A DNA stretch of 48,433 bases. It comes from Acetatifactor muris (GTDB lineage: Bacteria > Bacillota > Clostridia > Lachnospirales > Lachnospiraceae). Location: the NCBI GenBank assembly GCA_023664365.1, contig JAMPFR010000020.1, forward strand, positions 1 through 48,433. Reading direction: 5' to 3'. Made by a program: the position numbers and the translations under genes. Below are positions 1-48,433 of this stretch, in pieces. Under the pieces are notes generated by a model. That model saw nothing but the letters and a program-made list of their open reading frames with translations. It ran no database searches and had not been told where the DNA came from. The first letter of the stretch is position 1; each line of letters starts with the position of its first letter.

Positions 1-49
1 ATATGAGGCATCCGGAGCAGGCCATAACAGAATTTTCCTTTCAAGGCTG
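1..49. repeat. Terminal inverted repeat, left copy
   Basis: The first 49 bases are an exact reverse complement of bases 48380-48428. Each copy lies upstream of the first inward-facing gene. The left copy is cut by the window edge, so the full repeat may be longer. Beyond base 49 the two flanks differ, although a short shared CATTTTCCC follows 20 bases later on the left and immediately on the right. Confidence 0.9.
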
Positions 50-116
50 TTTCGGGCTTGTCAGGCTTGCATTTTCCCACATTTATCCGTATGATGTAAG
101 TAAAGGAGGGGGCGGT

Positions 117-365
117 ATGGAAGATATGCAGTCCTTTATTTCGGGTATACTGACAAAGGAAGGGCGGAAGTTCGCCCGTATCAGTTTTATGCGGGGAGAG
201 GAGTACGCGGAATTTATCGTACCCGATGGGATTCTGGACAAGCGAAAGGGATTTTCCGAGGAAGAGATCACGGAGCTGTACCGATATGTCCGGGAGAACC
301 GGAATGACATTCTGGAGAAGGCGAAGGAGGTCAACCCGCTCAGAAGCTGGCTGGGGATCAGGTGA
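117..365 (+). CDS. Small hypothetical protein (82 aa)
   Basis: I do not recognise this 82-residue protein. I chose the ATG at 117 because AAAGGAGGGGG lies just upstream; the longer open frame running back to base 3 would translate the terminal repeat and is unlikely to be used. The protein is charged and soluble-looking. It starts with MEDMQSFISG, then has a mixed strand/helix central part and a C-terminal helix rich in Arg, Glu and Asn. No signal peptide, membrane segment or cysteine motif is visible. It stands alone, followed by the nested hairpin at 373-545 and a convergent HAD gene. The function is unknown. Confidence 0.6.
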   Translation: MEDMQSFISGILTKEGRKFARISFMRGEEYAEFIVPDGILDKRKGFSEEEITELYRYVRENRNDILEKAKEVNPLRSWLGIR

Positions 366-372
366 GGACGAT

Positions 373-545
373 CAGCTTTTGCCTGCCGCGGGGCAGAGTA
401 CAGTCATTCTCATACAGACCCGCTTTCGCTTGGAGGCGCGACGTAATGGTACATAAGCAAGCAAAATACGCTTGCTAAGTACCAACGTCTTGCACAGTCT
501 GTATGAGAACAACTGTCCTCTGCCGCCTGCGGCAGGCAAGAGCTG
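373..545. repeat. Long nested inverted repeat between convergent genes
   Basis: Arm 373-419 pairs with arm 497-545 (about 42 of 49 positions, two-base gap). A second, shorter inverted repeat (about 441-488) is nested in the loop, built around TGGTAC and GCAAG. The element fills the gap between two convergent genes. It has no T-tract, so it is not a standard terminator. It could be a MITE-like element, a structured bidirectional 3' end or a cruciform. I saw no second copy in the window. Confidence 0.7.
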
Positions 546-560
546 AACTGTGATAGCGGC

Positions 561-1295
561 CTATATGGACAGTACATCCGAAATTGCCTTCAGGCGTATG
601 CAGCCGGGCGGAAGGGCTCCTGCGGGCTCCGGGGACTGGGCTGTGTGGATATACATACAGGCAAGCCCGTTGTTATAGGCTCCCCAGGCGTCAGCCTGCC
701 AGTCGTTTCCGATCATCACGGAAGTCTTGGGATCAAGCCTGTGCCTGCTTAACAGTGCAGCATAAAACTGCCCGGAGGGCTTCATAAACCCGATATCCGA
801 GGAGATCAGCACATCGTCGAACAGGTCATATATTCTTAAGGAACGCAGCTCCGGCTCTGTGAACAGGCGTTGGGCATTGGAGAGAAGCCAGACCTTTTTG
901 CCCAGACGGCGCAGCTTACGAAGCAGCGCTTCCGCACCGTCGTAAAGCCGCACATAATCCAGGGATACGGTGCGGTACATCAGCGCCCAGTCCGCGATCA
1001 TACGGGGGGAAGGGGTAATGCCCTTTTCACTGTATAGCCGGGAAAAAACATGGGACAGGTTGACCTCGATTTCCTCCGGCGTCACTTCCGGGAAGGTTTT
1101 GCTGCTTTTCTCCCACTGTTCCAGGCGCAGGGCGTCAATCAGGCTTCTGTAGCGCCTCCGCAGCTCGGGCGCGGAATAGGGAGCGCCCTGAAAGGTCATA
1201 TACTGCGCCATGTATTTCCAGAGGGACGCCTTGCTTTCGTTGGTGCGTATGTCCGCCAAAGTGCCATACAGATCAAAGATATAATTAGTGTACAT
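561..1295 (-). CDS. HAD-superfamily hydrolase
   Basis: This 244-residue protein is a predicted cytoplasmic HAD phosphatase or dehalogenase-like hydrolase of unknown substrate. Motif I is FDLYGTLAD with nucleophile Asp8. The usual second Asp is Tyr, as in haloacid-dehalogenase-type members. Motif II is LLSNAQ, the motif III lysine is in KPSGQF, and motif IV is IGNDWQAD. An alpha-helical cap lies between motifs I and II. I chose the ATG at 1295 because AGGAGG sits 6-7 bases upstream; the frame stays open to 1361 without a better site. It is convergent with the small gene at 117 and divergent from the GH13 gene at 1413. Confidence 0.85.
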   Translation of the reverse strand: MYTNYIFDLYGTLADIRTNESKASLWKYMAQYMTFQGAPYSAPELRRRYRSLIDALRLEQWEKSSKTFPEVTPEEIEVNLSHVFSRLYSEKGITPSPRMIADWALMYRTVSLDYVRLYDGAEALLRKLRRLGKKVWLLSNAQRLFTEPELRSLRIYDLFDDVLISSDIGFMKPSGQFYAALLSRHRLDPKTSVMIGNDWQADAWGAYNNGLACMYIHTAQSPEPAGALPPGCIRLKAISDVLSI

Positions 1296-1412
1296 GGATG
1301 CCTCCTGTGGCTTCTCGCCATATAGATTTATAAAAACAGCCTGTTTTATATAAATCTGCATGGCTCTGAATGGTTACAGCATAACATAAATACGGTACAG
1401 GGAGCAACGATT

Positions 1413-3080
1413 ATGTTTAAATGTGAAAAAGACTGGTGGAAAAAGGCAGTTATTTACCAGGTATACCCCCGCAGTTTCCAGGACAGTAACGGAGACGGAA
1501 TCGGGGATATACAGGGGCTGATCCGGCGGCTGCCCTATCTGGAGCAGCTGGGGATAGACTGCATCTGGCTTTCCCCTGTGTGCAGATCCCCCCAGGATGA
1601 CAACGGTTATGACATCTCCGACTACCGGGATATAGACCCCGTGTTCGGCAGCCTGGAGGATATGGACAGGCTGTTTGGGGAGGCCCGTAAGAGGGGAATC
1701 GGCATTCTCATGGATCTTGTGCTGAATCACAGCTCCGATGAGCACAGATGGTTTCAGGAAGCCCGCAAGAGCCGGGAAAATCCCTATCATGATTACTATG
1801 TGTGGCGGGACGGTACAGAGGGAGTGTATCCGAACGATATGCGCTCTGTCTTTGGGGGCTCTGCCTGGCAGTGGGAACCCGGACTGAAGCAGTATTATCT
1901 GCATCAGTTTTCCGTAAAGCAGCCGGATTTAAACTGGGAGAACCCGAAGGTCCGGCGGGAGCTTTATGATATGATCAACTGGTGGCTGGACAGAGGGGCC
2001 GCAGGATTCAGGCTGGACGTCATAGATCAGATCGCAAAGGATCCGGATTTGCAGGTGACATGCAACGGCCCAAGACTCCATGAATTTATCCGGGAGCTGA
2101 GCCGGGAAACCTTTCAGAGGGGAAATTATCTCACAGTGGGAGAGGCATGGGGAGCGGACGTGGAGAGAGCAAAGCTGTACAGCGCCCCGGACGGCAGCGA
2201 GTTTTCCATGGTGTTCCAGTTTGAGCATATGAGCCTGGATCAGACGCCGGGAAAGGAGAAATGGGATCTTGCCCCGCTGTCCCTTTTAAAACTCAAGGAG
2301 GTCATGGAAAAGTGGCAGACAGAGCTCTATGGGCGGGGGTGGAACAGCCTTTTCTGGAACAACCATGATTTGCCCCGCATTGTGTCGCGCTGGGGCGACG
2401 ATGGCAGATACCGGGAGGAAAGCGCCAAAATGCTGGCTATGCTTCTGCACGGAATGCAGGGCACACCCTTTATCTATCAGGGGGAAGAGCTGGGTATGAC
2501 CAATGCGCATTATGAGCTGGCGGAGTACCGGGACATTGAGACCGTAAATTTGTACAGGGAACGGCGGGAAGCCGGATTTTCACACGATTCCGTGATGGAG
2601 AGTATCCATGCCAAAAGCCGTGACAACGCCCGTACTCCCATGCAGTGGGATGACAGCGGGAATGCCGGCTTTACATCAGGAACGCCCTGGATGAAGATAA
2701 ACCCCAATTACAGGGAAATAAATGCGGCGGAACAGATGGCCGAACCGGATTCTGTCTGGAATTTTTACAGGCAGTTGATTGCCTTCAGAAAAAAATATGC
2801 CGTGTTTTCTGAGGGTGAGTTTGCATTGCTGTGCAGGGAACACCCGCGGATTTTTGCCTATACCAGACTCATGGAAAAAGAAAACGAAGCGGAGAAGCTT
2901 CTGGTGATCTGCAACTTCTCCGGAGAAGAAACAGAGTATCCCGACGGGGAAGAATGGCGGGGCATGGAACTTTTACTGTCCAATTATTCGGACAGCAAAA
3001 AGGGGCGCAGCCCTGAAATGCTGCACCCCTGGGAAGCGAGAATGTATTATGTCAGAAGGGCTTCCGCACTGCGCCCGTAG
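1413..3080 (+). CDS. GH13 oligo-1,6-glucosidase / alpha-glucosidase
   Basis: This 555-residue cytoplasmic glycoside hydrolase of family GH13 is the usual length for MalL-type enzymes, which release glucose from isomalto-oligosaccharides. The barrel starts at WKKAVIYQVYPRSF. The calcium-type NGDGIGD loop lies near residue 26. The catalytic residues are visible: Asp202 in GFRLDVID, Glu244 in VGEAW and Asp319 in NNHD. The Val after Asp202 is, in GH13_31 enzymes, associated with alpha-1,6 specificity. GGGAG precedes the ATG. Its 3' end overlaps the convergent LacI gene by 29 bp. With the debranching enzyme at 4250 it suggests breakdown of branched alpha-glucans. Confidence 0.92.
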   Translation: MFKCEKDWWKKAVIYQVYPRSFQDSNGDGIGDIQGLIRRLPYLEQLGIDCIWLSPVCRSPQDDNGYDISDYRDIDPVFGSLEDMDRLFGEARKRGIGILMDLVLNHSSDEHRWFQEARKSRENPYHDYYVWRDGTEGVYPNDMRSVFGGSAWQWEPGLKQYYLHQFSVKQPDLNWENPKVRRELYDMINWWLDRGAAGFRLDVIDQIAKDPDLQVTCNGPRLHEFIRELSRETFQRGNYLTVGEAWGADVERAKLYSAPDGSEFSMVFQFEHMSLDQTPGKEKWDLAPLSLLKLKEVMEKWQTELYGRGWNSLFWNNHDLPRIVSRWGDDGRYREESAKMLAMLLHGMQGTPFIYQGEELGMTNAHYELAEYRDIETVNLYRERREAGFSHDSVMESIHAKSRDNARTPMQWDDSGNAGFTSGTPWMKINPNYREINAAEQMAEPDSVWNFYRQLIAFRKKYAVFSEGEFALLCREHPRIFAYTRLMEKENEAEKLLVICNFSGEETEYPDGEEWRGMELLLSNYSDSKKGRSPEMLHPWEARMYYVRRASALRP

Positions 3081-4050
3081 AGCTTCGGACAATCAGCGGA
3101 GCCCGCAGCGTGATAGAACTGATAGGCAAATCGTTCAGCAGACAGGACATGGCGTAATAACCGGCCCTGCCCAGAGCGAGACGATCCTGCCTTACGGTGG
3201 TAAGGGGCGGGTCGGTAGAAGCGCTCAGAGGCAGATCGTCAAAGCCGATAATGCTTAAATCCTCCGGAATACGGATGCCCCGGTCCATACATTCTGTGAT
3301 TGCGGAAACGGCGCGGACGTCGTGGGAACAGATAATAGCCGTCACGCCCAGATTGTACATGCGTTGCACATGTTCTCTGGTGGAGTCTGCCACAAAGTAG
3401 CCCAGGCCGATATAGTCTTCATTGATTTCCAGATTGTATTTGGACAGAGCATTTATGTAGGCGTTGTACCTTGCTTTCAGGACGTAGGACTCCAACGGTC
3501 CGGAGATAAGCCCTATTTTCCGGTGGCCCAGGTCCAACAGGTGCTTTATGGCCTGGTCGAAGCCTTCCCGGCTGTCGCAGCCCACAGAGGCAATCCTGGG
3601 ATTGTTGTCGATATAATTATCATAGAGGACGGCGGGTATTTTGCTGGTGCGAAATTCCGGCATCCAGGGGTCGATCAGGGAAAAGCCCAGAATGAATGCG
3701 CCCAGATAACCGTTTTGTATCATGAATACGCCGTAAGGAATTTCCCGCTGAAAGTCCTTGTCAACGGGAACTGTTTCAACGGTCCAGCCTTCAGGCTCCG
3801 CCATTTGCCGAAAGCCTAGGATGATATCGCAGCCAAACTGGTTCGGCGTGCGGTAATCCATGTTTTCAATGAGGATGCATAGTTTTTTCTCCCGGTTCAG
3901 CAGGCGTTTGTTACTGTAACCCAGTTCAACCGCAGTCTCAAGAATTCTTTTGCGCATTTCCGCACTGATGTCTGTTGCGTTGTTCAGGCCCTTGGAAACC
4001 GTGCTTTTGGATACGCCCAGTTTTACTGCAATGTCATTTATCGTAACCAT
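3052..4050 (-). CDS. LacI-family transcriptional regulator
   Basis: This 332-residue DNA-binding repressor has an N-terminal LacI helix-turn-helix (TINDIAVKLGVSKSTVSKGL, residues 3-22), a hinge helix, then a periplasmic-binding-protein-like sugar sensor domain ending in a normal LacI tail (IIGFDDLPLS, TTVRQD). It lies between the GH13 gene and the debranching gene and is divergent from the latter, so it probably controls one or both in response to an alpha-glucan sugar. A perfect GTTTCGAAAC palindrome with the CG centre typical of LacI operators lies in the divergent gap. The last 29 bp overlap the end of the GH13 gene on the other strand. Confidence 0.93.
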   Translation of the reverse strand: MVTINDIAVKLGVSKSTVSKGLNNATDISAEMRKRILETAVELGYSNKRLLNREKKLCILIENMDYRTPNQFGCDIILGFRQMAEPEGWTVETVPVDKDFQREIPYGVFMIQNGYLGAFILGFSLIDPWMPEFRTSKIPAVLYDNYIDNNPRIASVGCDSREGFDQAIKHLLDLGHRKIGLISGPLESYVLKARYNAYINALSKYNLEINEDYIGLGYFVADSTREHVQRMYNLGVTAIICSHDVRAVSAITECMDRGIRIPEDLSIIGFDDLPLSASTDPPLTTVRQDRLALGRAGYYAMSCLLNDLPISSITLRAPLIVRSSTGAVRKPF

Positions 4051-4143
4051 GAAATAACGAAACTCCCTTCGGATTACAGTTGAGATATGTAGACTATTAT
4101 AGCAGAAATTCAGACAAAATACAACGAAAAAGAATTCTGAAAA

Positions 4144-4153
4144 GTTTCGAAAC
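4144..4153. promoter_or_regulatory. Candidate LacI operator
   Basis: Perfect palindrome GTTTCGAAAC with a central CG. It lies between the divergent lacI-type gene and the debranching gene, 20 bases upstream of the latter's -35 box. A half site (CGAAAC) recurs just upstream of the lacI start. The assignment to this regulator is inference from position and symmetry. Confidence 0.5.
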
Positions 4154-4173
4154 AGAAATCATATCATACTTCG

Positions 4174-4202
4174 TTGACTGCGGAGGAAATTTGTGATAGT
4201 AT
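4174..4202 (+). promoter_or_regulatory. Sigma-A promoter of the debranching gene
   Basis: TTGACT and TAGTAT are separated by 17 bases. Transcription should begin near 4209, leaving a leader of about 45 nt before the start codon. Confidence 0.6.
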
Positions 4203-4249
4203 TGTCTTAATAAGAAAAAGCGATAAAAAGAAGTATTGATTGTGAGGAA

Positions 4250-6385
4250 ATGACAGTGAAGTTTATTTATGGAAGACAAGACTTTAAGACAATGGAAAGA
4301 GGAGAGGAAAACTGCTACCTGATGACTAACGGCCTGGGAGGCTTTTCATCTCTTACCATGGCGGGCTCCTGCAGCAGAAACGATCATGCTCTGCTGATGA
4401 GCTGTCCTGCGGAGGAAGCGCCCAATCACCGCTACAACATGGTACACAGGCTGGAGGAGGTATTGATTCAGGGGGAGCAGGAGACGTACATTTCTACCCA
4501 GAATTTTACGGATCCTTCCAGACGGGAGACGGGATACCGTTTCCTGGCTTCTTTCTCTTATGAGGATTATCCGGTCTGGCATTATGAGCTGGATGGCGTG
4601 GAAATCATTAAGACGGTGGTGATGGCGCCGAAGGAAAACACGGTGGGGGTGGCCTATGATATCCGAAACCGTTCGGCGGATAAGGTATCCTTGAGAGTGA
4701 CGCCCCAGCTGGAGTTTGTTCCGAAGGGGACAAAGCTGCAGCAGGGACAGCCCTTTGCATTTCTGGCGGAGAGCTGTTCGGGGCCGGAGGGACAGAGCGG
4801 GTACAACCGGGCGCGCATACGTTCCAACGGCCAAAGCCTTTATTTTGAGACCAACGGCTGGCTGTCCCAGACGCCTGTCAGAATGCAGACGGATCTGTAT
4901 TATGCAGGCGACGCCTGCGACGGCAGGGAAGAAACCGGCTGCACCGCAATGAACCATACGATTCTGTTTAATGTGCGGCCGGGAGTAAGGGCGCTGGGAG
5001 AAATACTTTACAGTACAGTGCCCATAGCCAAATGCTGGAGCATGAGACGGGGCGTGGGAGGAACCTTCCGGATGGCGAAAAGCCTGACCGAGTACAGGAA
5101 CAGTCTGAGAAAAAAGGCTGGCTTTGCAGATGAGACAGCCCAAGCCCTCGCCGTGGCGGCGGAGCAGTTTGTCTCCTATCGGGCTTCCACAGACAAACAG
5201 ACCATACTGGCGGGTTTTCCCTTTTTTGAAGACTGGGGCAGGGACACGATGATTGCTCTGTCCGGCTGCTGTCTGTCGGTGAAGCAGTATGAGGTGGCGG
5301 AAAGCATTCTGAGAACCTTTATGATGTACTGCAAAAAGGGACTGATGCCGAATCTGTTCCCGGAGGGGAAGCAGGAGCCCAGGTACAATACGGTGGATGC
5401 GGCGCTGCTGTTCATTCTGGCCGTCTATGAATATTTCCGGCGGACCCGGGACAGGGCCTTTGTGACAGGCGCATGGTCGGTGATGCGGGAGATTATTGAC
5501 TGGTACAGGCAGGGGACGGATTATAATATTGCCATGGAGGAAGACGGGCTGCTCCGCGCGGGAGAGGGCTACGATCAGGTGACTTGGATGGACGTGCGAA
5601 TCGGGGACATTCTGCCCACGCCCCGCCATGGAAAGCCGGTGGAAATCAACGCTTACTGGTACAATGCACTCTGTGTCATGGACTTTTTCAAAAACAGCTT
5701 AAAGGGAGAGCTTCCGGAGGATGAAACGGATTACGGCGCTATGGCGGAGCGGACAAAGGTAAGCTTCCGGGAGAAATTCTGGAATGAAGAAGCCGGATGC
5801 CTGAAGGATGTGCTGTCCGCAGAAGGAGGAACCGACGGGACAGGCGGCGGGGAAGCCTGCGCCCGGGATCAAAGCGCCGGAGAGGGGGCGGAGGCAGCCC
5901 GAAGGAAGGTGTGTCCGGATACGCAAATCCGCTGCAACCAGATATGGGCGGTATCCCTTCCCTTCTCCCTGTTGGACAGGGACAGGGAAAAGCAGGTGGT
6001 GGAGACGGTGTTCAGAAAGCTGTATACGCCTCTGGGGCTGCGCACCCTTGACCCGGAGGATCCGGAGTTTCAGCCTGTCTACGAAGGAGAGCAGCTGAAG
6101 CGGGATCTTGCCTATCATCAGGGGACGGTGTGGGCTTATCCGCTGGGCGGTTATTACCTTGCATACCTGAAGGTAAATGAGTATTCGGAGGAGGCAAAGG
6201 CCGACGTCAGAGCCCAGCTTGAGAGTATAACGGCGGCGCTTCGGGAAGGCTGTATCGGACAGCTGCCGGAAATTTACGACGGGGGGCATCCGGTTTCTTC
6301 CAAGGGCTGTTTCGCCCAGGCCTGGAGCGTCGGTGAGATCTTAAGGGTATACGAGGCGCTGGAAATGCAGGGAGAAACGGTATGA
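4250..6385 (+). CDS. Amylo-alpha-1,6-glucosidase (glycogen debranching type)
   Basis: This 711-residue predicted cytoplasmic debranching enzyme removes alpha-1,6 glucosyl branches. The N-terminal GDE_N-type beta domain (about residues 1-240) starts with the family signature NGLGGFSS. The C-terminal alpha/alpha toroid has GFPFFEDWGRDTMIALSG, NLFPEG, YNTVDAALLF and YHQGTVWAYP. The first ATG (4250) is only 2 bases from the GAGG; the GTG two codons later (4256) is spaced about 8 bases from it and may be the real start. An odd Gly/Ala/Glu-rich insertion sits at about residues 525-550 in the catalytic toroid. The gene is followed, with an ATGA overlap, by a HAD phosphatase. Confidence 0.92.
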   Translation: MTVKFIYGRQDFKTMERGEENCYLMTNGLGGFSSLTMAGSCSRNDHALLMSCPAEEAPNHRYNMVHRLEEVLIQGEQETYISTQNFTDPSRRETGYRFLASFSYEDYPVWHYELDGVEIIKTVVMAPKENTVGVAYDIRNRSADKVSLRVTPQLEFVPKGTKLQQGQPFAFLAESCSGPEGQSGYNRARIRSNGQSLYFETNGWLSQTPVRMQTDLYYAGDACDGREETGCTAMNHTILFNVRPGVRALGEILYSTVPIAKCWSMRRGVGGTFRMAKSLTEYRNSLRKKAGFADETAQALAVAAEQFVSYRASTDKQTILAGFPFFEDWGRDTMIALSGCCLSVKQYEVAESILRTFMMYCKKGLMPNLFPEGKQEPRYNTVDAALLFILAVYEYFRRTRDRAFVTGAWSVMREIIDWYRQGTDYNIAMEEDGLLRAGEGYDQVTWMDVRIGDILPTPRHGKPVEINAYWYNALCVMDFFKNSLKGELPEDETDYGAMAERTKVSFREKFWNEEAGCLKDVLSAEGGTDGTGGGEACARDQSAGEGAEAARRKVCPDTQIRCNQIWAVSLPFSLLDRDREKQVVETVFRKLYTPLGLRTLDPEDPEFQPVYEGEQLKRDLAYHQGTVWAYPLGGYYLAYLKVNEYSEEAKADVRAQLESITAALREGCIGQLPEIYDGGHPVSSKGCFAQAWSVGEILRVYEALEMQGETV

Positions 6386-7206
6386 AAACTTTGTATGTGT
6401 CCGACCTGGACGGCACACTGCTTGGAAGCAATGAAAGAACATCAGAATATACCGATTACGTCATAAACAGTCTGACGGAGAAGGGCATGATTTTTTCATA
6501 TGCTACGGCAAGATCTCTGATAACTGCAAAGAAGGTGACAGGGGGGATATGTGCGCATATCCCCCTGATTGTGTACAATGGCGCGTTTATCATGGACAAT
6601 GCCACGGAAGAAGTGCTGGCGGCAAATTATTTTGACGGAACGGTTCTGACGGTGTTGGACGAGTTGCTTCAGAATGAGATATATCCCATTGTATATGCGC
6701 ATATTGGAGGGCGGGAAAAATTTTCCTTCATTCCGGAGAAATGCACGGAGGGCATGGCTTTATTTCTTGACAGCCGCAAGGGGGATGTCAGAACCAACGC
6801 CGTCTCCGCGCCGGAGGCGTTAAAGGAGGGGAACCTTTTTTACATTACCTGCATTGACGAACCCGAAAAGCTGGAGCCGCTGTATGAAAAGTACCGACAG
6901 GGAGCATACCGGGATACCCTTCGCTGCGTTTACCAGAAGGATATTTATACAAAGACCCAATGGCTTGAAATCATGCCCGCCGGGGCGTCGAAGGCAAACG
7001 CGGTCATGCAGTTGAAAGAGCTGCTTGGCTGCGGCAGGGTGATTGCGTTTGGCGACGGGAAAAACGATATTGATATGTTTGAAATTGCCGACGAATGCTA
7101 TGCGGTGGGAAACGCCCATGAGGATCTGAAGAAAACAGCCACCGCCGTTATCGGGGCCAATGATGAGGACGGGGTGGCCCGGTGGCTGATGGAGAATTAT
7201 TCGTAA
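6382..7206 (+). CDS. Cof-type HAD-IIB phosphatase
   Basis: This 274-residue HAD phosphatase of the Cof/IIB class most likely acts on a sugar phosphate or similar small phosphate. Motif I is SDLDGTLL with Asp8 and Asp10. The threonine motif is YATAR, the late lysine is in GASKANAV, and motif IV is FGDGKNDIDMF. The start overlaps the stop of the debranching gene in ATGA, so the two are translationally coupled. That points to a role in the same carbohydrate pathway. The length is normal for the family. Confidence 0.9.
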   Translation: MKTLYVSDLDGTLLGSNERTSEYTDYVINSLTEKGMIFSYATARSLITAKKVTGGICAHIPLIVYNGAFIMDNATEEVLAANYFDGTVLTVLDELLQNEIYPIVYAHIGGREKFSFIPEKCTEGMALFLDSRKGDVRTNAVSAPEALKEGNLFYITCIDEPEKLEPLYEKYRQGAYRDTLRCVYQKDIYTKTQWLEIMPAGASKANAVMQLKELLGCGRVIAFGDGKNDIDMFEIADECYAVGNAHEDLKKTATAVIGANDEDGVARWLMENYS

Positions 7207-7256
7207 TCGATGGCGTTTTTTTATTCGAGGGAGAAAAATTTTGTAGTAAATTGTTG

Positions 7257-7285
7257 TTGAGCGTAAATAGGTGAGATGCTATAAT
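7257..7285 (+). promoter_or_regulatory. Sigma-A promoter of the GH28 gene
   Basis: TTGAGC and TATAAT are separated by 17 bases. Transcription would start near 7292, just before the first leader palindrome, giving a leader of roughly 200 nt ahead of the GH28 gene. Confidence 0.55.
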
Positions 7286-7300
7286 TTTTTTGAGGCCGCA

Positions 7301-7330
7301 AATTGCGACTTCAAACTTGAAGTGTCAATT
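7301..7330. repeat. Leader palindrome 1
   Basis: Imperfect 14-bp arms (AATTGCGACTTCAA with TTGAAGTGTCAATT) around a 2-base centre. A related sequence recurs 83 bp downstream as part of palindrome 2, differing over 24 positions by five transitions. It could be an operator just past the start site or an RNA hairpin. Confidence 0.65.
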
Positions 7331-7368
7331 ATGTGCTCAAGTAGTTGAGGTATAAATAAATACGAATT

Positions 7369-7401
7369 AAATTTGAAATCACAGATTGTGATTTCAAATT
7401 T
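7369..7401. repeat. Leader palindrome 2, perfect 15-bp arms
   Basis: AAATTTGAAATCACA and its exact complement are separated by GAT. The palindrome ends next to GGAGAGGAG, a strong ribosome binding site, so the folded RNA could hide or expose that site. A shorter CTCAA/TTGAG palindrome lies between the two main ones (7336-7349). Confidence 0.8.
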
Positions 7402-7417
7402 GGAGAGGAGATTTTAT

Positions 7418-7507
7418 TTGGAAGAAAATAGTAATCTGCCGGCTGCGGTTGAAGCCGGCACTGAGCAGATACAGAACTTGAATATCTGGTATATAGTATG
7501 CAGATAG
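7418..7507 (+). CDS. Possible 29-aa leader peptide with TTG start
   Basis: A short frame begins at TTG, 7 bases after the strong GGAGAGGAG site, and ends at TAG 7505-7507, overlapping the first listed ATG of the GH28 gene (7498) in a different frame. That ATG has no ribosome binding site of its own, so translation of this short frame could feed ribosomes to the GH28 gene. The peptide itself has no recognisable feature. It could also be chance. Confidence 0.3.
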   Translation: MEENSNLPAAVEAGTEQIQNLNIWYIVCR

Positions 7508-8733
7508 AGCAGAAAACAGGGAAAACAGGTATGGGCATGTATGATATAAGGGAATATGGCGCGGAGCCGGGCAGCGGGAAGGTATGCACAAAGGAGATTC
7601 AGAAGGCCATAGACTTATGCGATAAGGGCGGAACAGTCTGCATTCCTGCGGGAGAGTTCATCACAGGGGCACTATTCTTAAAGAGCAACATGACGCTCTT
7701 TCTGGAGGAGGGGGCAAGGCTTGTGGGCAGCAGTGATGTGAAGGACTTTCCTGTCATGGGCTGTCCCTTTGAAGGCCGGGAGCAGCTGTGCTATGCCGGT
7801 CTGATTAACACGGACGGCGCGCCCCATGAAAATATTGCCATTAAAGGAAGCGGTTTGATTGACGCCAATGGCAGGCAGCTGTTTGCGGCGGAGATGGAGA
7901 ATCCTGAGGTGAAGCGGGGGCGGGCGGTCTGCATCCGTAACACCGACACGGTAACCATATGCGGTGTTACAATACGCCAGTCGCCGGCCTGGTGCCTGCA
8001 TCTGATTTATTGCAGCAATGTGCTGATAGAGAACATTGCGGTTCATACAAAGTATGACGAGAGCGGGGAAAAATACGGTATACATAACGGGGACGGGATA
8101 GACATTGATTCCTGCAGGAAGGTGAGAATCAGAAGTTCGCTGATTGCCAGCCAGGACGACTGCATCGCCGTGAAATCGGGGAGAGACGAAGAGGGCAGGA
8201 GAGCGGGGATTCCCGCAGAGGACATTGTGATCGAGGATTGTACTTTTAAAAGCGGCTTCGGCGTTGCCATGGGGAGTGAGATGTCAGGCGGCGTAAAGGA
8301 CGTCTTTGTCAGAAACTGCACCTTTGAAAATGTTTTCAGCATCGCAAGCGTGAAAGCAGTGCGAGGGCGGGGCGGCTATATTAAAAATGTGCATTATGAA
8401 AACTGTTCCCTTGTGAATCACAGTCGGGAATTCAGCGACGGACGCTGGTTCCGTGGCGCCCTTTATGCGGATGGATTCTACGGATATGAAACCTTTGACG
8501 CAGATGCGCCGGCGGAAGTAAATGAGGGAACTCCGGTGGTGGATGGCATTTTCTTTCGGGATATTACCGTTGACACAATAGGGGGAAATGCAATCTATCT
8601 GTGCGGGCTGCCGGAGATGCCCTTTCGGAACATATATCTGGAAAATGTGAAGGCACACGGGAAATATGGGATAAAGACGAAAAATATTGACAATCTGCAT
8701 ATGGATAACGTGGATGTGTCAGGTGAGGGGTGA
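7498..8733 (+). CDS. GH28-family pectinase-like glycoside hydrolase
   Basis: This is a 411-residue right-handed beta-helix protein of the polygalacturonase family. No signal peptide is visible, so it is probably intracellular and acts on pectic oligosaccharides. Family motifs are GDGIDIDS (about residue 199) and SQDDCIAVKSG with the catalytic Asp pair, followed by GVAMGSEMSGG and RGRGG. Two conserved positions look changed: the His before GVAMGS is Phe, and the Arg of the RIK-type motif looks like Ser. The start is uncertain: the ATG at 7498 lacks a ribosome binding site, and ATGs at 7531 or 7537 (before YDIREYGAEPG, where homologues usually begin) are equally possible. Confidence 0.85.
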   Translation: MQIEQKTGKTGMGMYDIREYGAEPGSGKVCTKEIQKAIDLCDKGGTVCIPAGEFITGALFLKSNMTLFLEEGARLVGSSDVKDFPVMGCPFEGREQLCYAGLINTDGAPHENIAIKGSGLIDANGRQLFAAEMENPEVKRGRAVCIRNTDTVTICGVTIRQSPAWCLHLIYCSNVLIENIAVHTKYDESGEKYGIHNGDGIDIDSCRKVRIRSSLIASQDDCIAVKSGRDEEGRRAGIPAEDIVIEDCTFKSGFGVAMGSEMSGGVKDVFVRNCTFENVFSIASVKAVRGRGGYIKNVHYENCSLVNHSREFSDGRWFRGALYADGFYGYETFDADAPAEVNEGTPVVDGIFFRDITVDTIGGNAIYLCGLPEMPFRNIYLENVKAHGKYGIKTKNIDNLHMDNVDVSGEG

Positions 8734-8781
8734 ATCATTGATCCTTTATTGAGTCTGACAGGATTGAGGGGGAGTATAACT

Positions 8782-9591
8782 ATGCAATACATTACGGAAG
8801 AGGAAAGACAAAGTTTGTTTTCCCGAACAGAAAAAAATGAATATAAGGTATGTGATCTGCAGAATGCCTTGTGGGAATTGGGAATCAAGAGAGGAGACAC
8901 TGTTTGTGTACATTCTCAGATTTACAGTCTTGGTATGGCGGGAATGCCAAGAAATAAATATTTGAACATGATTTTAAAGGTATTGAAAGAAGCAGTGGGA
9001 GAAAACGGAACCGTTATCATGCCGGCTTTTTCGTACAGCTTTTGTGAAAATCGGGTGTTTGATGTGCAAAATTCCCAATCGACGGTAGGACTTCTGACAG
9101 AGTTTTTCAGAAATTCCGCGGGTGTCTCAAGAACAGTACATCCGATTTTTTCTTTTTCTGTCTGGGGAAAACGGAAAGAAGAATTTATGGACATTGGCAC
9201 GGATGCGTTTTCAATGGAAAGCGTATACGGAAAAATGATTCAAAACAATGATAAGATGATACTGCTTGGCGCCGACAAGGGCTATACAATATATTATCTG
9301 GCAGAGGAGAGAGTAGGAGTAAGCCATAGGTTTTTTAAAAGCTTTTCCGGTGTTGTGAGAGACGGAGAGAAAGAATATGAGTTGACGGTACCTTATTATG
9401 TGAGGCATTTGGATAAACGGAGCGAGGAAAATCCTCAAAGAGTCAGCGCATATCTTCTGGAAAAGGGCATTGAAAAGAGTGTACCCTTCGGCTGGGGAAG
9501 TATCTCAAGTTTTTCGTGCAAACCTATGTTTGAAAGCATCGTGGAAAAATTGAGGGATGACGAGACTTATTTTTTAAAGGAGAAAGAATAA
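8782..9591 (+). CDS. AAC(3)-family N-acetyltransferase
   Basis: This 269-residue protein of the aminoglycoside 3-N-acetyltransferase fold (Antibiotic_NAT) would use acetyl-CoA to acylate an amino group. Motifs seen are VHSQIYSLG, GTVIMPAFSYSF, RTVHPIFSFSVWG and SHRFF near residue 180. I chose the ATG at 8782, with GAGGGGG upstream, over the longer frame from 8749. Many chromosomal members of this family sit in surface-glycan or secondary-metabolite loci and do not confer resistance. The adjacent DUF4910 aminopeptidase remnant fits that type of locus. The base composition looks lower in GC than its neighbours. Confidence 0.85.
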   Translation: MQYITEEERQSLFSRTEKNEYKVCDLQNALWELGIKRGDTVCVHSQIYSLGMAGMPRNKYLNMILKVLKEAVGENGTVIMPAFSYSFCENRVFDVQNSQSTVGLLTEFFRNSAGVSRTVHPIFSFSVWGKRKEEFMDIGTDAFSMESVYGKMIQNNDKMILLGADKGYTIYYLAEERVGVSHRFFKSFSGVVRDGEKEYELTVPYYVRHLDKRSEENPQRVSAYLLEKGIEKSVPFGWGSISSFSCKPMFESIVEKLRDDETYFLKEKE

Positions 9592-9592
9592 T

Positions 9593-9879
9593 ATGAGTGA
9601 CGGACAGAAGATGTATCGGTTAGTCGAGAGACTTTTCTCCATATGCCGGAGTTATGTGAGCCGCAGGTGGGAAAGAGAGGATTATATCCCACGGTCAGTC
9701 AGAAAGGCAGTTATCACAGCATAAAAAGCATGGTAGATTTTATTGCTTATGCAGATGGAAAGAGCGATCTGCCGGAAATCAGCGAAATAATTGGCGTGGC
9801 AGTTAAAGACCTGATTCCCGTAATTGAAAAGCTGCAGCAAAATGAGCTGTTGGATGAGACTCGGGAAAATTTCTGTTGA
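9593..9879 (+). pseudogene. DUF4910-type aminopeptidase, internally deleted remnant
   Basis: Two pieces of one gene appear to be joined out of frame. The first frame starts at ATG 9593, overlapping the end of the acetyltransferase gene region, and reads YRLVERLFSICRS, which matches the N-terminus expected of DUF4910 aminopeptidases. At about 9655 the other frame takes over with ELCEPQVGKRGLYPT and then SMVDFIAYADGKSDLPEI, which resembles the C-terminal winged-helix of the same family. The catalytic centre, roughly 300 residues, is missing. Intact members are often neighbours of AAC(3)-like genes. The identification is from remembered family motifs. Confidence 0.6.
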
Positions 9880-9904
9880 CAAACATTGTATTACGGTATA
9901 CAAT
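9876..9904 (+). promoter_or_regulatory. Promoter upstream of the ATP-grasp operon
   Basis: TTGACA and TACAAT are separated by 17 bases; the -35 box overlaps the stop codon of the aminopeptidase remnant. Transcription would begin near 9911 and meet the terminator hairpin at 9942 almost at once. Confidence 0.55.
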
Positions 9905-9941
9905 CTCAAACATAGAAAATGAATAATTTTTTTACAGGCAA

Positions 9942-9974
9942 AGGGGCTGATTATCGGATATCAGCCTCTTTTTT
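9942..9974 (+). terminator. Intrinsic terminator (or attenuator)
   Basis: AGGGGCTGAT pairs with ATCAGCCTCT across a short loop and is followed by six T. It lies about 30 nt after the promoter at 9876 and about 105 nt before the ATP-grasp gene. It may end transcription from the acetyltransferase side or attenuate the operon. Confidence 0.7.
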
Positions 9975-9981
9975 CATGCAC

Positions 9982-10042
9982 AGGCCCGTGCAGATTGTAT
10001 CATGCTGCTAAAGCAGCAGGCTGCTGAAGGGGCGCACGGGCT
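9982..10042 (+). promoter_or_regulatory. GC-rich structured leader before the ATP-grasp gene
   Basis: GCCCGTGC near 9983 can pair with GCACGGGC near 10033. Nested inside is TGCTGCT/AGCAGCA with an AA loop. The structure has no T-tract. Together with the terminator at 9942 it makes a two-hairpin leader about 170 nt long before the start codon at 10079. Confidence 0.45.
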
Positions 10043-10078
10043 GCCGTATTTGAAAAAGGATTCAGGGGAGGGGTCTTT

Positions 10079-11398
10079 ATGCAGCAGTTGGAATTGTTAA
10101 AGCACACGGATAAAATCAATGAGCTGTTGGCGCGTTACGGAGTAAAGTTCGGCATCTATAAGAACAATGTATTCAAGGAGCAGCTGTTTCCCTTTGATTC
10201 CATACCGAGAGTGATTGAGCATGACGAGTTTGCATTTTTGGAAAAAGGTCTGAAACAGCGGGTTATGGCTTTGAATCTGTTTCTGAAGGATATTTACGGG
10301 AAGAAACAGATTGTGAAGGATGGAATTGTGCCGGAGGATTTTATATTTGCATCCGGCGGTTATATGGCGGAATGTGAAGGAACAGTTCCGCCAAAGGGGA
10401 TTTATTCCCACATATCGGGCATTGATCTGGTAAAGGGAAAGGATGGCAGCTGGTACATACTGGAGGACAATCTGAGAGTGCCCTCCGGGGCGTCCTATCC
10501 TATGATTGCAAGAGATTTGTGCAGGAGAAGCTCACCGGAGACATTTCAAAGCTGCAGACTGGAGGACAACCGCAATTATGCGGATTTACTGCGGAGGACA
10601 ATGGATTATGTAAACCCGGGAGGGCATACGGTTATATTGACGCCCGGCAGATACAATGCCGCTTATTTTGAACATTCCTATCTGGCGGAAAAGACAGGGG
10701 CCCATCTGGTGACAGGTTCGGAGCTGATGGTGGAAAAGGATATGCTGTACTATATTTCTTCCAACGGAGGAAAGGAACGGGTGGGGGCCGTATACCGCAG
10801 GATATCGGACGAATATCTGGATCCCATGAATTTTAATCCGGAATCGCTGATTGGCATTCCGCATATTTATGAGGTGTTCCGCAAAGGAAATGTGGCGCTG
10901 CTCAATGCGCCGGGAAACGGTGTGGCGGACGATAAGGGAATCTATTATTTTGTTCCTAAAATGATCCGGTATTATCTGGAGGAAGAACCGGTTCTGAATA
11001 ATGCGCCGACTTATCTGCCGTTTTATGAAGAAGATATGAACTATGTGCTGGCACATTTTGATGAGCTGGTGCTGAAGGATGTGGCGGAAGCAGGGGGATA
11101 TGGCGTTGTATTCGGCAGCACCATGACGAAACAGCAGAAAGAGGATTTCATTGCCCTGCTGAAGAAGGAGCCGAGACGGTTTATTGCCCAGGAGGTAATT
11201 GACTTTCAGGATTTGGATATTGTGGATAACGGGGAGATTGTGCAGAGGAAAGCAGACCTTCGGGCGTTTGTGCTGATGGCGGACGAACCCCTGGTCTGGA
11301 AGAGCGGGCTCACAAGGTTTTCCAGGAATCCGGATTCGTTTATCGTGAATTCATCACAGGGAGGAGGCTTTAAAGACACATGGGTATTATATCAGTAG
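10079..11398 (+). CDS. Circularly permuted ATP-grasp protein
   Basis: This 439-residue cytoplasmic protein of the CP-ATPgrasp family (DUF404/DUF407) is predicted to form an amide or peptide-like bond using ATP. Supporting motifs are GIDLVKGKDGSWYILEDNLRVPSG (about residues 114-137), LTPGRYNAAYFEH, LKDVAEAGGYGVVFG and a C-terminal QRKADLRAFVLM. The Lys of LKDV and the Gly-rich loop after it look like the nucleotide site. GGAGGGG lies 5 bases before the ATG. It overlaps the alpha-E gene by 19 bp. The CP-ATPgrasp, alpha-E and transglutaminase trio is a known conserved set proposed to make peptide-like compounds or modifications. The substrate is unknown. Confidence 0.92.
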   Translation: MQQLELLKHTDKINELLARYGVKFGIYKNNVFKEQLFPFDSIPRVIEHDEFAFLEKGLKQRVMALNLFLKDIYGKKQIVKDGIVPEDFIFASGGYMAECEGTVPPKGIYSHISGIDLVKGKDGSWYILEDNLRVPSGASYPMIARDLCRRSSPETFQSCRLEDNRNYADLLRRTMDYVNPGGHTVILTPGRYNAAYFEHSYLAEKTGAHLVTGSELMVEKDMLYYISSNGGKERVGAVYRRISDEYLDPMNFNPESLIGIPHIYEVFRKGNVALLNAPGNGVADDKGIYYFVPKMIRYYLEEEPVLNNAPTYLPFYEEDMNYVLAHFDELVLKDVAEAGGYGVVFGSTMTKQQKEDFIALLKKEPRRFIAQEVIDFQDLDIVDNGEIVQRKADLRAFVLMADEPLVWKSGLTRFSRNPDSFIVNSSQGGGFKDTWVLYQ

Positions 11399-12042
11399 AG
11401 CAGGCGGATCATTTATATTGGCTGGGAAGATACACGGAACGGGTGTATACCACGCTTCGATTCTACTTTTCCCGATTTGACAACATGATCGACGAGGCGG
11501 CAGACAGCTATCAGGCCTTCTGCCGTTCCATTGACATACCGAACATCTATGTATCAAAGGAGGATTTCCTCAGGCGTTATCCCTTTGATGCAGGTAATCC
11601 GGATTCCATTATCAGCAACCTGAACCGGGCCTATGACAATGCCATTGTACTCAGGGAAAGTATCGGATCCGAGGCGTTTTCCTATATCCAGCTTGCCGTC
11701 TATGACATGAATAAGGCGGCGGTGAGCAAGTCGCCGCTGATAGAGCTGCAGTATCTGATAGATCATATCTTATCCTTTTGGGGAATTGCGGACGACCAGA
11801 TTGATTCCGAGCAGGTGCGGAATATGATCAAGGCGGGAAAGCGGATTGAGCGCATTGATATGTATGCAAGGCTGAAGGTATCCCAAAAGGAATTGTTAAG
11901 AGAGGTGCACCGCATGATTCCGAGAGTGGAAAGGAGCGGGCTGGCCTTTGATAAAGCTAAGCTGGAGCAGATTGAAGGCCTTGTGGAAAATCCGGATTTG
12001 GATTATTATAAGATTGTATCGATTGCGGAGTCTATCATATAA
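11380..12042 (+). CDS. Alpha-E domain protein (DUF403)
   Basis: This 220-residue all-helical protein of the alpha-E/DUF403 family starts with the signature ISVEQADHLYWLGRYTERV. The rest is a series of amphipathic helices ending in DLDYYKIVSIAESII. The family is known almost only as the genetic partner, and sometimes fusion partner, of CP-ATPgrasp proteins; its chemistry is unknown. Its start lies inside the end of the ATP-grasp gene (19-bp overlap), showing tight coupling. It is somewhat shorter than the roughly 300-residue proteobacterial members. Confidence 0.9.
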   Translation: MGIISVEQADHLYWLGRYTERVYTTLRFYFSRFDNMIDEAADSYQAFCRSIDIPNIYVSKEDFLRRYPFDAGNPDSIISNLNRAYDNAIVLRESIGSEAFSYIQLAVYDMNKAAVSKSPLIELQYLIDHILSFWGIADDQIDSEQVRNMIKAGKRIERIDMYARLKVSQKELLREVHRMIPRVERSGLAFDKAKLEQIEGLVENPDLDYYKIVSIAESII

Positions 12043-12059
12043 TCGGGAGCTGCCATGGG

Positions 12060-12911
12060 ATGTGTAAGAGATTTCGTGCGGCTTATACCGGACATGTTTG
12101 GAGTGGTTTTGTGGCAGTGCTGCACTTTGAGTACCGGATGGAAATAGAATATGAGAAAATTGTGGACAGATGCTATTTTACGATCAAGTGTATCCCAAGG
12201 GAAGATGCAAGGCAGCATTTGCTGGGAATAGAGCTTTCCGTGCTGCCTGAGACAGAGTATTCAACGGGAGTGGATTCTTTTGGGAACAGGCAGATTTATG
12301 GCTGTGAGACAGAGCCTCATAATCGGTTTGCATTCCGGGCAGCGGGTGATGTGGAGATTCTCCGGACGGATTATGAGGAACCGGCGGGTGAGACGGCGGG
12401 AATATATGGGCTGCCTCACGGCAAATGTATTCCCGGCCCGGGACTTTCGGAATACCGGCATTCCCATGACCTGTCGGGGTGCAGGGATTCCTATGAAATA
12501 TGTATGGCCTGGATGCATAAGCTGCATCAGGACTTTTCCTATGTGCCGGGAGCCACGCAGGTTCATACTCCGGCGGAAGAGGCATGGGGCATGGGAAAGG
12601 GAGTCTGTCAGGATTACGCGCATATTTATATCACTCTGCTCCGTATGGCGGGAATTCCCGCCCGTTATGTATGCGGGATGATTGTGGGAGAAGGCGCCAG
12701 TCACGGATGGGCGGAGGCGCTTTGCGGTGACAGATGGGTGGGGTTTGATCCCACCAATGACTGCCCTGTGACAGACCGGCATATCAAGCTTGGACATGGC
12801 AGGGATGCGGCCGACTGCGCGATTAATCGCGGGCTTGTGTGGAATGGGGGAGCCCAGTGGCAGAGGATATCTGTGCAGGTTGACCCGGCAGTTTGTTCCC
12901 GAGGGCAATGA
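12060..12911 (+). CDS. Transglutaminase-like cysteine protease-fold protein
   Basis: This protein of up to 283 residues has an N-terminal beta domain and a C-terminal transglutaminase-like domain. A full catalytic triad is visible: Cys183 in GKGVCQDYAH, His215 in ASHGWAEA and Asp230 in GFDPTND. The start is uncertain: ATG 12060 follows GGGAG by a longish gap, while GTG 12111, 7 bases after GGAG, is closer to where homologues begin (LHFEYRMEIEYE). In bacteria this family is usually a protease or amide hydrolase and not a cross-linker. As the third gene of the ATP-grasp operon it probably processes or transfers the amide product. Confidence 0.9.
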   Translation: MCKRFRAAYTGHVWSGFVAVLHFEYRMEIEYEKIVDRCYFTIKCIPREDARQHLLGIELSVLPETEYSTGVDSFGNRQIYGCETEPHNRFAFRAAGDVEILRTDYEEPAGETAGIYGLPHGKCIPGPGLSEYRHSHDLSGCRDSYEICMAWMHKLHQDFSYVPGATQVHTPAEEAWGMGKGVCQDYAHIYITLLRMAGIPARYVCGMIVGEGASHGWAEALCGDRWVGFDPTNDCPVTDRHIKLGHGRDAADCAINRGLVWNGGAQWQRISVQVDPAVCSRGQ

Positions 12912-12914
12912 GCC

Positions 12915-13063
12915 AAACGGCCATGCCGGCACGGATAGCTGTCTGTCGGCCCGGGGCTTTTACGAGACAGCGCACAAACGGCCATGCCTGCGTGGATAGC
13001 TGTCTGTCGGCCCGGGGCTTTTACGAGACAGCGCACAAACGGCCATGCCTGTAAGGATAGTTG
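12915..13063 (+). repeat. 61-bp tandem repeat of stem-loops
   Basis: Two complete 61-bp units (starting 12915 and 12976) and a partial third (from 13037) fill the gap between the transglutaminase gene and the first M14 gene. Each full unit contains GCTGTCT and AGACAGC as a perfect 7-bp stem. No T-tract follows. Inside an operon this could set mRNA stability or the ratio of upstream to downstream products, or simply be slippage-amplified DNA. Confidence 0.85.
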
Positions 13064-13092
13064 GCGAATGACGGGAAGGAGAGAGGTATTCA

Positions 13093-14043
13093 ATGATAAA
13101 GACAATAGCGGCGGTGGGGCTGCCGGTGGATGAGGTGCTGGAAATCAGGCGAAACCGTATTCAGCCGGAACAGCCCGCAGATAATATGAAACGAATCAGC
13201 ATTGTCACGGGGATTCATGGAGATGAGCTGGAGGGGCAGTATGTCTGTTTTGAACTGCAGCGCCGTATAGAGCAGGACAAAGAATGCCTGGCAGGGATCG
13301 TTGATATTTATCCTGCCATGAACCCGCTGGGGATCGACTCTATTACCAGAGGGATACCGGCGTTTGATTTGGATATGAACCGCATGTTTCCCGGAGATAT
13401 TGAGGGAAGCATGGTAGAGTATATGGTCGCAAGGATTATGGAGGATGTGGAAGGCTCCGACTGTGTGCTGGATATCCACGCCAGCAACATTTATCTGACG
13501 GAAATACCCCAGATACGCATTAATGAACTGCACCGGGATGCCCTTGTGCCCATGGCGGAAGCTGCCAATGTGGATTTGATATGGGTGCATGGAGCCAGCA
13601 CGGTGTTGGAATCGACCCTTGCATATAGTCTGAATCGCATCAAAACGCCGACGCTGGTAGTGGAAATGGGCGTGGGAATGCGCATAACCCGCAGATACGG
13701 GGATCAGCTGGCGGACGGAATTTTCTCTTTAATGAAAAAGCTGGGAATCTGGACAGGGGATGTAAAACCGGTAAGAAAGCCGATTATATCAACAAACCCG
13801 GAGGACGTCTGCTATTTAAACGCCGGTGTGAGCGGGGTATTTATCCCGGGTGTGCAGCATGGCGCAAAATTGAAAAAAGGTGAAATAATAGGTCAGATTG
13901 TAGACCCTCTGTGCGGGAAGGTGCTGGATGAGGTGAAGACTCCTGAGGACGGTATGCTGTTTACCATAAGAGAGTACCCCGTTGTCGTCGAAGGCTCTCT
14001 GATGGGACGTCTGCTGAAAAAGGAAGTGTGCGGCTATGAATAA
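13093..14043 (+). CDS. M14/AstE-AspA family zinc hydrolase
   Basis: This 316-residue protein belongs to the succinylglutamate desuccinylase/aspartoacylase branch of M14 zinc peptidases, which cleave amide bonds on amino acid derivatives. The zinc ligands are all present: His42 and Glu45 in GIHGDE, and His129 in DIHAS. Glu191 in VVEMG fits the catalytic base. The C-terminal 80 residues form a beta barrel-like extension (SGVFIPGVQHGAKLKKGE). GGAGAGAGG precedes the ATG. It ends inside the start of a paralogue, so the two are coupled. In this operon it could hydrolyse the amide product of the ATP-grasp ligase; that link is inference. Confidence 0.9.
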   Translation: MIKTIAAVGLPVDEVLEIRRNRIQPEQPADNMKRISIVTGIHGDELEGQYVCFELQRRIEQDKECLAGIVDIYPAMNPLGIDSITRGIPAFDLDMNRMFPGDIEGSMVEYMVARIMEDVEGSDCVLDIHASNIYLTEIPQIRINELHRDALVPMAEAANVDLIWVHGASTVLESTLAYSLNRIKTPTLVVEMGVGMRITRRYGDQLADGIFSLMKKLGIWTGDVKPVRKPIISTNPEDVCYLNAGVSGVFIPGVQHGAKLKKGEIIGQIVDPLCGKVLDEVKTPEDGMLFTIREYPVVVEGSLMGRLLKKEVCGYE

Positions 14044-14971
14044 AAGGATTATTTATGAACTGAAAGGAATATACAGGGATACTTTCCGGGTGACAGGGTA
14101 TGAATTCGGATCCGGAGAAAATGAAGTCTGTATCGTGGGCAGTTCAAGGGGAAATGAAGTACAGCAGGTATACTGCTGTTCTCAGCTGGTGAAGAAAATG
14201 AAGCAGCTGGAGGATGAGGGGCGGATTGCGGAAGGGCATAAAATTTTGATTATTCCCTCAATCAATCCATATTCCATGAACATACAAAAAAGATTCTGGT
14301 CAACGGATAATACGGACATTAACCGGATGTTTCCGGGATATGATATGGGGGAAACCACCCAGAGGATTGCGGACGGCGTTTTCCGGGAAATATCGGAGTA
14401 CCGGTTCGGAATTCAGTTCACTTCTTTTTATATGCCGGGAGATTTTGTACCCCATGTGCGGCTGATGGATGAGGGCTTCAGTGATCCTGAAACGGCCCGG
14501 CTGTTCGGTCTTCCCTATGTTATTATCCGCAGGGTGAGGCCCTATGATACCACAACGTTGAACTACAACTGGCAGGTGTGGAATACCCAGGCGTTTTCCA
14601 TGTATACCTCTACTACATCCAGAATTGACCGGGACAGCGCGGGTCAGGCGGTTCTGGCAGTCATGAACTTTCTGTCCGGGCTGGGAATGCTGAAATACAG
14701 CATACCGGACAAGCTGCATTCAAAAATCGTACATGATGATGAGCTGATCTTAATAAAAACGGCAAAATCCGGCATTTTTGACCCCATGGTAAAGGCGGGG
14801 GAGGAAGTCAGAACCGGGCAGCCCCTGGCAAACATTTTGGATCCCTATGAAGGAGACGTTCTTGAAACACTTTACGCCCCGTTTAACAGGGTTGTGTTTT
14901 TTGTGCATAATGAGCCTCTGACCTATGCAAATACGGCGGTAATTAAGCTGATTGAGAAATACGAGGTATGA
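14036..14971 (+). CDS. M14/AstE-like paralogue lacking zinc ligands
   Basis: This 311-residue paralogue of the preceding protein keeps the same layout (NPYSMNIQKRF, TDINRMFPG, C-terminal SGIFDPMVKAGEEVRTGQ), but the metal site is changed. The first His is Arg38 (SSRGNE), the second His is Gln127 (GIQFTS), and the catalytic Glu region reads FSMYTSTT. Only Glu41 remains. It is therefore probably not a zinc hydrolase of the usual kind. It may be a regulatory or structural partner of the active copy, with which it overlaps by 8 bp. It is the last gene of the operon; a convergent Rrf2 gene starts 10 bp on. Confidence 0.85.
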   Translation: MNKRIIYELKGIYRDTFRVTGYEFGSGENEVCIVGSSRGNEVQQVYCCSQLVKKMKQLEDEGRIAEGHKILIIPSINPYSMNIQKRFWSTDNTDINRMFPGYDMGETTQRIADGVFREISEYRFGIQFTSFYMPGDFVPHVRLMDEGFSDPETARLFGLPYVIIRRVRPYDTTTLNYNWQVWNTQAFSMYTSTTSRIDRDSAGQAVLAVMNFLSGLGMLKYSIPDKLHSKIVHDDELILIKTAKSGIFDPMVKAGEEVRTGQPLANILDPYEGDVLETLYAPFNRVVFFVHNEPLTYANTAVIKLIEKYEV

Positions 14972-14980
14972 TTTGAGCAA

Positions 14981-15412
14981 TCAGATATAATACTCACAGC
15001 TGTCCCTTCTCCGGCTGATGACGTCCGAAAGCGTGATTCCATCCAGATAGTCCAGTATGACCCTGTAAAGTCCCTGATAGACGGGAAGAGCCATACAGCT
15101 GTCTGCATTTTCGCAGAGATTGGGAACATTTTCCATGCAGCTGACAGGGGTAAGACTGCCCTCTGCGCTTTCCAGGATTTCCCTGACGGTGATCTCACCG
15201 GGGTGTCTTGCCAACTGATACCCGCCCATGTGCCCTTTGTTGGCCAGGAGAAGATTGCTGCGGTTAAAAAAGGGGATGATCTGTTCCAGATATTTTTTGG
15301 AAATATTCTGCCTGGCTGATATATCCTTGAGGGCAATGAATCCCTCGTTGTAGTGCTCCGCCAGGTCTATCATCATACGGAAAGCATATCTTCCGCGAGT
15401 GGAAATTTTCAA
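14981..15412 (-). CDS. Rrf2-family transcriptional regulator (copy 1)
   Basis: This 143-residue Rrf2 regulator starts at TTG (15410-15412), 8 bases after GGAGG; no ATG fits. The N-terminal winged helix has STRGRYAFRMMIDLAEH and QNISKKYLEQI. Three cysteines in the spacing C-x7-C-x6-C (about residues 92-107) could hold an Fe-S cluster or sense thiols, as in IscR; CymR-type members lack them. It is divergent from the trans-sulfuration gene, next to genes of cysteine metabolism, so a role in sulfur control is likely. Confidence 0.92.
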   Translation of the reverse strand: MKISTRGRYAFRMMIDLAEHYNEGFIALKDISARQNISKKYLEQIIPFFNRSNLLLANKGHMGGYQLARHPGEITVREILESAEGSLTPVSCMENVPNLCENADSCMALPVYQGLYRVILDYLDGITLSDVISRRRDSCEYYI

Positions 15413-15525
15413 AATGATTACCTCCGGGCTGTAATCGTACCTGATTTACCGTTCCAAAACCTATCTTACCACAGGAATAGTAGGCAATCAAGAAAAATCT
15501 TAACAGATAAAGGAGAGGAAAAGCA

Positions 15526-16677
15526 ATGGATTACGGATTTGCAACAAAATGTATTTACGGAAACGGAAGAGATTATGATAAGGACAAAACGGGAGCCATC
15601 AGCTTCCCTATTTATCAGACAGCCACCTATGCCCATCCGGAGGTGGGAAAGAGCACAGGGTTTGATTACAGCAGGCTGCAGAATCCCACCAGGCAGCAGG
15701 CGGAGAAAATAGTGGCTGCCCTCGAGGGAGGACTTGATGCGCTGGCTTTTTCCACGGGAATGGCGGCAATCACTGCAATGATGGAACTGTTCCGTCCGGG
15801 AGATCATCTGATTACGGATGCGGATTTATACGGCGGCAGCATCCGGCTGTTTGACAATGTGAATAAAAAGAACGGTATCCTGTTCAGCCATATAGACTGC
15901 TCCACGGAAAATGTGGAGGACTACATACAGGAGAATACCAAAGCGATTTTCATTGAAACGCCCACAAATCCCATGATGAACGTGGTGGATATACGCAAGG
16001 TCTCAAAAATCGCAAAGGAACACGGACTTCTTCTGATTGTGGACAATACCTTTATGTCGCCCTATTTTCAGAAGCCCTTTGAGCTTGGCGCGGATATTAT
16101 CATCCACAGCGGCACAAAGTTCCTGGGCGGGCACAATGACACCCTGGCGGGGTTTATCGTGACAAATTCACAGGAAATATCGGACAGACTCCGGTTTCTT
16201 ATAAAAACCGTGGGTTCGGGACTTTCGCCCTTTGACAGCTGGCTGATTATCAGAGGCGTCAAGACGCTGCCGCTCCGTATGGAAAAGGCACAGGAGAACG
16301 CAAAGGCGCTGGCGGAATATCTTTTGGGTGAGCCCAGGGTAAAGAAGGTTTACTATCCGGGGATACCGGGCAGCAAGGGGTATGAGGTATGTAAAAGCCA
16401 GGCGGGCGGTTTTGGCAGTATGCTTACCTTTGAAGTGGAGAGCCGGGAACTGGCGCTCCATATCCTGAGGTCTACAAAGCTGATTCCTTTTGCGGAAAGT
16501 CTGGGCGGAACGGAAACGCTTCTTACCTATCCCACCACACAGACCCATGCGGACGTGCCGGAGGAGGTAAGGATAAAGAACGGGCTTACGGACAGGATAC
16601 TGCGGCTTTCCGCAGGCATTGAGGATAAGAATGACCTGATTGGGGATTTAAGGCAGGCAATAGAATCTTTTGGATGA
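15526..16677 (+). CDS. Trans-sulfuration PLP enzyme (cystathionine gamma-synthase/lyase or methionine gamma-lyase type)
   Basis: This 383-residue PLP enzyme of the Cys/Met metabolism family has the expected phosphate and substrate motifs: YSRLQNPTR, STGMAAI and DNTFMSPYFQKP. The PLP lysine is Lys198 in SGTKFLGG, and the C-terminus has SLGGTETL and HADVP. Sequence alone does not separate gamma-synthase, gamma-lyase and sulfhydrylase activities. AAAGGAGAGG precedes the ATG. It is followed 15 bp later by a MalY/PatB-type lyase and then cysK, which makes a cysteine/methionine interconversion cluster. An imperfect CCTA-N8-CAGG site lies in its upstream region (15460-15475). Confidence 0.92.
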   Translation: MDYGFATKCIYGNGRDYDKDKTGAISFPIYQTATYAHPEVGKSTGFDYSRLQNPTRQQAEKIVAALEGGLDALAFSTGMAAITAMMELFRPGDHLITDADLYGGSIRLFDNVNKKNGILFSHIDCSTENVEDYIQENTKAIFIETPTNPMMNVVDIRKVSKIAKEHGLLLIVDNTFMSPYFQKPFELGADIIIHSGTKFLGGHNDTLAGFIVTNSQEISDRLRFLIKTVGSGLSPFDSWLIIRGVKTLPLRMEKAQENAKALAEYLLGEPRVKKVYYPGIPGSKGYEVCKSQAGGFGSMLTFEVESRELALHILRSTKLIPFAESLGGTETLLTYPTTQTHADVPEEVRIKNGLTDRILRLSAGIEDKNDLIGDLRQAIESFG

Positions 16678-16692
16678 GAGAAGGGAGTTTGT

Positions 16693-17922
16693 ATGTTGCA
16701 GGAGAAATCTGACTTTGACACATTTGATTTTGACACGCTGATAAACAGGCGGGGCACCGACTGCCTGAAATATGATTTTGCCGCAAGGCGGGGAAGACCG
16801 GAGAATATTCTGCCTCTCTGGGTGGCGGATATGGATTTTAAGACGTCGGATAAAATACTGGACGCCCTTCATAAAAGAACAGAGCATGGAATCTTTGGCT
16901 ATACCGAAAGCGGCGAAGGCTATTTTAACGCCGTGGCGGGCTGGATGAGCAGGCGGCACGGCTGGGAAATCAAAGAAAACTGGCTTGTGAAAACGCCGGG
17001 GGTGGTATTTGCCCTGGCCATGGCGGTAAAGGCCTATACGAAAGCAGGCGACGGGGTTCTGATTCAGCAGCCGGTATACTATCCCTTTACAGAGGTGATT
17101 GAAGATAATGACAGGAAAGTTATCAGCAATGATTTGCTTCTGGGGGAGGATGGAAAATATCACATTGACTTTGAAGACTTTGAAAGAAAAGCGGCGGCGG
17201 AAAAAACAACTCTCTTTCTGCTGTGCAGCCCGCACAATCCGGTAGGAAGGGTGTGGACGGAGGAAGAGCTTCTGAGAATAGGAGAAATATGCCTGAAATA
17301 TAATGTGACTGTGGTGAGCGATGAGATTCATGAGGATTTTGTATGGGGGAACAGAAAGCATACGGTTTTTGCAAATTTGAAAGAAGAGTTTGCAGACATA
17401 TCCGTCACCTGTACATCCCCGGCAAAAACATTTAACCTTGCAGGGCTGCAGGTATCCAACATTTTTATCCCCGATGAAAATCTGCGCAGACGGTTTAAAA
17501 AGCAGATTGCGGCAGCCGGATACAGCCAGCTGAACACCCTGGGCCTGACTGCCTGCGAAGCGGCGTACCGCTGCGGGGACGACTGGTATGATGCGATGAT
17601 GGAGTATGTGGCAGGCAACATCCGCTATATGAAAGCCTATCTGGAAAAGGAGCTGCCTCAGCTTGCCATGGCAGAGCCGGAAGGAACCTATCTTGTCTGG
17701 GTGGATTTCAGAGGGCTTGGGCTGGCCGGGGCAAAATTGGAGGAACTGATTGTGAAGAAAGCGAATCTCTGGCTGGATTCCGGCACCATGTTCGGAAAGG
17801 CGGGGGAGGGTTTTGAGAGATTTAATGCAGCCTGTCCCCGGGCAATCCTGGAAAAGGCGCTGGGACAGCTGAAAACAGCGATTATAAGTAATACAAAAAA
17901 TGAAATGGAAAAAAGTAATTGA
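16693..17922 (+). CDS. MalY/PatB-family cystathionine beta-lyase-like aminotransferase
   Basis: This 409-residue fold-type I PLP enzyme of the MalY/PatB group cleaves C-S bonds in cystathionine and related thioethers. Features are the N-terminal NILPLWVADMDF, SPHNPVGRVW, SDEIHEDF, and the PLP lysine Lys245 in SPAKTFNLAG. The length is normal. It lies 15 bp after the trans-sulfuration gene with GAAGGGAG before the ATG, so the two share an mRNA. Its stop codon overlaps the -35 box of the cysK promoter. Confidence 0.92.
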   Translation: MLQEKSDFDTFDFDTLINRRGTDCLKYDFAARRGRPENILPLWVADMDFKTSDKILDALHKRTEHGIFGYTESGEGYFNAVAGWMSRRHGWEIKENWLVKTPGVVFALAMAVKAYTKAGDGVLIQQPVYYPFTEVIEDNDRKVISNDLLLGEDGKYHIDFEDFERKAAAEKTTLFLLCSPHNPVGRVWTEEELLRIGEICLKYNVTVVSDEIHEDFVWGNRKHTVFANLKEEFADISVTCTSPAKTFNLAGLQVSNIFIPDENLRRRFKKQIAAAGYSQLNTLGLTACEAAYRCGDDWYDAMMEYVAGNIRYMKAYLEKELPQLAMAEPEGTYLVWVDFRGLGLAGAKLEELIVKKANLWLDSGTMFGKAGEGFERFNAACPRAILEKALGQLKTAIISNTKNEMEKSN

Positions 17923-17947
17923 CAGGTACGGCGCAAGGTTCTATAAT
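17919..17947 (+). promoter_or_regulatory. Consensus sigma-A promoter of cysK
   Basis: Perfect TTGACA and TATAAT boxes with exactly 17 bases between them. The -35 box begins inside the stop of the preceding lyase gene. The start site should fall near 17954. Confidence 0.85.
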
Positions 17948-17965
17948 ACTTTTAAAGCTTACAAA

Positions 17966-17984
17966 ACTTATCTAAAAGATAGGT
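17966..17984. promoter_or_regulatory. Candidate Rrf2-type operator before cysK
   Basis: ACTTATCT-AAA-AGATAGGT is a near-perfect 19-bp palindrome about 12 bases after the expected transcription start. A palindrome of the same length with the same CYTA-N9-TAGG core lies at the same distance after the metN promoter. A repressor bound here would block elongation or initiation. Confidence 0.5.
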
Positions 17985-18016
17985 AATGAATTAAAAGAAA
18001 AGGGAGGTAACGAATT

Positions 18017-18952
18017 ATGTCTGAAATCAAAGAAAGCGCGTTGGAGTTAATCGGAGGAACACCCATTTTAAAGCTGAACCGTTACGGCGAAAAGGCAGGC
18101 GTCAGGGGCGTGACTCTCCTGGCTAAGCTGGAGTACCTGAATCCCGCCGGTTCCGTAAAGGACAGGATTGCCCTTGCCATGATTGAGGATGCGGAAAGAA
18201 CGGGGAAGCTGAAGCCGGGAGCCACCATCATCGAGCCCACCAGCGGAAATACGGGGATCGGCCTTGCGGCTGTGGCAGCGGCAAAGGGATATAAGGCGAT
18301 TCTCACGCTGCCGGATACCATGAGCGTAGAGCGGAGAAACCTATTGAAAGCATACGGAGCCGAGCTGGTGCTTACAGAAGGCGCAAAGGGAATGAAGGGC
18401 GCGATTGCAAAGGCGGAGGAGCTGAACCAGGAGATTGAAGGCTCCGTTATTCTGGGCCAGTTTGTAAATCCTGCAAATCCGGCTGTCCATAAGGCTGCAA
18501 CCGGGCCGGAGATCTGGAGACAGACGGATGGCAAGGTGGATATTTTCGTGGCAGGCGTGGGCACAGGCGGTACTGTGACGGGCGTGGGAGAGTACCTGAA
18601 GGAGCAGAACCCCGATATAAAAGTGGTGGCGGTAGAGCCGGCGGCCAGTCCGGTTCTTTCCAAGGGAACGCCGGGAGCCCATAAGATTCAGGGTATCGGA
18701 GCCGGCTTCGTCCCGGAGGTGCTGAACACCGGGATTTATGATGAGATAATTACGATTGAAAATGAAGATGCTTTTGCAGAGGGAAAAGCATTTGCACTGG
18801 CGGAAGGAATCCTTGTGGGAATTTCATCGGGAGCGGCATTGAAAGCAGCGGTAATCCTTGCGGCAAGGCCGGAAAATGCGGGTAAGAATATCGTGGTATT
18901 GCTGCCGGATTCCGGTGACAGGTATCTGTCCACACCGCTGTTTTCCAATTAA
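18017..18952 (+). CDS. cysK: Cysteine synthase A (O-acetylserine sulfhydrylase)
   Basis: This 311-residue fold-type II PLP enzyme makes cysteine from O-acetylserine and sulfide. The PLP lysine is Lys48 in [10 protein letters not shown]. The substrate loop TSGNTGIG is at about residues 75-82, the phosphate loop is GTGGTVTG, and the C-terminus has [11 protein letters not shown] and [18 protein letters not shown] precedes the ATG. It has its own consensus promoter and a candidate operator, so it can be expressed apart from the upstream lyase genes. No terminator with a T-tract is obvious after it. Confidence 0.96.
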
Positions 18953-19183
18953 AATAAATAATTTTTCAGGTGTGCAACGAACGCTGAGGCGTTCGCCGGA
19001 GCGGTAGGGCTGGAAAGTGCCGGAAATGGCGTAAAAATCAGAGGGAGCATAGTTGTATCGATAGCTTGTCAATTCCTTTACCGCCGGCACTCGCAGAGTG
19101 GGGATTGACTGGCGGATAAGTGAGAATATAATGGGAAAAGGGATATTTCAATTCACTTCTTTGAAATATCCCTTCATTACCCT
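18953..19183. other. Non-coding stretch with several inverted repeats
   Basis: I see no convincing gene here. It holds a small hairpin (CGAACGC/GCGTTCG, 18978-18995), a longer imperfect stem joining AGTGCCGG near 19017 to CCGGCACT near 19084, and a perfect 12-bp hairpin (GGGATATTTCAA with its complement, 19140-19172) followed by TTCATTA. None matches a riboswitch I can name. The last hairpin could terminate transcription weakly on either strand. Confidence 0.4.
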
Positions 19184-19436
19184 TATCGGAGTTTCATCAA
19201 TATCTGGTGCAGTTTGTTTATATCCTCATTGCGGAACAGCTTTTCATCCACACAAAAGCGTTTTGACAAAAAGGAGATTTCCGTCACCTTTTTCTTTGAG
19301 AAGAACAGGCTTAAGCCTTGTGCCACACAGAGGATTGCAGCCAGTCAAAATCCAGTTTGGTCTTGCGGGAAAGATGATTTTTAATAGTGGTTTCTGATGC
19401 AAACACCTGATAATCTTCCTTGTATCCGCTTGCCCC
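19184..19436 (-). pseudogene. Degraded reading frame, family not recognised
   Basis: Two minus-strand frames read protein-like sequence end to end but are shifted against each other. The upstream one includes YKEDYQVFASETTIKNHL and ends in a stop within SSVWHKA. The next reads LSLFFSKKKVTEISFL and ends EDINKLHQILMKLR. Joined, they give about 80 residues of plausible protein. I could not name the family. Their position beside two other broken genes suggests the debris of an old insertion. Confidence 0.35.
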
Positions 19437-19490
19437 CTAGTTTACGTCCCCGTGTTTATGCCAACGGAAAAATGTGTATTCAAATTTTTG

Positions 19491-19549
19491 TTCTGACTTT
19501 ATTCCCAATATGTTATAATTTAAATGTTGGGAATAAAGTTGGGAATAAA
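19491..19549 (+). promoter_or_regulatory. Promoter framed by TTTATTCCCAA repeats
   Basis: TTCTGA and an extended TGTTATAAT are spaced 17 bases apart (19491-19519). An inverted repeat, TTTATTCCCAA (19498-19508) and TTGGGAATAAA (19527-19537), brackets the -10 box, and the second arm is repeated directly at 19539-19549. This is a typical autoregulatory operator layout for the ATPase-type regulator gene that follows. Confidence 0.55.
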
Positions 19550-19614
19550 TACAAAGAACTTGCTATTGAGCAGCTTCTTTGCACACTATGCTATCCATAT
19601 TAAGGAGAGTATTA

Positions 19615-20861
19615 ATGGATATAGAACAGATTGTATTTGATTTATGTGCTATGAACGATGAGCAGGAATGGTTCGAGTTTAAAGAAAATTGGTTTCAACC
19701 GGAAACATTGGGAGAATATGTTTCTGCGTTATCCAATGCTGCAGCGTTTCATTATAAGAAATATGCTTATTTTATATGGGGAATTGAAAATGAAAATCAT
19801 AAAATAGTCGGGACGACATTCAATCAATATGGAGATTACAATAAAGAACCTTATCAGAACTATCTGGCACGAAACCTTTTTCCAAGTCTGAATTTTTCTT
19901 TTGAGGAAATCGAGATTCAGGGAAAAAGAGTTGTCGTGTTGGTAATACCTGCCGCTTTTGAGATACCTACCGCATTTAAGGAAAAGCGATATATAAGGAT
20001 TGGGTCATCCAAGTGTAATATCAAGGATTATCCAAAGAGGGAGATAGAACTTTTTAAAATACTTGATGGAAGAACAGAAACCATAGAAACAATTCCGGCA
20101 AAATATCAAGAACTAACTTTTCATAAATTGTTTGGATATTATGGATCAAAGGGAATTGTTTTAAGCGATAAGACTTTTATAAAAAATTTAGGTCTGCGGA
20201 ATGAAGAAGGGCAGTTCAATTTATTGGCGCAACTGTTGTCGGACGATTCCCATTTCCCACTCCGGGTATCAATATTTGAGGGAAAAACGAAAGGAACAAA
20301 TCTGTTTTCGGTCAGGGAGTTTGGATATAATTGTCTTTTGTACAGTTTGGACGAGTTATTACGATACGGAGATGTATTAAATATAATACAGGCGGATGAG
20401 ACAGACAGGGTTGTGGAAAGGAAAGAAGTCCCGCTGTTTGATAACAAGGCATTTCGGGAGGCAATCATCAATGCCGTTCTGCACAACAAATGGGCAGAAG
20501 GAAATGAGCCTATGATTTCTGTTTTTTCCGACAGGATAGAAATTTTGTCAAGAGGTTCCCTGCCACCAGCACAGACGATGGAAGGATTTTATATGGGAGA
20601 ATCTGTACCTGTGAATGAAAAACTATCAGAAAAGCTTTGAATAAAGCCATCGAAAAAAAAGGGAATAAAAAGTCTTTAAATATAAGAAGAAGGAAAATAC
20701 TGGAAGAAATGAGGGATAATCCCAACATAACAACCGAGGAACTTCGCAAAATTTTAGGGGTTAGTAAAACAGCAGTAGAAAACAACATTTCATTCCTGCG
20801 AGAGAATGGTTATATTGAGAGAATTGGTTCAAAGAAGACAGGGTATTGGAATGTGTTGTAG
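19615..20861 (+). pseudogene. AlbA_2/ATP-binding transcriptional regulator, internally deleted
   Basis: The first part (ATG 19615, AAGGAGAG upstream) encodes about 340 residues of an AlbA_2-type putative DNA-binding protein. It starts EQEWFEFKENW, has a central RYIRIGSS and a GHKL-like helix FREAIINAVLHNKW. It stops at 20640 just after GFYMGESVPVNEKLSE. The frame then shifts, and 20641-20861 encodes the usual C-terminal winged helix (ILEEMRDNPNITTEELRKILGVSKTAVENNI, given here as its two ends). Family members normally have about 60-80 more residues between these pieces. The gene therefore looks inactivated by an internal deletion. Its lower GC than the neighbours suggests acquired DNA. Confidence 0.65.
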
Positions 20862-20882
20862 AGAACAGAGATAAAAGTTTAA

Positions 20883-21026
20883 AGGAGCTTAGGAATCGTA
20901 AATATTACACCGCATTTTGTGAAAAGCTTTGGCGGAAGTGATAATAATGTTTTTGCACAAAATGGAATAGAAGGTGTGATAGAGATGCTGGTTGATTGGA
21001 AATCCGCTTGCGCGAATAAGAGGTAA
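20883..21026 (+). pseudogene. C-terminal fragment resembling M20 peptidase (PepT-like)
   Basis: A 47-codon open stretch without a start codon encodes PHFVKSFGGSDNNVFAQNGI. This resembles the C-terminal metal-ligand region of M20 peptidases such as tripeptide aminopeptidase (GGSDANVF in typical members). It ends normally at TAA. No other part of such a gene is present, so this is a tail left by deletion. The identification rests on one motif. Confidence 0.45.
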
Positions 21027-21070
21027 AATGTTATATTGTATCGGGGGAGATTACGAACGGGAGGAAGAGG

Positions 21071-21616
21071 ATGACGAGAGAAGAAGCATGGAAGATGCTG
21101 AATGAATTTAATCAGGATGAATTTCATTTGCAGCATGGACAGATTGTGGAAAAAACCATGATGTATTTTGCGGAGAAATTAGGATATGGAGAGGAAAAAG
21201 AATTCTGGGGGATTGTAGGGCTTTTACATGATCTGGATTTTGAGAAGTATCCCGATCAGCATTGCATTAAAAGCCAGGAAATTATGAGAGAGCGTGGTAT
21301 TGACGAAAGAATGATTCACGCGACTGCCAGTCACGGATACGGAATTACAGTGGATATTCAACCTGAACATGAGATGGAGAAGGTGCTTTACGCAGTGGAC
21401 GAGCTTACCGGATTAATTGGCGCGGTTGTATTGATGCGTCCTTCTAAAAGCGTGCAGGATCTTGAATTAAAATCAGTGAAAAAGAAGTTTAAATCAAAGG
21501 GATTTGCCGCCGGGTGTGACCGGGAGGTTATTCAGCGCGGCGCAGATATGCTTGGCTGGTCGTTGGATGATTTGATTGTACAGACAATAGAGGCGCTTAA
21601 ATCCTTTCAGGACTGA
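21071..21616 (+). CDS. HD-domain protein
   Basis: This 181-residue HD-superfamily protein is probably a metal-dependent phosphohydrolase of unknown substrate. Metal ligands are visible as His23 in LQHGQIV, HD in LLHDLDFEKYP, His in ATASHGYG and an Asp in AVDELTGL. The overall layout matches a widespread group of short HDIG-type proteins. GGGAGGAAGAGG precedes the ATG. It stands alone between the pseudogene zone and a small zinc-ribbon gene. Confidence 0.88.
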   Translation: MTREEAWKMLNEFNQDEFHLQHGQIVEKTMMYFAEKLGYGEEKEFWGIVGLLHDLDFEKYPDQHCIKSQEIMRERGIDERMIHATASHGYGITVDIQPEHEMEKVLYAVDELTGLIGAVVLMRPSKSVQDLELKSVKKKFKSKGFAAGCDREVIQRGADMLGWSLDDLIVQTIEALKSFQD

Positions 21617-21693
21617 GCAGGTAAACTTGCGCTGTTATGCTGTTTGGAGTATACTTTATTTCAGAGATAAAAGCATCCGGAGGAGAGATACTT

Positions 21694-22044
21694 ATGGATA
21701 TTCGGATATTTGATAACTTCGAGGAGGATGGCCAGCTCACCTTGTTTGGTCTGGAGGAAGACTTTGAAGAGCTGCTGCCCAAAGAATCAGGTTCGGGAGA
21801 ATCTCCGCTCGGAGAGCCGTCGTTCGAAAAGCCGTCTTCCGGGGAACCGCTTTCCGAAGAAGCGTCGTTCAAAAAGCCGTCGTCCGAAAAGCCGTTGTCC
21901 GGAGAACCGTCTTCCGGCCAGGCAGGGGCGGGCATTCGTATCCGCAGCTGCAGCAGCTGCGGCAAGCTTCTCTTCGTGAGAGAAGAGGGCGGCGGATATG
22001 TCTCCGGGTGTAACGCCTGCGGAATCCGATATGTGCAAAAATAA
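21694..22044 (+). CDS. Small protein with repeat linker and C-terminal zinc ribbon
   Basis: I do not recognise this 116-residue protein as a named family. The ATG at 21694 follows GGAGGAGA by 5 bases. It has three parts: an acidic N-terminus containing QLTLF (residues 14-18), a linker of about 50 residues made of degenerate Ser/Gly/Glu/Pro units such as KPSSGEPLS, and a C-terminal zinc ribbon with two CxxC pairs (CSSCGK and CNACG). QLTLF fits the sliding-clamp binding consensus QL(S/D/T)LF, so a tie to DNA replication or repair is possible but unproven. The linker is a coding minisatellite (about 21785-21920). Confidence 0.65.
   Translation: MDIRIFDNFEEDGQLTLFGLEEDFEELLPKESGSGESPLGEPSFEKPSSGEPLSEEASFKKPSSEKPLSGEPSSGQAGAGIRIRSCSSCGKLLFVREEGGGYVSGCNACGIRYVQK
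21785..21920 (+). repeat. Coding minisatellite in the zinc-ribbon gene
   Basis: Degenerate repeats of about 15-27 bases based on CCGTC(T/G)TCCG and GAGAA/GAAAAG encode Ser/Glu/Lys/Pro/Gly units. The frame stays open in more than one reading frame, as expected of a recent low-complexity expansion. Confidence 0.6.
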
Positions 22045-22122
22045 AGAGTATCCGGGTCATGGCAGGACGGCCATACAGGAGAAGGCTGCTTTTTGCAGAC
22101 GGAAGGGAAGGAATGAAGAGCG

Positions 22123-23772
22123 ATGGAATTAAAGCTGGCGGCAATTTTCAGTGACAACAGTGTCCTGCAGAGAGGCAGGAACATTGCGATATTCGGCAGC
22201 GGCCCGGAAGGGAAGCGGGTGGAGGCGGTTGTCCGCGGAGAAAAGCTGGACGGTTCGGGCGTACAGGAAAGCCGGGGCAGCGCATATGTGCGAAAGGGCC
22301 GGTTTGAAATTCAGCTGCCGCCGCTGGAGGCGGGGCTGGAGCATTCTCTGCAGGTAACCTGCGGTGAGGAACAGCTTGTGCGCAGGAATCTTGCCCTGGG
22401 GGAGGTGTGGCTTGCCGGAGGGCAGTCCAACATGGAATATGAGCTGCAGAACTGCGCGGAAAAAGAGGCGCTGAACCGCCCTGCAAATCCCACGATCCGC
22501 TTTTACTACACGCAGAAAAATGCATACATGGACGAAGCGTTTTTTGCGTCTGAGGCGGAGACGTGCTGGGAGTGCTTCGGGGATGCAGGCACGAAATACT
22601 GGTCGGCGGTGGGGTATTTCTTTGCCGCGAAGCTGCAGGAGAGGCTGCAGGTGCCGGTGGGGATTATCGGATGCAACAGGGGCGGAACCTCTGCGTCTGC
22701 CTGGATGCCCCGGGAGGCCATGGCCGAGGACGTGGAACTGAAGACATATCTGGACATCTATGACGCTGCGGTGGCCGGAAAGACAGAGGAGGAGCAGCTG
22801 AGGGAATATGCGGAGTATGCCGTTTATCAGGCGGAATTTGACAGAAAGGCGGAAAGCTGCTACGCAGAGGACCCGAATATGGAATGGTCGGAGGTGCTGG
22901 AGCGTGTGGGCGAGTGCAGATGGCCGGGGCCCATGGGATGCAGTAATCCTTTTCGTCCGGGCGGCCTGTATGAGTGTATGCTGAAGCGGGTGACGCCCTA
23001 TTCCTTAAAGGGGTTTCTCTATTATCAGGGAGAGAACGATGACCATCTGCCCCGCCTTTATCGGAAGCTGCTTACCCGTATGATTGAACAGTGGCGGGAG
23101 GACTGGCGGGATGATTCCCTGCCGTTTATCTTTGCCCAGCTTCCCATGCATCGGTACAAGCAGGATCCGGATTTTAAGAACTGGTGCCTGATCAGAGAGG
23201 CCCAGAACAGAGTATATGACACGGTGAAAAATACAGCCATGACCTGCATTATCGACCAGGGGGTATACAATGACATTCATCCGCGGATGAAGCGGAAGGT
23301 GGGGGAGAGAATGTGCAGCCAGGCCTTGGAACTGGCCTATGGCCTTGAAGATGTGGCTGATGCGGCGGGGCCTTTGTTTGATTATGCTGAGAGAAGGAGC
23401 GGGAAGCTGATTCTGCATTTTAAGAATGCGGCCGGGGGCTTTCGTGTGAAGGAAGACTCCTCTCCGGCAGAGCGGCCCGGATATGACAGGACGGCCCCCC
23501 CGGCAGAGAGCCTGGGGTTTGAAATTGCAGGGGAGGATGGAGAATATGTTCCGGCGGCAGTGGAAATCAGGGATGACAGAATCTATGTCTCTGCTCCCGG
23601 CATAGCAGCTCCTGTTTATGCCAGATATCTTTGGACGAATTACGGGGATGTGGCGGTTTACGGAGTGAACGGTATTCCGCTTGCACCTTTTCGGACAGAC
23701 AGGCGGGACGGCTTCAGGCCCATGAACCAAAACGCGGAGATTCAGCAGAACATGGAAACGGGGAGCAAATAG
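22123..23772 (+). CDS. Sialate O-acetylesterase (SASA family)
   Basis: This 549-residue SGNH-type esterase of the SASA family removes O-acetyl groups from sialic acid or from plant or host glycans. The N-terminal beta domain is followed by the catalytic domain with Ser102 in AGGQSNMEY, the oxyanion region GCNRGGTSASAWMP, YYQGEND, and the Asp/His pair in NDIHP. No signal peptide is visible, so the enzyme is probably intracellular. GGAAGGAATGAAG lies upstream. The last codons overlap an intrinsic terminator that it shares with the convergent XRE gene. It fits the glycan-foraging character of the first 9 kb. Confidence 0.92.
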   Translation: MELKLAAIFSDNSVLQRGRNIAIFGSGPEGKRVEAVVRGEKLDGSGVQESRGSAYVRKGRFEIQLPPLEAGLEHSLQVTCGEEQLVRRNLALGEVWLAGGQSNMEYELQNCAEKEALNRPANPTIRFYYTQKNAYMDEAFFASEAETCWECFGDAGTKYWSAVGYFFAAKLQERLQVPVGIIGCNRGGTSASAWMPREAMAEDVELKTYLDIYDAAVAGKTEEEQLREYAEYAVYQAEFDRKAESCYAEDPNMEWSEVLERVGECRWPGPMGCSNPFRPGGLYECMLKRVTPYSLKGFLYYQGENDDHLPRLYRKLLTRMIEQWREDWRDDSLPFIFAQLPMHRYKQDPDFKNWCLIREAQNRVYDTVKNTAMTCIIDQGVYNDIHPRMKRKVGERMCSQALELAYGLEDVADAAGPLFDYAERRSGKLILHFKNAAGGFRVKEDSSPAERPGYDRTAPPAESLGFEIAGEDGEYVPAAVEIRDDRIYVSAPGIAAPVYARYLWTNYGDVAVYGVNGIPLAPFRTDRRDGFRPMNQNAEIQQNMETGSK

Positions 23773-23787
23773 CTCCCCGCCGTTTTT
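23760..23787. terminator. Intrinsic terminator between convergent genes
   Basis: GGGGAGC pairs with GCTCCCC around AAATA and is followed by GCCGTTTTT. It overlaps the stop codon of the esterase gene and can also serve the XRE gene on the other strand. Confidence 0.85.
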
Positions 23788-23793
23788 AAATGC

Positions 23794-24120
23794 TTATTTT
23801 GACCAGAGTTTAATGGTTTTGATCAGCTTTGTTTTCTGGACGTCGTCCATTTTGGATATGAGCTGCATCAGTTCATTATCCAGAGCTGTCTGCTTGTAAT
23901 CAGGGGCAATTTTCCCAATCAGGGAGTCAAGAGTAATGTTCATCAGGCGCGCGTAATAAATCAACACTCGCAATGACATGGCGGTTCTGTTGTTTTCTAC
24001 GTTGCTGATGTAGCCCGGCGTTACATTCAGGGCGCTTGCTACTTCTGCCTGTGTCAGTTTCATCTGAATGCGCAGTTCTTTTACCTGTGCTCCCAGATTT
24101 TCAAATTGATCGTTGCTCAT
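23794..24120 (-). CDS. XRE-family helix-turn-helix regulator
   Basis: This 108-residue DNA-binding protein has a Cro/C1-type helix-turn-helix (KLTQAEVASALNVTPGYISN, residues 21-40) and a helical C-terminus (LMQLISKMDDVQKTKLIKTI) of the kind that mediates dimerisation. GGAGG lies 8 bases before the ATG. It is divergent from truA and convergent with the esterase. The target is unknown. It may repress itself, since AGTATACT lies in the divergent gap. Confidence 0.92.
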   Translation of the reverse strand: MSNDQFENLGAQVKELRIQMKLTQAEVASALNVTPGYISNVENNRTAMSLRVLIYYARLMNITLDSLIGKIAPDYKQTALDNELMQLISKMDDVQKTKLIKTIKLWSK

Positions 24121-24226
24121 GATGTTATCCTCCGATGTTAAGAAATATTTTAGAAAACCCTGTATAAAGTATACTATAATTTTTCAGATTTTGGTAGTAT
24201 AAATTTTAAACATAGCGGGAGATATT

Positions 24227-24964
24227 ATGCAAAATTATAAATTTCTGATTGAATATGACGGAACCAGGTATTATGGCTGGCAGAGACAGCCGGGTCAAAA
24301 CACCATACAGGGCAAGCTGGAGAGCGTACTGTCAATGCTGTGCGGGCGGGAAACGGAGGTCATAGGCGCCGGACGTACCGACAGCGGCGTACACGCGGAA
24401 GGCATGGTGGCAAATGCAAATCTGGAGACAGAACTGTCCGCAGAGGAGATTCGGGACTATATGAACCGGTATCTGCCGGATGATATCGGGGTGCTGGAGG
24501 TGCGGCAGGCGTCTCCCCGGTTTCATGCCAGATATAATGCCATCGGCAAAACCTATCGTTACACCTGCTTTGACGGGGAAGTGAAGCCTGTTTTTGACAG
24601 GAAATACTACACCGGGCTGGAGGAGAAGCCTGATGTGGAGAAAATGCGGCAGGCGGCGGAGCTGCTTAAGGGAGAGCATGACTTTCGGAATTTCTGCGTC
24701 AATCCCCGGATGAAGAAATCCACGGTACGGCGGGTAGACCGGATTGAGATTACCCGGGACGGAGGCTATATCCGATTCACTATCCACGGAACGGGGTTTC
24801 TGCAGAATATGGTGCGGATTATGGTGGGAACGCTGCTGGAGGCAGGCTGCGGGCGTATGAGCCGGGAGCAGGTGAAGGCCGCCCTGGAGAATCCCAACAG
24901 GCAGAAGGCGGGGCCCACAGCGCCTGCCCGGGGCCTGTGCCTGGTGAGCGTAGACTATGATTAA
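24227..24964 (+). CDS. truA: tRNA pseudouridine(38-40) synthase
   Basis: This 245-residue TruA makes pseudouridine at positions 38-40 in the tRNA anticodon arm. It starts with the family signature FLIEYDGTRYYGWQRQ. The catalytic Asp is in GRTDSGVHA (about residue 51), and FRNFCV and the C-terminal HGTGFLQNMVRIMVGTLLEAG complete the fold. The length is normal. It is followed 27 bp later by lspA in the same direction. Confidence 0.97.
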   Translation: MQNYKFLIEYDGTRYYGWQRQPGQNTIQGKLESVLSMLCGRETEVIGAGRTDSGVHAEGMVANANLETELSAEEIRDYMNRYLPDDIGVLEVRQASPRFHARYNAIGKTYRYTCFDGEVKPVFDRKYYTGLEEKPDVEKMRQAAELLKGEHDFRNFCVNPRMKKSTVRRVDRIEITRDGGYIRFTIHGTGFLQNMVRIMVGTLLEAGCGRMSREQVKAALENPNRQKAGPTAPARGLCLVSVDYD

Positions 24965-24991
24965 CGTAGCTGAACGAATGGAGGCAAAGGA

Positions 24992-25462
24992 ATGTTGGCG
25001 GCAATCGGATTTGTGACACTTGTGTCGGTCATCTTTTTCGGAGATTTGTATATTAAGAATCGGGTGGAAAAGTATATTCCGGCCAGAGGAAGTGAAAAGG
25101 ATGGGAAGGAGCTGCTGGGAGGCAGATTGATCCTTCGCAGACATCATAACAGGGGAATGGCCCTCAACGTGGGAGAAAAAAGGCAGCGGCTGGTGGCAGC
25201 GGTTTCACTGGCGCTGACTGCCGTGGTGGCAGCAGTATTTATCATCAGCCTGGGGCACCGGGGCAATCACCTGCTTCGCATTGGCCTTGCGCTGCTGCTG
25301 GGAGGCGCGTTCAGCAATACCTATGACAGGCTGAAACGGAAATATGTGGTGGACTATTTCAGCTTTGGCGTGAAATGGAAAGGCCTCAGGAAAATCGTGT
25401 TCAACCTTTCGGATTTCTGCATTATGATTGGCGCACTGCTGGCGGCTCTCGGCGCAGCATAA
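24992..25462 (+). CDS. lspA: Signal peptidase II-like protein
   Basis: This 156-residue polytopic protein of the LspA family cleaves lipoprotein signal peptides in the membrane. I see an N-terminal hydrophobic segment and at least two central ones. The catalytic aspartates sit in SNTYDRL and FNLSDFCI. The conserved Asn of the first motif is kept. Its N-terminal half is more divergent than textbook LspA. GAATGGAGG lies upstream of the ATG. The terminator at 25494 follows. Confidence 0.85.
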   Translation: MLAAIGFVTLVSVIFFGDLYIKNRVEKYIPARGSEKDGKELLGGRLILRRHHNRGMALNVGEKRQRLVAAVSLALTAVVAAVFIISLGHRGNHLLRIGLALLLGGAFSNTYDRLKRKYVVDYFSFGVKWKGLRKIVFNLSDFCIMIGALLAALGAA

Positions 25463-25493
25463 AACACCGCCTTTTTGCGGAGCAAATCCCGCA

Positions 25494-25514
25494 GGCGGAC
25501 AACGTCCGCCTTTT
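25494..25514. terminator. Intrinsic terminator between lspA and arcC
   Basis: GGCGGAC pairs with GTCCGCC around AAC and is followed by TTTT. It overlaps the stop codon of the convergent carbamate kinase gene. Confidence 0.8.
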
Positions 25515-26448
25515 AATCCTGTATGACGGTGCCGGCCCTGCCCTTCAGGGCCTCCCGCACCTCCTGCAGGGAAGTAATCAGAACCCTGCCGTCCTTTTTG
25601 GCTTCCAGGTAACTGACGGCTCCTTCAATCTTGGGCAGCATGGTACCTGCCTCGAACTGGCCCTGTGCAATCAGTTCCCGGGCCTGGGCGCAGGTCATGG
25701 AAGGGATGGGAGTCCGGCTTTCGCTGCCGAAATCCCTGTATACGCAGGGCACGTCAGTGAGGATAATCAATTCGTCACAGGCTAAATCGGAAGCAAGCTT
25801 GGAGGCGATAGCGTCCTTTTCGATAACGGCGGAAGCCCCTTTAAGATTGTGCTGCTGATCGATGACGGGGATACCGCCTCCTCCGCAGGCGATAACCACC
25901 TGGTCTGCCTCCGCCAGAGTGCGGATGGTCTCTATTTCCACAATATCAATGGGCTTTGGCGCAGCGATGACCCGGCGGAAGCCTTTTCCCGGGTCTTCCT
26001 TCACATAATTGCCCTTTTTAATCTCCATTTCAGCGTCCTCTCCGGACATGTATCTGCCGATTACCTTAGTAGGCTCATAGAAGGCTTCGTCATAGGGGTC
26101 TACGGTCACCTGTGTCAGAATGGTGCTGACCGGCCTGGCAATGCCCCGTGCCAGAAGCTCGGAGCGAAGGGCATTCTGAATATCATAGCCCACATAGCCC
26201 TGGCTCATGGCGGAACAGACACACATAGGAACAGGGGTGTAATCAATGTAAATACGGCGCAGCTCGGTCATGGCCTTGTGAATCATGCTGACCTGGGGGC
26301 CGTTGCTGTGGGTGATGGTCAGCTGATAATCAGCCTCCACCAAATCCGCCAAAGCTTTGGCGGTTATCTTTACCGCATCCCACTGTGCTTCCGTCGTGTA
26401 TCCCAGCGCGCTGTGTCCAAGGGAGACAACTGCTCTTTTTCTGCTCAT
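25513..26448 (-). CDS. arcC: Carbamate kinase
   Basis: This 311-residue cytoplasmic carbamate kinase makes ATP from carbamoyl phosphate, normally as the last step of arginine, agmatine or purine-derived carbamoyl breakdown. Motifs are THSNGPQVSM, VTVDPYDEAF with PTKVIG, ACGGGGIPV and the lysine of VIEKDAIASKLAS. The length is normal. No ornithine carbamoyltransferase or arginine deiminase gene is nearby, so the carbamoyl phosphate source is encoded elsewhere. It is on the same strand as aroA, 113 bp away, but has no functional link to it. Confidence 0.96.
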   Translation of the reverse strand: MSRKRAVVSLGHSALGYTTEAQWDAVKITAKALADLVEADYQLTITHSNGPQVSMIHKAMTELRRIYIDYTPVPMCVCSAMSQGYVGYDIQNALRSELLARGIARPVSTILTQVTVDPYDEAFYEPTKVIGRYMSGEDAEMEIKKGNYVKEDPGKGFRRVIAAPKPIDIVEIETIRTLAEADQVVIACGGGGIPVIDQQHNLKGASAVIEKDAIASKLASDLACDELIILTDVPCVYRDFGSESRTPIPSMTCAQARELIAQGQFEAGTMLPKIEGAVSYLEAKKDGRVLITSLQEVREALKGRAGTVIQD

Positions 26449-26561
26449 ATCAAAGGCCTGCCTTTCCGTAATGTTTTCATAATAGAATCTAAGTGTATCA
26501 TACCCTTTGTCTTTTTTCTACTGTAAATTTCATGGCCGACGGCTTATCTCGAGGAAAGATT

Positions 26562-28094
26562 TCATCGGGGCAGTTCCGCAATAACGCCGTCCAACACCTG
26601 AAAATAATTTTCAAAGGTTTTCCGGCAGCAGCCGGGATTGCGGATGACGATCCCTTCGCTCCTTAATCCAATCAGGGAAAAGCCCATGGCCATGCGGTGG
26701 TCGTCGTAGGTTTCCACCGCGGTGGGAGAGGGGTTCCCCGGATAAATGGTGATGCTGTCTTCGGTTTCCTGACAGCGGATGCCCATTTTGCCAAGCTCCG
26801 TGACAATGGCGGTTATGCGGTCGCTTTCCTGACAGCGGATGTGGCCGATGCCGGTTATGGTGGTGGGGCCGTCTGCAAAGGGCGCCAGGGCTGCCAGGGT
26901 GATGGCCTGGTCTGAAAAGGCGGACATATCCGCATGGATGCCGTGATAGATGCCGTCCTCCGGAGGCAGCAGCAGGACGCCCTCCGGTCTGTCTTCTGCT
27001 CTGCAGCCCATTTCCTCCAGAAGCTGCAGAAAAGCTATATCGCCCTGCAGAAAATCCTGTCCGCTCAGAGGCCTGTCTTGTCCGTTCAGAGGGTGCGCTT
27101 GCCCTTCCAGAGGGCTGCTTATCTCGCTCAGAGGGTACTCTCGCCCCTTCAGAGGGTGTTCCTGCCCTCCCGGAGAGTGCCCTGTCCCTCTGTGGATATG
27201 CCGTACCTGTACCGGAATGCCCAGAAGAGGACTTAAAGCATAAAAATAGCAGGCTGCGGACACATCCGGCTGTACACGATAGTCCAACGCCCGATAGCGC
27301 TGCCCCGCCGGAATGCGGTAGGCATAAGGGATGGTGCTGTTGACGCAGCCGGAGCAGTCATGTCCCCCTGCCTGGCCCCCGCAGTAATACTGGGGTACAG
27401 CCGTTACACCGAACTGCTGCATCATTTTTACAGTCATTTCTATATAGGCCATGCCGTGGAAGCCCTCTGTCACCGCCAGGAAATCTTCCCCGGACAGGCA
27501 GGAGGCGATGAGCAGGCCGCTCATAAACTGGCTGCTTTTTTCGATATTTACGGTAATCCTGTTTTTGCCGAAGCCGCGTCCCTTCAGGGTGAAGGGAAAA
27601 TGTCCTTCCTCCCCGTCAAAGGTGATTTCGCAGCCCAATTCCGCCAGAGAATCCAGCAGGGGCGTCATGGGGCGTTTTCGCATCTGCTCTGAAGCATCCA
27701 TGTGATAAACCCCTTCCGACAGGCCCAGGTATGCCGTGAGAAAGCGGGCGGCAGTGCCTGCGCTTCCCACATACAGGCTGGCTTCTTTTGCGGGGACGGC
27801 GCCTCCCGTTCCCGTTACGGTAATGACTTTATTTTCCTCATCCACGGAAGTCTCAAATCCAAGATCCCGGATGCACTTTAAAAAATGCCGGGAGTCGTCG
27901 GAGAAGAGTACGTCCCGGAGGGTAGACCGGCCCTCCGCCAGCGTTGCCAGAAGCAGCGCCCGATTCGTGATGCTCTTGGAACCGGGAACGGAGACGGTTA
28001 AGGGCGCCGGGCTGTCCTTTCCGGCGCGGGCCTGACGGTTTATGTCTTTATAGATGCAGGGAACCTGATATATGCTATATTCGATTTGTTCCAT
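26562..28094 (-). CDS. aroA: EPSP synthase with an in-frame repeat insertion
   Basis: This is a 510-residue 3-phosphoshikimate 1-carboxyvinyltransferase, the sixth step of the shikimate pathway; typical members have about 425-440 residues. I chose the ATG at 28094 because AGGAGG lies 8 bases upstream. Motifs are PGSKSITNRALLL, GSAGTAARFL, EQMRKRPM, EKSSQFMSGLL, QPDVSAACYF, the catalytic Asp of ADMSAFSDQA, RCQESDR and DDHRMAM. The extra length comes mainly from about 45 residues of heptad-like Gly-Gln-x-x-Pro-Leu-x units just before LQGDIAFLQLLEEMG, plus a Cys/Gly-rich loop near HDCSGC. The core residues are intact, so the enzyme is probably active. Confidence 0.93.
   Translation of the reverse strand: MEQIEYSIYQVPCIYKDINRQARAGKDSPAPLTVSVPGSKSITNRALLLATLAEGRSTLRDVLFSDDSRHFLKCIRDLGFETSVDEENKVITVTGTGGAVPAKEASLYVGSAGTAARFLTAYLGLSEGVYHMDASEQMRKRPMTPLLDSLAELGCEITFDGEEGHFPFTLKGRGFGKNRITVNIEKSSQFMSGLLIASCLSGEDFLAVTEGFHGMAYIEMTVKMMQQFGVTAVPQYYCGGQAGGHDCSGCVNSTIPYAYRIPAGQRYRALDYRVQPDVSAACYFYALSPLLGIPVQVRHIHRGTGHSPGGQEHPLKGREYPLSEISSPLEGQAHPLNGQDRPLSGQDFLQGDIAFLQLLEEMGCRAEDRPEGVLLLPPEDGIYHGIHADMSAFSDQAITLAALAPFADGPTTITGIGHIRCQESDRITAIVTELGKMGIRCQETEDSITIYPGNPSPTAVETYDDHRMAMGFSLIGLRSEGIVIRNPGCCRKTFENYFQVLDGVIAELPR
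27054..27180 (-). repeat. 21-bp minisatellite inside aroA
   Basis: About six degenerate 21-bp units (plus-strand core CTTCAGAGGGTG) keep the aroA frame open and encode heptads ending Pro-Leu. Gains or losses of whole units would change protein length but not the frame. Confidence 0.8.
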
Positions 28095-28136
28095 GGATTG
28101 TTCCTCCTTGCGCAGCGGGTCTTCAGGATAGTATAC

Positions 28137-28165
28137 ACTATAACATTTTTGCCGGGTAAATTCAA
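28137..28165 (-). promoter_or_regulatory. Promoter of aroA
   Basis: On the minus strand TTGAAT and TATAGT are 17 bases apart, with TG one base before the -10 box. It faces away from the metN promoter in the same gap. Confidence 0.6.
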
Positions 28166-28182
28166 TTTTTTTCCAAAAGCCC

Positions 28183-28211
28183 TTGACAAACAGACGGGAA
28201 CGGTATAACAT
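28183..28211 (+). promoter_or_regulatory. Promoter of metNIQ
   Basis: TTGACA is followed after 17 bases by TAACAT (or after 15 by TATAAC). There is no room for a SAM riboswitch between this promoter and metN, so control is more likely by a protein at the operator that follows. Confidence 0.6.
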
Positions 28212-28225
28212 GCAATCCATGATAA

Positions 28226-28244
28226 TCCTACTGAAGCAATAGGA
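28226..28244. promoter_or_regulatory. Candidate Rrf2-type operator before metN
   Basis: TCCTACT-GAAGC-AATAGGA is a 19-bp imperfect palindrome (six of seven arm bases pair) starting about 9 bases after the expected transcription start. Its CYTA-N9-TAGG core matches the cysK site in sequence, length and position. Confidence 0.5.
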
Positions 28245-28260
28245 ATTAAAGGGGGAAGCC

Positions 28261-29271
28261 ATGGAACCCATTATTCAGATTCAGAATGTGACAAAAACCT
28301 TTGTGGGCAAGGATAATCAGGTGGAGGCATTAAAGGGGATTACTCTGGACATTGAGCGGGGCGATATATGCGGCATCATCGGTATGAGCGGCGCGGGAAA
28401 GTCCACGCTGGTGCGCTGTCTGAACTTTCTGGAACGGCCCACATCGGGCACGGTATTGATAGAAGGCAGGGATTTGTCTGTCATGTCCGAAAAGGAGCTT
28501 CGGCAGACCAGAACGGAAATCGCCATGATTTTCCAGCATTTTAACCTGCTGATGCAGAGGAGCGTACTGGACAATGTGTGCTTTCCCATGGAGATTGTGG
28601 GGGCCAGGAAGTCGGAGGCCAGAAAGCGGGCTATGGAGCTGCTGGAAATCGTAGGGCTGGCGGAAAAGGCGAAAAGCTATCCGGCGCAGCTGTCCGGAGG
28701 CCAGAAACAGCGGGTGGCAATCGCCAGGGCATTGGCAAACAATCCGAAAATCCTGCTTTGCGACGAGGCCACCAGCGCCCTTGACCCTACCACCACGAAA
28801 TCCATACTGCAGCTGCTGCAGCAAATTAATCGGGATTTCGGCATTACCATTGTCATCATCACGCATGAGATGAGCGTTGTACAGGAAATCTGCTCCCATG
28901 TGGCGATTATAGATAACGGCGGACTGGCGGAGCACGGCACGGTGGAGGAGGTGTTTACCTCCCCCCGGACGCCTGCGGCAAAGAAGCTTGTGTTTATGGT
29001 AAATCCCCAGGCCGATGAGATGCGGGGGAAACGCTGTATACGCATTGTATTTACGGAAAATTCATCCTTTGAGCCCGTCATTGCCAATATGGTGCTGGAG
29101 TGCAGGGCGCCGGTAAATATTCTGCTGGCGGATACCAAGGATATCGGCGGCATTGCCCACGGGCAGATGATTTTACAGCTGCCGGAGGATGAGACCGTTG
29201 CCGCCAGAATGATTCATTATCTGCAGGAGAGAAAGCTTACGGTGGAGGAGGTGGATTCCTATGTTGGATAA
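28261..29271 (+). CDS. metN: Methionine ABC transporter ATP-binding protein
   Basis: This 336-residue ATPase powers methionine import with MetI and MetQ. Walker A is GMSGAGKST (about residue 41), the signature is LSGGQKQR, Walker B is ILLCDEATSALD, and the switch His is in VIITHE. The last 80 residues form the NIL/ACT-like domain that senses methionine in this family. GGGGGAAGCC precedes the ATG. It overlaps metI by 11 bp. Confidence 0.96.
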   Translation: MEPIIQIQNVTKTFVGKDNQVEALKGITLDIERGDICGIIGMSGAGKSTLVRCLNFLERPTSGTVLIEGRDLSVMSEKELRQTRTEIAMIFQHFNLLMQRSVLDNVCFPMEIVGARKSEARKRAMELLEIVGLAEKAKSYPAQLSGGQKQRVAIARALANNPKILLCDEATSALDPTTTKSILQLLQQINRDFGITIVIITHEMSVVQEICSHVAIIDNGGLAEHGTVEEVFTSPRTPAAKKLVFMVNPQADEMRGKRCIRIVFTENSSFEPVIANMVLECRAPVNILLADTKDIGGIAHGQMILQLPEDETVAARMIHYLQERKLTVEEVDSYVG

Positions 29272-29923
29272 GGCGGTGCTGCTGATGCTGGCGGAGAATA
29301 CCCTGATCACCCTGTATATGACAGTGACGTCAACTTTGGCCGCCTATATTCTGGGACTGCCCATGGGAATTGCCCTGGTAGTTACGGCAAAGGGCGGACT
29401 TCGGCCCAACCGGGTGGTGTACAAAATTCTGGACATAATTGTAAATGTGGTGCGGAGCGTCCCTTTTCTGATTCTGCTGATACTGGTGATTCCGTTTACC
29501 CGGGCAGTGGTGGGCAAGGCGTACGGGCCCAATGCCACTATCGTTCCCCTGGTGCTGGCGGCGGCTCCCTTTATCGCAAGAATGGTGGAATCTTCCCTGC
29601 TGGAGGTGGACAAGGGTGTGATTGAGGCGGCGCAGAGTATGGGGGCAGGTTTACGCACCATTATCGTCAGTGTGATGCTGGGAGAGGCAAGAACGTCCCT
29701 GCTGGTGGGCGCTACTATCGTGCTGAGTACGGTGCTGGGCTATTCCGCCATGGCGGGGGCCGTGGGCGGCGGAGGCCTGGGGGACATTGCCATCCAGTAC
29801 GGCTACTACCGTTATCAGAGCGATATTATGTGGATAACGGTGATTCTTCTGGTGCTGCTGGTGCAGGTCATGCAGTATGCAGGCACAAAGCTGTCCAAAA
29901 AAATGGACAGGAGAACCAGGTAG
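29261..29923 (+). CDS. metI: Methionine ABC transporter permease
   Basis: This 220-residue inner-membrane permease has five hydrophobic segments, the usual number for MetI. The EAA-type coupling loop is IEAAQSMGAGLRTII near residue 115, and the end has SAMAGAVGGGGLGD. It starts inside the end of metN, so the two are coupled. A 139-bp gap with GC-rich hairpins, for example GGCTGC/GCAGCC around 29968, separates it from metQ. Confidence 0.96.
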   Translation: MLDKAVLLMLAENTLITLYMTVTSTLAAYILGLPMGIALVVTAKGGLRPNRVVYKILDIIVNVVRSVPFLILLILVIPFTRAVVGKAYGPNATIVPLVLAAAPFIARMVESSLLEVDKGVIEAAQSMGAGLRTIIVSVMLGEARTSLLVGATIVLSTVLGYSAMAGAVGGGGLGDIAIQYGYYRYQSDIMWITVILLVLLVQVMQYAGTKLSKKMDRRTR

Positions 29924-30062
29924 CGGCGGCCTGCAGTGCGCGGGCTGTCCGGCGCAGGCTGCCGGCACAGGCTGCTTTGCAGCCGGGAAGCTGCCTGACA
30001 ATAATGATACTTGGCAGCTGAGGCTGATGAGTATAGATTACGGAAAACGAGGAGGAAGTATT

Positions 30063-30872
30063 ATGAAGAAGAAAATTGTTTCACTGTTGAGCGCGGCGGC
30101 ACTGACGGCGGTACTGCTCACAGGCTGCGGATCGGGAAGCGACGACAAGACCATTACCGTGGCGGCAAGCGCCACCCCCCATGCGGAGATTCTGGAGCAG
30201 GCAAAGCCCCTGCTGGAGGCGAAAGGCTACACTCTGGAAATCAAGGTGTTTTCGGATTATGTGCAGCCCAACAACGTAGTGGAGTCCGGAGACTTTGACG
30301 CCAATTATTTCCAGCATCTTCCCTATATGGAGCAATTCAATGCAGAGCAGGGTACGCATCTGGTGAGCGTGGGAGGCATCCACTATGAGCCCTTCGGGTT
30401 GTATCCCGGAAGCTCTTCCGACCTGGCGGATATGCAGGGGGCGTCCATTGCGGTTCCCAATGACACCACAAACGAAGCCCGGGCATTGCTGCTTCTGCAG
30501 GACAACGGCTACCTGACCCTGAAGGAGGGGGCAGGACTGACGGCTACAAAGCTGGACATTGTGGATAATCCCTATGACATTGAAATCGTAGAACTGGAGG
30601 CGGCTCAGATTCCCAGAACCCTTCAGGATGTTACCTTTGGCGTTATGAACGGCAACTACGCTATGGAGGCGGGCTACACCGTGGCGGAAAACGCCCTGCT
30701 GTATGAGAGCGTGGACTCTGACGCAGCTACAACCTATGTGAATGTTATCGCGGTGAAAGAGGGCAATGAAAATTCCGAAAAGATTAAGGCGCTGGTGGAG
30801 GTTCTGAAATCCGACGAGATGAAGGAATATATCAACGCCACCTATAACGGCGGGGTAATTCCCTACAAATAA
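30063..30872 (+). CDS. metQ: Methionine ABC transporter substrate-binding lipoprotein
   Basis: This 269-residue NlpA-family lipoprotein has an N-terminal signal with lipobox LLTGC (Cys22), so it is anchored outside the membrane. Family motifs are TVAASATPHAEIL, DYVQPN, DANYFQHLPY and VPNDTTNEARALLLL. I chose the ATG at 30063, with GAGGAAG upstream, over the frame open from 29877. It binds methionine or a related amino acid. Sharing a candidate operator with cysK supports a sulfur amino acid as the ligand. Confidence 0.95.
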   Translation: MKKKIVSLLSAAALTAVLLTGCGSGSDDKTITVAASATPHAEILEQAKPLLEAKGYTLEIKVFSDYVQPNNVVESGDFDANYFQHLPYMEQFNAEQGTHLVSVGGIHYEPFGLYPGSSSDLADMQGASIAVPNDTTNEARALLLLQDNGYLTLKEGAGLTATKLDIVDNPYDIEIVELEAAQIPRTLQDVTFGVMNGNYAMEAGYTVAENALLYESVDSDAATTYVNVIAVKEGNENSEKIKALVEVLKSDEMKEYINATYNGGVIPYK

Positions 30873-30899
30873 GCAGAAAAACGGCGCACGGAGGTTACT

Positions 30900-31334
30900 A
30901 TGAAAATCTCTACAAAGGGCAGGTACGCGGTGCGGGTCATGCTTGATCTGGCGTTGAACGACACGGGCGAATGCATCAAGGTGAAAGATATTGCCGGAAG
31001 ACAGGGCATTTCCGAAAAATATCTGGAACAGATTATCGGGGTGCTGAACAGGGCCGGGTATGTGAAGAGCGTCAGAGGGGCCCAGGGGGGCTACCGTATG
31101 GCAAAAGACCCCGGCGAATATACCGTGGGCATGATTCTCCGGCTGACGGAGGGAACCATGGCGCCCGTGGCCTGCCTGGAGGAGGGAGCGCCCGTCTGCG
31201 AAAGGTGCGACACCTGTGAGACGGTGGAGGTTTGGAAAGAATTGTACAGGGCAGTAAACAATGTCATCGACAACGTAACTGTGGCGGATCTGGCAGATCG
31301 GCACAGACAGCGTGAGGAAAATAGGGGTATATGA
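30900..31334 (+). CDS. Rrf2-family transcriptional regulator (copy 2)
   Basis: This 144-residue Rrf2 protein is closely related to the one at 14981. The winged helix has STKGRYAVRVMLDLAL and QGISEKYLEQI. The cysteine cluster is C-x7-C-x2-C-x2-C (about residues 93-107), with one more cysteine than copy 1, suited to an Fe-S cluster. It is the last gene of the metNIQ run, 27 bp after metQ, so it may regulate its own operon and cysK. The two copies differ in cysteine pattern and may sense different signals. Confidence 0.93.
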   Translation: MKISTKGRYAVRVMLDLALNDTGECIKVKDIAGRQGISEKYLEQIIGVLNRAGYVKSVRGAQGGYRMAKDPGEYTVGMILRLTEGTMAPVACLEEGAPVCERCDTCETVEVWKELYRAVNNVIDNVTVADLADRHRQREENRGI

Positions 31335-31445
31335 AATCTTTATGCGGAGCACAGTTCCGGATATTGGTGTGGGCAGCACGCCGGTACGCGCTTCGGCATG
31401 GACGAGTGAGAAGTATGCGGGAAAAGAAGCGGAGAGGAGATTGCA

Positions 31446-33124
31446 ATGGAACTGTGGAGGGAGATTAAAGACTTTTTGCGTTGTAAGCCTTATATTATCA
31501 TATTGTCGCTGACAGCGGCGTGTGCATATGGTTTTGCCATTGTACATCCTGCTATCGGAATAGATGAAACGGCTGTATCATTATATTATGATGATGGTCT
31601 GACACTCAGCTTTGTGAACAGATGGAGTCTTTTTATTGTTAATAAGGTGTTTCGAATCGGGACATTTATGCCCTGGATGGTGGATTTGGTGAGTATTTTG
31701 ATTTTCATGCTCTCTGTGACCCTATGGTGTATTTTCTGGAGAAAGATTTGCGGGTCCGTAGTGGAACTTCCGCTATGGAGTTATGCTTTTGCAGCAGGCA
31801 TATTTATCTCCTGCCCGTTAATAGCAGAGATTTATACCTTATATCTTCATAACGGTATCTGCATGGGCTATGGCGTAACTGCCTGCGCACTGCTGTGCCT
31901 GCTTAAGAGCCTGGAAAGGAAAACCGCAAGACGTCATTGTATTATGTGGCTTGTGATTTCTTCTGTTTTGCTGACTTTTGCCTTGGGACTTTATGAGTCG
32001 TTTATTGTCGTATTTGTATTGGGGGGGGCAGCGGCTTTTTCCTGCTTCGCAGACTGTACGGGAAAAAGGCCGAAGCCTCCCGCTATAACGCGGGAATGCT
32101 GTTCTGGATGCGCAACGGCTTTCTGAGCGCTGCCTTGGCGATGCTCCTTCGCTCTGTAATTCTGGGATTTTTGAAGGCAGTTTGTGATTTGGAGGGGCTG
32201 GAGTCATATGGAGTACTGTATCAGAAGTTTTTTGGTGACCTTTTTCAAACAAAAGGCGAGTTTACCATGCTGCTTAAGCGATTCTTTGTGAAATATTATG
32301 TCAATGCGGTCTGCTATCTGCCCATTGCGGTGTTGGTGGGCGCTCTGTTGCTGATTATGGTTTATTCTCTGTATTTCGGTATCCGAAAGAAGGATTTGAC
32401 CCTGCCGCTATGTGGCACCGTCTTTATTTTGCTACCTGTTTTGATGAGTATTGTTGAGGGACTGGCCACTCGATATCGTTCGGCACAATATGTTCCGTTA
32501 GTGGGTGCATTTGGTGTATTACTTATTCTGGTTGAGTGCCGAAAGCATAATTCGTATAAACGCCTTTTATCGATAGGCTGCATTTTAGCAGGAATCCTGA
32601 TCTGGAATCAGTGTGCGGATATGAATAAATGGTTCTATCTGGATTATCGGAAATATCAGAATGCGAGAGAAGTAATGGAGCGAGTCGCCTATGATTTGGA
32701 GAAGGACTATGATATTACAAAACCGATTGTTTTCAGAGGGGGCTATAGTGTTCCTTATGAGGTTTCAAAGGAGGCATATGTCAGTTTTTCTTCTCCGCAG
32801 TATAGATGGGTATGTATTTTGACGAATTGGTTAGATCCCCAATTGAAGGAGAAATATTATGCCGCTGACGGGAAGGGATATATCTTTGCCGAGACCCCGG
32901 TGGTATCTGTGCTGCAGTGGGGACTTTCGGCTTTTGATTTTACTTCAGGACAGCTGATAGAATTTTGGCGTATGCATGGGCACGGTGTTTTTCACTGTGA
33001 GACAGATCTGGATAAGATTGCAGATGCCGAAAGGATTCGTACTGAGGAAAATATGCCGGCTTATCCCCAAAACGGATATATCAAAGAGTGTGAGGAATAT
33101 ATTATTGTGAATCTTGCAAGATAG
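31446..33124 (+). pseudogene. GtrIII-like membrane glucosyltransferase, frameshifted at a G8 tract
   Basis: Two overlapping frames (31446-32126 and onward to 33124) make one polytopic protein of about 559 residues when joined. The N-terminus has GIDETAVSLYYDDGLTLSFVNRW, given here for its Asp pair and Arg, which resembles the Glucos_trans_II (GtrIII) family that adds glucosyl groups to surface glycans. Many hydrophobic segments follow, then a soluble C-terminus. At 32021-32028 eight G cause the shift; nine (or six) would read on as GGSGFFLLRR without a stop. AGAGGAG precedes the ATG. This is either phase variation caught in the off state, a broken gene or an assembly error. Confidence 0.7.
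32021..32028 (+). repeat. Eight-G homopolymer at the frameshift
   Basis: This tract lies exactly where the reading frame must change. Adding one G restores the full-length glucosyltransferase; deleting one leads to a stop within about 20 codons. Confidence 0.85.
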
Positions 33125-33130
33125 AGGAAT

Positions 33131-33178
33131 GTCTGAGGACTGCTTATAATCCCTGTCTGAGGACTGCTTATAATCCCT
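33131..33178 (+). repeat. Perfect 24-bp tandem duplication
   Basis: The same 24 bases, beginning GTCTGAGGAC and ending TAATCCCT, occur twice head to tail just upstream of the promoter at 33178. The second copy touches the -35 box. Confidence 0.9.
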
Positions 33179-33206
33179 TGACAAAGCGGCATACATGAAA
33201 TATAAT
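33178..33206 (+). promoter_or_regulatory. Consensus sigma-A promoter
   Basis: Perfect TTGACA and TATAAT with 17 bases between. The start site should be near 33213. The first element met downstream is a terminator, not a gene. Confidence 0.85.
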
Positions 33207-33212
33207 TTATAA

Positions 33213-33327
33213 AAAGTACAGAATGTATGCGCACGAAGGATGTTTGGCGGAAAGACAGAGTGATAGTGTTGAAGTGATGAGAGCCGTTCTGTGAATAGCT
33301 ATATGCTTTCCACAGAACGGCTTTTTG
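33213..33327 (+). ncRNA. Candidate short RNA or attenuated leader
   Basis: The consensus promoter at 33178 and the strong terminator at 33283-33326 define a transcript of about 115 nt with no open frame of note. Near its 5' end ACAGAA (33218-33223) can pair with TTCTGT of the terminator's left arm, a possible antiterminator. It may be a free-standing small RNA, or a leader that limits expression of the zinc-ribbon/ABC cassette, for which I see no other promoter. Confidence 0.45.
33283..33326 (+). terminator. Strong intrinsic terminator before the zinc-ribbon gene
   Basis: GCCGTTCTGTG and CACAGAACGGC form a perfect 11-bp stem, followed at once by TTTTT. It lies 49 bp upstream of the start codon at 33375. 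Confidence 0.88.
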
Positions 33328-33374
33328 TGTGCAGACGATCGCAGCAGTGAAAACACATAGCAGGAGGGGAAGAA

Positions 33375-35945
33375 ATGTTTTGTGAGAAATGCGGAAGTCC
33401 CGTAGGGGAGTCAGAGAAGTTTTGTTCGCAGTGCGGCGCGCCGATCCCGCAGGAGGAAGCGACTGCGGAGCCCGCACCCGTGGAGGTGAAGGCAGAGGAG
33501 GCGAAAGCAGCGGAAGCGACTGCGGAGCCTGCACCCGTGGAGGTGAAGGCAGAGGAGGCGAAAGCAGCGGAAGCGACTGCGGAGCCTGCACCCATGGAGG
33601 CAAAGGCAGAGGAGGCGAAAGCAGCGGAAGCGACTGCGGAGCCCGCACCCGTGGAGGTAAAGGCAGAGGAGGCGAAAGCAGCGGAAGCGGCGGCAGAGCC
33701 CGCACCTGTGGAGGCGGCAGCGCCGACGCCTCTTTCCGTGCCGCAGATGCAGGAAGCACCCATAGCGCCTGCAATACCTGCGGATAAGCCGGATACCGGC
33801 AGTAAGAAGCCGAAGAAGAAAAAAGCGCCCTGGATCATTGCCGCCTGTGTGCTGGCGGCCCTGGCAGCAGTCTGTGTGGTAAACGCTGCAAGTCTGGGAA
33901 ATTTCTTCCGGCGGACATTCTCCTCACCGGAGAAATACTATCAGTATGTGGAAAAAGCCACAGTGCAGGAACTGGCCGAGCAGAGCGGCTCCTATTATGA
34001 GACGCTGCTGGCGGGCCTGACGGAAAAGAAGGAGTACAGCGCCGACGCCGAATTTGCAATAGAACTGGGCGAAGGCGGGCAGGAACTGATACAGATGCTG
34101 GAAACACAGGGTGTGGATCTCACCTGGCTGAAGGGCCTTTCCATAGGGATAGGATGGGCCATGAAGGATAATCTGTTGGGCTATGACGCCACCCTGGGGC
34201 TGAACAGTTCTGATATTCTGTCGCTCAGGGCAATTTTGGATCCGGAAGAGGATTCCATGTATCTGCAGATGCCGGAGCTGTCGAAGGAATATATCGGCTT
34301 TGATATGTATGAGTATAGCGGCACTTCCGGAGAGGAAATACTGGAGCTGTATCAGGAAGAGCAGGAGCTGATGGCGGCATTGGAGAAGATCCTGCCGGAG
34401 GCAAAGGATGCGGAAAAGCTGCTGCAGAAGTATCTTCTGCTTGCATTGAGCGGCGTCAATGACGTTGAGAAGCGCACGGAGACAATTGAGGCGGGAGATA
34501 TTAGGCAGAAATGCACGGAACTGGAAGTGACCTTTGACGGTAAGGCACTGTCTGAGATACTGGAAAAGGTTTTGAAGGAAATACCGAAGGACAAGGAACT
34601 TAAAAAGCTGTTTGTAAGTATAGTGGACGGCCTGATGGAAACAGAGGGATTGTACTCTGTTATGGACGGTGAGTATCTGTGGGAGATGCTTACAGAGGAG
34701 ATTGAGGATGCGTTGGACAGCCTGGACGAGCTGGAAGATGTGGATGATGTGCTTGTGATGAAGGTCTATGTGGACGGCAAGGGTAAAATCATCGGCAGAG
34801 TTCTGGAGCTGGTTGAGGGTAGGGATACTTATGCCACTATCAGCAGCCTGTTCCTTGAAAAAGGCGGTAAATTTGGGATCGAGTTCTCTGTTCAGCCCGG
34901 CTCCGACCGTGAAGAAGGAATAGAGCTGACCGGCAGCGGCAGGAAGTCGGGAAATAAGTTGACCGGCGATTTTGAAATTGCCTATGCAGGTATGCGGGTT
35001 CTTGACATGAAGGTTTCCGAACTGGACACGGGGAAGCTGGCGCAGGGGTATCTGAACGGCAGCGTTCAGATAAGCTTTTCCAAGGAGATAGCGCGTCTTC
35101 TGTCGGAATCCTTATCCGCCTACGGTACGATGTATGCGTCCATGCTGGCGGACATGCAGCTTACACTGGATTTTCAGATGGCGGAGAATACCGGTAAAAT
35201 TACCCTGGGGCTGAGTTATGATGAGAAAAAGCTGGGCAGTATTTCCATGGCAGTCAACGTGGGAGACGGTTCGGAATTAAAGGTTCCGAATGCGGGCGAT
35301 ACGGTGTTTTTTGAGGATGAGGAGGATTTGGCGGACTGGCTGGAGAAGGTTGACTGGAACGGCTTTATTCAGAGGCTGAAGCAGGCAGAGCTGCCGGAGG
35401 AGGTTACGGGACCGCTTGAGGAATTTGTGGAGATGCTGGATCTGTACGGTATATACGGGCCGTTCTTCGATTATGATGATTCCTACGGCGGCTACGACTG
35501 GGACGATTATTATGGTGACGATTCCTACGGCTGGGACGATTATTACGGAGATGATTCCGACAGTGATGACTCCTACGGCGGCTACGGCTGGGATGATTGG
35601 AATATCCCTGAAGCGAATGGCTCCTTGGAAGAACTGCTGCAGTCGGAAGAATGGCAGGATGAGCTTACGGAATGGAATGAAAGCGTGATCGATATGGGTA
35701 TCATGATTGAAACTGTTGCGGACGGAGATACACTTGTATTTCTCTGGTGGCTGCCGGATGACGAGCTTTTCGGAAACCTTACCGCAGACCAGTGCGAGTC
35801 GTTGGGCTCTATGTTTTTGGATACGCTTGCCGGTGCAGATTTTCTGTCACTTTTTGAGACCGGATACGGCATTCGACTGGACGGGGTGCGGGTGGTATTT
35901 ATAAAGAGCGACGGCACCGAGATTTACCAGGATGAGATTAATTAA
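33375..35945 (+). CDS. Zinc-ribbon membrane protein with repeat linker (copy A)
   Basis: I do not know a function for this 856-residue protein. Domains in order: a zinc ribbon with Cys3, Cys6, Cys17 and Cys20 (CEKCG, CSQCG); a linker of four 19-residue Ala/Glu/Pro/Lys/Val repeats (about 29-104) plus a partial fifth; a Lys-rich stop and one membrane segment (about 150-172); then about 680 residues predicted outside the cell, mostly helix and strand. An unusual Asp/Tyr/Gly/Trp-rich stretch lies near residues 697-740. AGGAGGGGAAG precedes the ATG. It heads a five-gene cassette with an ABC-2 exporter and a second protein of the same plan. Confidence 0.85.
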   Translation: MFCEKCGSPVGESEKFCSQCGAPIPQEEATAEPAPVEVKAEEAKAAEATAEPAPVEVKAEEAKAAEATAEPAPMEAKAEEAKAAEATAEPAPVEVKAEEAKAAEAAAEPAPVEAAAPTPLSVPQMQEAPIAPAIPADKPDTGSKKPKKKKAPWIIAACVLAALAAVCVVNAASLGNFFRRTFSSPEKYYQYVEKATVQELAEQSGSYYETLLAGLTEKKEYSADAEFAIELGEGGQELIQMLETQGVDLTWLKGLSIGIGWAMKDNLLGYDATLGLNSSDILSLRAILDPEEDSMYLQMPELSKEYIGFDMYEYSGTSGEEILELYQEEQELMAALEKILPEAKDAEKLLQKYLLLALSGVNDVEKRTETIEAGDIRQKCTELEVTFDGKALSEILEKVLKEIPKDKELKKLFVSIVDGLMETEGLYSVMDGEYLWEMLTEEIEDALDSLDELEDVDDVLVMKVYVDGKGKIIGRVLELVEGRDTYATISSLFLEKGGKFGIEFSVQPGSDREEGIELTGSGRKSGNKLTGDFEIAYAGMRVLDMKVSELDTGKLAQGYLNGSVQISFSKEIARLLSESLSAYGTMYASMLADMQLTLDFQMAENTGKITLGLSYDEKKLGSISMAVNVGDGSELKVPNAGDTVFFEDEEDLADWLEKVDWNGFIQRLKQAELPEEVTGPLEEFVEMLDLYGIYGPFFDYDDSYGGYDWDDYYGDDSYGWDDYYGDDSDSDDSYGGYGWDDWNIPEANGSLEELLQSEEWQDELTEWNESVIDMGIMIETVADGDTLVFLWWLPDDELFGNLTADQCESLGSMFLDTLAGADFLSLFETGYGIRLDGVRVVFIKSDGTEIYQDEIN
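33459..33722 (+). repeat. 57-bp coding tandem repeat
   Basis: Four 57-bp units (starting 33459, 33516, 33573 and 33630) and a partial fifth are nearly identical in DNA as well as protein, so the expansion is recent. Whole-unit changes keep the frame and alter only the length of the linker between zinc ribbon and membrane segment. Confidence 0.9.
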
Positions 35946-35965
35946 CAGGTGGTAAAGCAGACGCT

Positions 35966-36637
35966 ATGGGAATCGAACTGGCAGGCATCAAAAAATCATA
36001 CGGTAAGAAAAGGGTTCTGGAAAATGTTTCCCTGAAGGCGGGAGAGGGAAGCTGTGTGGGTATATTGGGCGGTAACGGCTGCGGCAAATCCACGCTGCTT
36101 TCCATTCTGGCCGGGGTGCGCAGGGCGGACGGCGGAGCCTTCCTGTACCAGGGGGAGGATCTGCTGCAGAAGGGCAGCGCCCGAACCGTGACAGTAGGAT
36201 ATGTGCCCCAGGGAGATACTCTGATAGAGGAACTGACTGCATGGGACAATCTGCTTCTGTGGCACGGCAGAGAGGTTTTGAAAAATGAACTGAACGGCGG
36301 TGTGTTGGAGCTGCTGGGCATACCGGAATTTCTGAAGGTAACGGTTCGCAAAATGTCAGGCGGCATGAAAAAGAGACTTTCCATTGGCTGCGCGGTGGTG
36401 GGAAGGCCCGGGATACTGCTGCTGGACGAGCCCTCCGCAGCGTTGGATCTGGCCTGCAAGGAGAGGATTTACGAATATTTTGAGCAGTATAAAAAAGAGG
36501 GAGGCATCCTGCTGATGACTACCCATGACATGCAGGACATGGAGCTGTGTGACAACTGCTGTCTGCTGAAGGAAGGCGTTCTGTCGCCCTATGAGTATGA
36601 CGGGGACATCCATCGTCTGGCAAGGTGCTTACAATGA
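35966..36637 (+). CDS. ABC transporter ATP-binding protein
   Basis: This 223-residue ABC ATPase is of the class that pairs with ABC-2 type permeases. Walker A is GGNGCGKST (about residue 35), the Q-loop region is VGYVPQGD, the signature is MSGGMKKRL, Walker B is ILLLDEPSAAL, and the switch His is in TTHDMQD. It is short, with no extra C-terminal domain. It follows the zinc-ribbon gene by 20 bp and its stop overlaps the next start in ATGA, so it is the motor for the two permeases downstream. Confidence 0.94.
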   Translation: MGIELAGIKKSYGKKRVLENVSLKAGEGSCVGILGGNGCGKSTLLSILAGVRRADGGAFLYQGEDLLQKGSARTVTVGYVPQGDTLIEELTAWDNLLLWHGREVLKNELNGGVLELLGIPEFLKVTVRKMSGGMKKRLSIGCAVVGRPGILLLDEPSAALDLACKERIYEYFEQYKKEGGILLMTTHDMQDMELCDNCCLLKEGVLSPYEYDGDIHRLARCLQ

Positions 36638-37884
36638 GGCGGGGGGGCTCTTATTTCGGGATACAGATGAAGAGAATGCTGCGCTTTCTTCCCGTGCTGC
36701 TTGCGGCGGTGGCGGTCACTTTTGCGGTTTTGGGTGCATGCGCGGCGCTGTTTCTGCACAGTCAGAGCCGCGCTGAAGGAAAGCAGAGATTCCGTATCGG
36801 CATGGTGGGAGATTTGTCGGACAGTTATCTGGGCTTCGGCATTTCCGTGGTGCAGGCCATGGATGATTCCCGGTTTATGGTAGAGCTGGTGCCCATGGAG
36901 GAAGAGGAGGCGCTGCGCAGCTTTCGCAGGGGGGAGCTGTCCGCCTGTGCCATGGTGCCGGAGGGGCTGCTGGATTCCATTGTATACGGCAGAAACGACA
37001 AACAGATTACCTATTTAAGCTCTGAGGGACAAATGGGTCTTGAGAGCATTTTGGGAGAGGAGCTGGCGGACATTGTATCCGTGCTGGTAACCCGCTCCCA
37101 GAGTTCCATATTCGGTATGCAGCAGATTCTGCGAAATCACGGCAGAAATGCCGATGTGTCGGAGTTGACGGATCTGATGAATCTGAAGCTGTTTGATATT
37201 GTATTGAACCGGACGGGACTTTATACTCTGGAGGAGCTTGGAGTGTCCGGCGGCCTGTCGGCAATCGGATATTATCTGGGAGCCTTTCTGGTGTTTTTCC
37301 TGCTGCTTCTGGGAATACACGGGAGCCCGCTGCTTGTCCGGCGGAGCCGGGCGCTGCCGGAATTAATGAAGAGCCGGGGTGTGGGCGCAGCCCGACAGGT
37401 GCTGGGGGAATATGGGGCTTTTGCCTGTATGAATCTGATTTGTTACGTCATAGCTTTTTTTGTGGTGTGGCTTATATTAAACAACGGCCTTATTGAACTG
37501 CCGGAGTGGGAGGGACTGGGAACGGAACCTCTGAAGGAGCTTTTTGCCATGCTTCTGCCGGTGGCGCTGATGCTGTCTGCCATGCAGTTCTGGCTGTATG
37601 AGATGGTGACGGGAGTAGTGGGCAGCCTGCTGTGCCAGTTTGTCTGCTGTATTTCCATGGCTTATCTGGGAGGAGTTTTTTATCCTTCCGAATTTTTCCC
37701 GGAAATAATGAAGACCCTGGGCCGGCTGCTGCCTGCGGGGGCGGCCATGCAGTATGTTCAGGCGGGAATCCTGGGAGAAGTGTCTCCCGGCGCGGCAGTA
37801 GCCGTCTGCTTTTATCTGTTCCTGTTTCTGGGGCTGTCTGTTCTGGCCAGGGATCTTCGTCTGGAGAAAGGGCGGCGGAGATGA
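36634..37884 (+). CDS. ABC-2 type permease (first)
   Basis: This 416-residue membrane protein has one N-terminal segment, an extracellular domain of about 180 residues and then about five to six segments towards the C-terminus, the layout of ABC-2 exporters of the NatB/YhgE kind. The ATG at 36634 overlaps the ATPase stop (ATGA). A run of seven G occurs at codons 3-5, a possible slippage site, currently in frame. The conserved GGVFYPSEFFP before the last segments is typical of ABC-2 permeases. The substrate is unknown. Confidence 0.85.
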   Translation: MRRGGSYFGIQMKRMLRFLPVLLAAVAVTFAVLGACAALFLHSQSRAEGKQRFRIGMVGDLSDSYLGFGISVVQAMDDSRFMVELVPMEEEEALRSFRRGELSACAMVPEGLLDSIVYGRNDKQITYLSSEGQMGLESILGEELADIVSVLVTRSQSSIFGMQQILRNHGRNADVSELTDLMNLKLFDIVLNRTGLYTLEELGVSGGLSAIGYYLGAFLVFFLLLLGIHGSPLLVRRSRALPELMKSRGVGAARQVLGEYGAFACMNLICYVIAFFVVWLILNNGLIELPEWEGLGTEPLKELFAMLLPVALMLSAMQFWLYEMVTGVVGSLLCQFVCCISMAYLGGVFYPSEFFPEIMKTLGRLLPAGAAMQYVQAGILGEVSPGAAVAVCFYLFLFLGLSVLARDLRLEKGRRR

Positions 37885-39014
37885 GAAGGATTGGAATCAG
37901 ATTCTGGCTGTGGAATAAACGGCTCTTTAAGACATACAGCTTTTTGGTGATTCTGTGTCTCGTGCCGGTGCTGGTGGCAGGAGTCAGGCTGGGAAGCAGG
38001 GAAGACAGCGGCATTGCAAAGATCCTGCTGTATCTGCCCAACCCTGAGGATGAACCGGCTTGGCAGATAGCTTCCGGGCTTATGGAGGACAACGGCGTGT
38101 TGTATTATGAGCTGTGCGATTCCGAGGAGGCAGGCAGGAAGGCGGTGGAAGGTTTTCAGGCGGACGCCCTGTGGATTTTTCCGGAAGATATGAGGAAGAC
38201 CCTTGGAGAAGCGGCTGTATCCGGTATGGAAGAAGAAGGCACTGTGACAGTGGTGCAGCGTGAGGATGACGTCAGAATGCTTTTTACGCGGCAGATTTTA
38301 TGCGCCCGGCTGTATCCGGCTTTTTCCTATGAAGTGTATGCGGACTTTGTGCGAAATGTGTGCGGGATGCCGGAGGTGACTGACGGGGAACTGCGGGAAG
38401 CCTACGACAGTATGCTGGTGGAGGGAAGTCTGTTCCGTATGGAGTATCTGGACGGCGGGCCTGTGGAGGACAGCAGTTATCTGCTTGCGCCGGTTCGGGG
38501 CATTCTGGCGCTTTGGCTGGTGCTGTGCGGGTTTGCAGGCGCTATGTATTATATGCAGGATGAGCAGAGGGGCGTCTTCTCCGGGCTGTCGGCAAAGCGC
38601 AGGCTTTTCTGGGCCCTGGGAGTGCAGAGCGTACTGTTGTGCGATGGCGTGGCAGTGATGTTGGCTGCGCTGAAGATAGCAGGCGTCTTTACCACCTGGA
38701 GCCGGGAAATTCCGGCTGCGGTGCTGTTGGGCAGCAGTGTGCTGGTATTCTGTAACCTGGTTCGTCTGCTGTGCCGCCGCCAGGAGCAGCTGGGCAGCTG
38801 TATTCCGCTTCTGCTGGCGGGAATGCTGATTCTGTGTCCGGTTTTTCTGGACATTAACGGCCTCAGACCCATACAGTATCTGCTGCCGCCCTATTATTAT
38901 CTGAAGTCCATTCATACCACGTTTTACCTGTGGGGAATGGTTTGTTATACGATTGTACTTTTCATTGGCTGCGTTCTGCTGCATTATCGGCAGAGCCGCC
39001 ATATGAAATCGTAA
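37881..39014 (+). CDS. ABC-2 type permease (second)
   Basis: This 377-residue membrane protein has the same layout as the preceding permease: one N-terminal hydrophobic segment (YSFLVILCLVPVLVAG), an extracellular domain, and a cluster of segments from about residue 205. The ATG at 37881 overlaps the previous stop in ATGA and follows GGCGGAG. The two permeases are divergent in sequence and probably form a heterodimer with the ATPase at 35966. The longer frame open from 37632 overlaps the first permease and is not real coding. Confidence 0.85.
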   Translation: MRRIGIRFWLWNKRLFKTYSFLVILCLVPVLVAGVRLGSREDSGIAKILLYLPNPEDEPAWQIASGLMEDNGVLYYELCDSEEAGRKAVEGFQADALWIFPEDMRKTLGEAAVSGMEEEGTVTVVQREDDVRMLFTRQILCARLYPAFSYEVYADFVRNVCGMPEVTDGELREAYDSMLVEGSLFRMEYLDGGPVEDSSYLLAPVRGILALWLVLCGFAGAMYYMQDEQRGVFSGLSAKRRLFWALGVQSVLLCDGVAVMLAALKIAGVFTTWSREIPAAVLLGSSVLVFCNLVRLLCRRQEQLGSCIPLLLAGMLILCPVFLDINGLRPIQYLLPPYYYLKSIHTTFYLWGMVCYTIVLFIGCVLLHYRQSRHMKS

Positions 39015-39057
39015 CTGTTCAGAAACCATGCGGATAAAAGTAAAAGGAGGATGAAAC

Positions 39058-41058
39058 ATGTTTTGTGGTAAATGTGGAGCAAAGTTAAGGGAGGGAGCGG
39101 CTTTCTGCCCTAACTGCGGCGCGCCGGTTTCGACGGAGGGCGCAGCCCCGGCGCCTGCCGCAGCCCCGGTGGAGGAGGCGAAGAAGCCTGAGGAGGCAGC
39201 CCCGGCACCTGCCGCAGCCCCTGTTCAGGAGGCAAAGAAGCCTGAGGAGGCAGCCCCGGCACCTGCCGCGGTTCCTGTTCAGGAGGCGAAGAAGCCTGAG
39301 GAGGCAGCCCCGGCACCTGCCGCAGCCCCTGTTCAGGAGGCGAAGAAGCCGCAGGAGAAGGCGAAGAAGAGCAAGGCTCCTGTCATTGTCCTTGTGGTGC
39401 TTCTGCTTCTGGTAATCGGAGCGGGAGCAGGCGTGGCGATCTATTTTACCAGCGACGGCTATAACATTAAGAAGAACCTGAAGCAGGCCCAGCAGTGCTT
39501 TGAAGAGCAGGAATATGAGGAAGCGCTGGAGTATTACGACCAGGCGCTGGATCTGGATGATACCCTGACGGATGCTTACCTGAAGTCTGCGGATATCTAT
39601 ATGCTGCAGGATGAGTATGAGTCTGCCATAGAGCTGCTGGTAAAGGGGCGTAAGAGAACCAGGGAGGTTGAAGGGGCGGAAACCCTTCTGGCAGATAAGC
39701 TGGCGGAGGTGTATCAGGGCGGAGCCGATTATTATGCAAAGCAGGGAAACTATTCCCAGGCCTACGCAATGCTTGAGGAAGGTATTGCGGAGACGGGAAA
39801 GAGCACTTTGAACCGGAGTCTGGAGGAGCTGTACCTGGCGGAGGCAGAGGGCTATCTGGCTCAGGATAATTTTTATATGGCCCGGGATGTTCTGAGGACA
39901 GGGGCGTCAGCCACGGGAAGCAGCGCCCTGTCTGAAAAGCTGGTGGAAACCTACAGCCGGGAAGCGGATTACTATCTGGCTGCAGAGGATTATTACAATG
40001 CGCTGTGGACACTGGATGACGGCGTCAATGCTACGGGAGACACTTCCCTGACGGCGAAAAAGGCGGACGTCTATACCCAATGGGCGGATCACTATGTGTC
40101 TCTGGAGGATTATCAGGATGCCCTGTGGGTACTCAATGAAGGTGCGGAGGCCATAGGAGAGACTTCTCTGACAGAGCAGATTGCAGTTGTTTATACTCGG
40201 TGGGCGGAGAGCTATATTGCGGCGGAGAATTACGCCGGAGCGCTGGCAATGCTGGACGAGGGCCTGGAAATCACAGGGGATGCTTCCCTAGCAGAGCAGA
40301 AGCTGTATCTGCAGCAGCATCTGGAGCTGGTGAAGGCGTCGGCCTACAATGGTTCAAGGCTTCAGGAAGAGGTGGAATACGACCAGGCGGGGAATCCGAT
40401 AAAGTCCTTTTCCTATTCCTACGGAAGCATGACTGACGGTTATGAATTTGAATATGACGCCGCCGGGAAGCTTGTTACCAGGATAGACTACAGCGACGGG
40501 CGTCTGTCCGATATTTTAAACTATGATGAGAACGAAAATCCGATGGAGCAGATCTGGTATGACTCATACGGGGATGTGCGCTATTATGAGACGGCGCAGG
40601 TTCAGTATGATGATGCGGGGAATGTAGCATGGATTATCTGGTCAGGAGAGGATGCAACCCATACCGTACAGATTCAGCATCTTTATGATGGTGCAGGGAA
40701 CCTTACGGGAGTAGTACGGTATAATTATGACAGCAGCCAGGTGGTGCAGTATGAGTACACAGATGAGCTTATTACGAGAGTCACCACTTATTATGACGGT
40801 GAAATATATGAGCAGACAGAGTATACCTACATAACATCGGAATCAGGTATGACTTATGTTGTCAGTGAAGTGATTTCCGACGGTGAAGGAGATGTGGATT
40901 CCTGGTACAAGTATGAGTATGAATTTGACGCCATGGGAAATGTCGCAGTCGAGACATGCTATTACGGATACGGCTATAATTACGACGCCACACTGAGCAA
41001 CGGCTATTACAATTACCAGTGGACCTACACAAACGAATACCGCTATACAGGGGATTGA
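39058..41058 (+). CDS. Zinc-ribbon membrane protein with TPR-like and YD-like repeats (copy B)
   Basis: This 666-residue protein has the same plan as the one at 33375. Domains in order: zinc ribbon (Cys3, Cys6, Cys17, Cys20); four 18-residue Ala/Pro/Glu/Lys repeats (27-98); one membrane segment (about 109-130). Outside the cell are TPR-like units of about 38-40 residues (YYDQALDL, YAMLEEGI, LWTLDDGV, LWVLNEGA, LAMLDEGL) from about 140 to 425, then a C-terminal 220 residues rich in YD-type beta repeats (YDAAGKLVTRIDY, YDDAGNV, YDGAGNL). AAAGGAGGATG precedes the ATG. The repeat domains suggest binding of peptides, glycan or a partner at the surface. The function is unknown. Confidence 0.85.
   Translation: MFCGKCGAKLREGAAFCPNCGAPVSTEGAAPAPAAAPVEEAKKPEEAAPAPAAAPVQEAKKPEEAAPAPAAVPVQEAKKPEEAAPAPAAAPVQEAKKPQEKAKKSKAPVIVLVVLLLLVIGAGAGVAIYFTSDGYNIKKNLKQAQQCFEEQEYEEALEYYDQALDLDDTLTDAYLKSADIYMLQDEYESAIELLVKGRKRTREVEGAETLLADKLAEVYQGGADYYAKQGNYSQAYAMLEEGIAETGKSTLNRSLEELYLAEAEGYLAQDNFYMARDVLRTGASATGSSALSEKLVETYSREADYYLAAEDYYNALWTLDDGVNATGDTSLTAKKADVYTQWADHYVSLEDYQDALWVLNEGAEAIGETSLTEQIAVVYTRWAESYIAAENYAGALAMLDEGLEITGDASLAEQKLYLQQHLELVKASAYNGSRLQEEVEYDQAGNPIKSFSYSYGSMTDGYEFEYDAAGKLVTRIDYSDGRLSDILNYDENENPMEQIWYDSYGDVRYYETAQVQYDDAGNVAWIIWSGEDATHTVQIQHLYDGAGNLTGVVRYNYDSSQVVQYEYTDELITRVTTYYDGEIYEQTEYTYITSESGMTYVVSEVISDGEGDVDSWYKYEYEFDAMGNVAVETCYYGYGYNYDATLSNGYYNYQWTYTNEYRYTGD
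39136..39351 (+). repeat. 54-bp coding tandem repeat
   Basis: Four 54-bp units encode EEAAPAPAAAPVQEAKKP-like stretches with very few differences. The repeat is in the same domain position as the 57-bp repeat of the gene at 33375 but has a different sequence, so the two linkers expanded independently. Confidence 0.9.
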
Positions 41059-41110
41059 GACATAAACAACAGAATTCACGTTTTGCGAAAATGCTATTGT
41101 CATGCATAAA

Positions 41111-41149
41111 TCAGGGGAAGGATGATAACAGGATTCATCCTTCCCCTGA
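41111..41149. terminator. Perfect 15-bp hairpin between convergent genes
   Basis: TCAGGGGAAGGATGA and its exact complement lie 9 bases apart, between the end of the zinc-ribbon cassette and the convergent gtrA gene. The stem is very stable, but no T-tract follows directly on either side, so termination is likely but not certain. Confidence 0.65.
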
Positions 41150-41157
41150 CTGTTGTG

Positions 41158-41601
41158 TCAGTTTTTATCCCTAAAGGCCCACAGCTTATTCAGGAAGAAG
41201 TTGGCCGGCACTGTAAATATCATATTCAGCAGCGGCGATATATATTTGGAGATTCCCATTCCCTCAATCCAGATAAAGGACAGGACATTTTCCAGAATAT
41301 AGCCCGTGAAGCCATAGGATAAAAAGCACTTGCCCAGAGCCTTCCATATATTCCGTCTGCCGTTTTCCGTTTTTTTGAAGACATATTTGTTATTCCAGTA
41401 AAAGGACCAGAAAATGCTGATGGTGAAGGCGGTCACGTTTGCCAGAATGTAATCCTGCTTCCAGGCCAGTCCCCGGAGAAGAAAGAGGATTCCGGCGTAC
41501 AGGAGATAGAATACCAGGGTGTTGCTTGCCCCCACCAGACCGAATTTGACAAATTGAATATAAGGCTTTAATTTTTCGTTTTCCAGTATCTTTTTCAGCA
41601 T
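41158..41601 (-). CDS. GtrA-family membrane protein
   Basis: This 147-residue protein has four membrane segments and the GtrA layout (QFVKFGLVGASNTLVFYLLY at the start, NVTAFTISIFWSFYWNNKYVF in the middle, written in parts; NFFLNKLWAF at the end). GtrA proteins are thought to flip lipid-linked sugars across the membrane for transfer to surface glycans. It is the last gene of a minus-strand run with a DegT aminotransferase, two polytopic proteins and a GtrB-like GT2 enzyme, which together look like a complete glycan-decorating set. Confidence 0.9.
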   Translation of the reverse strand: MLKKILENEKLKPYIQFVKFGLVGASNTLVFYLLYAGILFLLRGLAWKQDYILANVTAFTISIFWSFYWNNKYVFKKTENGRRNIWKALGKCFLSYGFTGYILENVLSFIWIEGMGISKYISPLLNMIFTVPANFFLNKLWAFRDKN

Positions 41602-41611
41602 CCGGCTACCT

Positions 41612-42703
41612 CTAAAACCGATTCATCCAGTGAATGACATAATCCTGTTCCTCTTCCCGCATCCCGTAAAACAAAGGAATGGACAGAACCGTCTTTGCAT
41701 ACTTTTCCGTGATGGGAAAGGCCCCTTCCCGGAATCCCAGATATTGATAAGCCTCTGATAAATGAGGCGGAATAGGATAGTGGATGATGGTGCCGATTCC
41801 CTTATCCTTCAGGTATTCCGCCAGTTGATCCCGTTGGTGGGATCTGATTACAAACTGGTGCCATATATGGGTTGCGCCCTCCCTTATTTCGGGAAGTTCA
41901 AATTTTTCTCCGTCCAGCTCCCGCAGATATTTCTCACAAATATCCCGTTTTTGCGCCTCCAGTTCAGACATATGCTTAAGCCGCACCCTGAGAAGTCCCG
42001 CCTGCAGCTCGTCCAGCCGGGAATTAGTGCCGACCACTCTGTTGTAATAGCGTTTTTCACTGCCGTAATTTCGGAAAACCCGCGCATCCTCCGCAATCCT
42101 GTCATCATTTGTGACAATGGCTCCCGCATCTCCGAAGGCGCCCAGATTCTTGGAGGGATAAAATGAAAAGCAGCCGATATCTCCAAAGGTTCCCGTCATC
42201 TGACCGTTAAATTTCGCTCCGTGGGACTGTGCGCAGTCCTCCACCACACGCAGCTTGTATTTATCGGCAATTCTCATGATTTCTCCCATATTGGAGGCTT
42301 GTCCGTAGAGATGAACCGCCAGAATGGCTTTCGTCCTGGGGGTTATCTTTTCCTCCAGCTTTGACGCGTCCAGATTATAATATTCATCCGGTTCGATAAA
42401 CACGGGAGTTGCTCCGTTTATGGTAATTCCCATCACGGAAGCGATATAGGTATTGCCCTGTACCAGAACCTCGTCGCCTGCTCCGATGCCCAGAATACGA
42501 AAGGCAATCCACAGGGCGTCCAGGCCGCTGGCCAGTCCCACGCAGTGTCTGCTGCCCACATAATCGGCAAATTCCGTCTCAAAGGAGCTTACCTCCCGGC
42601 CCAGGACATACCACCCGGAACGCAGCACCTCCAGCGCTTTCTGCTCAAATTCCTGCTGATACATGTAAAATCCCCTGTCAAGGGTATTCGCCATCACATT
42701 CAT
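41612..42703 (-). CDS. DegT/DnrJ/EryC1/StrS-family sugar aminotransferase
   Basis: This 363-residue PLP enzyme normally converts a nucleotide-linked 3- or 4-keto sugar to an amino sugar. Motifs are GLASGLDALWIAF, DCAQSHGA, and the PLP lysine (about Lys185) in FYPSKNLGAFGDAG, then NSRLDELQAG. I chose the ATG at 42703, 10 bases after GGAG, over the GTG at 42712, which is almost on top of it. Next to gtrA and the GT2 gene it probably supplies an amino sugar for the glycan built here. Confidence 0.93.
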   Translation of the reverse strand: MNVMANTLDRGFYMYQQEFEQKALEVLRSGWYVLGREVSSFETEFADYVGSRHCVGLASGLDALWIAFRILGIGAGDEVLVQGNTYIASVMGITINGATPVFIEPDEYYNLDASKLEEKITPRTKAILAVHLYGQASNMGEIMRIADKYKLRVVEDCAQSHGAKFNGQMTGTFGDIGCFSFYPSKNLGAFGDAGAIVTNDDRIAEDARVFRNYGSEKRYYNRVVGTNSRLDELQAGLLRVRLKHMSELEAQKRDICEKYLRELDGEKFELPEIREGATHIWHQFVIRSHQRDQLAEYLKDKGIGTIIHYPIPPHLSEAYQYLGFREGAFPITEKYAKTVLSIPLFYGMREEEQDYVIHWMNRF

Positions 42704-42740
42704 TTTTCTCACACTCCGTTTATCTTAAATTTTTCTGTGC

Positions 42741-44408
42741 TTACCTTGCCCGGTAATAGCGGTAATATCGGCCGTCCCCCACCGGTTCGTAATTTTCGTT
42801 TACCCACTGCATGATCCAGGAGGCGTCCGGCGTCTGCATGGCTTCGGAGGACATGCTGACTGCCACCACGGTAGGGGTCTTTTCCGGATACAGCTCCAGA
42901 TATTCCAGCAGCTGTTCGTTGTAAGCGGGAACATCTATGGTTGAGTAATTGCTGATATCTGCATCTGCCAGCAGGAATTCCATGGAGTCAACCAGCCAGT
43001 CTCCTATCAGCAGCAGGGAGTCCTCCGGTGTTATAAACTGTCTGTGATCCTCTGTGTTATAAACAATCCGATGGTAGGTATTATAGTCACAGACAACACC
43101 CAGGCAGGGGCCGGATCTCACAATCGTGTCCGCCTCATATACCAGCCGGACGTCTTTCTGATTGGCATAGCCCCACACCACCAGTCCCCGGTGCAGGGCG
43201 GTCAGGCCGCAGATGAAAAACAGAAAAGTCCAAATCTGCCTTTTCCGGTGCCGGAGGGCTGCCAGGGAGACAACGCCGCCCAACACCATATAGGGAACCA
43301 TGGTAATCAGCCCCAAAGCCGTCAGCAGGCAGGTGGCCACAAAAGAACACAGGGCAAAAAGATTTCCGGCGAGCCAGAGGGTTTTCTCCGGATCGTCCAT
43401 ATCCTTATAGCAGGAACAGCTGAGAGCCATCAGCAGGGCCGGCAGAATATAAAAGGTGCAGGTCCAGTCCAGTCCGGTCTTCTTCTGCAAAAGAAGAAGG
43501 GCGGCTTCGGACACGAATAAGACAATTCCGAAGACGGAAAAAAAGTCAACGGTCTTTTTCAGCAGTCTGCGCAGCGCCCACAGCAGGAGCAGGGTAAAAG
43601 CGGCGCAGAGCAGTATCCAGGAAACGGCCACGATAATACCGTAAAAATAATTCCATGGGCTGACAACGGTTCCGCTGCTGTGGGGGTCTGAATAAAAAAT
43701 ATTTTTCAGATTCCGGATAAAGGTCCCGGGCCCTGCTTTACAGGCAAAATAGCCTGTGTAAATCCCGCCGATCAATGCGCATATGCCCGTAAACAGCCCG
43801 ATATTTTTCCACCGTTCTTTTGTTTTTAAGAACAGAATCAGAGCGGCGGGGAAATAGGCCAGCACACAGGAAGGGTAGGACAGAACCTCCAGACAGAGGA
43901 AAAGCGCCGCAAGGCACAGATACCTTCTTTTCTGCTGTTCTCTCACAAAGGCAACCAGGCACAGAAAAAGAAGAACCGAAAAACCTATCTGAAGATTTGC
44001 ATACTCCGGAAAGGGGGTCTGCTTTGCCCGAAACAGGATGAAAAACGCAGCCGCCAGCTGGGCAATGTCACTTCCCGTAACAGGTTTCAGCAGCTTATAG
44101 AGCAGAAATCCGATGACTGCAAAAAAGGCGGTACCGACAATCTGCAGATACAGCATGACTCCCGTGTAGGAGGGGACAAAGAAATGGTATATCCACATGA
44201 AAAAGTCAGTAAAGAATATGGAGGTCTGATGGGGCTCCCACATCTGCCGGAACATCCCGTCTCCCTTTAAATGCCGATAGGACATTGCCACCGCATAGGC
44301 GTTGTCAAAGCCGGTATCCGTGAAAATGCTTTTAATGCCGGCCAGAACCACTGCCGTCCATAAAAGGGTCAGGCACAATTTTTTGTGCTTTTCCAAAAAG
44401 TTTATCAT
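42741..44408 (-). CDS. Polytopic GT-C-like membrane protein, duplicate 1
   Basis: This 555-residue protein has about ten to twelve membrane segments and a soluble C-terminal domain of about 120 residues. It resembles GT-C glycosyltransferases that use lipid-linked sugars; the acidic motif FTDTGFDNAYA in the first outer loop fits the usual metal or base site. It is a close copy of the protein at 44482 (roughly 80-85% identical by eye). Differences cluster at residues 235-275 and 415-450. It starts in an ATGA overlap with a leftover piece of a GT2 gene, showing how the duplication arose. Its exact family is uncertain. Confidence 0.8.
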   Translation of the reverse strand: MINFLEKHKKLCLTLLWTAVVLAGIKSIFTDTGFDNAYAVAMSYRHLKGDGMFRQMWEPHQTSIFFTDFFMWIYHFFVPSYTGVMLYLQIVGTAFFAVIGFLLYKLLKPVTGSDIAQLAAAFFILFRAKQTPFPEYANLQIGFSVLLFLCLVAFVREQQKRRYLCLAALFLCLEVLSYPSCVLAYFPAALILFLKTKERWKNIGLFTGICALIGGIYTGYFACKAGPGTFIRNLKNIFYSDPHSSGTVVSPWNYFYGIIVAVSWILLCAAFTLLLLWALRRLLKKTVDFFSVFGIVLFVSEAALLLLQKKTGLDWTCTFYILPALLMALSCSCYKDMDDPEKTLWLAGNLFALCSFVATCLLTALGLITMVPYMVLGGVVSLAALRHRKRQIWTFLFFICGLTALHRGLVVWGYANQKDVRLVYEADTIVRSGPCLGVVCDYNTYHRIVYNTEDHRQFITPEDSLLLIGDWLVDSMEFLLADADISNYSTIDVPAYNEQLLEYLELYPEKTPTVVAVSMSSEAMQTPDASWIMQWVNENYEPVGDGRYYRYYRAR

Positions 44409-44464
44409 TTTTTCAAGTCCTTATCCTTCATTTTATCTGCGATACGGAGCGGCTGATTTCTGCG
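44405..44464 (-). pseudogene. Tail of a duplicated GT2 gene
   Basis: The 20 codons just upstream of duplicate 1 read RRNQPLRIADKMKDKDLKK and a stop, matching the end of the intact GT2 protein (ARNRPPYIVDEIKDKDSEK). Even the ATGA overlap with the following gene is kept. This is the trace of a duplication covering the GT2 3' end and the polytopic gene, after which the rest of the GT2 copy was lost. Confidence 0.8.
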
Positions 44465-44481
44465 GTATCCTGCCGCGGCGC

Positions 44482-46149
44482 TTACCTTGCACGGTAATAA
44501 CGCCAGTACCGGCCGTCTCCCACCGGTTCATAATTTTCGTTCACCCACTGCATGATCCAGGAGGCGTCGTCCACCTGTAAGCCGCCGTAGAAACAGCTGA
44601 CGGCTACCACAGTCGGTGTTTTTTCCGGATACAGCGCTAGATAGTCCAGCAGCTTTTCGTTATAAGCCGGAGTGTCTATGGTGGAATAATTGCTGATGTC
44701 CGCATCTGTCAGCATAAACTCTATTGGGTCAATCAGCCAGTTGCCCACCAGCAGCAGGGAATCCTCAGAGGTAATGAACTGATTGTGATCCTCTGTGTCA
44801 CAGGCAGTCTGATAATAGGTCATATAGTCGCTGACAATGCCCACAGAGGGCCCGGATCTGACAATGGAAATCACATCCTGTACCATCCAGATGCCGTCCT
44901 TGTTGGAATAGCCCCACACCACCAGGCCCCTGTGTACGGCCACCAGGCCGCAGACAAAGAACAGAAAAGTCCAAATCTGCTTTTTCCGGTGGCGGAGGGC
45001 AGCCAGTGAGACAACGCCGCCCAATACCATATAGGGAACCATGGTAATCAGGCCCAAGTCCGTCAAAAGCCAGGTGGAGATAAAAGAACACAGGGCAAAA
45101 AGATTTCCGGTGAGCCAGATGGTTTTTTCCGGTTCCTCCATATATTTATAGGAAGAACAGCTGAGAGCCATCAGCAGGGCCGGCAGAATATAAAAGGTGC
45201 AGGTCCAGTCCAGTCCGGTCTTCTTCTGCATAAAAAGGAAGACGACCTCGGACACAAACAAAACAATTCCGTAGACGGCAAAAAAGTCAACGGTCCTTTT
45301 CAGCAGACTGCGCAGCGCCCACAGCAGGAGCCGGGCAAAGGCAGCGCAGAGGAGTAACCAGAAAAGGGCCACGATAATACCGTAAAAATAATTTCCTGTG
45401 CTGACATAGGCTTCGCCGCTGTGGGAGTCCGAATAAAAAATATTCTGCAGATTCCGGATAAAAGTCACGGGCCCCGTTTTCCAGACAAAATAGCCTGTGT
45501 AAATCCCGCCGAACAATACGCATATGCCTGTAAACAGCCCGATATTTTTCCAACGTTCTTTTGTCTTTAAAAACAGGATCAGGGCTGCTGGGAAATAGGC
45601 CAGCAGGCAGGATGGATAGGACAGTACCTCCAGGCAGAGAAAAAGCGCCGCAAGGCAAAGATACCTTCTTTTCTGCTGTTCTCTCACAAAGGAAACCAGG
45701 CACAGAAAGAGAAGGACGGAAAACCCTATCTGCAGGTTTGCAAAATCAGGAAAGGGGGTCTGTTTTGGCCGAAACAGGATGAAAAATGCGGCTGCCAGCC
45801 GGGCGACGTCACTTCCCGCAACAGGCTTCAGCAGCCTGTAAAGCAGGACGCCGATGACTACGGAAAAAGCGGTTCCGACGATTTGCAGATACATCACTAC
45901 CCCGGTGTAGGATGGCACGAACAGGTGGTATATCCACATGAAGAAATCCGTAAAAAAGACAGAGGTCTGATGGGGTTCCCACATCTGCCGGAACATTCCG
46001 TCTCCCTTTAAGTGCCGGTAGGACATTGCCACCGTGTAGGCATTATCAAAGCCGGTATCCGTGAAAATGCTTTTAATGCCGGCCAGAACCACTGCCGCCC
46101 ATAAAAGGGACAGGCATAATTTCCTGTTCTTTTCCAAAAAGTTTATCAT
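44482..46149 (-). CDS. Polytopic GT-C-like membrane protein, duplicate 2
   Basis: This 555-residue paralogue has the same length and layout as the protein at 42741, with about ten to twelve membrane segments, FTDTGFDNAYT in the first outer loop and a C-terminal soluble part ending NYEPVGDGRYWRYYRAR. It overlaps the intact GT2 gene in ATGA and so is probably the parental copy. Changes between the copies cluster in an outer loop and in the C-terminal domain, where acceptor or donor recognition would be expected. In Gtr-type clusters this slot holds the glycan-specific transferase. The assignment is by fold and context. Confidence 0.8.
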   Translation of the reverse strand: MINFLEKNRKLCLSLLWAAVVLAGIKSIFTDTGFDNAYTVAMSYRHLKGDGMFRQMWEPHQTSVFFTDFFMWIYHLFVPSYTGVVMYLQIVGTAFSVVIGVLLYRLLKPVAGSDVARLAAAFFILFRPKQTPFPDFANLQIGFSVLLFLCLVSFVREQQKRRYLCLAALFLCLEVLSYPSCLLAYFPAALILFLKTKERWKNIGLFTGICVLFGGIYTGYFVWKTGPVTFIRNLQNIFYSDSHSGEAYVSTGNYFYGIIVALFWLLLCAAFARLLLWALRSLLKRTVDFFAVYGIVLFVSEVVFLFMQKKTGLDWTCTFYILPALLMALSCSSYKYMEEPEKTIWLTGNLFALCSFISTWLLTDLGLITMVPYMVLGGVVSLAALRHRKKQIWTFLFFVCGLVAVHRGLVVWGYSNKDGIWMVQDVISIVRSGPSVGIVSDYMTYYQTACDTEDHNQFITSEDSLLLVGNWLIDPIEFMLTDADISNYSTIDTPAYNEKLLDYLALYPEKTPTVVAVSCFYGGLQVDDASWIMQWVNENYEPVGDGRYWRYYRAR

Positions 46150-47081
46150 TTTTCCGAGTCCTTATCCTTTATTTCATCCACAATATAAGGGGGCCGGTTT
46201 CTTGCGGCGTCCAGGACTCTCCAAATATATTCACCGATAATGCCCAGCATCAGCATCAGCATTCCGAACCCGAACAGCAGTATGCACATAATGGAAGCCC
46301 AGCCGTTGGGGGGGGTATCCGTAGTAAGCTTTTCCACGAGAACGGAGATAAAAAGAACCAGCGCCGCAAGGTCAAAAATGACGCCAAGCCCCATCATCAG
46401 GCGCAGAGGCAGATAGGAAAAGCTGAAAATGGAGTCCGCCACCAGCTTTATCTTTTTGGAAAGCGTCCATCGGGACTTTCCCACTTCCCTGTCCTGACGC
46501 ACGAAATATATCATATCCGTCTTAAAGCCGACCCACATAACCTGCAGGGTAAGGGAGGAATTCCTTTCATCCAGACGCTCCAGCACCTCGATGACTTTGC
46601 GGTCTATGAGGTAACAGTCGCAGCCGCCTGCAGGCATATTTTTATTGACCATCCTGCGAACCAGTCCATAGTACATATTCGCAAAGAAAACCTTTATTCT
46701 GTTTTCCTTACGTTCTTTACGGACAGCCAGGACAACCTTATTTCCCCTTTTCCAGCTTTCGTACATTTCCAGTATGAGGGAAGAATCCTCCTGAAGATCC
46801 GCCTGCTTTGTTACCGCACAGTCTCCCGTGCATGCGGAAAGCCCTGCCAGAAGCGCTGCGTGTTCCCCGTAGTTTTTGGATAATCTCACACAGCGGATGT
46901 TTTCATCCCGCTCCCGAAGCAGGTTCATGATCTCCCAGGAATTGTCGCCTGAACCGTCGTCCACAAAGACAATTTCGTAGTCGCCCAGCCTGTCCAGTAT
47001 TTTAGCCTTCATATCTTCATATAAAAGCTCCAGTGTGTCAGAATTATAATATACCGGCACTACAATAGAAATTTTACTCAT
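46146..47081 (-). CDS. GT2 glycosyltransferase (GtrB/DPM-like)
   Basis: This 311-residue enzyme probably loads a sugar from a nucleotide donor onto a polyprenyl phosphate. The GT-A domain has ISIVVPVYYNSDTL, VDDGSGDNS, KNYGEHAALLAG, the DXD-like QADLQED, and the RQDREVGKSRW switch. Two C-terminal membrane segments (about 230-295) anchor it. It has its own promoter and starts the minus-strand run. A tract of eight C (46308-46315, about codons 256-258) lies between the two membrane segments; it is in frame, but a slip would remove the C-terminal anchor. A copy of its tail survives at 44405. Confidence 0.93.
   Translation of the reverse strand: MSKISIVVPVYYNSDTLELLYEDMKAKILDRLGDYEIVFVDDGSGDNSWEIMNLLRERDENIRCVRLSKNYGEHAALLAGLSACTGDCAVTKQADLQEDSSLILEMYESWKRGNKVVLAVRKERKENRIKVFFANMYYGLVRRMVNKNMPAGGCDCYLIDRKVIEVLERLDERNSSLTLQVMWVGFKTDMIYFVRQDREVGKSRWTLSKKIKLVADSIFSFSYLPLRLMMGLGVIFDLAALVLFISVLVEKLTTDTPPNGWASIMCILLFGFGMLMLMLGIIGEYIWRVLDAARNRPPYIVDEIKDKDSEK
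46308..46315 (-). repeat. Eight-C homopolymer in the GT2 gene
   Basis: The coding strand has ACC-CCC-CCC-A at the codons for Thr-Pro-Pro. It is the same length as the G8 tract that splits the glucosyltransferase gene at 32021, but here the frame is intact. Confidence 0.85.
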
Positions 47082-47138
47082 GGAAAAAATTCTCCCGTTT
47101 CCTTTTTGGCAGGCAAAAGCCTACTGACTGCCCAGTCT

Positions 47139-47167
47139 ATTATACTGCCTTTTTATAAAGAAAGCAA
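47139..47167 (-). promoter_or_regulatory. Promoter of the glycan run
   Basis: On the minus strand TTGCTT and TATAAT are 17 bases apart, about 60 bp before the GT2 start codon. Confidence 0.65.
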
Positions 47168-47171
47168 TGCC

Positions 47172-48296
47172 TCACCCCTGATATTCACAGAAGCCCTGCT
47201 CCATATGGAGGGTGTCCAGAAGTACTTTTCCGCCGGGCGTCCTGCGGAAAATCTGTACCGTTCCCACAGCGGCCCCGCCTGCCATGAGAGGACGGCGGGA
47301 TACCAGTCCCTCCGGGCTTTCGTATTTCATCCGCAGCATTTGTTTCTTGGTGCAGCTGCCGGAAATTTTTATAACTGCGGTTTTGTTTTTTGCGATAATA
47401 TGCCAGATATAGCGCTTATTGGTTTCCTTTTTTTCCCATTTGCAGCGGGACAGCAGGAAAGGCCGGAAGCCGAAGCAGAAATCCTCTCCGGTGTAGGTCA
47501 GCTGAATCATGAGCCTGCGCCGCAGGGGAAGGAAGAAAAATCTGGGAAAGCAGCCGTTAATTGCCAGGCAGGAGTGGCGAAGGGTCCTGCCGGTGTGATC
47601 GCTGGTGAGTCTGCCGCAGGCAAACTGCATCCAGGGCCGATTGAAGTTCCGCCCCCAGTGCTTGTCAGAGTAACCGCAGCTTGTATCGGGGCTGACGTCA
47701 TAGACTGTGCCGTCCAGAGTTACCGTGCCTCTGAAAAAGCTCTTGATTCCCTCGCCGTGCCAGTAGCTGTCCAGAGCGTTGAATGCCTGAAACAGGGGAC
47801 TTGCCAGAAGGCCTGTGTGGCAGGCCACGGCCTTGTATACCTCCAGATCCCATTCCATAGTGCCTGCATCGCTCATAAAGGAGCGGTGGCGGGCCTCCTC
47901 CTCTGTCACATCCACATAGCCCCGGATGCGTTCCTCACTGTAAAAGCAGTCTTCCACCTGCATTACCAGAGGGCCGGTGGTGGCCTTCAGAGAGGAAACA
48001 GGGAAAAATGCGTGAAGCTGCCTGCCGTCGTCTCCCCGGCTGTCAGGGAAAACGCCTGCCTTTACGCAGACATAAGAGGGCTTCATGCCCCTTTTTTTAT
48101 AGTAAGGATGCTGGCCGAGAATGGGCTGTTCGCCGCCCAGGCCGGGATTTATCACCAGAAATTCAACAAAAAAAGTGCGAACTTCACCTGTGTCCGCACA
48201 CGTTCCGGAAAAGGAATGAAACCAGCGCATGTAACCTCGCTTAGCCAGAGGGCCTCGCAGCAGATATGCGTTTCTTGTCAAATCGGACAAATTCAT
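47172..48296 (-). CDS. Tocopherol-cyclase/AttH-like protein
   Basis: This is a 374-residue, mostly beta-strand protein. GYSDKHWGRNFNRPWMQFACG resembles, in its first half, the YxEKxWG motif of the tocopherol cyclase and AttH/CrtC lipocalin-like superfamily; RGPLAKRGYMRWFHSF near the N-terminus and FFVEFLVINPGL fit bacterial members. No signal peptide or membrane segment is evident. The ATG at 48296 is 10 bases after GGGAG; the frame is open to 48362. It has its own consensus promoter. Members handle isoprenoid-like hydrophobic molecules in plants, but the bacterial role is unknown. It may or may not relate to the glycan genes next door. Confidence 0.7.
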   Translation of the reverse strand: MNLSDLTRNAYLLRGPLAKRGYMRWFHSFSGTCADTGEVRTFFVEFLVINPGLGGEQPILGQHPYYKKRGMKPSYVCVKAGVFPDSRGDDGRQLHAFFPVSSLKATTGPLVMQVEDCFYSEERIRGYVDVTEEEARHRSFMSDAGTMEWDLEVYKAVACHTGLLASPLFQAFNALDSYWHGEGIKSFFRGTVTLDGTVYDVSPDTSCGYSDKHWGRNFNRPWMQFACGRLTSDHTGRTLRHSCLAINGCFPRFFFLPLRRRLMIQLTYTGEDFCFGFRPFLLSRCKWEKKETNKRYIWHIIAKNKTAVIKISGSCTKKQMLRMKYESPEGLVSRRPLMAGGAAVGTVQIFRRTPGGKVLLDTLHMEQGFCEYQG

Positions 48297-48333
48297 CAGG
48301 CATGTTCTCCCACATTTCGTTGCAACTTCCGTA

Positions 48334-48362
48334 ATTATACCACAATATGTAGTAAATGACAA
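48334..48362 (-). promoter_or_regulatory. Promoter of the tocopherol-cyclase-like gene
   Basis: On the minus strand TTGTCA and TATAAT are 17 bases apart. It lies just inside the right terminal inverted repeat. Confidence 0.7.
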
Positions 48363-48379
48363 TAGTGTCGGGGAAAATG

Positions 48380-48428
48380 CAGCCTTGAAAGGAAAATTCT
48401 GTTATGGCCTGCTCCGGATGCCTCATAT
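48380..48428. repeat. Terminal inverted repeat, right copy
   Basis: Exact reverse complement of bases 1-49. It lies upstream of the promoter of the last gene, so both copies point inwards from the window ends. Confidence 0.9.
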
Positions 48429-48433
48429 CTTTC

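What the first reader, a model, noticed from the sequence alone, without database searches (positions are those of the whole stretch)
10079..14971. ATP-grasp amide-ligase operon extended by a pair of M14-type proteins
CP-ATPgrasp, alpha-E and transglutaminase-like genes form a known conserved trio of unknown product. Here the trio is followed, in the same direction, by two AstE/AspA-type proteins, one with a full zinc site and one without. The set looks like a make-and-trim system for an amide-linked metabolite or protein tag. The co-linearity, the 19-bp and 8-bp overlaps and the motifs are seen; the trio's association is established; the joint function is inference. I am not aware of a description of the five-gene form.
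Basis: partly seen in the sequence, partly recalled or inferred. Interest (0 to 1): 0.7.

Follow-up and report, generated by a model that had tools for sequence, protein, structure and literature searches.

The report
Nitrogen-controlled amide-bond operon in gut Clostridia
Five neighbouring genes in a gut Lachnospiraceae bacterium form a real, widely conserved unit that probably makes and cuts an amide-linked compound, and an RNA switch before it is shared with the cell's main ammonium-assimilation genes, which points to nitrogen shortage as the condition under which this long-unexplained gene set works.

Summary
In detail: five co-directional genes (CP-ATPgrasp, short alpha-E, transglutaminase-like, AstE/AspA-type M14a and M14b) at the stated places. 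The five-gene form is not chance: among 299 genomes of the family, 34 of 37 that carry alpha-E have M14b within 4 kb (2 contig breaks, 1 real absence). It also occurs in other Clostridia families and one more distant genome of the phylum; three classical trios elsewhere in the phylum lack M14. M14a keeps its zinc and catalytic residues wherever the trio is present; M14b is a conserved zinc-less partner that keeps substrate-binding residues. New here: the operon begins with a promoter-proximal terminator overlapped by an ANTAR-type hexaloop hairpin. A model trained only on these leaders finds glutamine synthetase, glutamate synthase, Amt, PII and amino-acid ABC genes (20 of 30 loci inspected in 20 other genomes; 5 more are the operon, 5 neither). 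Each of 14 genomes checked has one ANTAR gene, beside glnA in the window's genome. Glutamate-related genes recur near or inside the operon in a minority of loci. Best reading: a nitrogen-shortage operon that makes and breaks a (probably glutamyl) amide, with the M14 pair in Anbu's place. The product is unknown. New variant of a known kind, directly testable.

The parts
9876..9904 (+). Promoter-like site TTGACA-17-TACAAT (11 of 12)
   Evidence: many relatives have TTGACA-17-TATACT or similar upstream of the hairpin
9937..9948 (+). ANTAR-type small hairpin with hexaloop AAAGGG (A at 1, G at 4), 3-bp stem, overlapping the 5' arm of the terminator
   Evidence: 34 of 35 operon leaders have such a hairpin; covariation in relatives. 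In the window itself the isolated fold of this stretch prefers another pairing
9940..9974 (+). Intrinsic-terminator-like hairpin and U-run between promoter and first gene
   Evidence: fold z-score -3.75 for 9911-9980; model R1 hit 39.5 bits
10079..11398 (+). CP-ATPgrasp amide ligase (439 aa)
   Evidence: solved relative 3n6x
11380..12042 (+). Short alpha-E protein (220 aa); ER motifs kept; positions 166-294 of the Pfam model not matched
12060..12911 (+). Transglutaminase-like protein; Cys183, His215, Asp230 invariant in 85 of 85 rows (84 distinct)
12914..13063 (+). 2.5 copies of a 61-bp repeat; absent from 9 close relatives; not part of the system
13093..14043 (+). M14a: AstE/AspA-type amidohydrolase with full zinc and catalytic set
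14036..14971 (+). M14b: AstE/AspA-type partner without zinc His ligands or catalytic Glu; substrate-binding residues kept

Best explanation
A nitrogen-shortage operon that makes and breaks an amide. SHOWN by sequence: the five genes are one conserved unit; M14a is under strict catalytic conservation and M14b is a conserved zinc-less partner; the transcript starts with a terminator that overlaps an ANTAR-type hairpin, and the same leader stands before glutamine synthetase, glutamate synthase, Amt, PII and amino-acid ABC genes. INFERRED: when nitrogen is short, the single ANTAR regulator encoded beside glnA binds the hexaloop hairpin, keeps the terminator from forming, and switches the operon on together with ammonium assimilation. 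The ATP-grasp enzyme, with alpha-E as its partner, joins an acidic amino acid (glutamate most likely, from the recurring glutamate-supply neighbours) through an amide bond to an amine; the thiol enzyme (TG) opens or exchanges amide bonds; and an M14a-M14b pair (probably a heterodimer, M14a cutting and M14b binding or regulating) hydrolyses the released acyl or isopeptide-linked amino acid, much as an M14-type dipeptidase finishes the breakdown of cyanophycin. M14a/M14b would hold the amidase place that Anbu holds in the described form of this operon.
For: Unit: searches (67 of 80 contigs with matches to all five in order; 12 cut by the contig end; 1, L098, has lost the trio but for a TG fragment; 34 of 37), 38+44+49 (5 of 5 alpha-E genomes of the class outside the family: 4 complete, 1 cut inside M14a), 45+50+52 (G880 complete; 3 classical trios without M14). 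Clades: (trio-linked against stand-alone M14b, SH-aLRT 99). Catalysis tied to the trio: (H42 and R97 invariant in 90 of 90 trio-clade M14a rows, 89 distinct; changed in 7 and 12 of 36 stand-alone ones). Nitrogen control: of the 30 loci returned for 20 other genomes, 13 lie before GS, GOGAT, Amt or PII, 5 before amino-acid-type ABC genes, 1 before CTP synthase, 1 before an ornithine-cyclodeaminase homologue, 5 before the operon itself, 5 before none of these; hexaloop hairpin in 59 of 62 operon or nitrogen leaders against 1 of 7 other hits, mononucleotide shuffles 5.6%; 34 of 35 operon leaders that were chosen without this criterion; leader within 260 nt of ATPgrasp at 42 of 65 short-type sources, further upstream at 10, none at 13; 0 of 3 classical; one ANTAR match in 14 of 14 genomes, none in 14 control genomes; beside glnA in the 4 stretches that I opened because the coordinates were close. 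Glutamate theme: (citrate synthase inside the operon in L073 and L095; IDH in 9 loci; C26 gamma-glutamyl-hydrolase type in 13; one amino-acid SBP type in 10; L217 shows one gene run leader-ABC-five genes). Outside support: PMC5666114 and PMC6376114, in passages, say Anbu is raised in nitrogen-limited cells; both cite the same P. putida study, which I did not see.
Against: No substrate or product is known; glutamate is inferred from neighbours in a minority of the 136 loci (13 or fewer for each such gene), which are partly related to each other. No expression data for any Clostridium. In the window's own genome the glnA leader hit is weak (22.0 bits, E 1), below a likely chance hit (26.0 bits). 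The leader lacks the upstream P1 hairpin of the described ANTAR target (10 of 62 leaders have any such hairpin of 3 bp or more upstream, three of these being tandem copies). 13 of 65 short-type loci show no leader. In one search two of five measures do not clearly beat the shuffles. The M14 pair lives without alpha-E in 29 of 65 pair-bearing genomes. No structure could be predicted, so the heterodimer is untested. PMC6376114 found no complex among Anbu-operon proteins and no Anbu peptidase activity, and PMC5666114 says that expression of the Anbu operon does not change under various other conditions.
Confidence: 0.5

Rival explanations
1. Protein tagging: the ATP-grasp and alpha-E proteins put an amino acid or peptide on a protein under nitrogen shortage, and TG and M14a/b take it off.
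For: Proposed for the Anbu form (Iyer et al. 2009, as cited in passages); a ligase with one active and one inactive hydrolase would fit a tag and de-tag cycle; invariant catalytic residues.
Against: No conserved small tag ORF was seen among the neighbour clusters (which looked only at ORFs of 70 aa or more and printed clusters of 5 loci or more); AstE/AspA-type relatives in the PDB are named for small acyl amino acids.
Confidence: 0.25
2. Scavenging only: the operon breaks down imported N-acyl or gamma-glutamyl compounds for nitrogen; the ATP-grasp protein is an ATP-dependent activating step in that catabolism.
For: Leader shared with nitrogen-acquisition genes; amino-acid ABC transporter in the same gene run in L217; C26-type hydrolase within about 5 kb in 13 loci.
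Against: An ATP-grasp amide ligase at the head of the operon argues for synthesis; citrate synthase and IDH inside or near the operon supply 2-oxoglutarate, a precursor and not a breakdown product.
Confidence: 0.18
3. The leader hairpin is an ordinary terminator and its similarity to those of nitrogen genes is shared composition.
For: Terminators of AAAGGCG...CGCCTTT type are simple; 5 of 30 genome-wide loci have no nitrogen gene and 12 of 30 show no promoter match close upstream by my rule; in the window's own genome 2 of 5 hits look like chance.
Against: It lies downstream of a promoter-like site and upstream of the gene; the hexaloop hairpin, whose 5' arm is outside the terminator, is paired in 97.8% of cells against at most 54% when slid, with 17 double changes against 5.8 in shuffles; 25 of 30 hits are before nitrogen-related genes or the operon; one ANTAR gene in all 14 genomes tested.
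Confidence: 0.07
4. Chance adjacency of an amide-ligase trio and an M14 pair.
For: The pair exists without alpha-E in 29 of 65 genomes.
Against: 34 of 37 adjacent, conserved overlaps, separate clade, same unit in several families.
Confidence: 0.01

Closest known systems
Anbu / alpha-E / CP-ATPgrasp / transglutaminase operon (read in passages of PMC5666114 and PMC6376114)
   Same: ATP-grasp, alpha-E and TG together; a further amidase or peptidase-fold gene; reported link to nitrogen starvation
   Different: No Anbu gene among the conserved neighbours; an AstE/AspA M14 pair instead; short alpha-E (220 aa); ANTAR-type leader
Classical trio in other members of the phylum (G661, G853, G805; L174-L176)
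   Same: CP-ATPgrasp (40-44% identity) and TG; alpha-E beside them or, in G805, in one 633-aa frame with TG
   Different: Full-length alpha-E (Pfam 245-276 bits over about 294 positions), no M14 match in the 18-kb stretches, no leader hit
AstE/AspA family amidohydrolases (3cdx, 2qj8, 3na6; DoeB 6twl/6twm)
   Same: Catalytic and C-terminal domains aligned; M14a keeps zinc and catalytic residues
   Different: Here an active and an inactive member stand side by side; far below the DoeB cut-off (57 of 403 bits)
Cyanophycin cycle (CphA, CphB, isoaspartyl dipeptidase CphZ; passages of PMC10206079 and PMC12661447)
   Same: ATP-driven amide ligase with an AstE/AspA-annotated M14 dipeptidase; nitrogen economy (that CphZ is the M14-type enzyme joins the two passages and recall)
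   Different: No CphA or CphB match; circularly permuted ATP-grasp, alpha-E and TG instead
ANTAR antitermination of nitrogen genes (passages of PMC3369931) and NitR in Clostridium (passage of PMC4676874)
   Same: Hexaloop with A1 and G4 overlapping the terminator; same target classes (PII, Amt, GS, GOGAT); ANTAR gene beside glnA
   Different: One hairpin per terminator; the P1 hairpin of the described dual motif is not seen. The published target tables (supplements) could not be read and may already hold some of these leaders

Membership tests
Anbu/alpha-E/CP-ATPgrasp/TG operon | CP-ATPgrasp ligase | tested here: met
   (CP_ATPgrasp_2, 453 bits); 3n6x
Anbu/alpha-E/CP-ATPgrasp/TG operon | alpha-E protein with ER motif | tested here: met
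   (86 bits, positions 6-165 of 294 only); R17, R21, E157, R158 in 85 of 85 rows, E20 in 84 (84 distinct rows)
Anbu/alpha-E/CP-ATPgrasp/TG operon | transglutaminase-like protein with Cys-His-Asp | tested here: met
   (85 of 85 rows; four rows with stops left out); that this is the catalytic triad is recalled
Anbu/alpha-E/CP-ATPgrasp/TG operon | Anbu (Ntn-hydrolase) subunit in the operon | tested here: not met
   none among the window genes scanned nor among neighbour clusters of 5 or more loci; whole genomes were not searched for Anbu
Anbu/alpha-E/CP-ATPgrasp/TG operon | raised expression in nitrogen starvation | not testable with these tools
   indirect: nitrogen-type leader
AstE/AspA (M14) amidohydrolase, M14a | HxxE...H zinc site, NR carboxylate site, catalytic Glu | tested here: met
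   90 of 90 trio-clade rows (E191 89, one gap; 89 distinct rows; two rows with stops left out); roles of the residues recalled from AspA
AstE/AspA (M14) amidohydrolase, M14b | HxxE...H zinc site and catalytic Glu | tested here: not met
   Arg at the first His in 132 of 132 rows (131 distinct), no His at the third ligand, Tyr (131) or Phe (1) at the Glu; a homologue, not a working zinc enzyme
ANTAR target RNA | hexaloop hairpin (A1, G4) overlapping an intrinsic terminator | tested here: met
   59 of 62 (two places counted more than once); in the window 3-bp stem only
ANTAR target RNA | second, upstream hexaloop hairpin P1 (dual motif) | tested here: not met
   10 of 62 have any upstream A..G.. 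hexaloop with 3 bp or more
ANTAR target RNA | ANTAR protein encoded in the genome | tested here: met
   14 of 14 genomes searched, one each; own one 36 nt after glnA
ANTAR target RNA | binding by ANTAR protein and antitermination | not testable with these tools
   needs bench work
Cyanophycin system | CphA and cyanophycinase | tested here: not met
   the five window proteins match CP_ATPgrasp, Alpha-E, TG and AstE_AspA models only; the rest of the genome was not searched

The most novel reading that the evidence does not exclude
Gut and rumen Clostridia carry an unrecognised nitrogen-reserve or relay cycle: an amide made by CP-ATPgrasp and alpha-E and reclaimed by a TG enzyme and an active/inactive M14 heterodimer. 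It is switched on together with GS, GOGAT and Amt by a one-hairpin ANTAR leader, and the same basic cycle, with Anbu in place of M14, works under nitrogen starvation in Proteobacteria.
Probability: 0.3. Interest if true: 0.88.

Novelty: new variant of a known kind. Interest (0 to 1): 0.72.

Why it matters
The CP-ATPgrasp/alpha-E/TG set has had no proven role; the papers read here (passages) say so for the Anbu form. This work gives a second form with a different hydrolase, a condition (nitrogen shortage), a candidate regulator (the ANTAR gene beside glnA), a substrate class to try (acidic N-acyl or gamma/beta-linked amino acids) and culturable hosts. It also suggests a compact one-hairpin ANTAR leader that would mark the nitrogen regulon in Lachnospiraceae, a major gut family.

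Tried and rejected
Rejected: chance adjacency. Rejected: the 61-bp repeats as a conserved regulatory element between trio and pair (absent from 9 relatives; elsewhere in the own genome only partial matches). Rejected: my first reading that Q127 of M14b replaces the third zinc His (checkpoint note 2); profile alignment shows T129 there and Q127 at the neighbouring Asp. Rejected: that the pair depends on the trio; it is the trio of the short type that is rarely without the pair. Led nowhere: Rfam for the operon (one chance hit) and for 14 loci with leader hits (an unrelated Clostridiales-1 RNA, and one hit below its cut-off that overlaps the L185 leader); solved structures for alpha-E (none). 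The rough Fisher tests for neighbours used an approximate denominator and are not used here.

Literature: searches for the gene set and 86, 87 and 103 for the leader listed no paper that I could see to describe the five-gene form or this one-hairpin leader; I judged this from the listings and the passages named here. Iyer et al. 2009 could not be read and may mention M14 links; the supplementary target tables of the ANTAR paper were not open to me. Papers were read only in passages: PMC5666114, PMC12239564, PMC10206079, PMC12661447, PMC3369931, PMC2864571, PMC4676874, PMC6376114, PMC12419801.

Limits: one search kept the best 80 of 152 relatives and was queried with M14b, so it is biased to pair-bearing loci; the counts over 299, 291 and 299 genomes are less biased. 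One search lists 76 of 299 genomes with any match; I counted only the 65 with a match over 300 bits. Of 118 leader matches (sum of its table, for which only 150 candidates a genome were scored) the 30 with loci were inspected. R1 was trained on 34 operon leaders, and 26 of the 42 near hits are training rows. Repeats: L117 is the same place as L074, and L217 lies on a contig of the same length as that of L109; the hairpins of L184, L191 and L205 repeat those of L066 and L078. The check script found no other repeated M14b.

Full report
WHAT IS THERE. The window (48,433 bases, contig 87 of a 3.86-Mb genome) belongs to a bacterium whose nearest named relatives are Lachnospiraceae (several record titles there name unrelated groups and look like wrong bins). 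Five genes lie on the + strand at the stated places: CP-ATPgrasp 10079-11398, alpha-E 11380-12042, transglutaminase-like 12060-12911, M14a 13093-14043, M14b 14036-14971. The alpha-E protein is a short form: 220 aa, matching positions 6-165 of the 294-position Pfam model. Queries made from the upstream Antibiotic_NAT-family gene and the small HTH_47 gene found nothing in any of 80 relatives' loci, and no cluster of 5 or more loci looked like the downstream Rrf2 regulator, so I do not count these as parts.

IS THE FIVE-GENE FORM REAL? Yes. With M14b as query, 80 contigs were fetched (the best 80 of 152). Matches to all five genes, same order and strand, are found in 67; in 12 the contig begins inside the operon; in one (L098, a Butyrivibrio) the trio is lost but for a TG fragment. 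ATPgrasp and alpha-E overlap by 19 nt in 61 of 61; M14a and M14b overlap by 8 or 4 nt in 68 of 73; TG overlaps M14a by 4 nt in 5 of 43. That set is biased to the pair, so I turned the question round. In 299 genomes drawn from the family, alpha-E occurs in 37 and M14b, counted by matches over 300 bits, in 65. In 34 of the 37 the two are within 4 kb on one contig; two are contig breaks (G136, G174) and one (G329, L152) truly lacks the pair there. In 291 genomes of the class, five more genomes outside the family have alpha-E: four have the complete five genes and the fifth is cut by the contig end inside M14a. In 299 genomes of the phylum, G880 has the complete set, while G661, G853 and G805 have the classical trio with full-length alpha-E (in G805 one 633-aa frame spans alpha-E and TG) and no M14 match in the stretches fetched. 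So short alpha-E plus the M14 pair marks a distinct form.

THE PAIR HAS ITS OWN HISTORY. In 29 of 65 pair-bearing genomes of the family there is no alpha-E, and nine genomes have two places. A tree of 80 M14b rows (the 80 contigs thinned to every third) splits, with SH-aLRT 99, into a trio-linked clade (44 rows: 39 with the trio in the stretch, 5 without; four of these five are cut by contig ends, and L149 keeps a lone M14b) and a stand-alone clade (36 rows). purL stands 0.9 to 4.6 kb downstream of the M14b start in 25 stand-alone loci and was found beside none of the trio loci. Some loci are decayed operons: G003 keeps the leader and pieces of ATPgrasp, alpha-E and M14b (L118); L162 and L163 keep other fragments. 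L142, a stand-alone pair, has a 26-residue ATPgrasp-like match upstream that may be a remnant or chance.

CATALYTIC ANATOMY. Joint alignment of the intact rows (supported by profile alignment): M14a of the trio clade has H42, E45, H129 (zinc), D94, N96, R97, R142 in 90 of 90 rows (89 distinct) and E191 in 89 (one gap). In the stand-alone clade H42 is changed in 7 of 36 and R97 in 12 of 36, so strict conservation goes with the trio. M14b has Arg at the first His (132 of 132 rows), never His at the third ligand, and Tyr or Phe at the catalytic Glu, yet keeps E41, D94 and N96 in all rows and R97 in 129 (Lys in 3). It is a conserved pseudo-enzyme that should still bind a carboxylate; the roles of these residues are recalled from AspA. 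TG Cys183, His215 and Asp230 are invariant in 85 of 85 rows, as are alpha-E R17, R21, E157 and R158. Solved relatives: 3n6x for the ATPgrasp, 3cdx, 2qj8 and DoeB for M14a and M14b, 3isr for TG, none for alpha-E.

A NITROGEN-TYPE LEADER. Upstream of the operon I looked for a promoter and a terminator-like hairpin. In 35 of 57 loci with 300 nt of upstream sequence, a TTGACA (or TTGTAA) element is followed, 43-57 nt on in 26 of the 35 (39-85 overall; I searched 36-90), by a hairpin with a U-run before the first gene; in the window it is at 9940-9974 behind the promoter at 9876-9904. In a number of the other loci the ATPgrasp gene follows other genes of a longer run. A covariance model (R1) trained on 34 of these leaders gives five hits at E of 10 or better in the window's genome: the operon (39.5 bits), an Amt ammonium transporter (33.2 bits, E 0.003), a likely chance hit inside an ORF (26.0 bits), a glutamine synthetase (22.0 bits, E 1) and another that looks like chance (21 bits). 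In 20 further genomes the 30 loci returned lie before: the operon (5, two of them one tandem), glutamate synthase (2), type III glutamine synthetase (3), type I glutamine synthetase (2), Amt (5), PII (1), GlnQ-type or other ABC ATPase heading such a run (2), SBP_bac_3 (2), a Peripla_BP_6 binding protein (1), CTP synthase (1), an ornithine-cyclodeaminase homologue (1), none of these (5). By my rule 12 of the 30 have no promoter match within 75 nt upstream.

IT LOOKS LIKE AN ANTAR ELEMENT. The conserved start of the terminator can form an alternative small hairpin, typically GAAC-AAAGGC-GTTC: a hexaloop with A at position 1 and G at 4, the rule published for ANTAR targets (passages of PMC3369931). 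On alignment A8 this hairpin has 97.8% paired cells (33-54% when slid) and 17 double changes (5.8 in shuffles, 0 of 500 as high); the number of pairs with any double change (3 against 2.6) and of further pair types (7 against 5.7) do not clearly beat the shuffles. It is found (3 bp or more) in 59 of 62 operon or nitrogen leaders, 1 of 7 other hits, and 5.6% of mononucleotide shuffles. The hits found by R1 carry this sequence partly by construction, but 34 of the 35 operon leaders, which were chosen without it, have it. The three failures (L110, own Amt, one GSIII) have G at loop position 1. The P1 hairpin of the published dual motif is not seen (10 of 62). All 14 genomes searched have exactly one ANTAR match, the 14 control genomes none; in the window's genome it follows glnA by 36 nt, and it adjoins glnA in the other three stretches, which I chose because the coordinates were close. 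A passage of PMC4676874 tells of a NitR antiterminator in C. acetobutylicum. With R1, 42 of 65 sources with a short-type trio (26 of them training rows; one place twice; one a decayed operon) have the leader within 260 nt of the ATPgrasp gene, including other families and G880; 10 have it further upstream; 13 have none; the 3 classical trios have none. Among 36 stand-alone pairs searched, three have it within 110 nt of M14a (L132, L137, L157; one search read).

GLUTAMATE NEIGHBOURS. Citrate synthase sits inside the operon in L073 and, with isocitrate dehydrogenase, in L095; IDH is within the stretch in 9 loci in several arrangements, including directly upstream in another family (L166). In relatives with a strong IDH match there is one copy (23 of 23), so chance would give roughly half a locus in 80 (my estimate). 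A C26 protein whose best NCBIfam model is gamma-glutamyl-GABA hydrolase (110 of 266 bits) is in 13 loci, on either side; one type of SBP_bac_3 amino-acid transporter protein in 10, in L217 in one gene run with the leader at its head; a FUSC-HAD membrane protein in 23 (22 places). These are minorities of 136 loci and partly related to each other.

READING. I take it as an operon for nitrogen shortage that makes and cuts an amide, probably glutamyl, with the M14 pair in Anbu's place. The regulatory part I hold at about 0.85, the unit at 0.97, the whole with its chemistry at about 0.5. Support from outside: two papers state that Anbu is raised in nitrogen-limited or nitrogen-starved cells (both cite one P. 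putida study), and one shows that the ATP-grasp protein of that operon releases phosphate from ATP. The M14-type step has a precedent in cyanophycin dipeptide hydrolysis. It is not a member of the Anbu form (no Anbu in the conserved neighbours) nor of the cyanophycin system (no CphA or CphB match); it works like both in outline.

Noticed in passing
L114, L115 and 23 of L125-L161: A stand-alone, diverged M14a-M14b pair lies upstream of purL (25 loci) in many genera of the family; M14a there often loses its first zinc His or the NR arginine. Function unknown.
   Followed up: partly
L179, L181, L185-L189, L192-L201, L203, L204, L206, L208, L209 (own genome contigs C44, C11 and others): One-hairpin ANTAR-type leader before GS I, GS III, GltB, Amt, PII, amino-acid ABC, CTP synthase and an ornithine-cyclodeaminase homologue: a probable nitrogen regulon of Lachnospiraceae; no Rfam match above cut-off at the leaders of the 14 loci scanned.
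   Followed up: partly
L078 5013-5105 (same leader in L191/L205); L096, L101, L104, L106, L108, L116: Some leaders carry two such hairpins in tandem.
   Followed up: no
L118 7494-8050: Operon scar in G003: leader kept, ATPgrasp, alpha-E and M14b reduced to short pieces.
   Followed up: partly
L098, L162: Loci where most of the trio is gone and M14 genes or pieces remain.
   Followed up: no
L116 (G004 contig 9), L183 (G248 contig 7): Possible second copies of the operon start, running into contig ends, in genomes that already have one.
   Followed up: no
G171 contig 49: 29121-29270 and 34874 on: In this genome the only ANTAR match lies on the same contig, about 5.6 kb before the leader of the five-gene operon; stretch not opened.
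   Followed up: no
window 12914-13063: 2.5 tandem 61-bp GC-rich repeats with a strong fold (z -3.15), not seen in 9 close relatives.
   Followed up: partly
window 8749-9591 and 9643-9879: Antibiotic_NAT-family protein scoring far below the AAC(3) cut-offs (53 of 270 bits) and a small HTH_47 protein; not linked to the operon in relatives.
   Followed up: no
window 9886-9903: Inverted repeat TTGTAT-N6-ATACAA overlapping the -10 of the operon promoter; could be an operator. Not seen in the aligned relatives.
   Followed up: no
L037, L040, L065, L069, L109 (L217): A protein of about 200 aa that reads like a cytidylate kinase (not family-tested) sits between the amino-acid ABC transporter and the ATPgrasp gene in the longer gene runs.
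   Followed up: no
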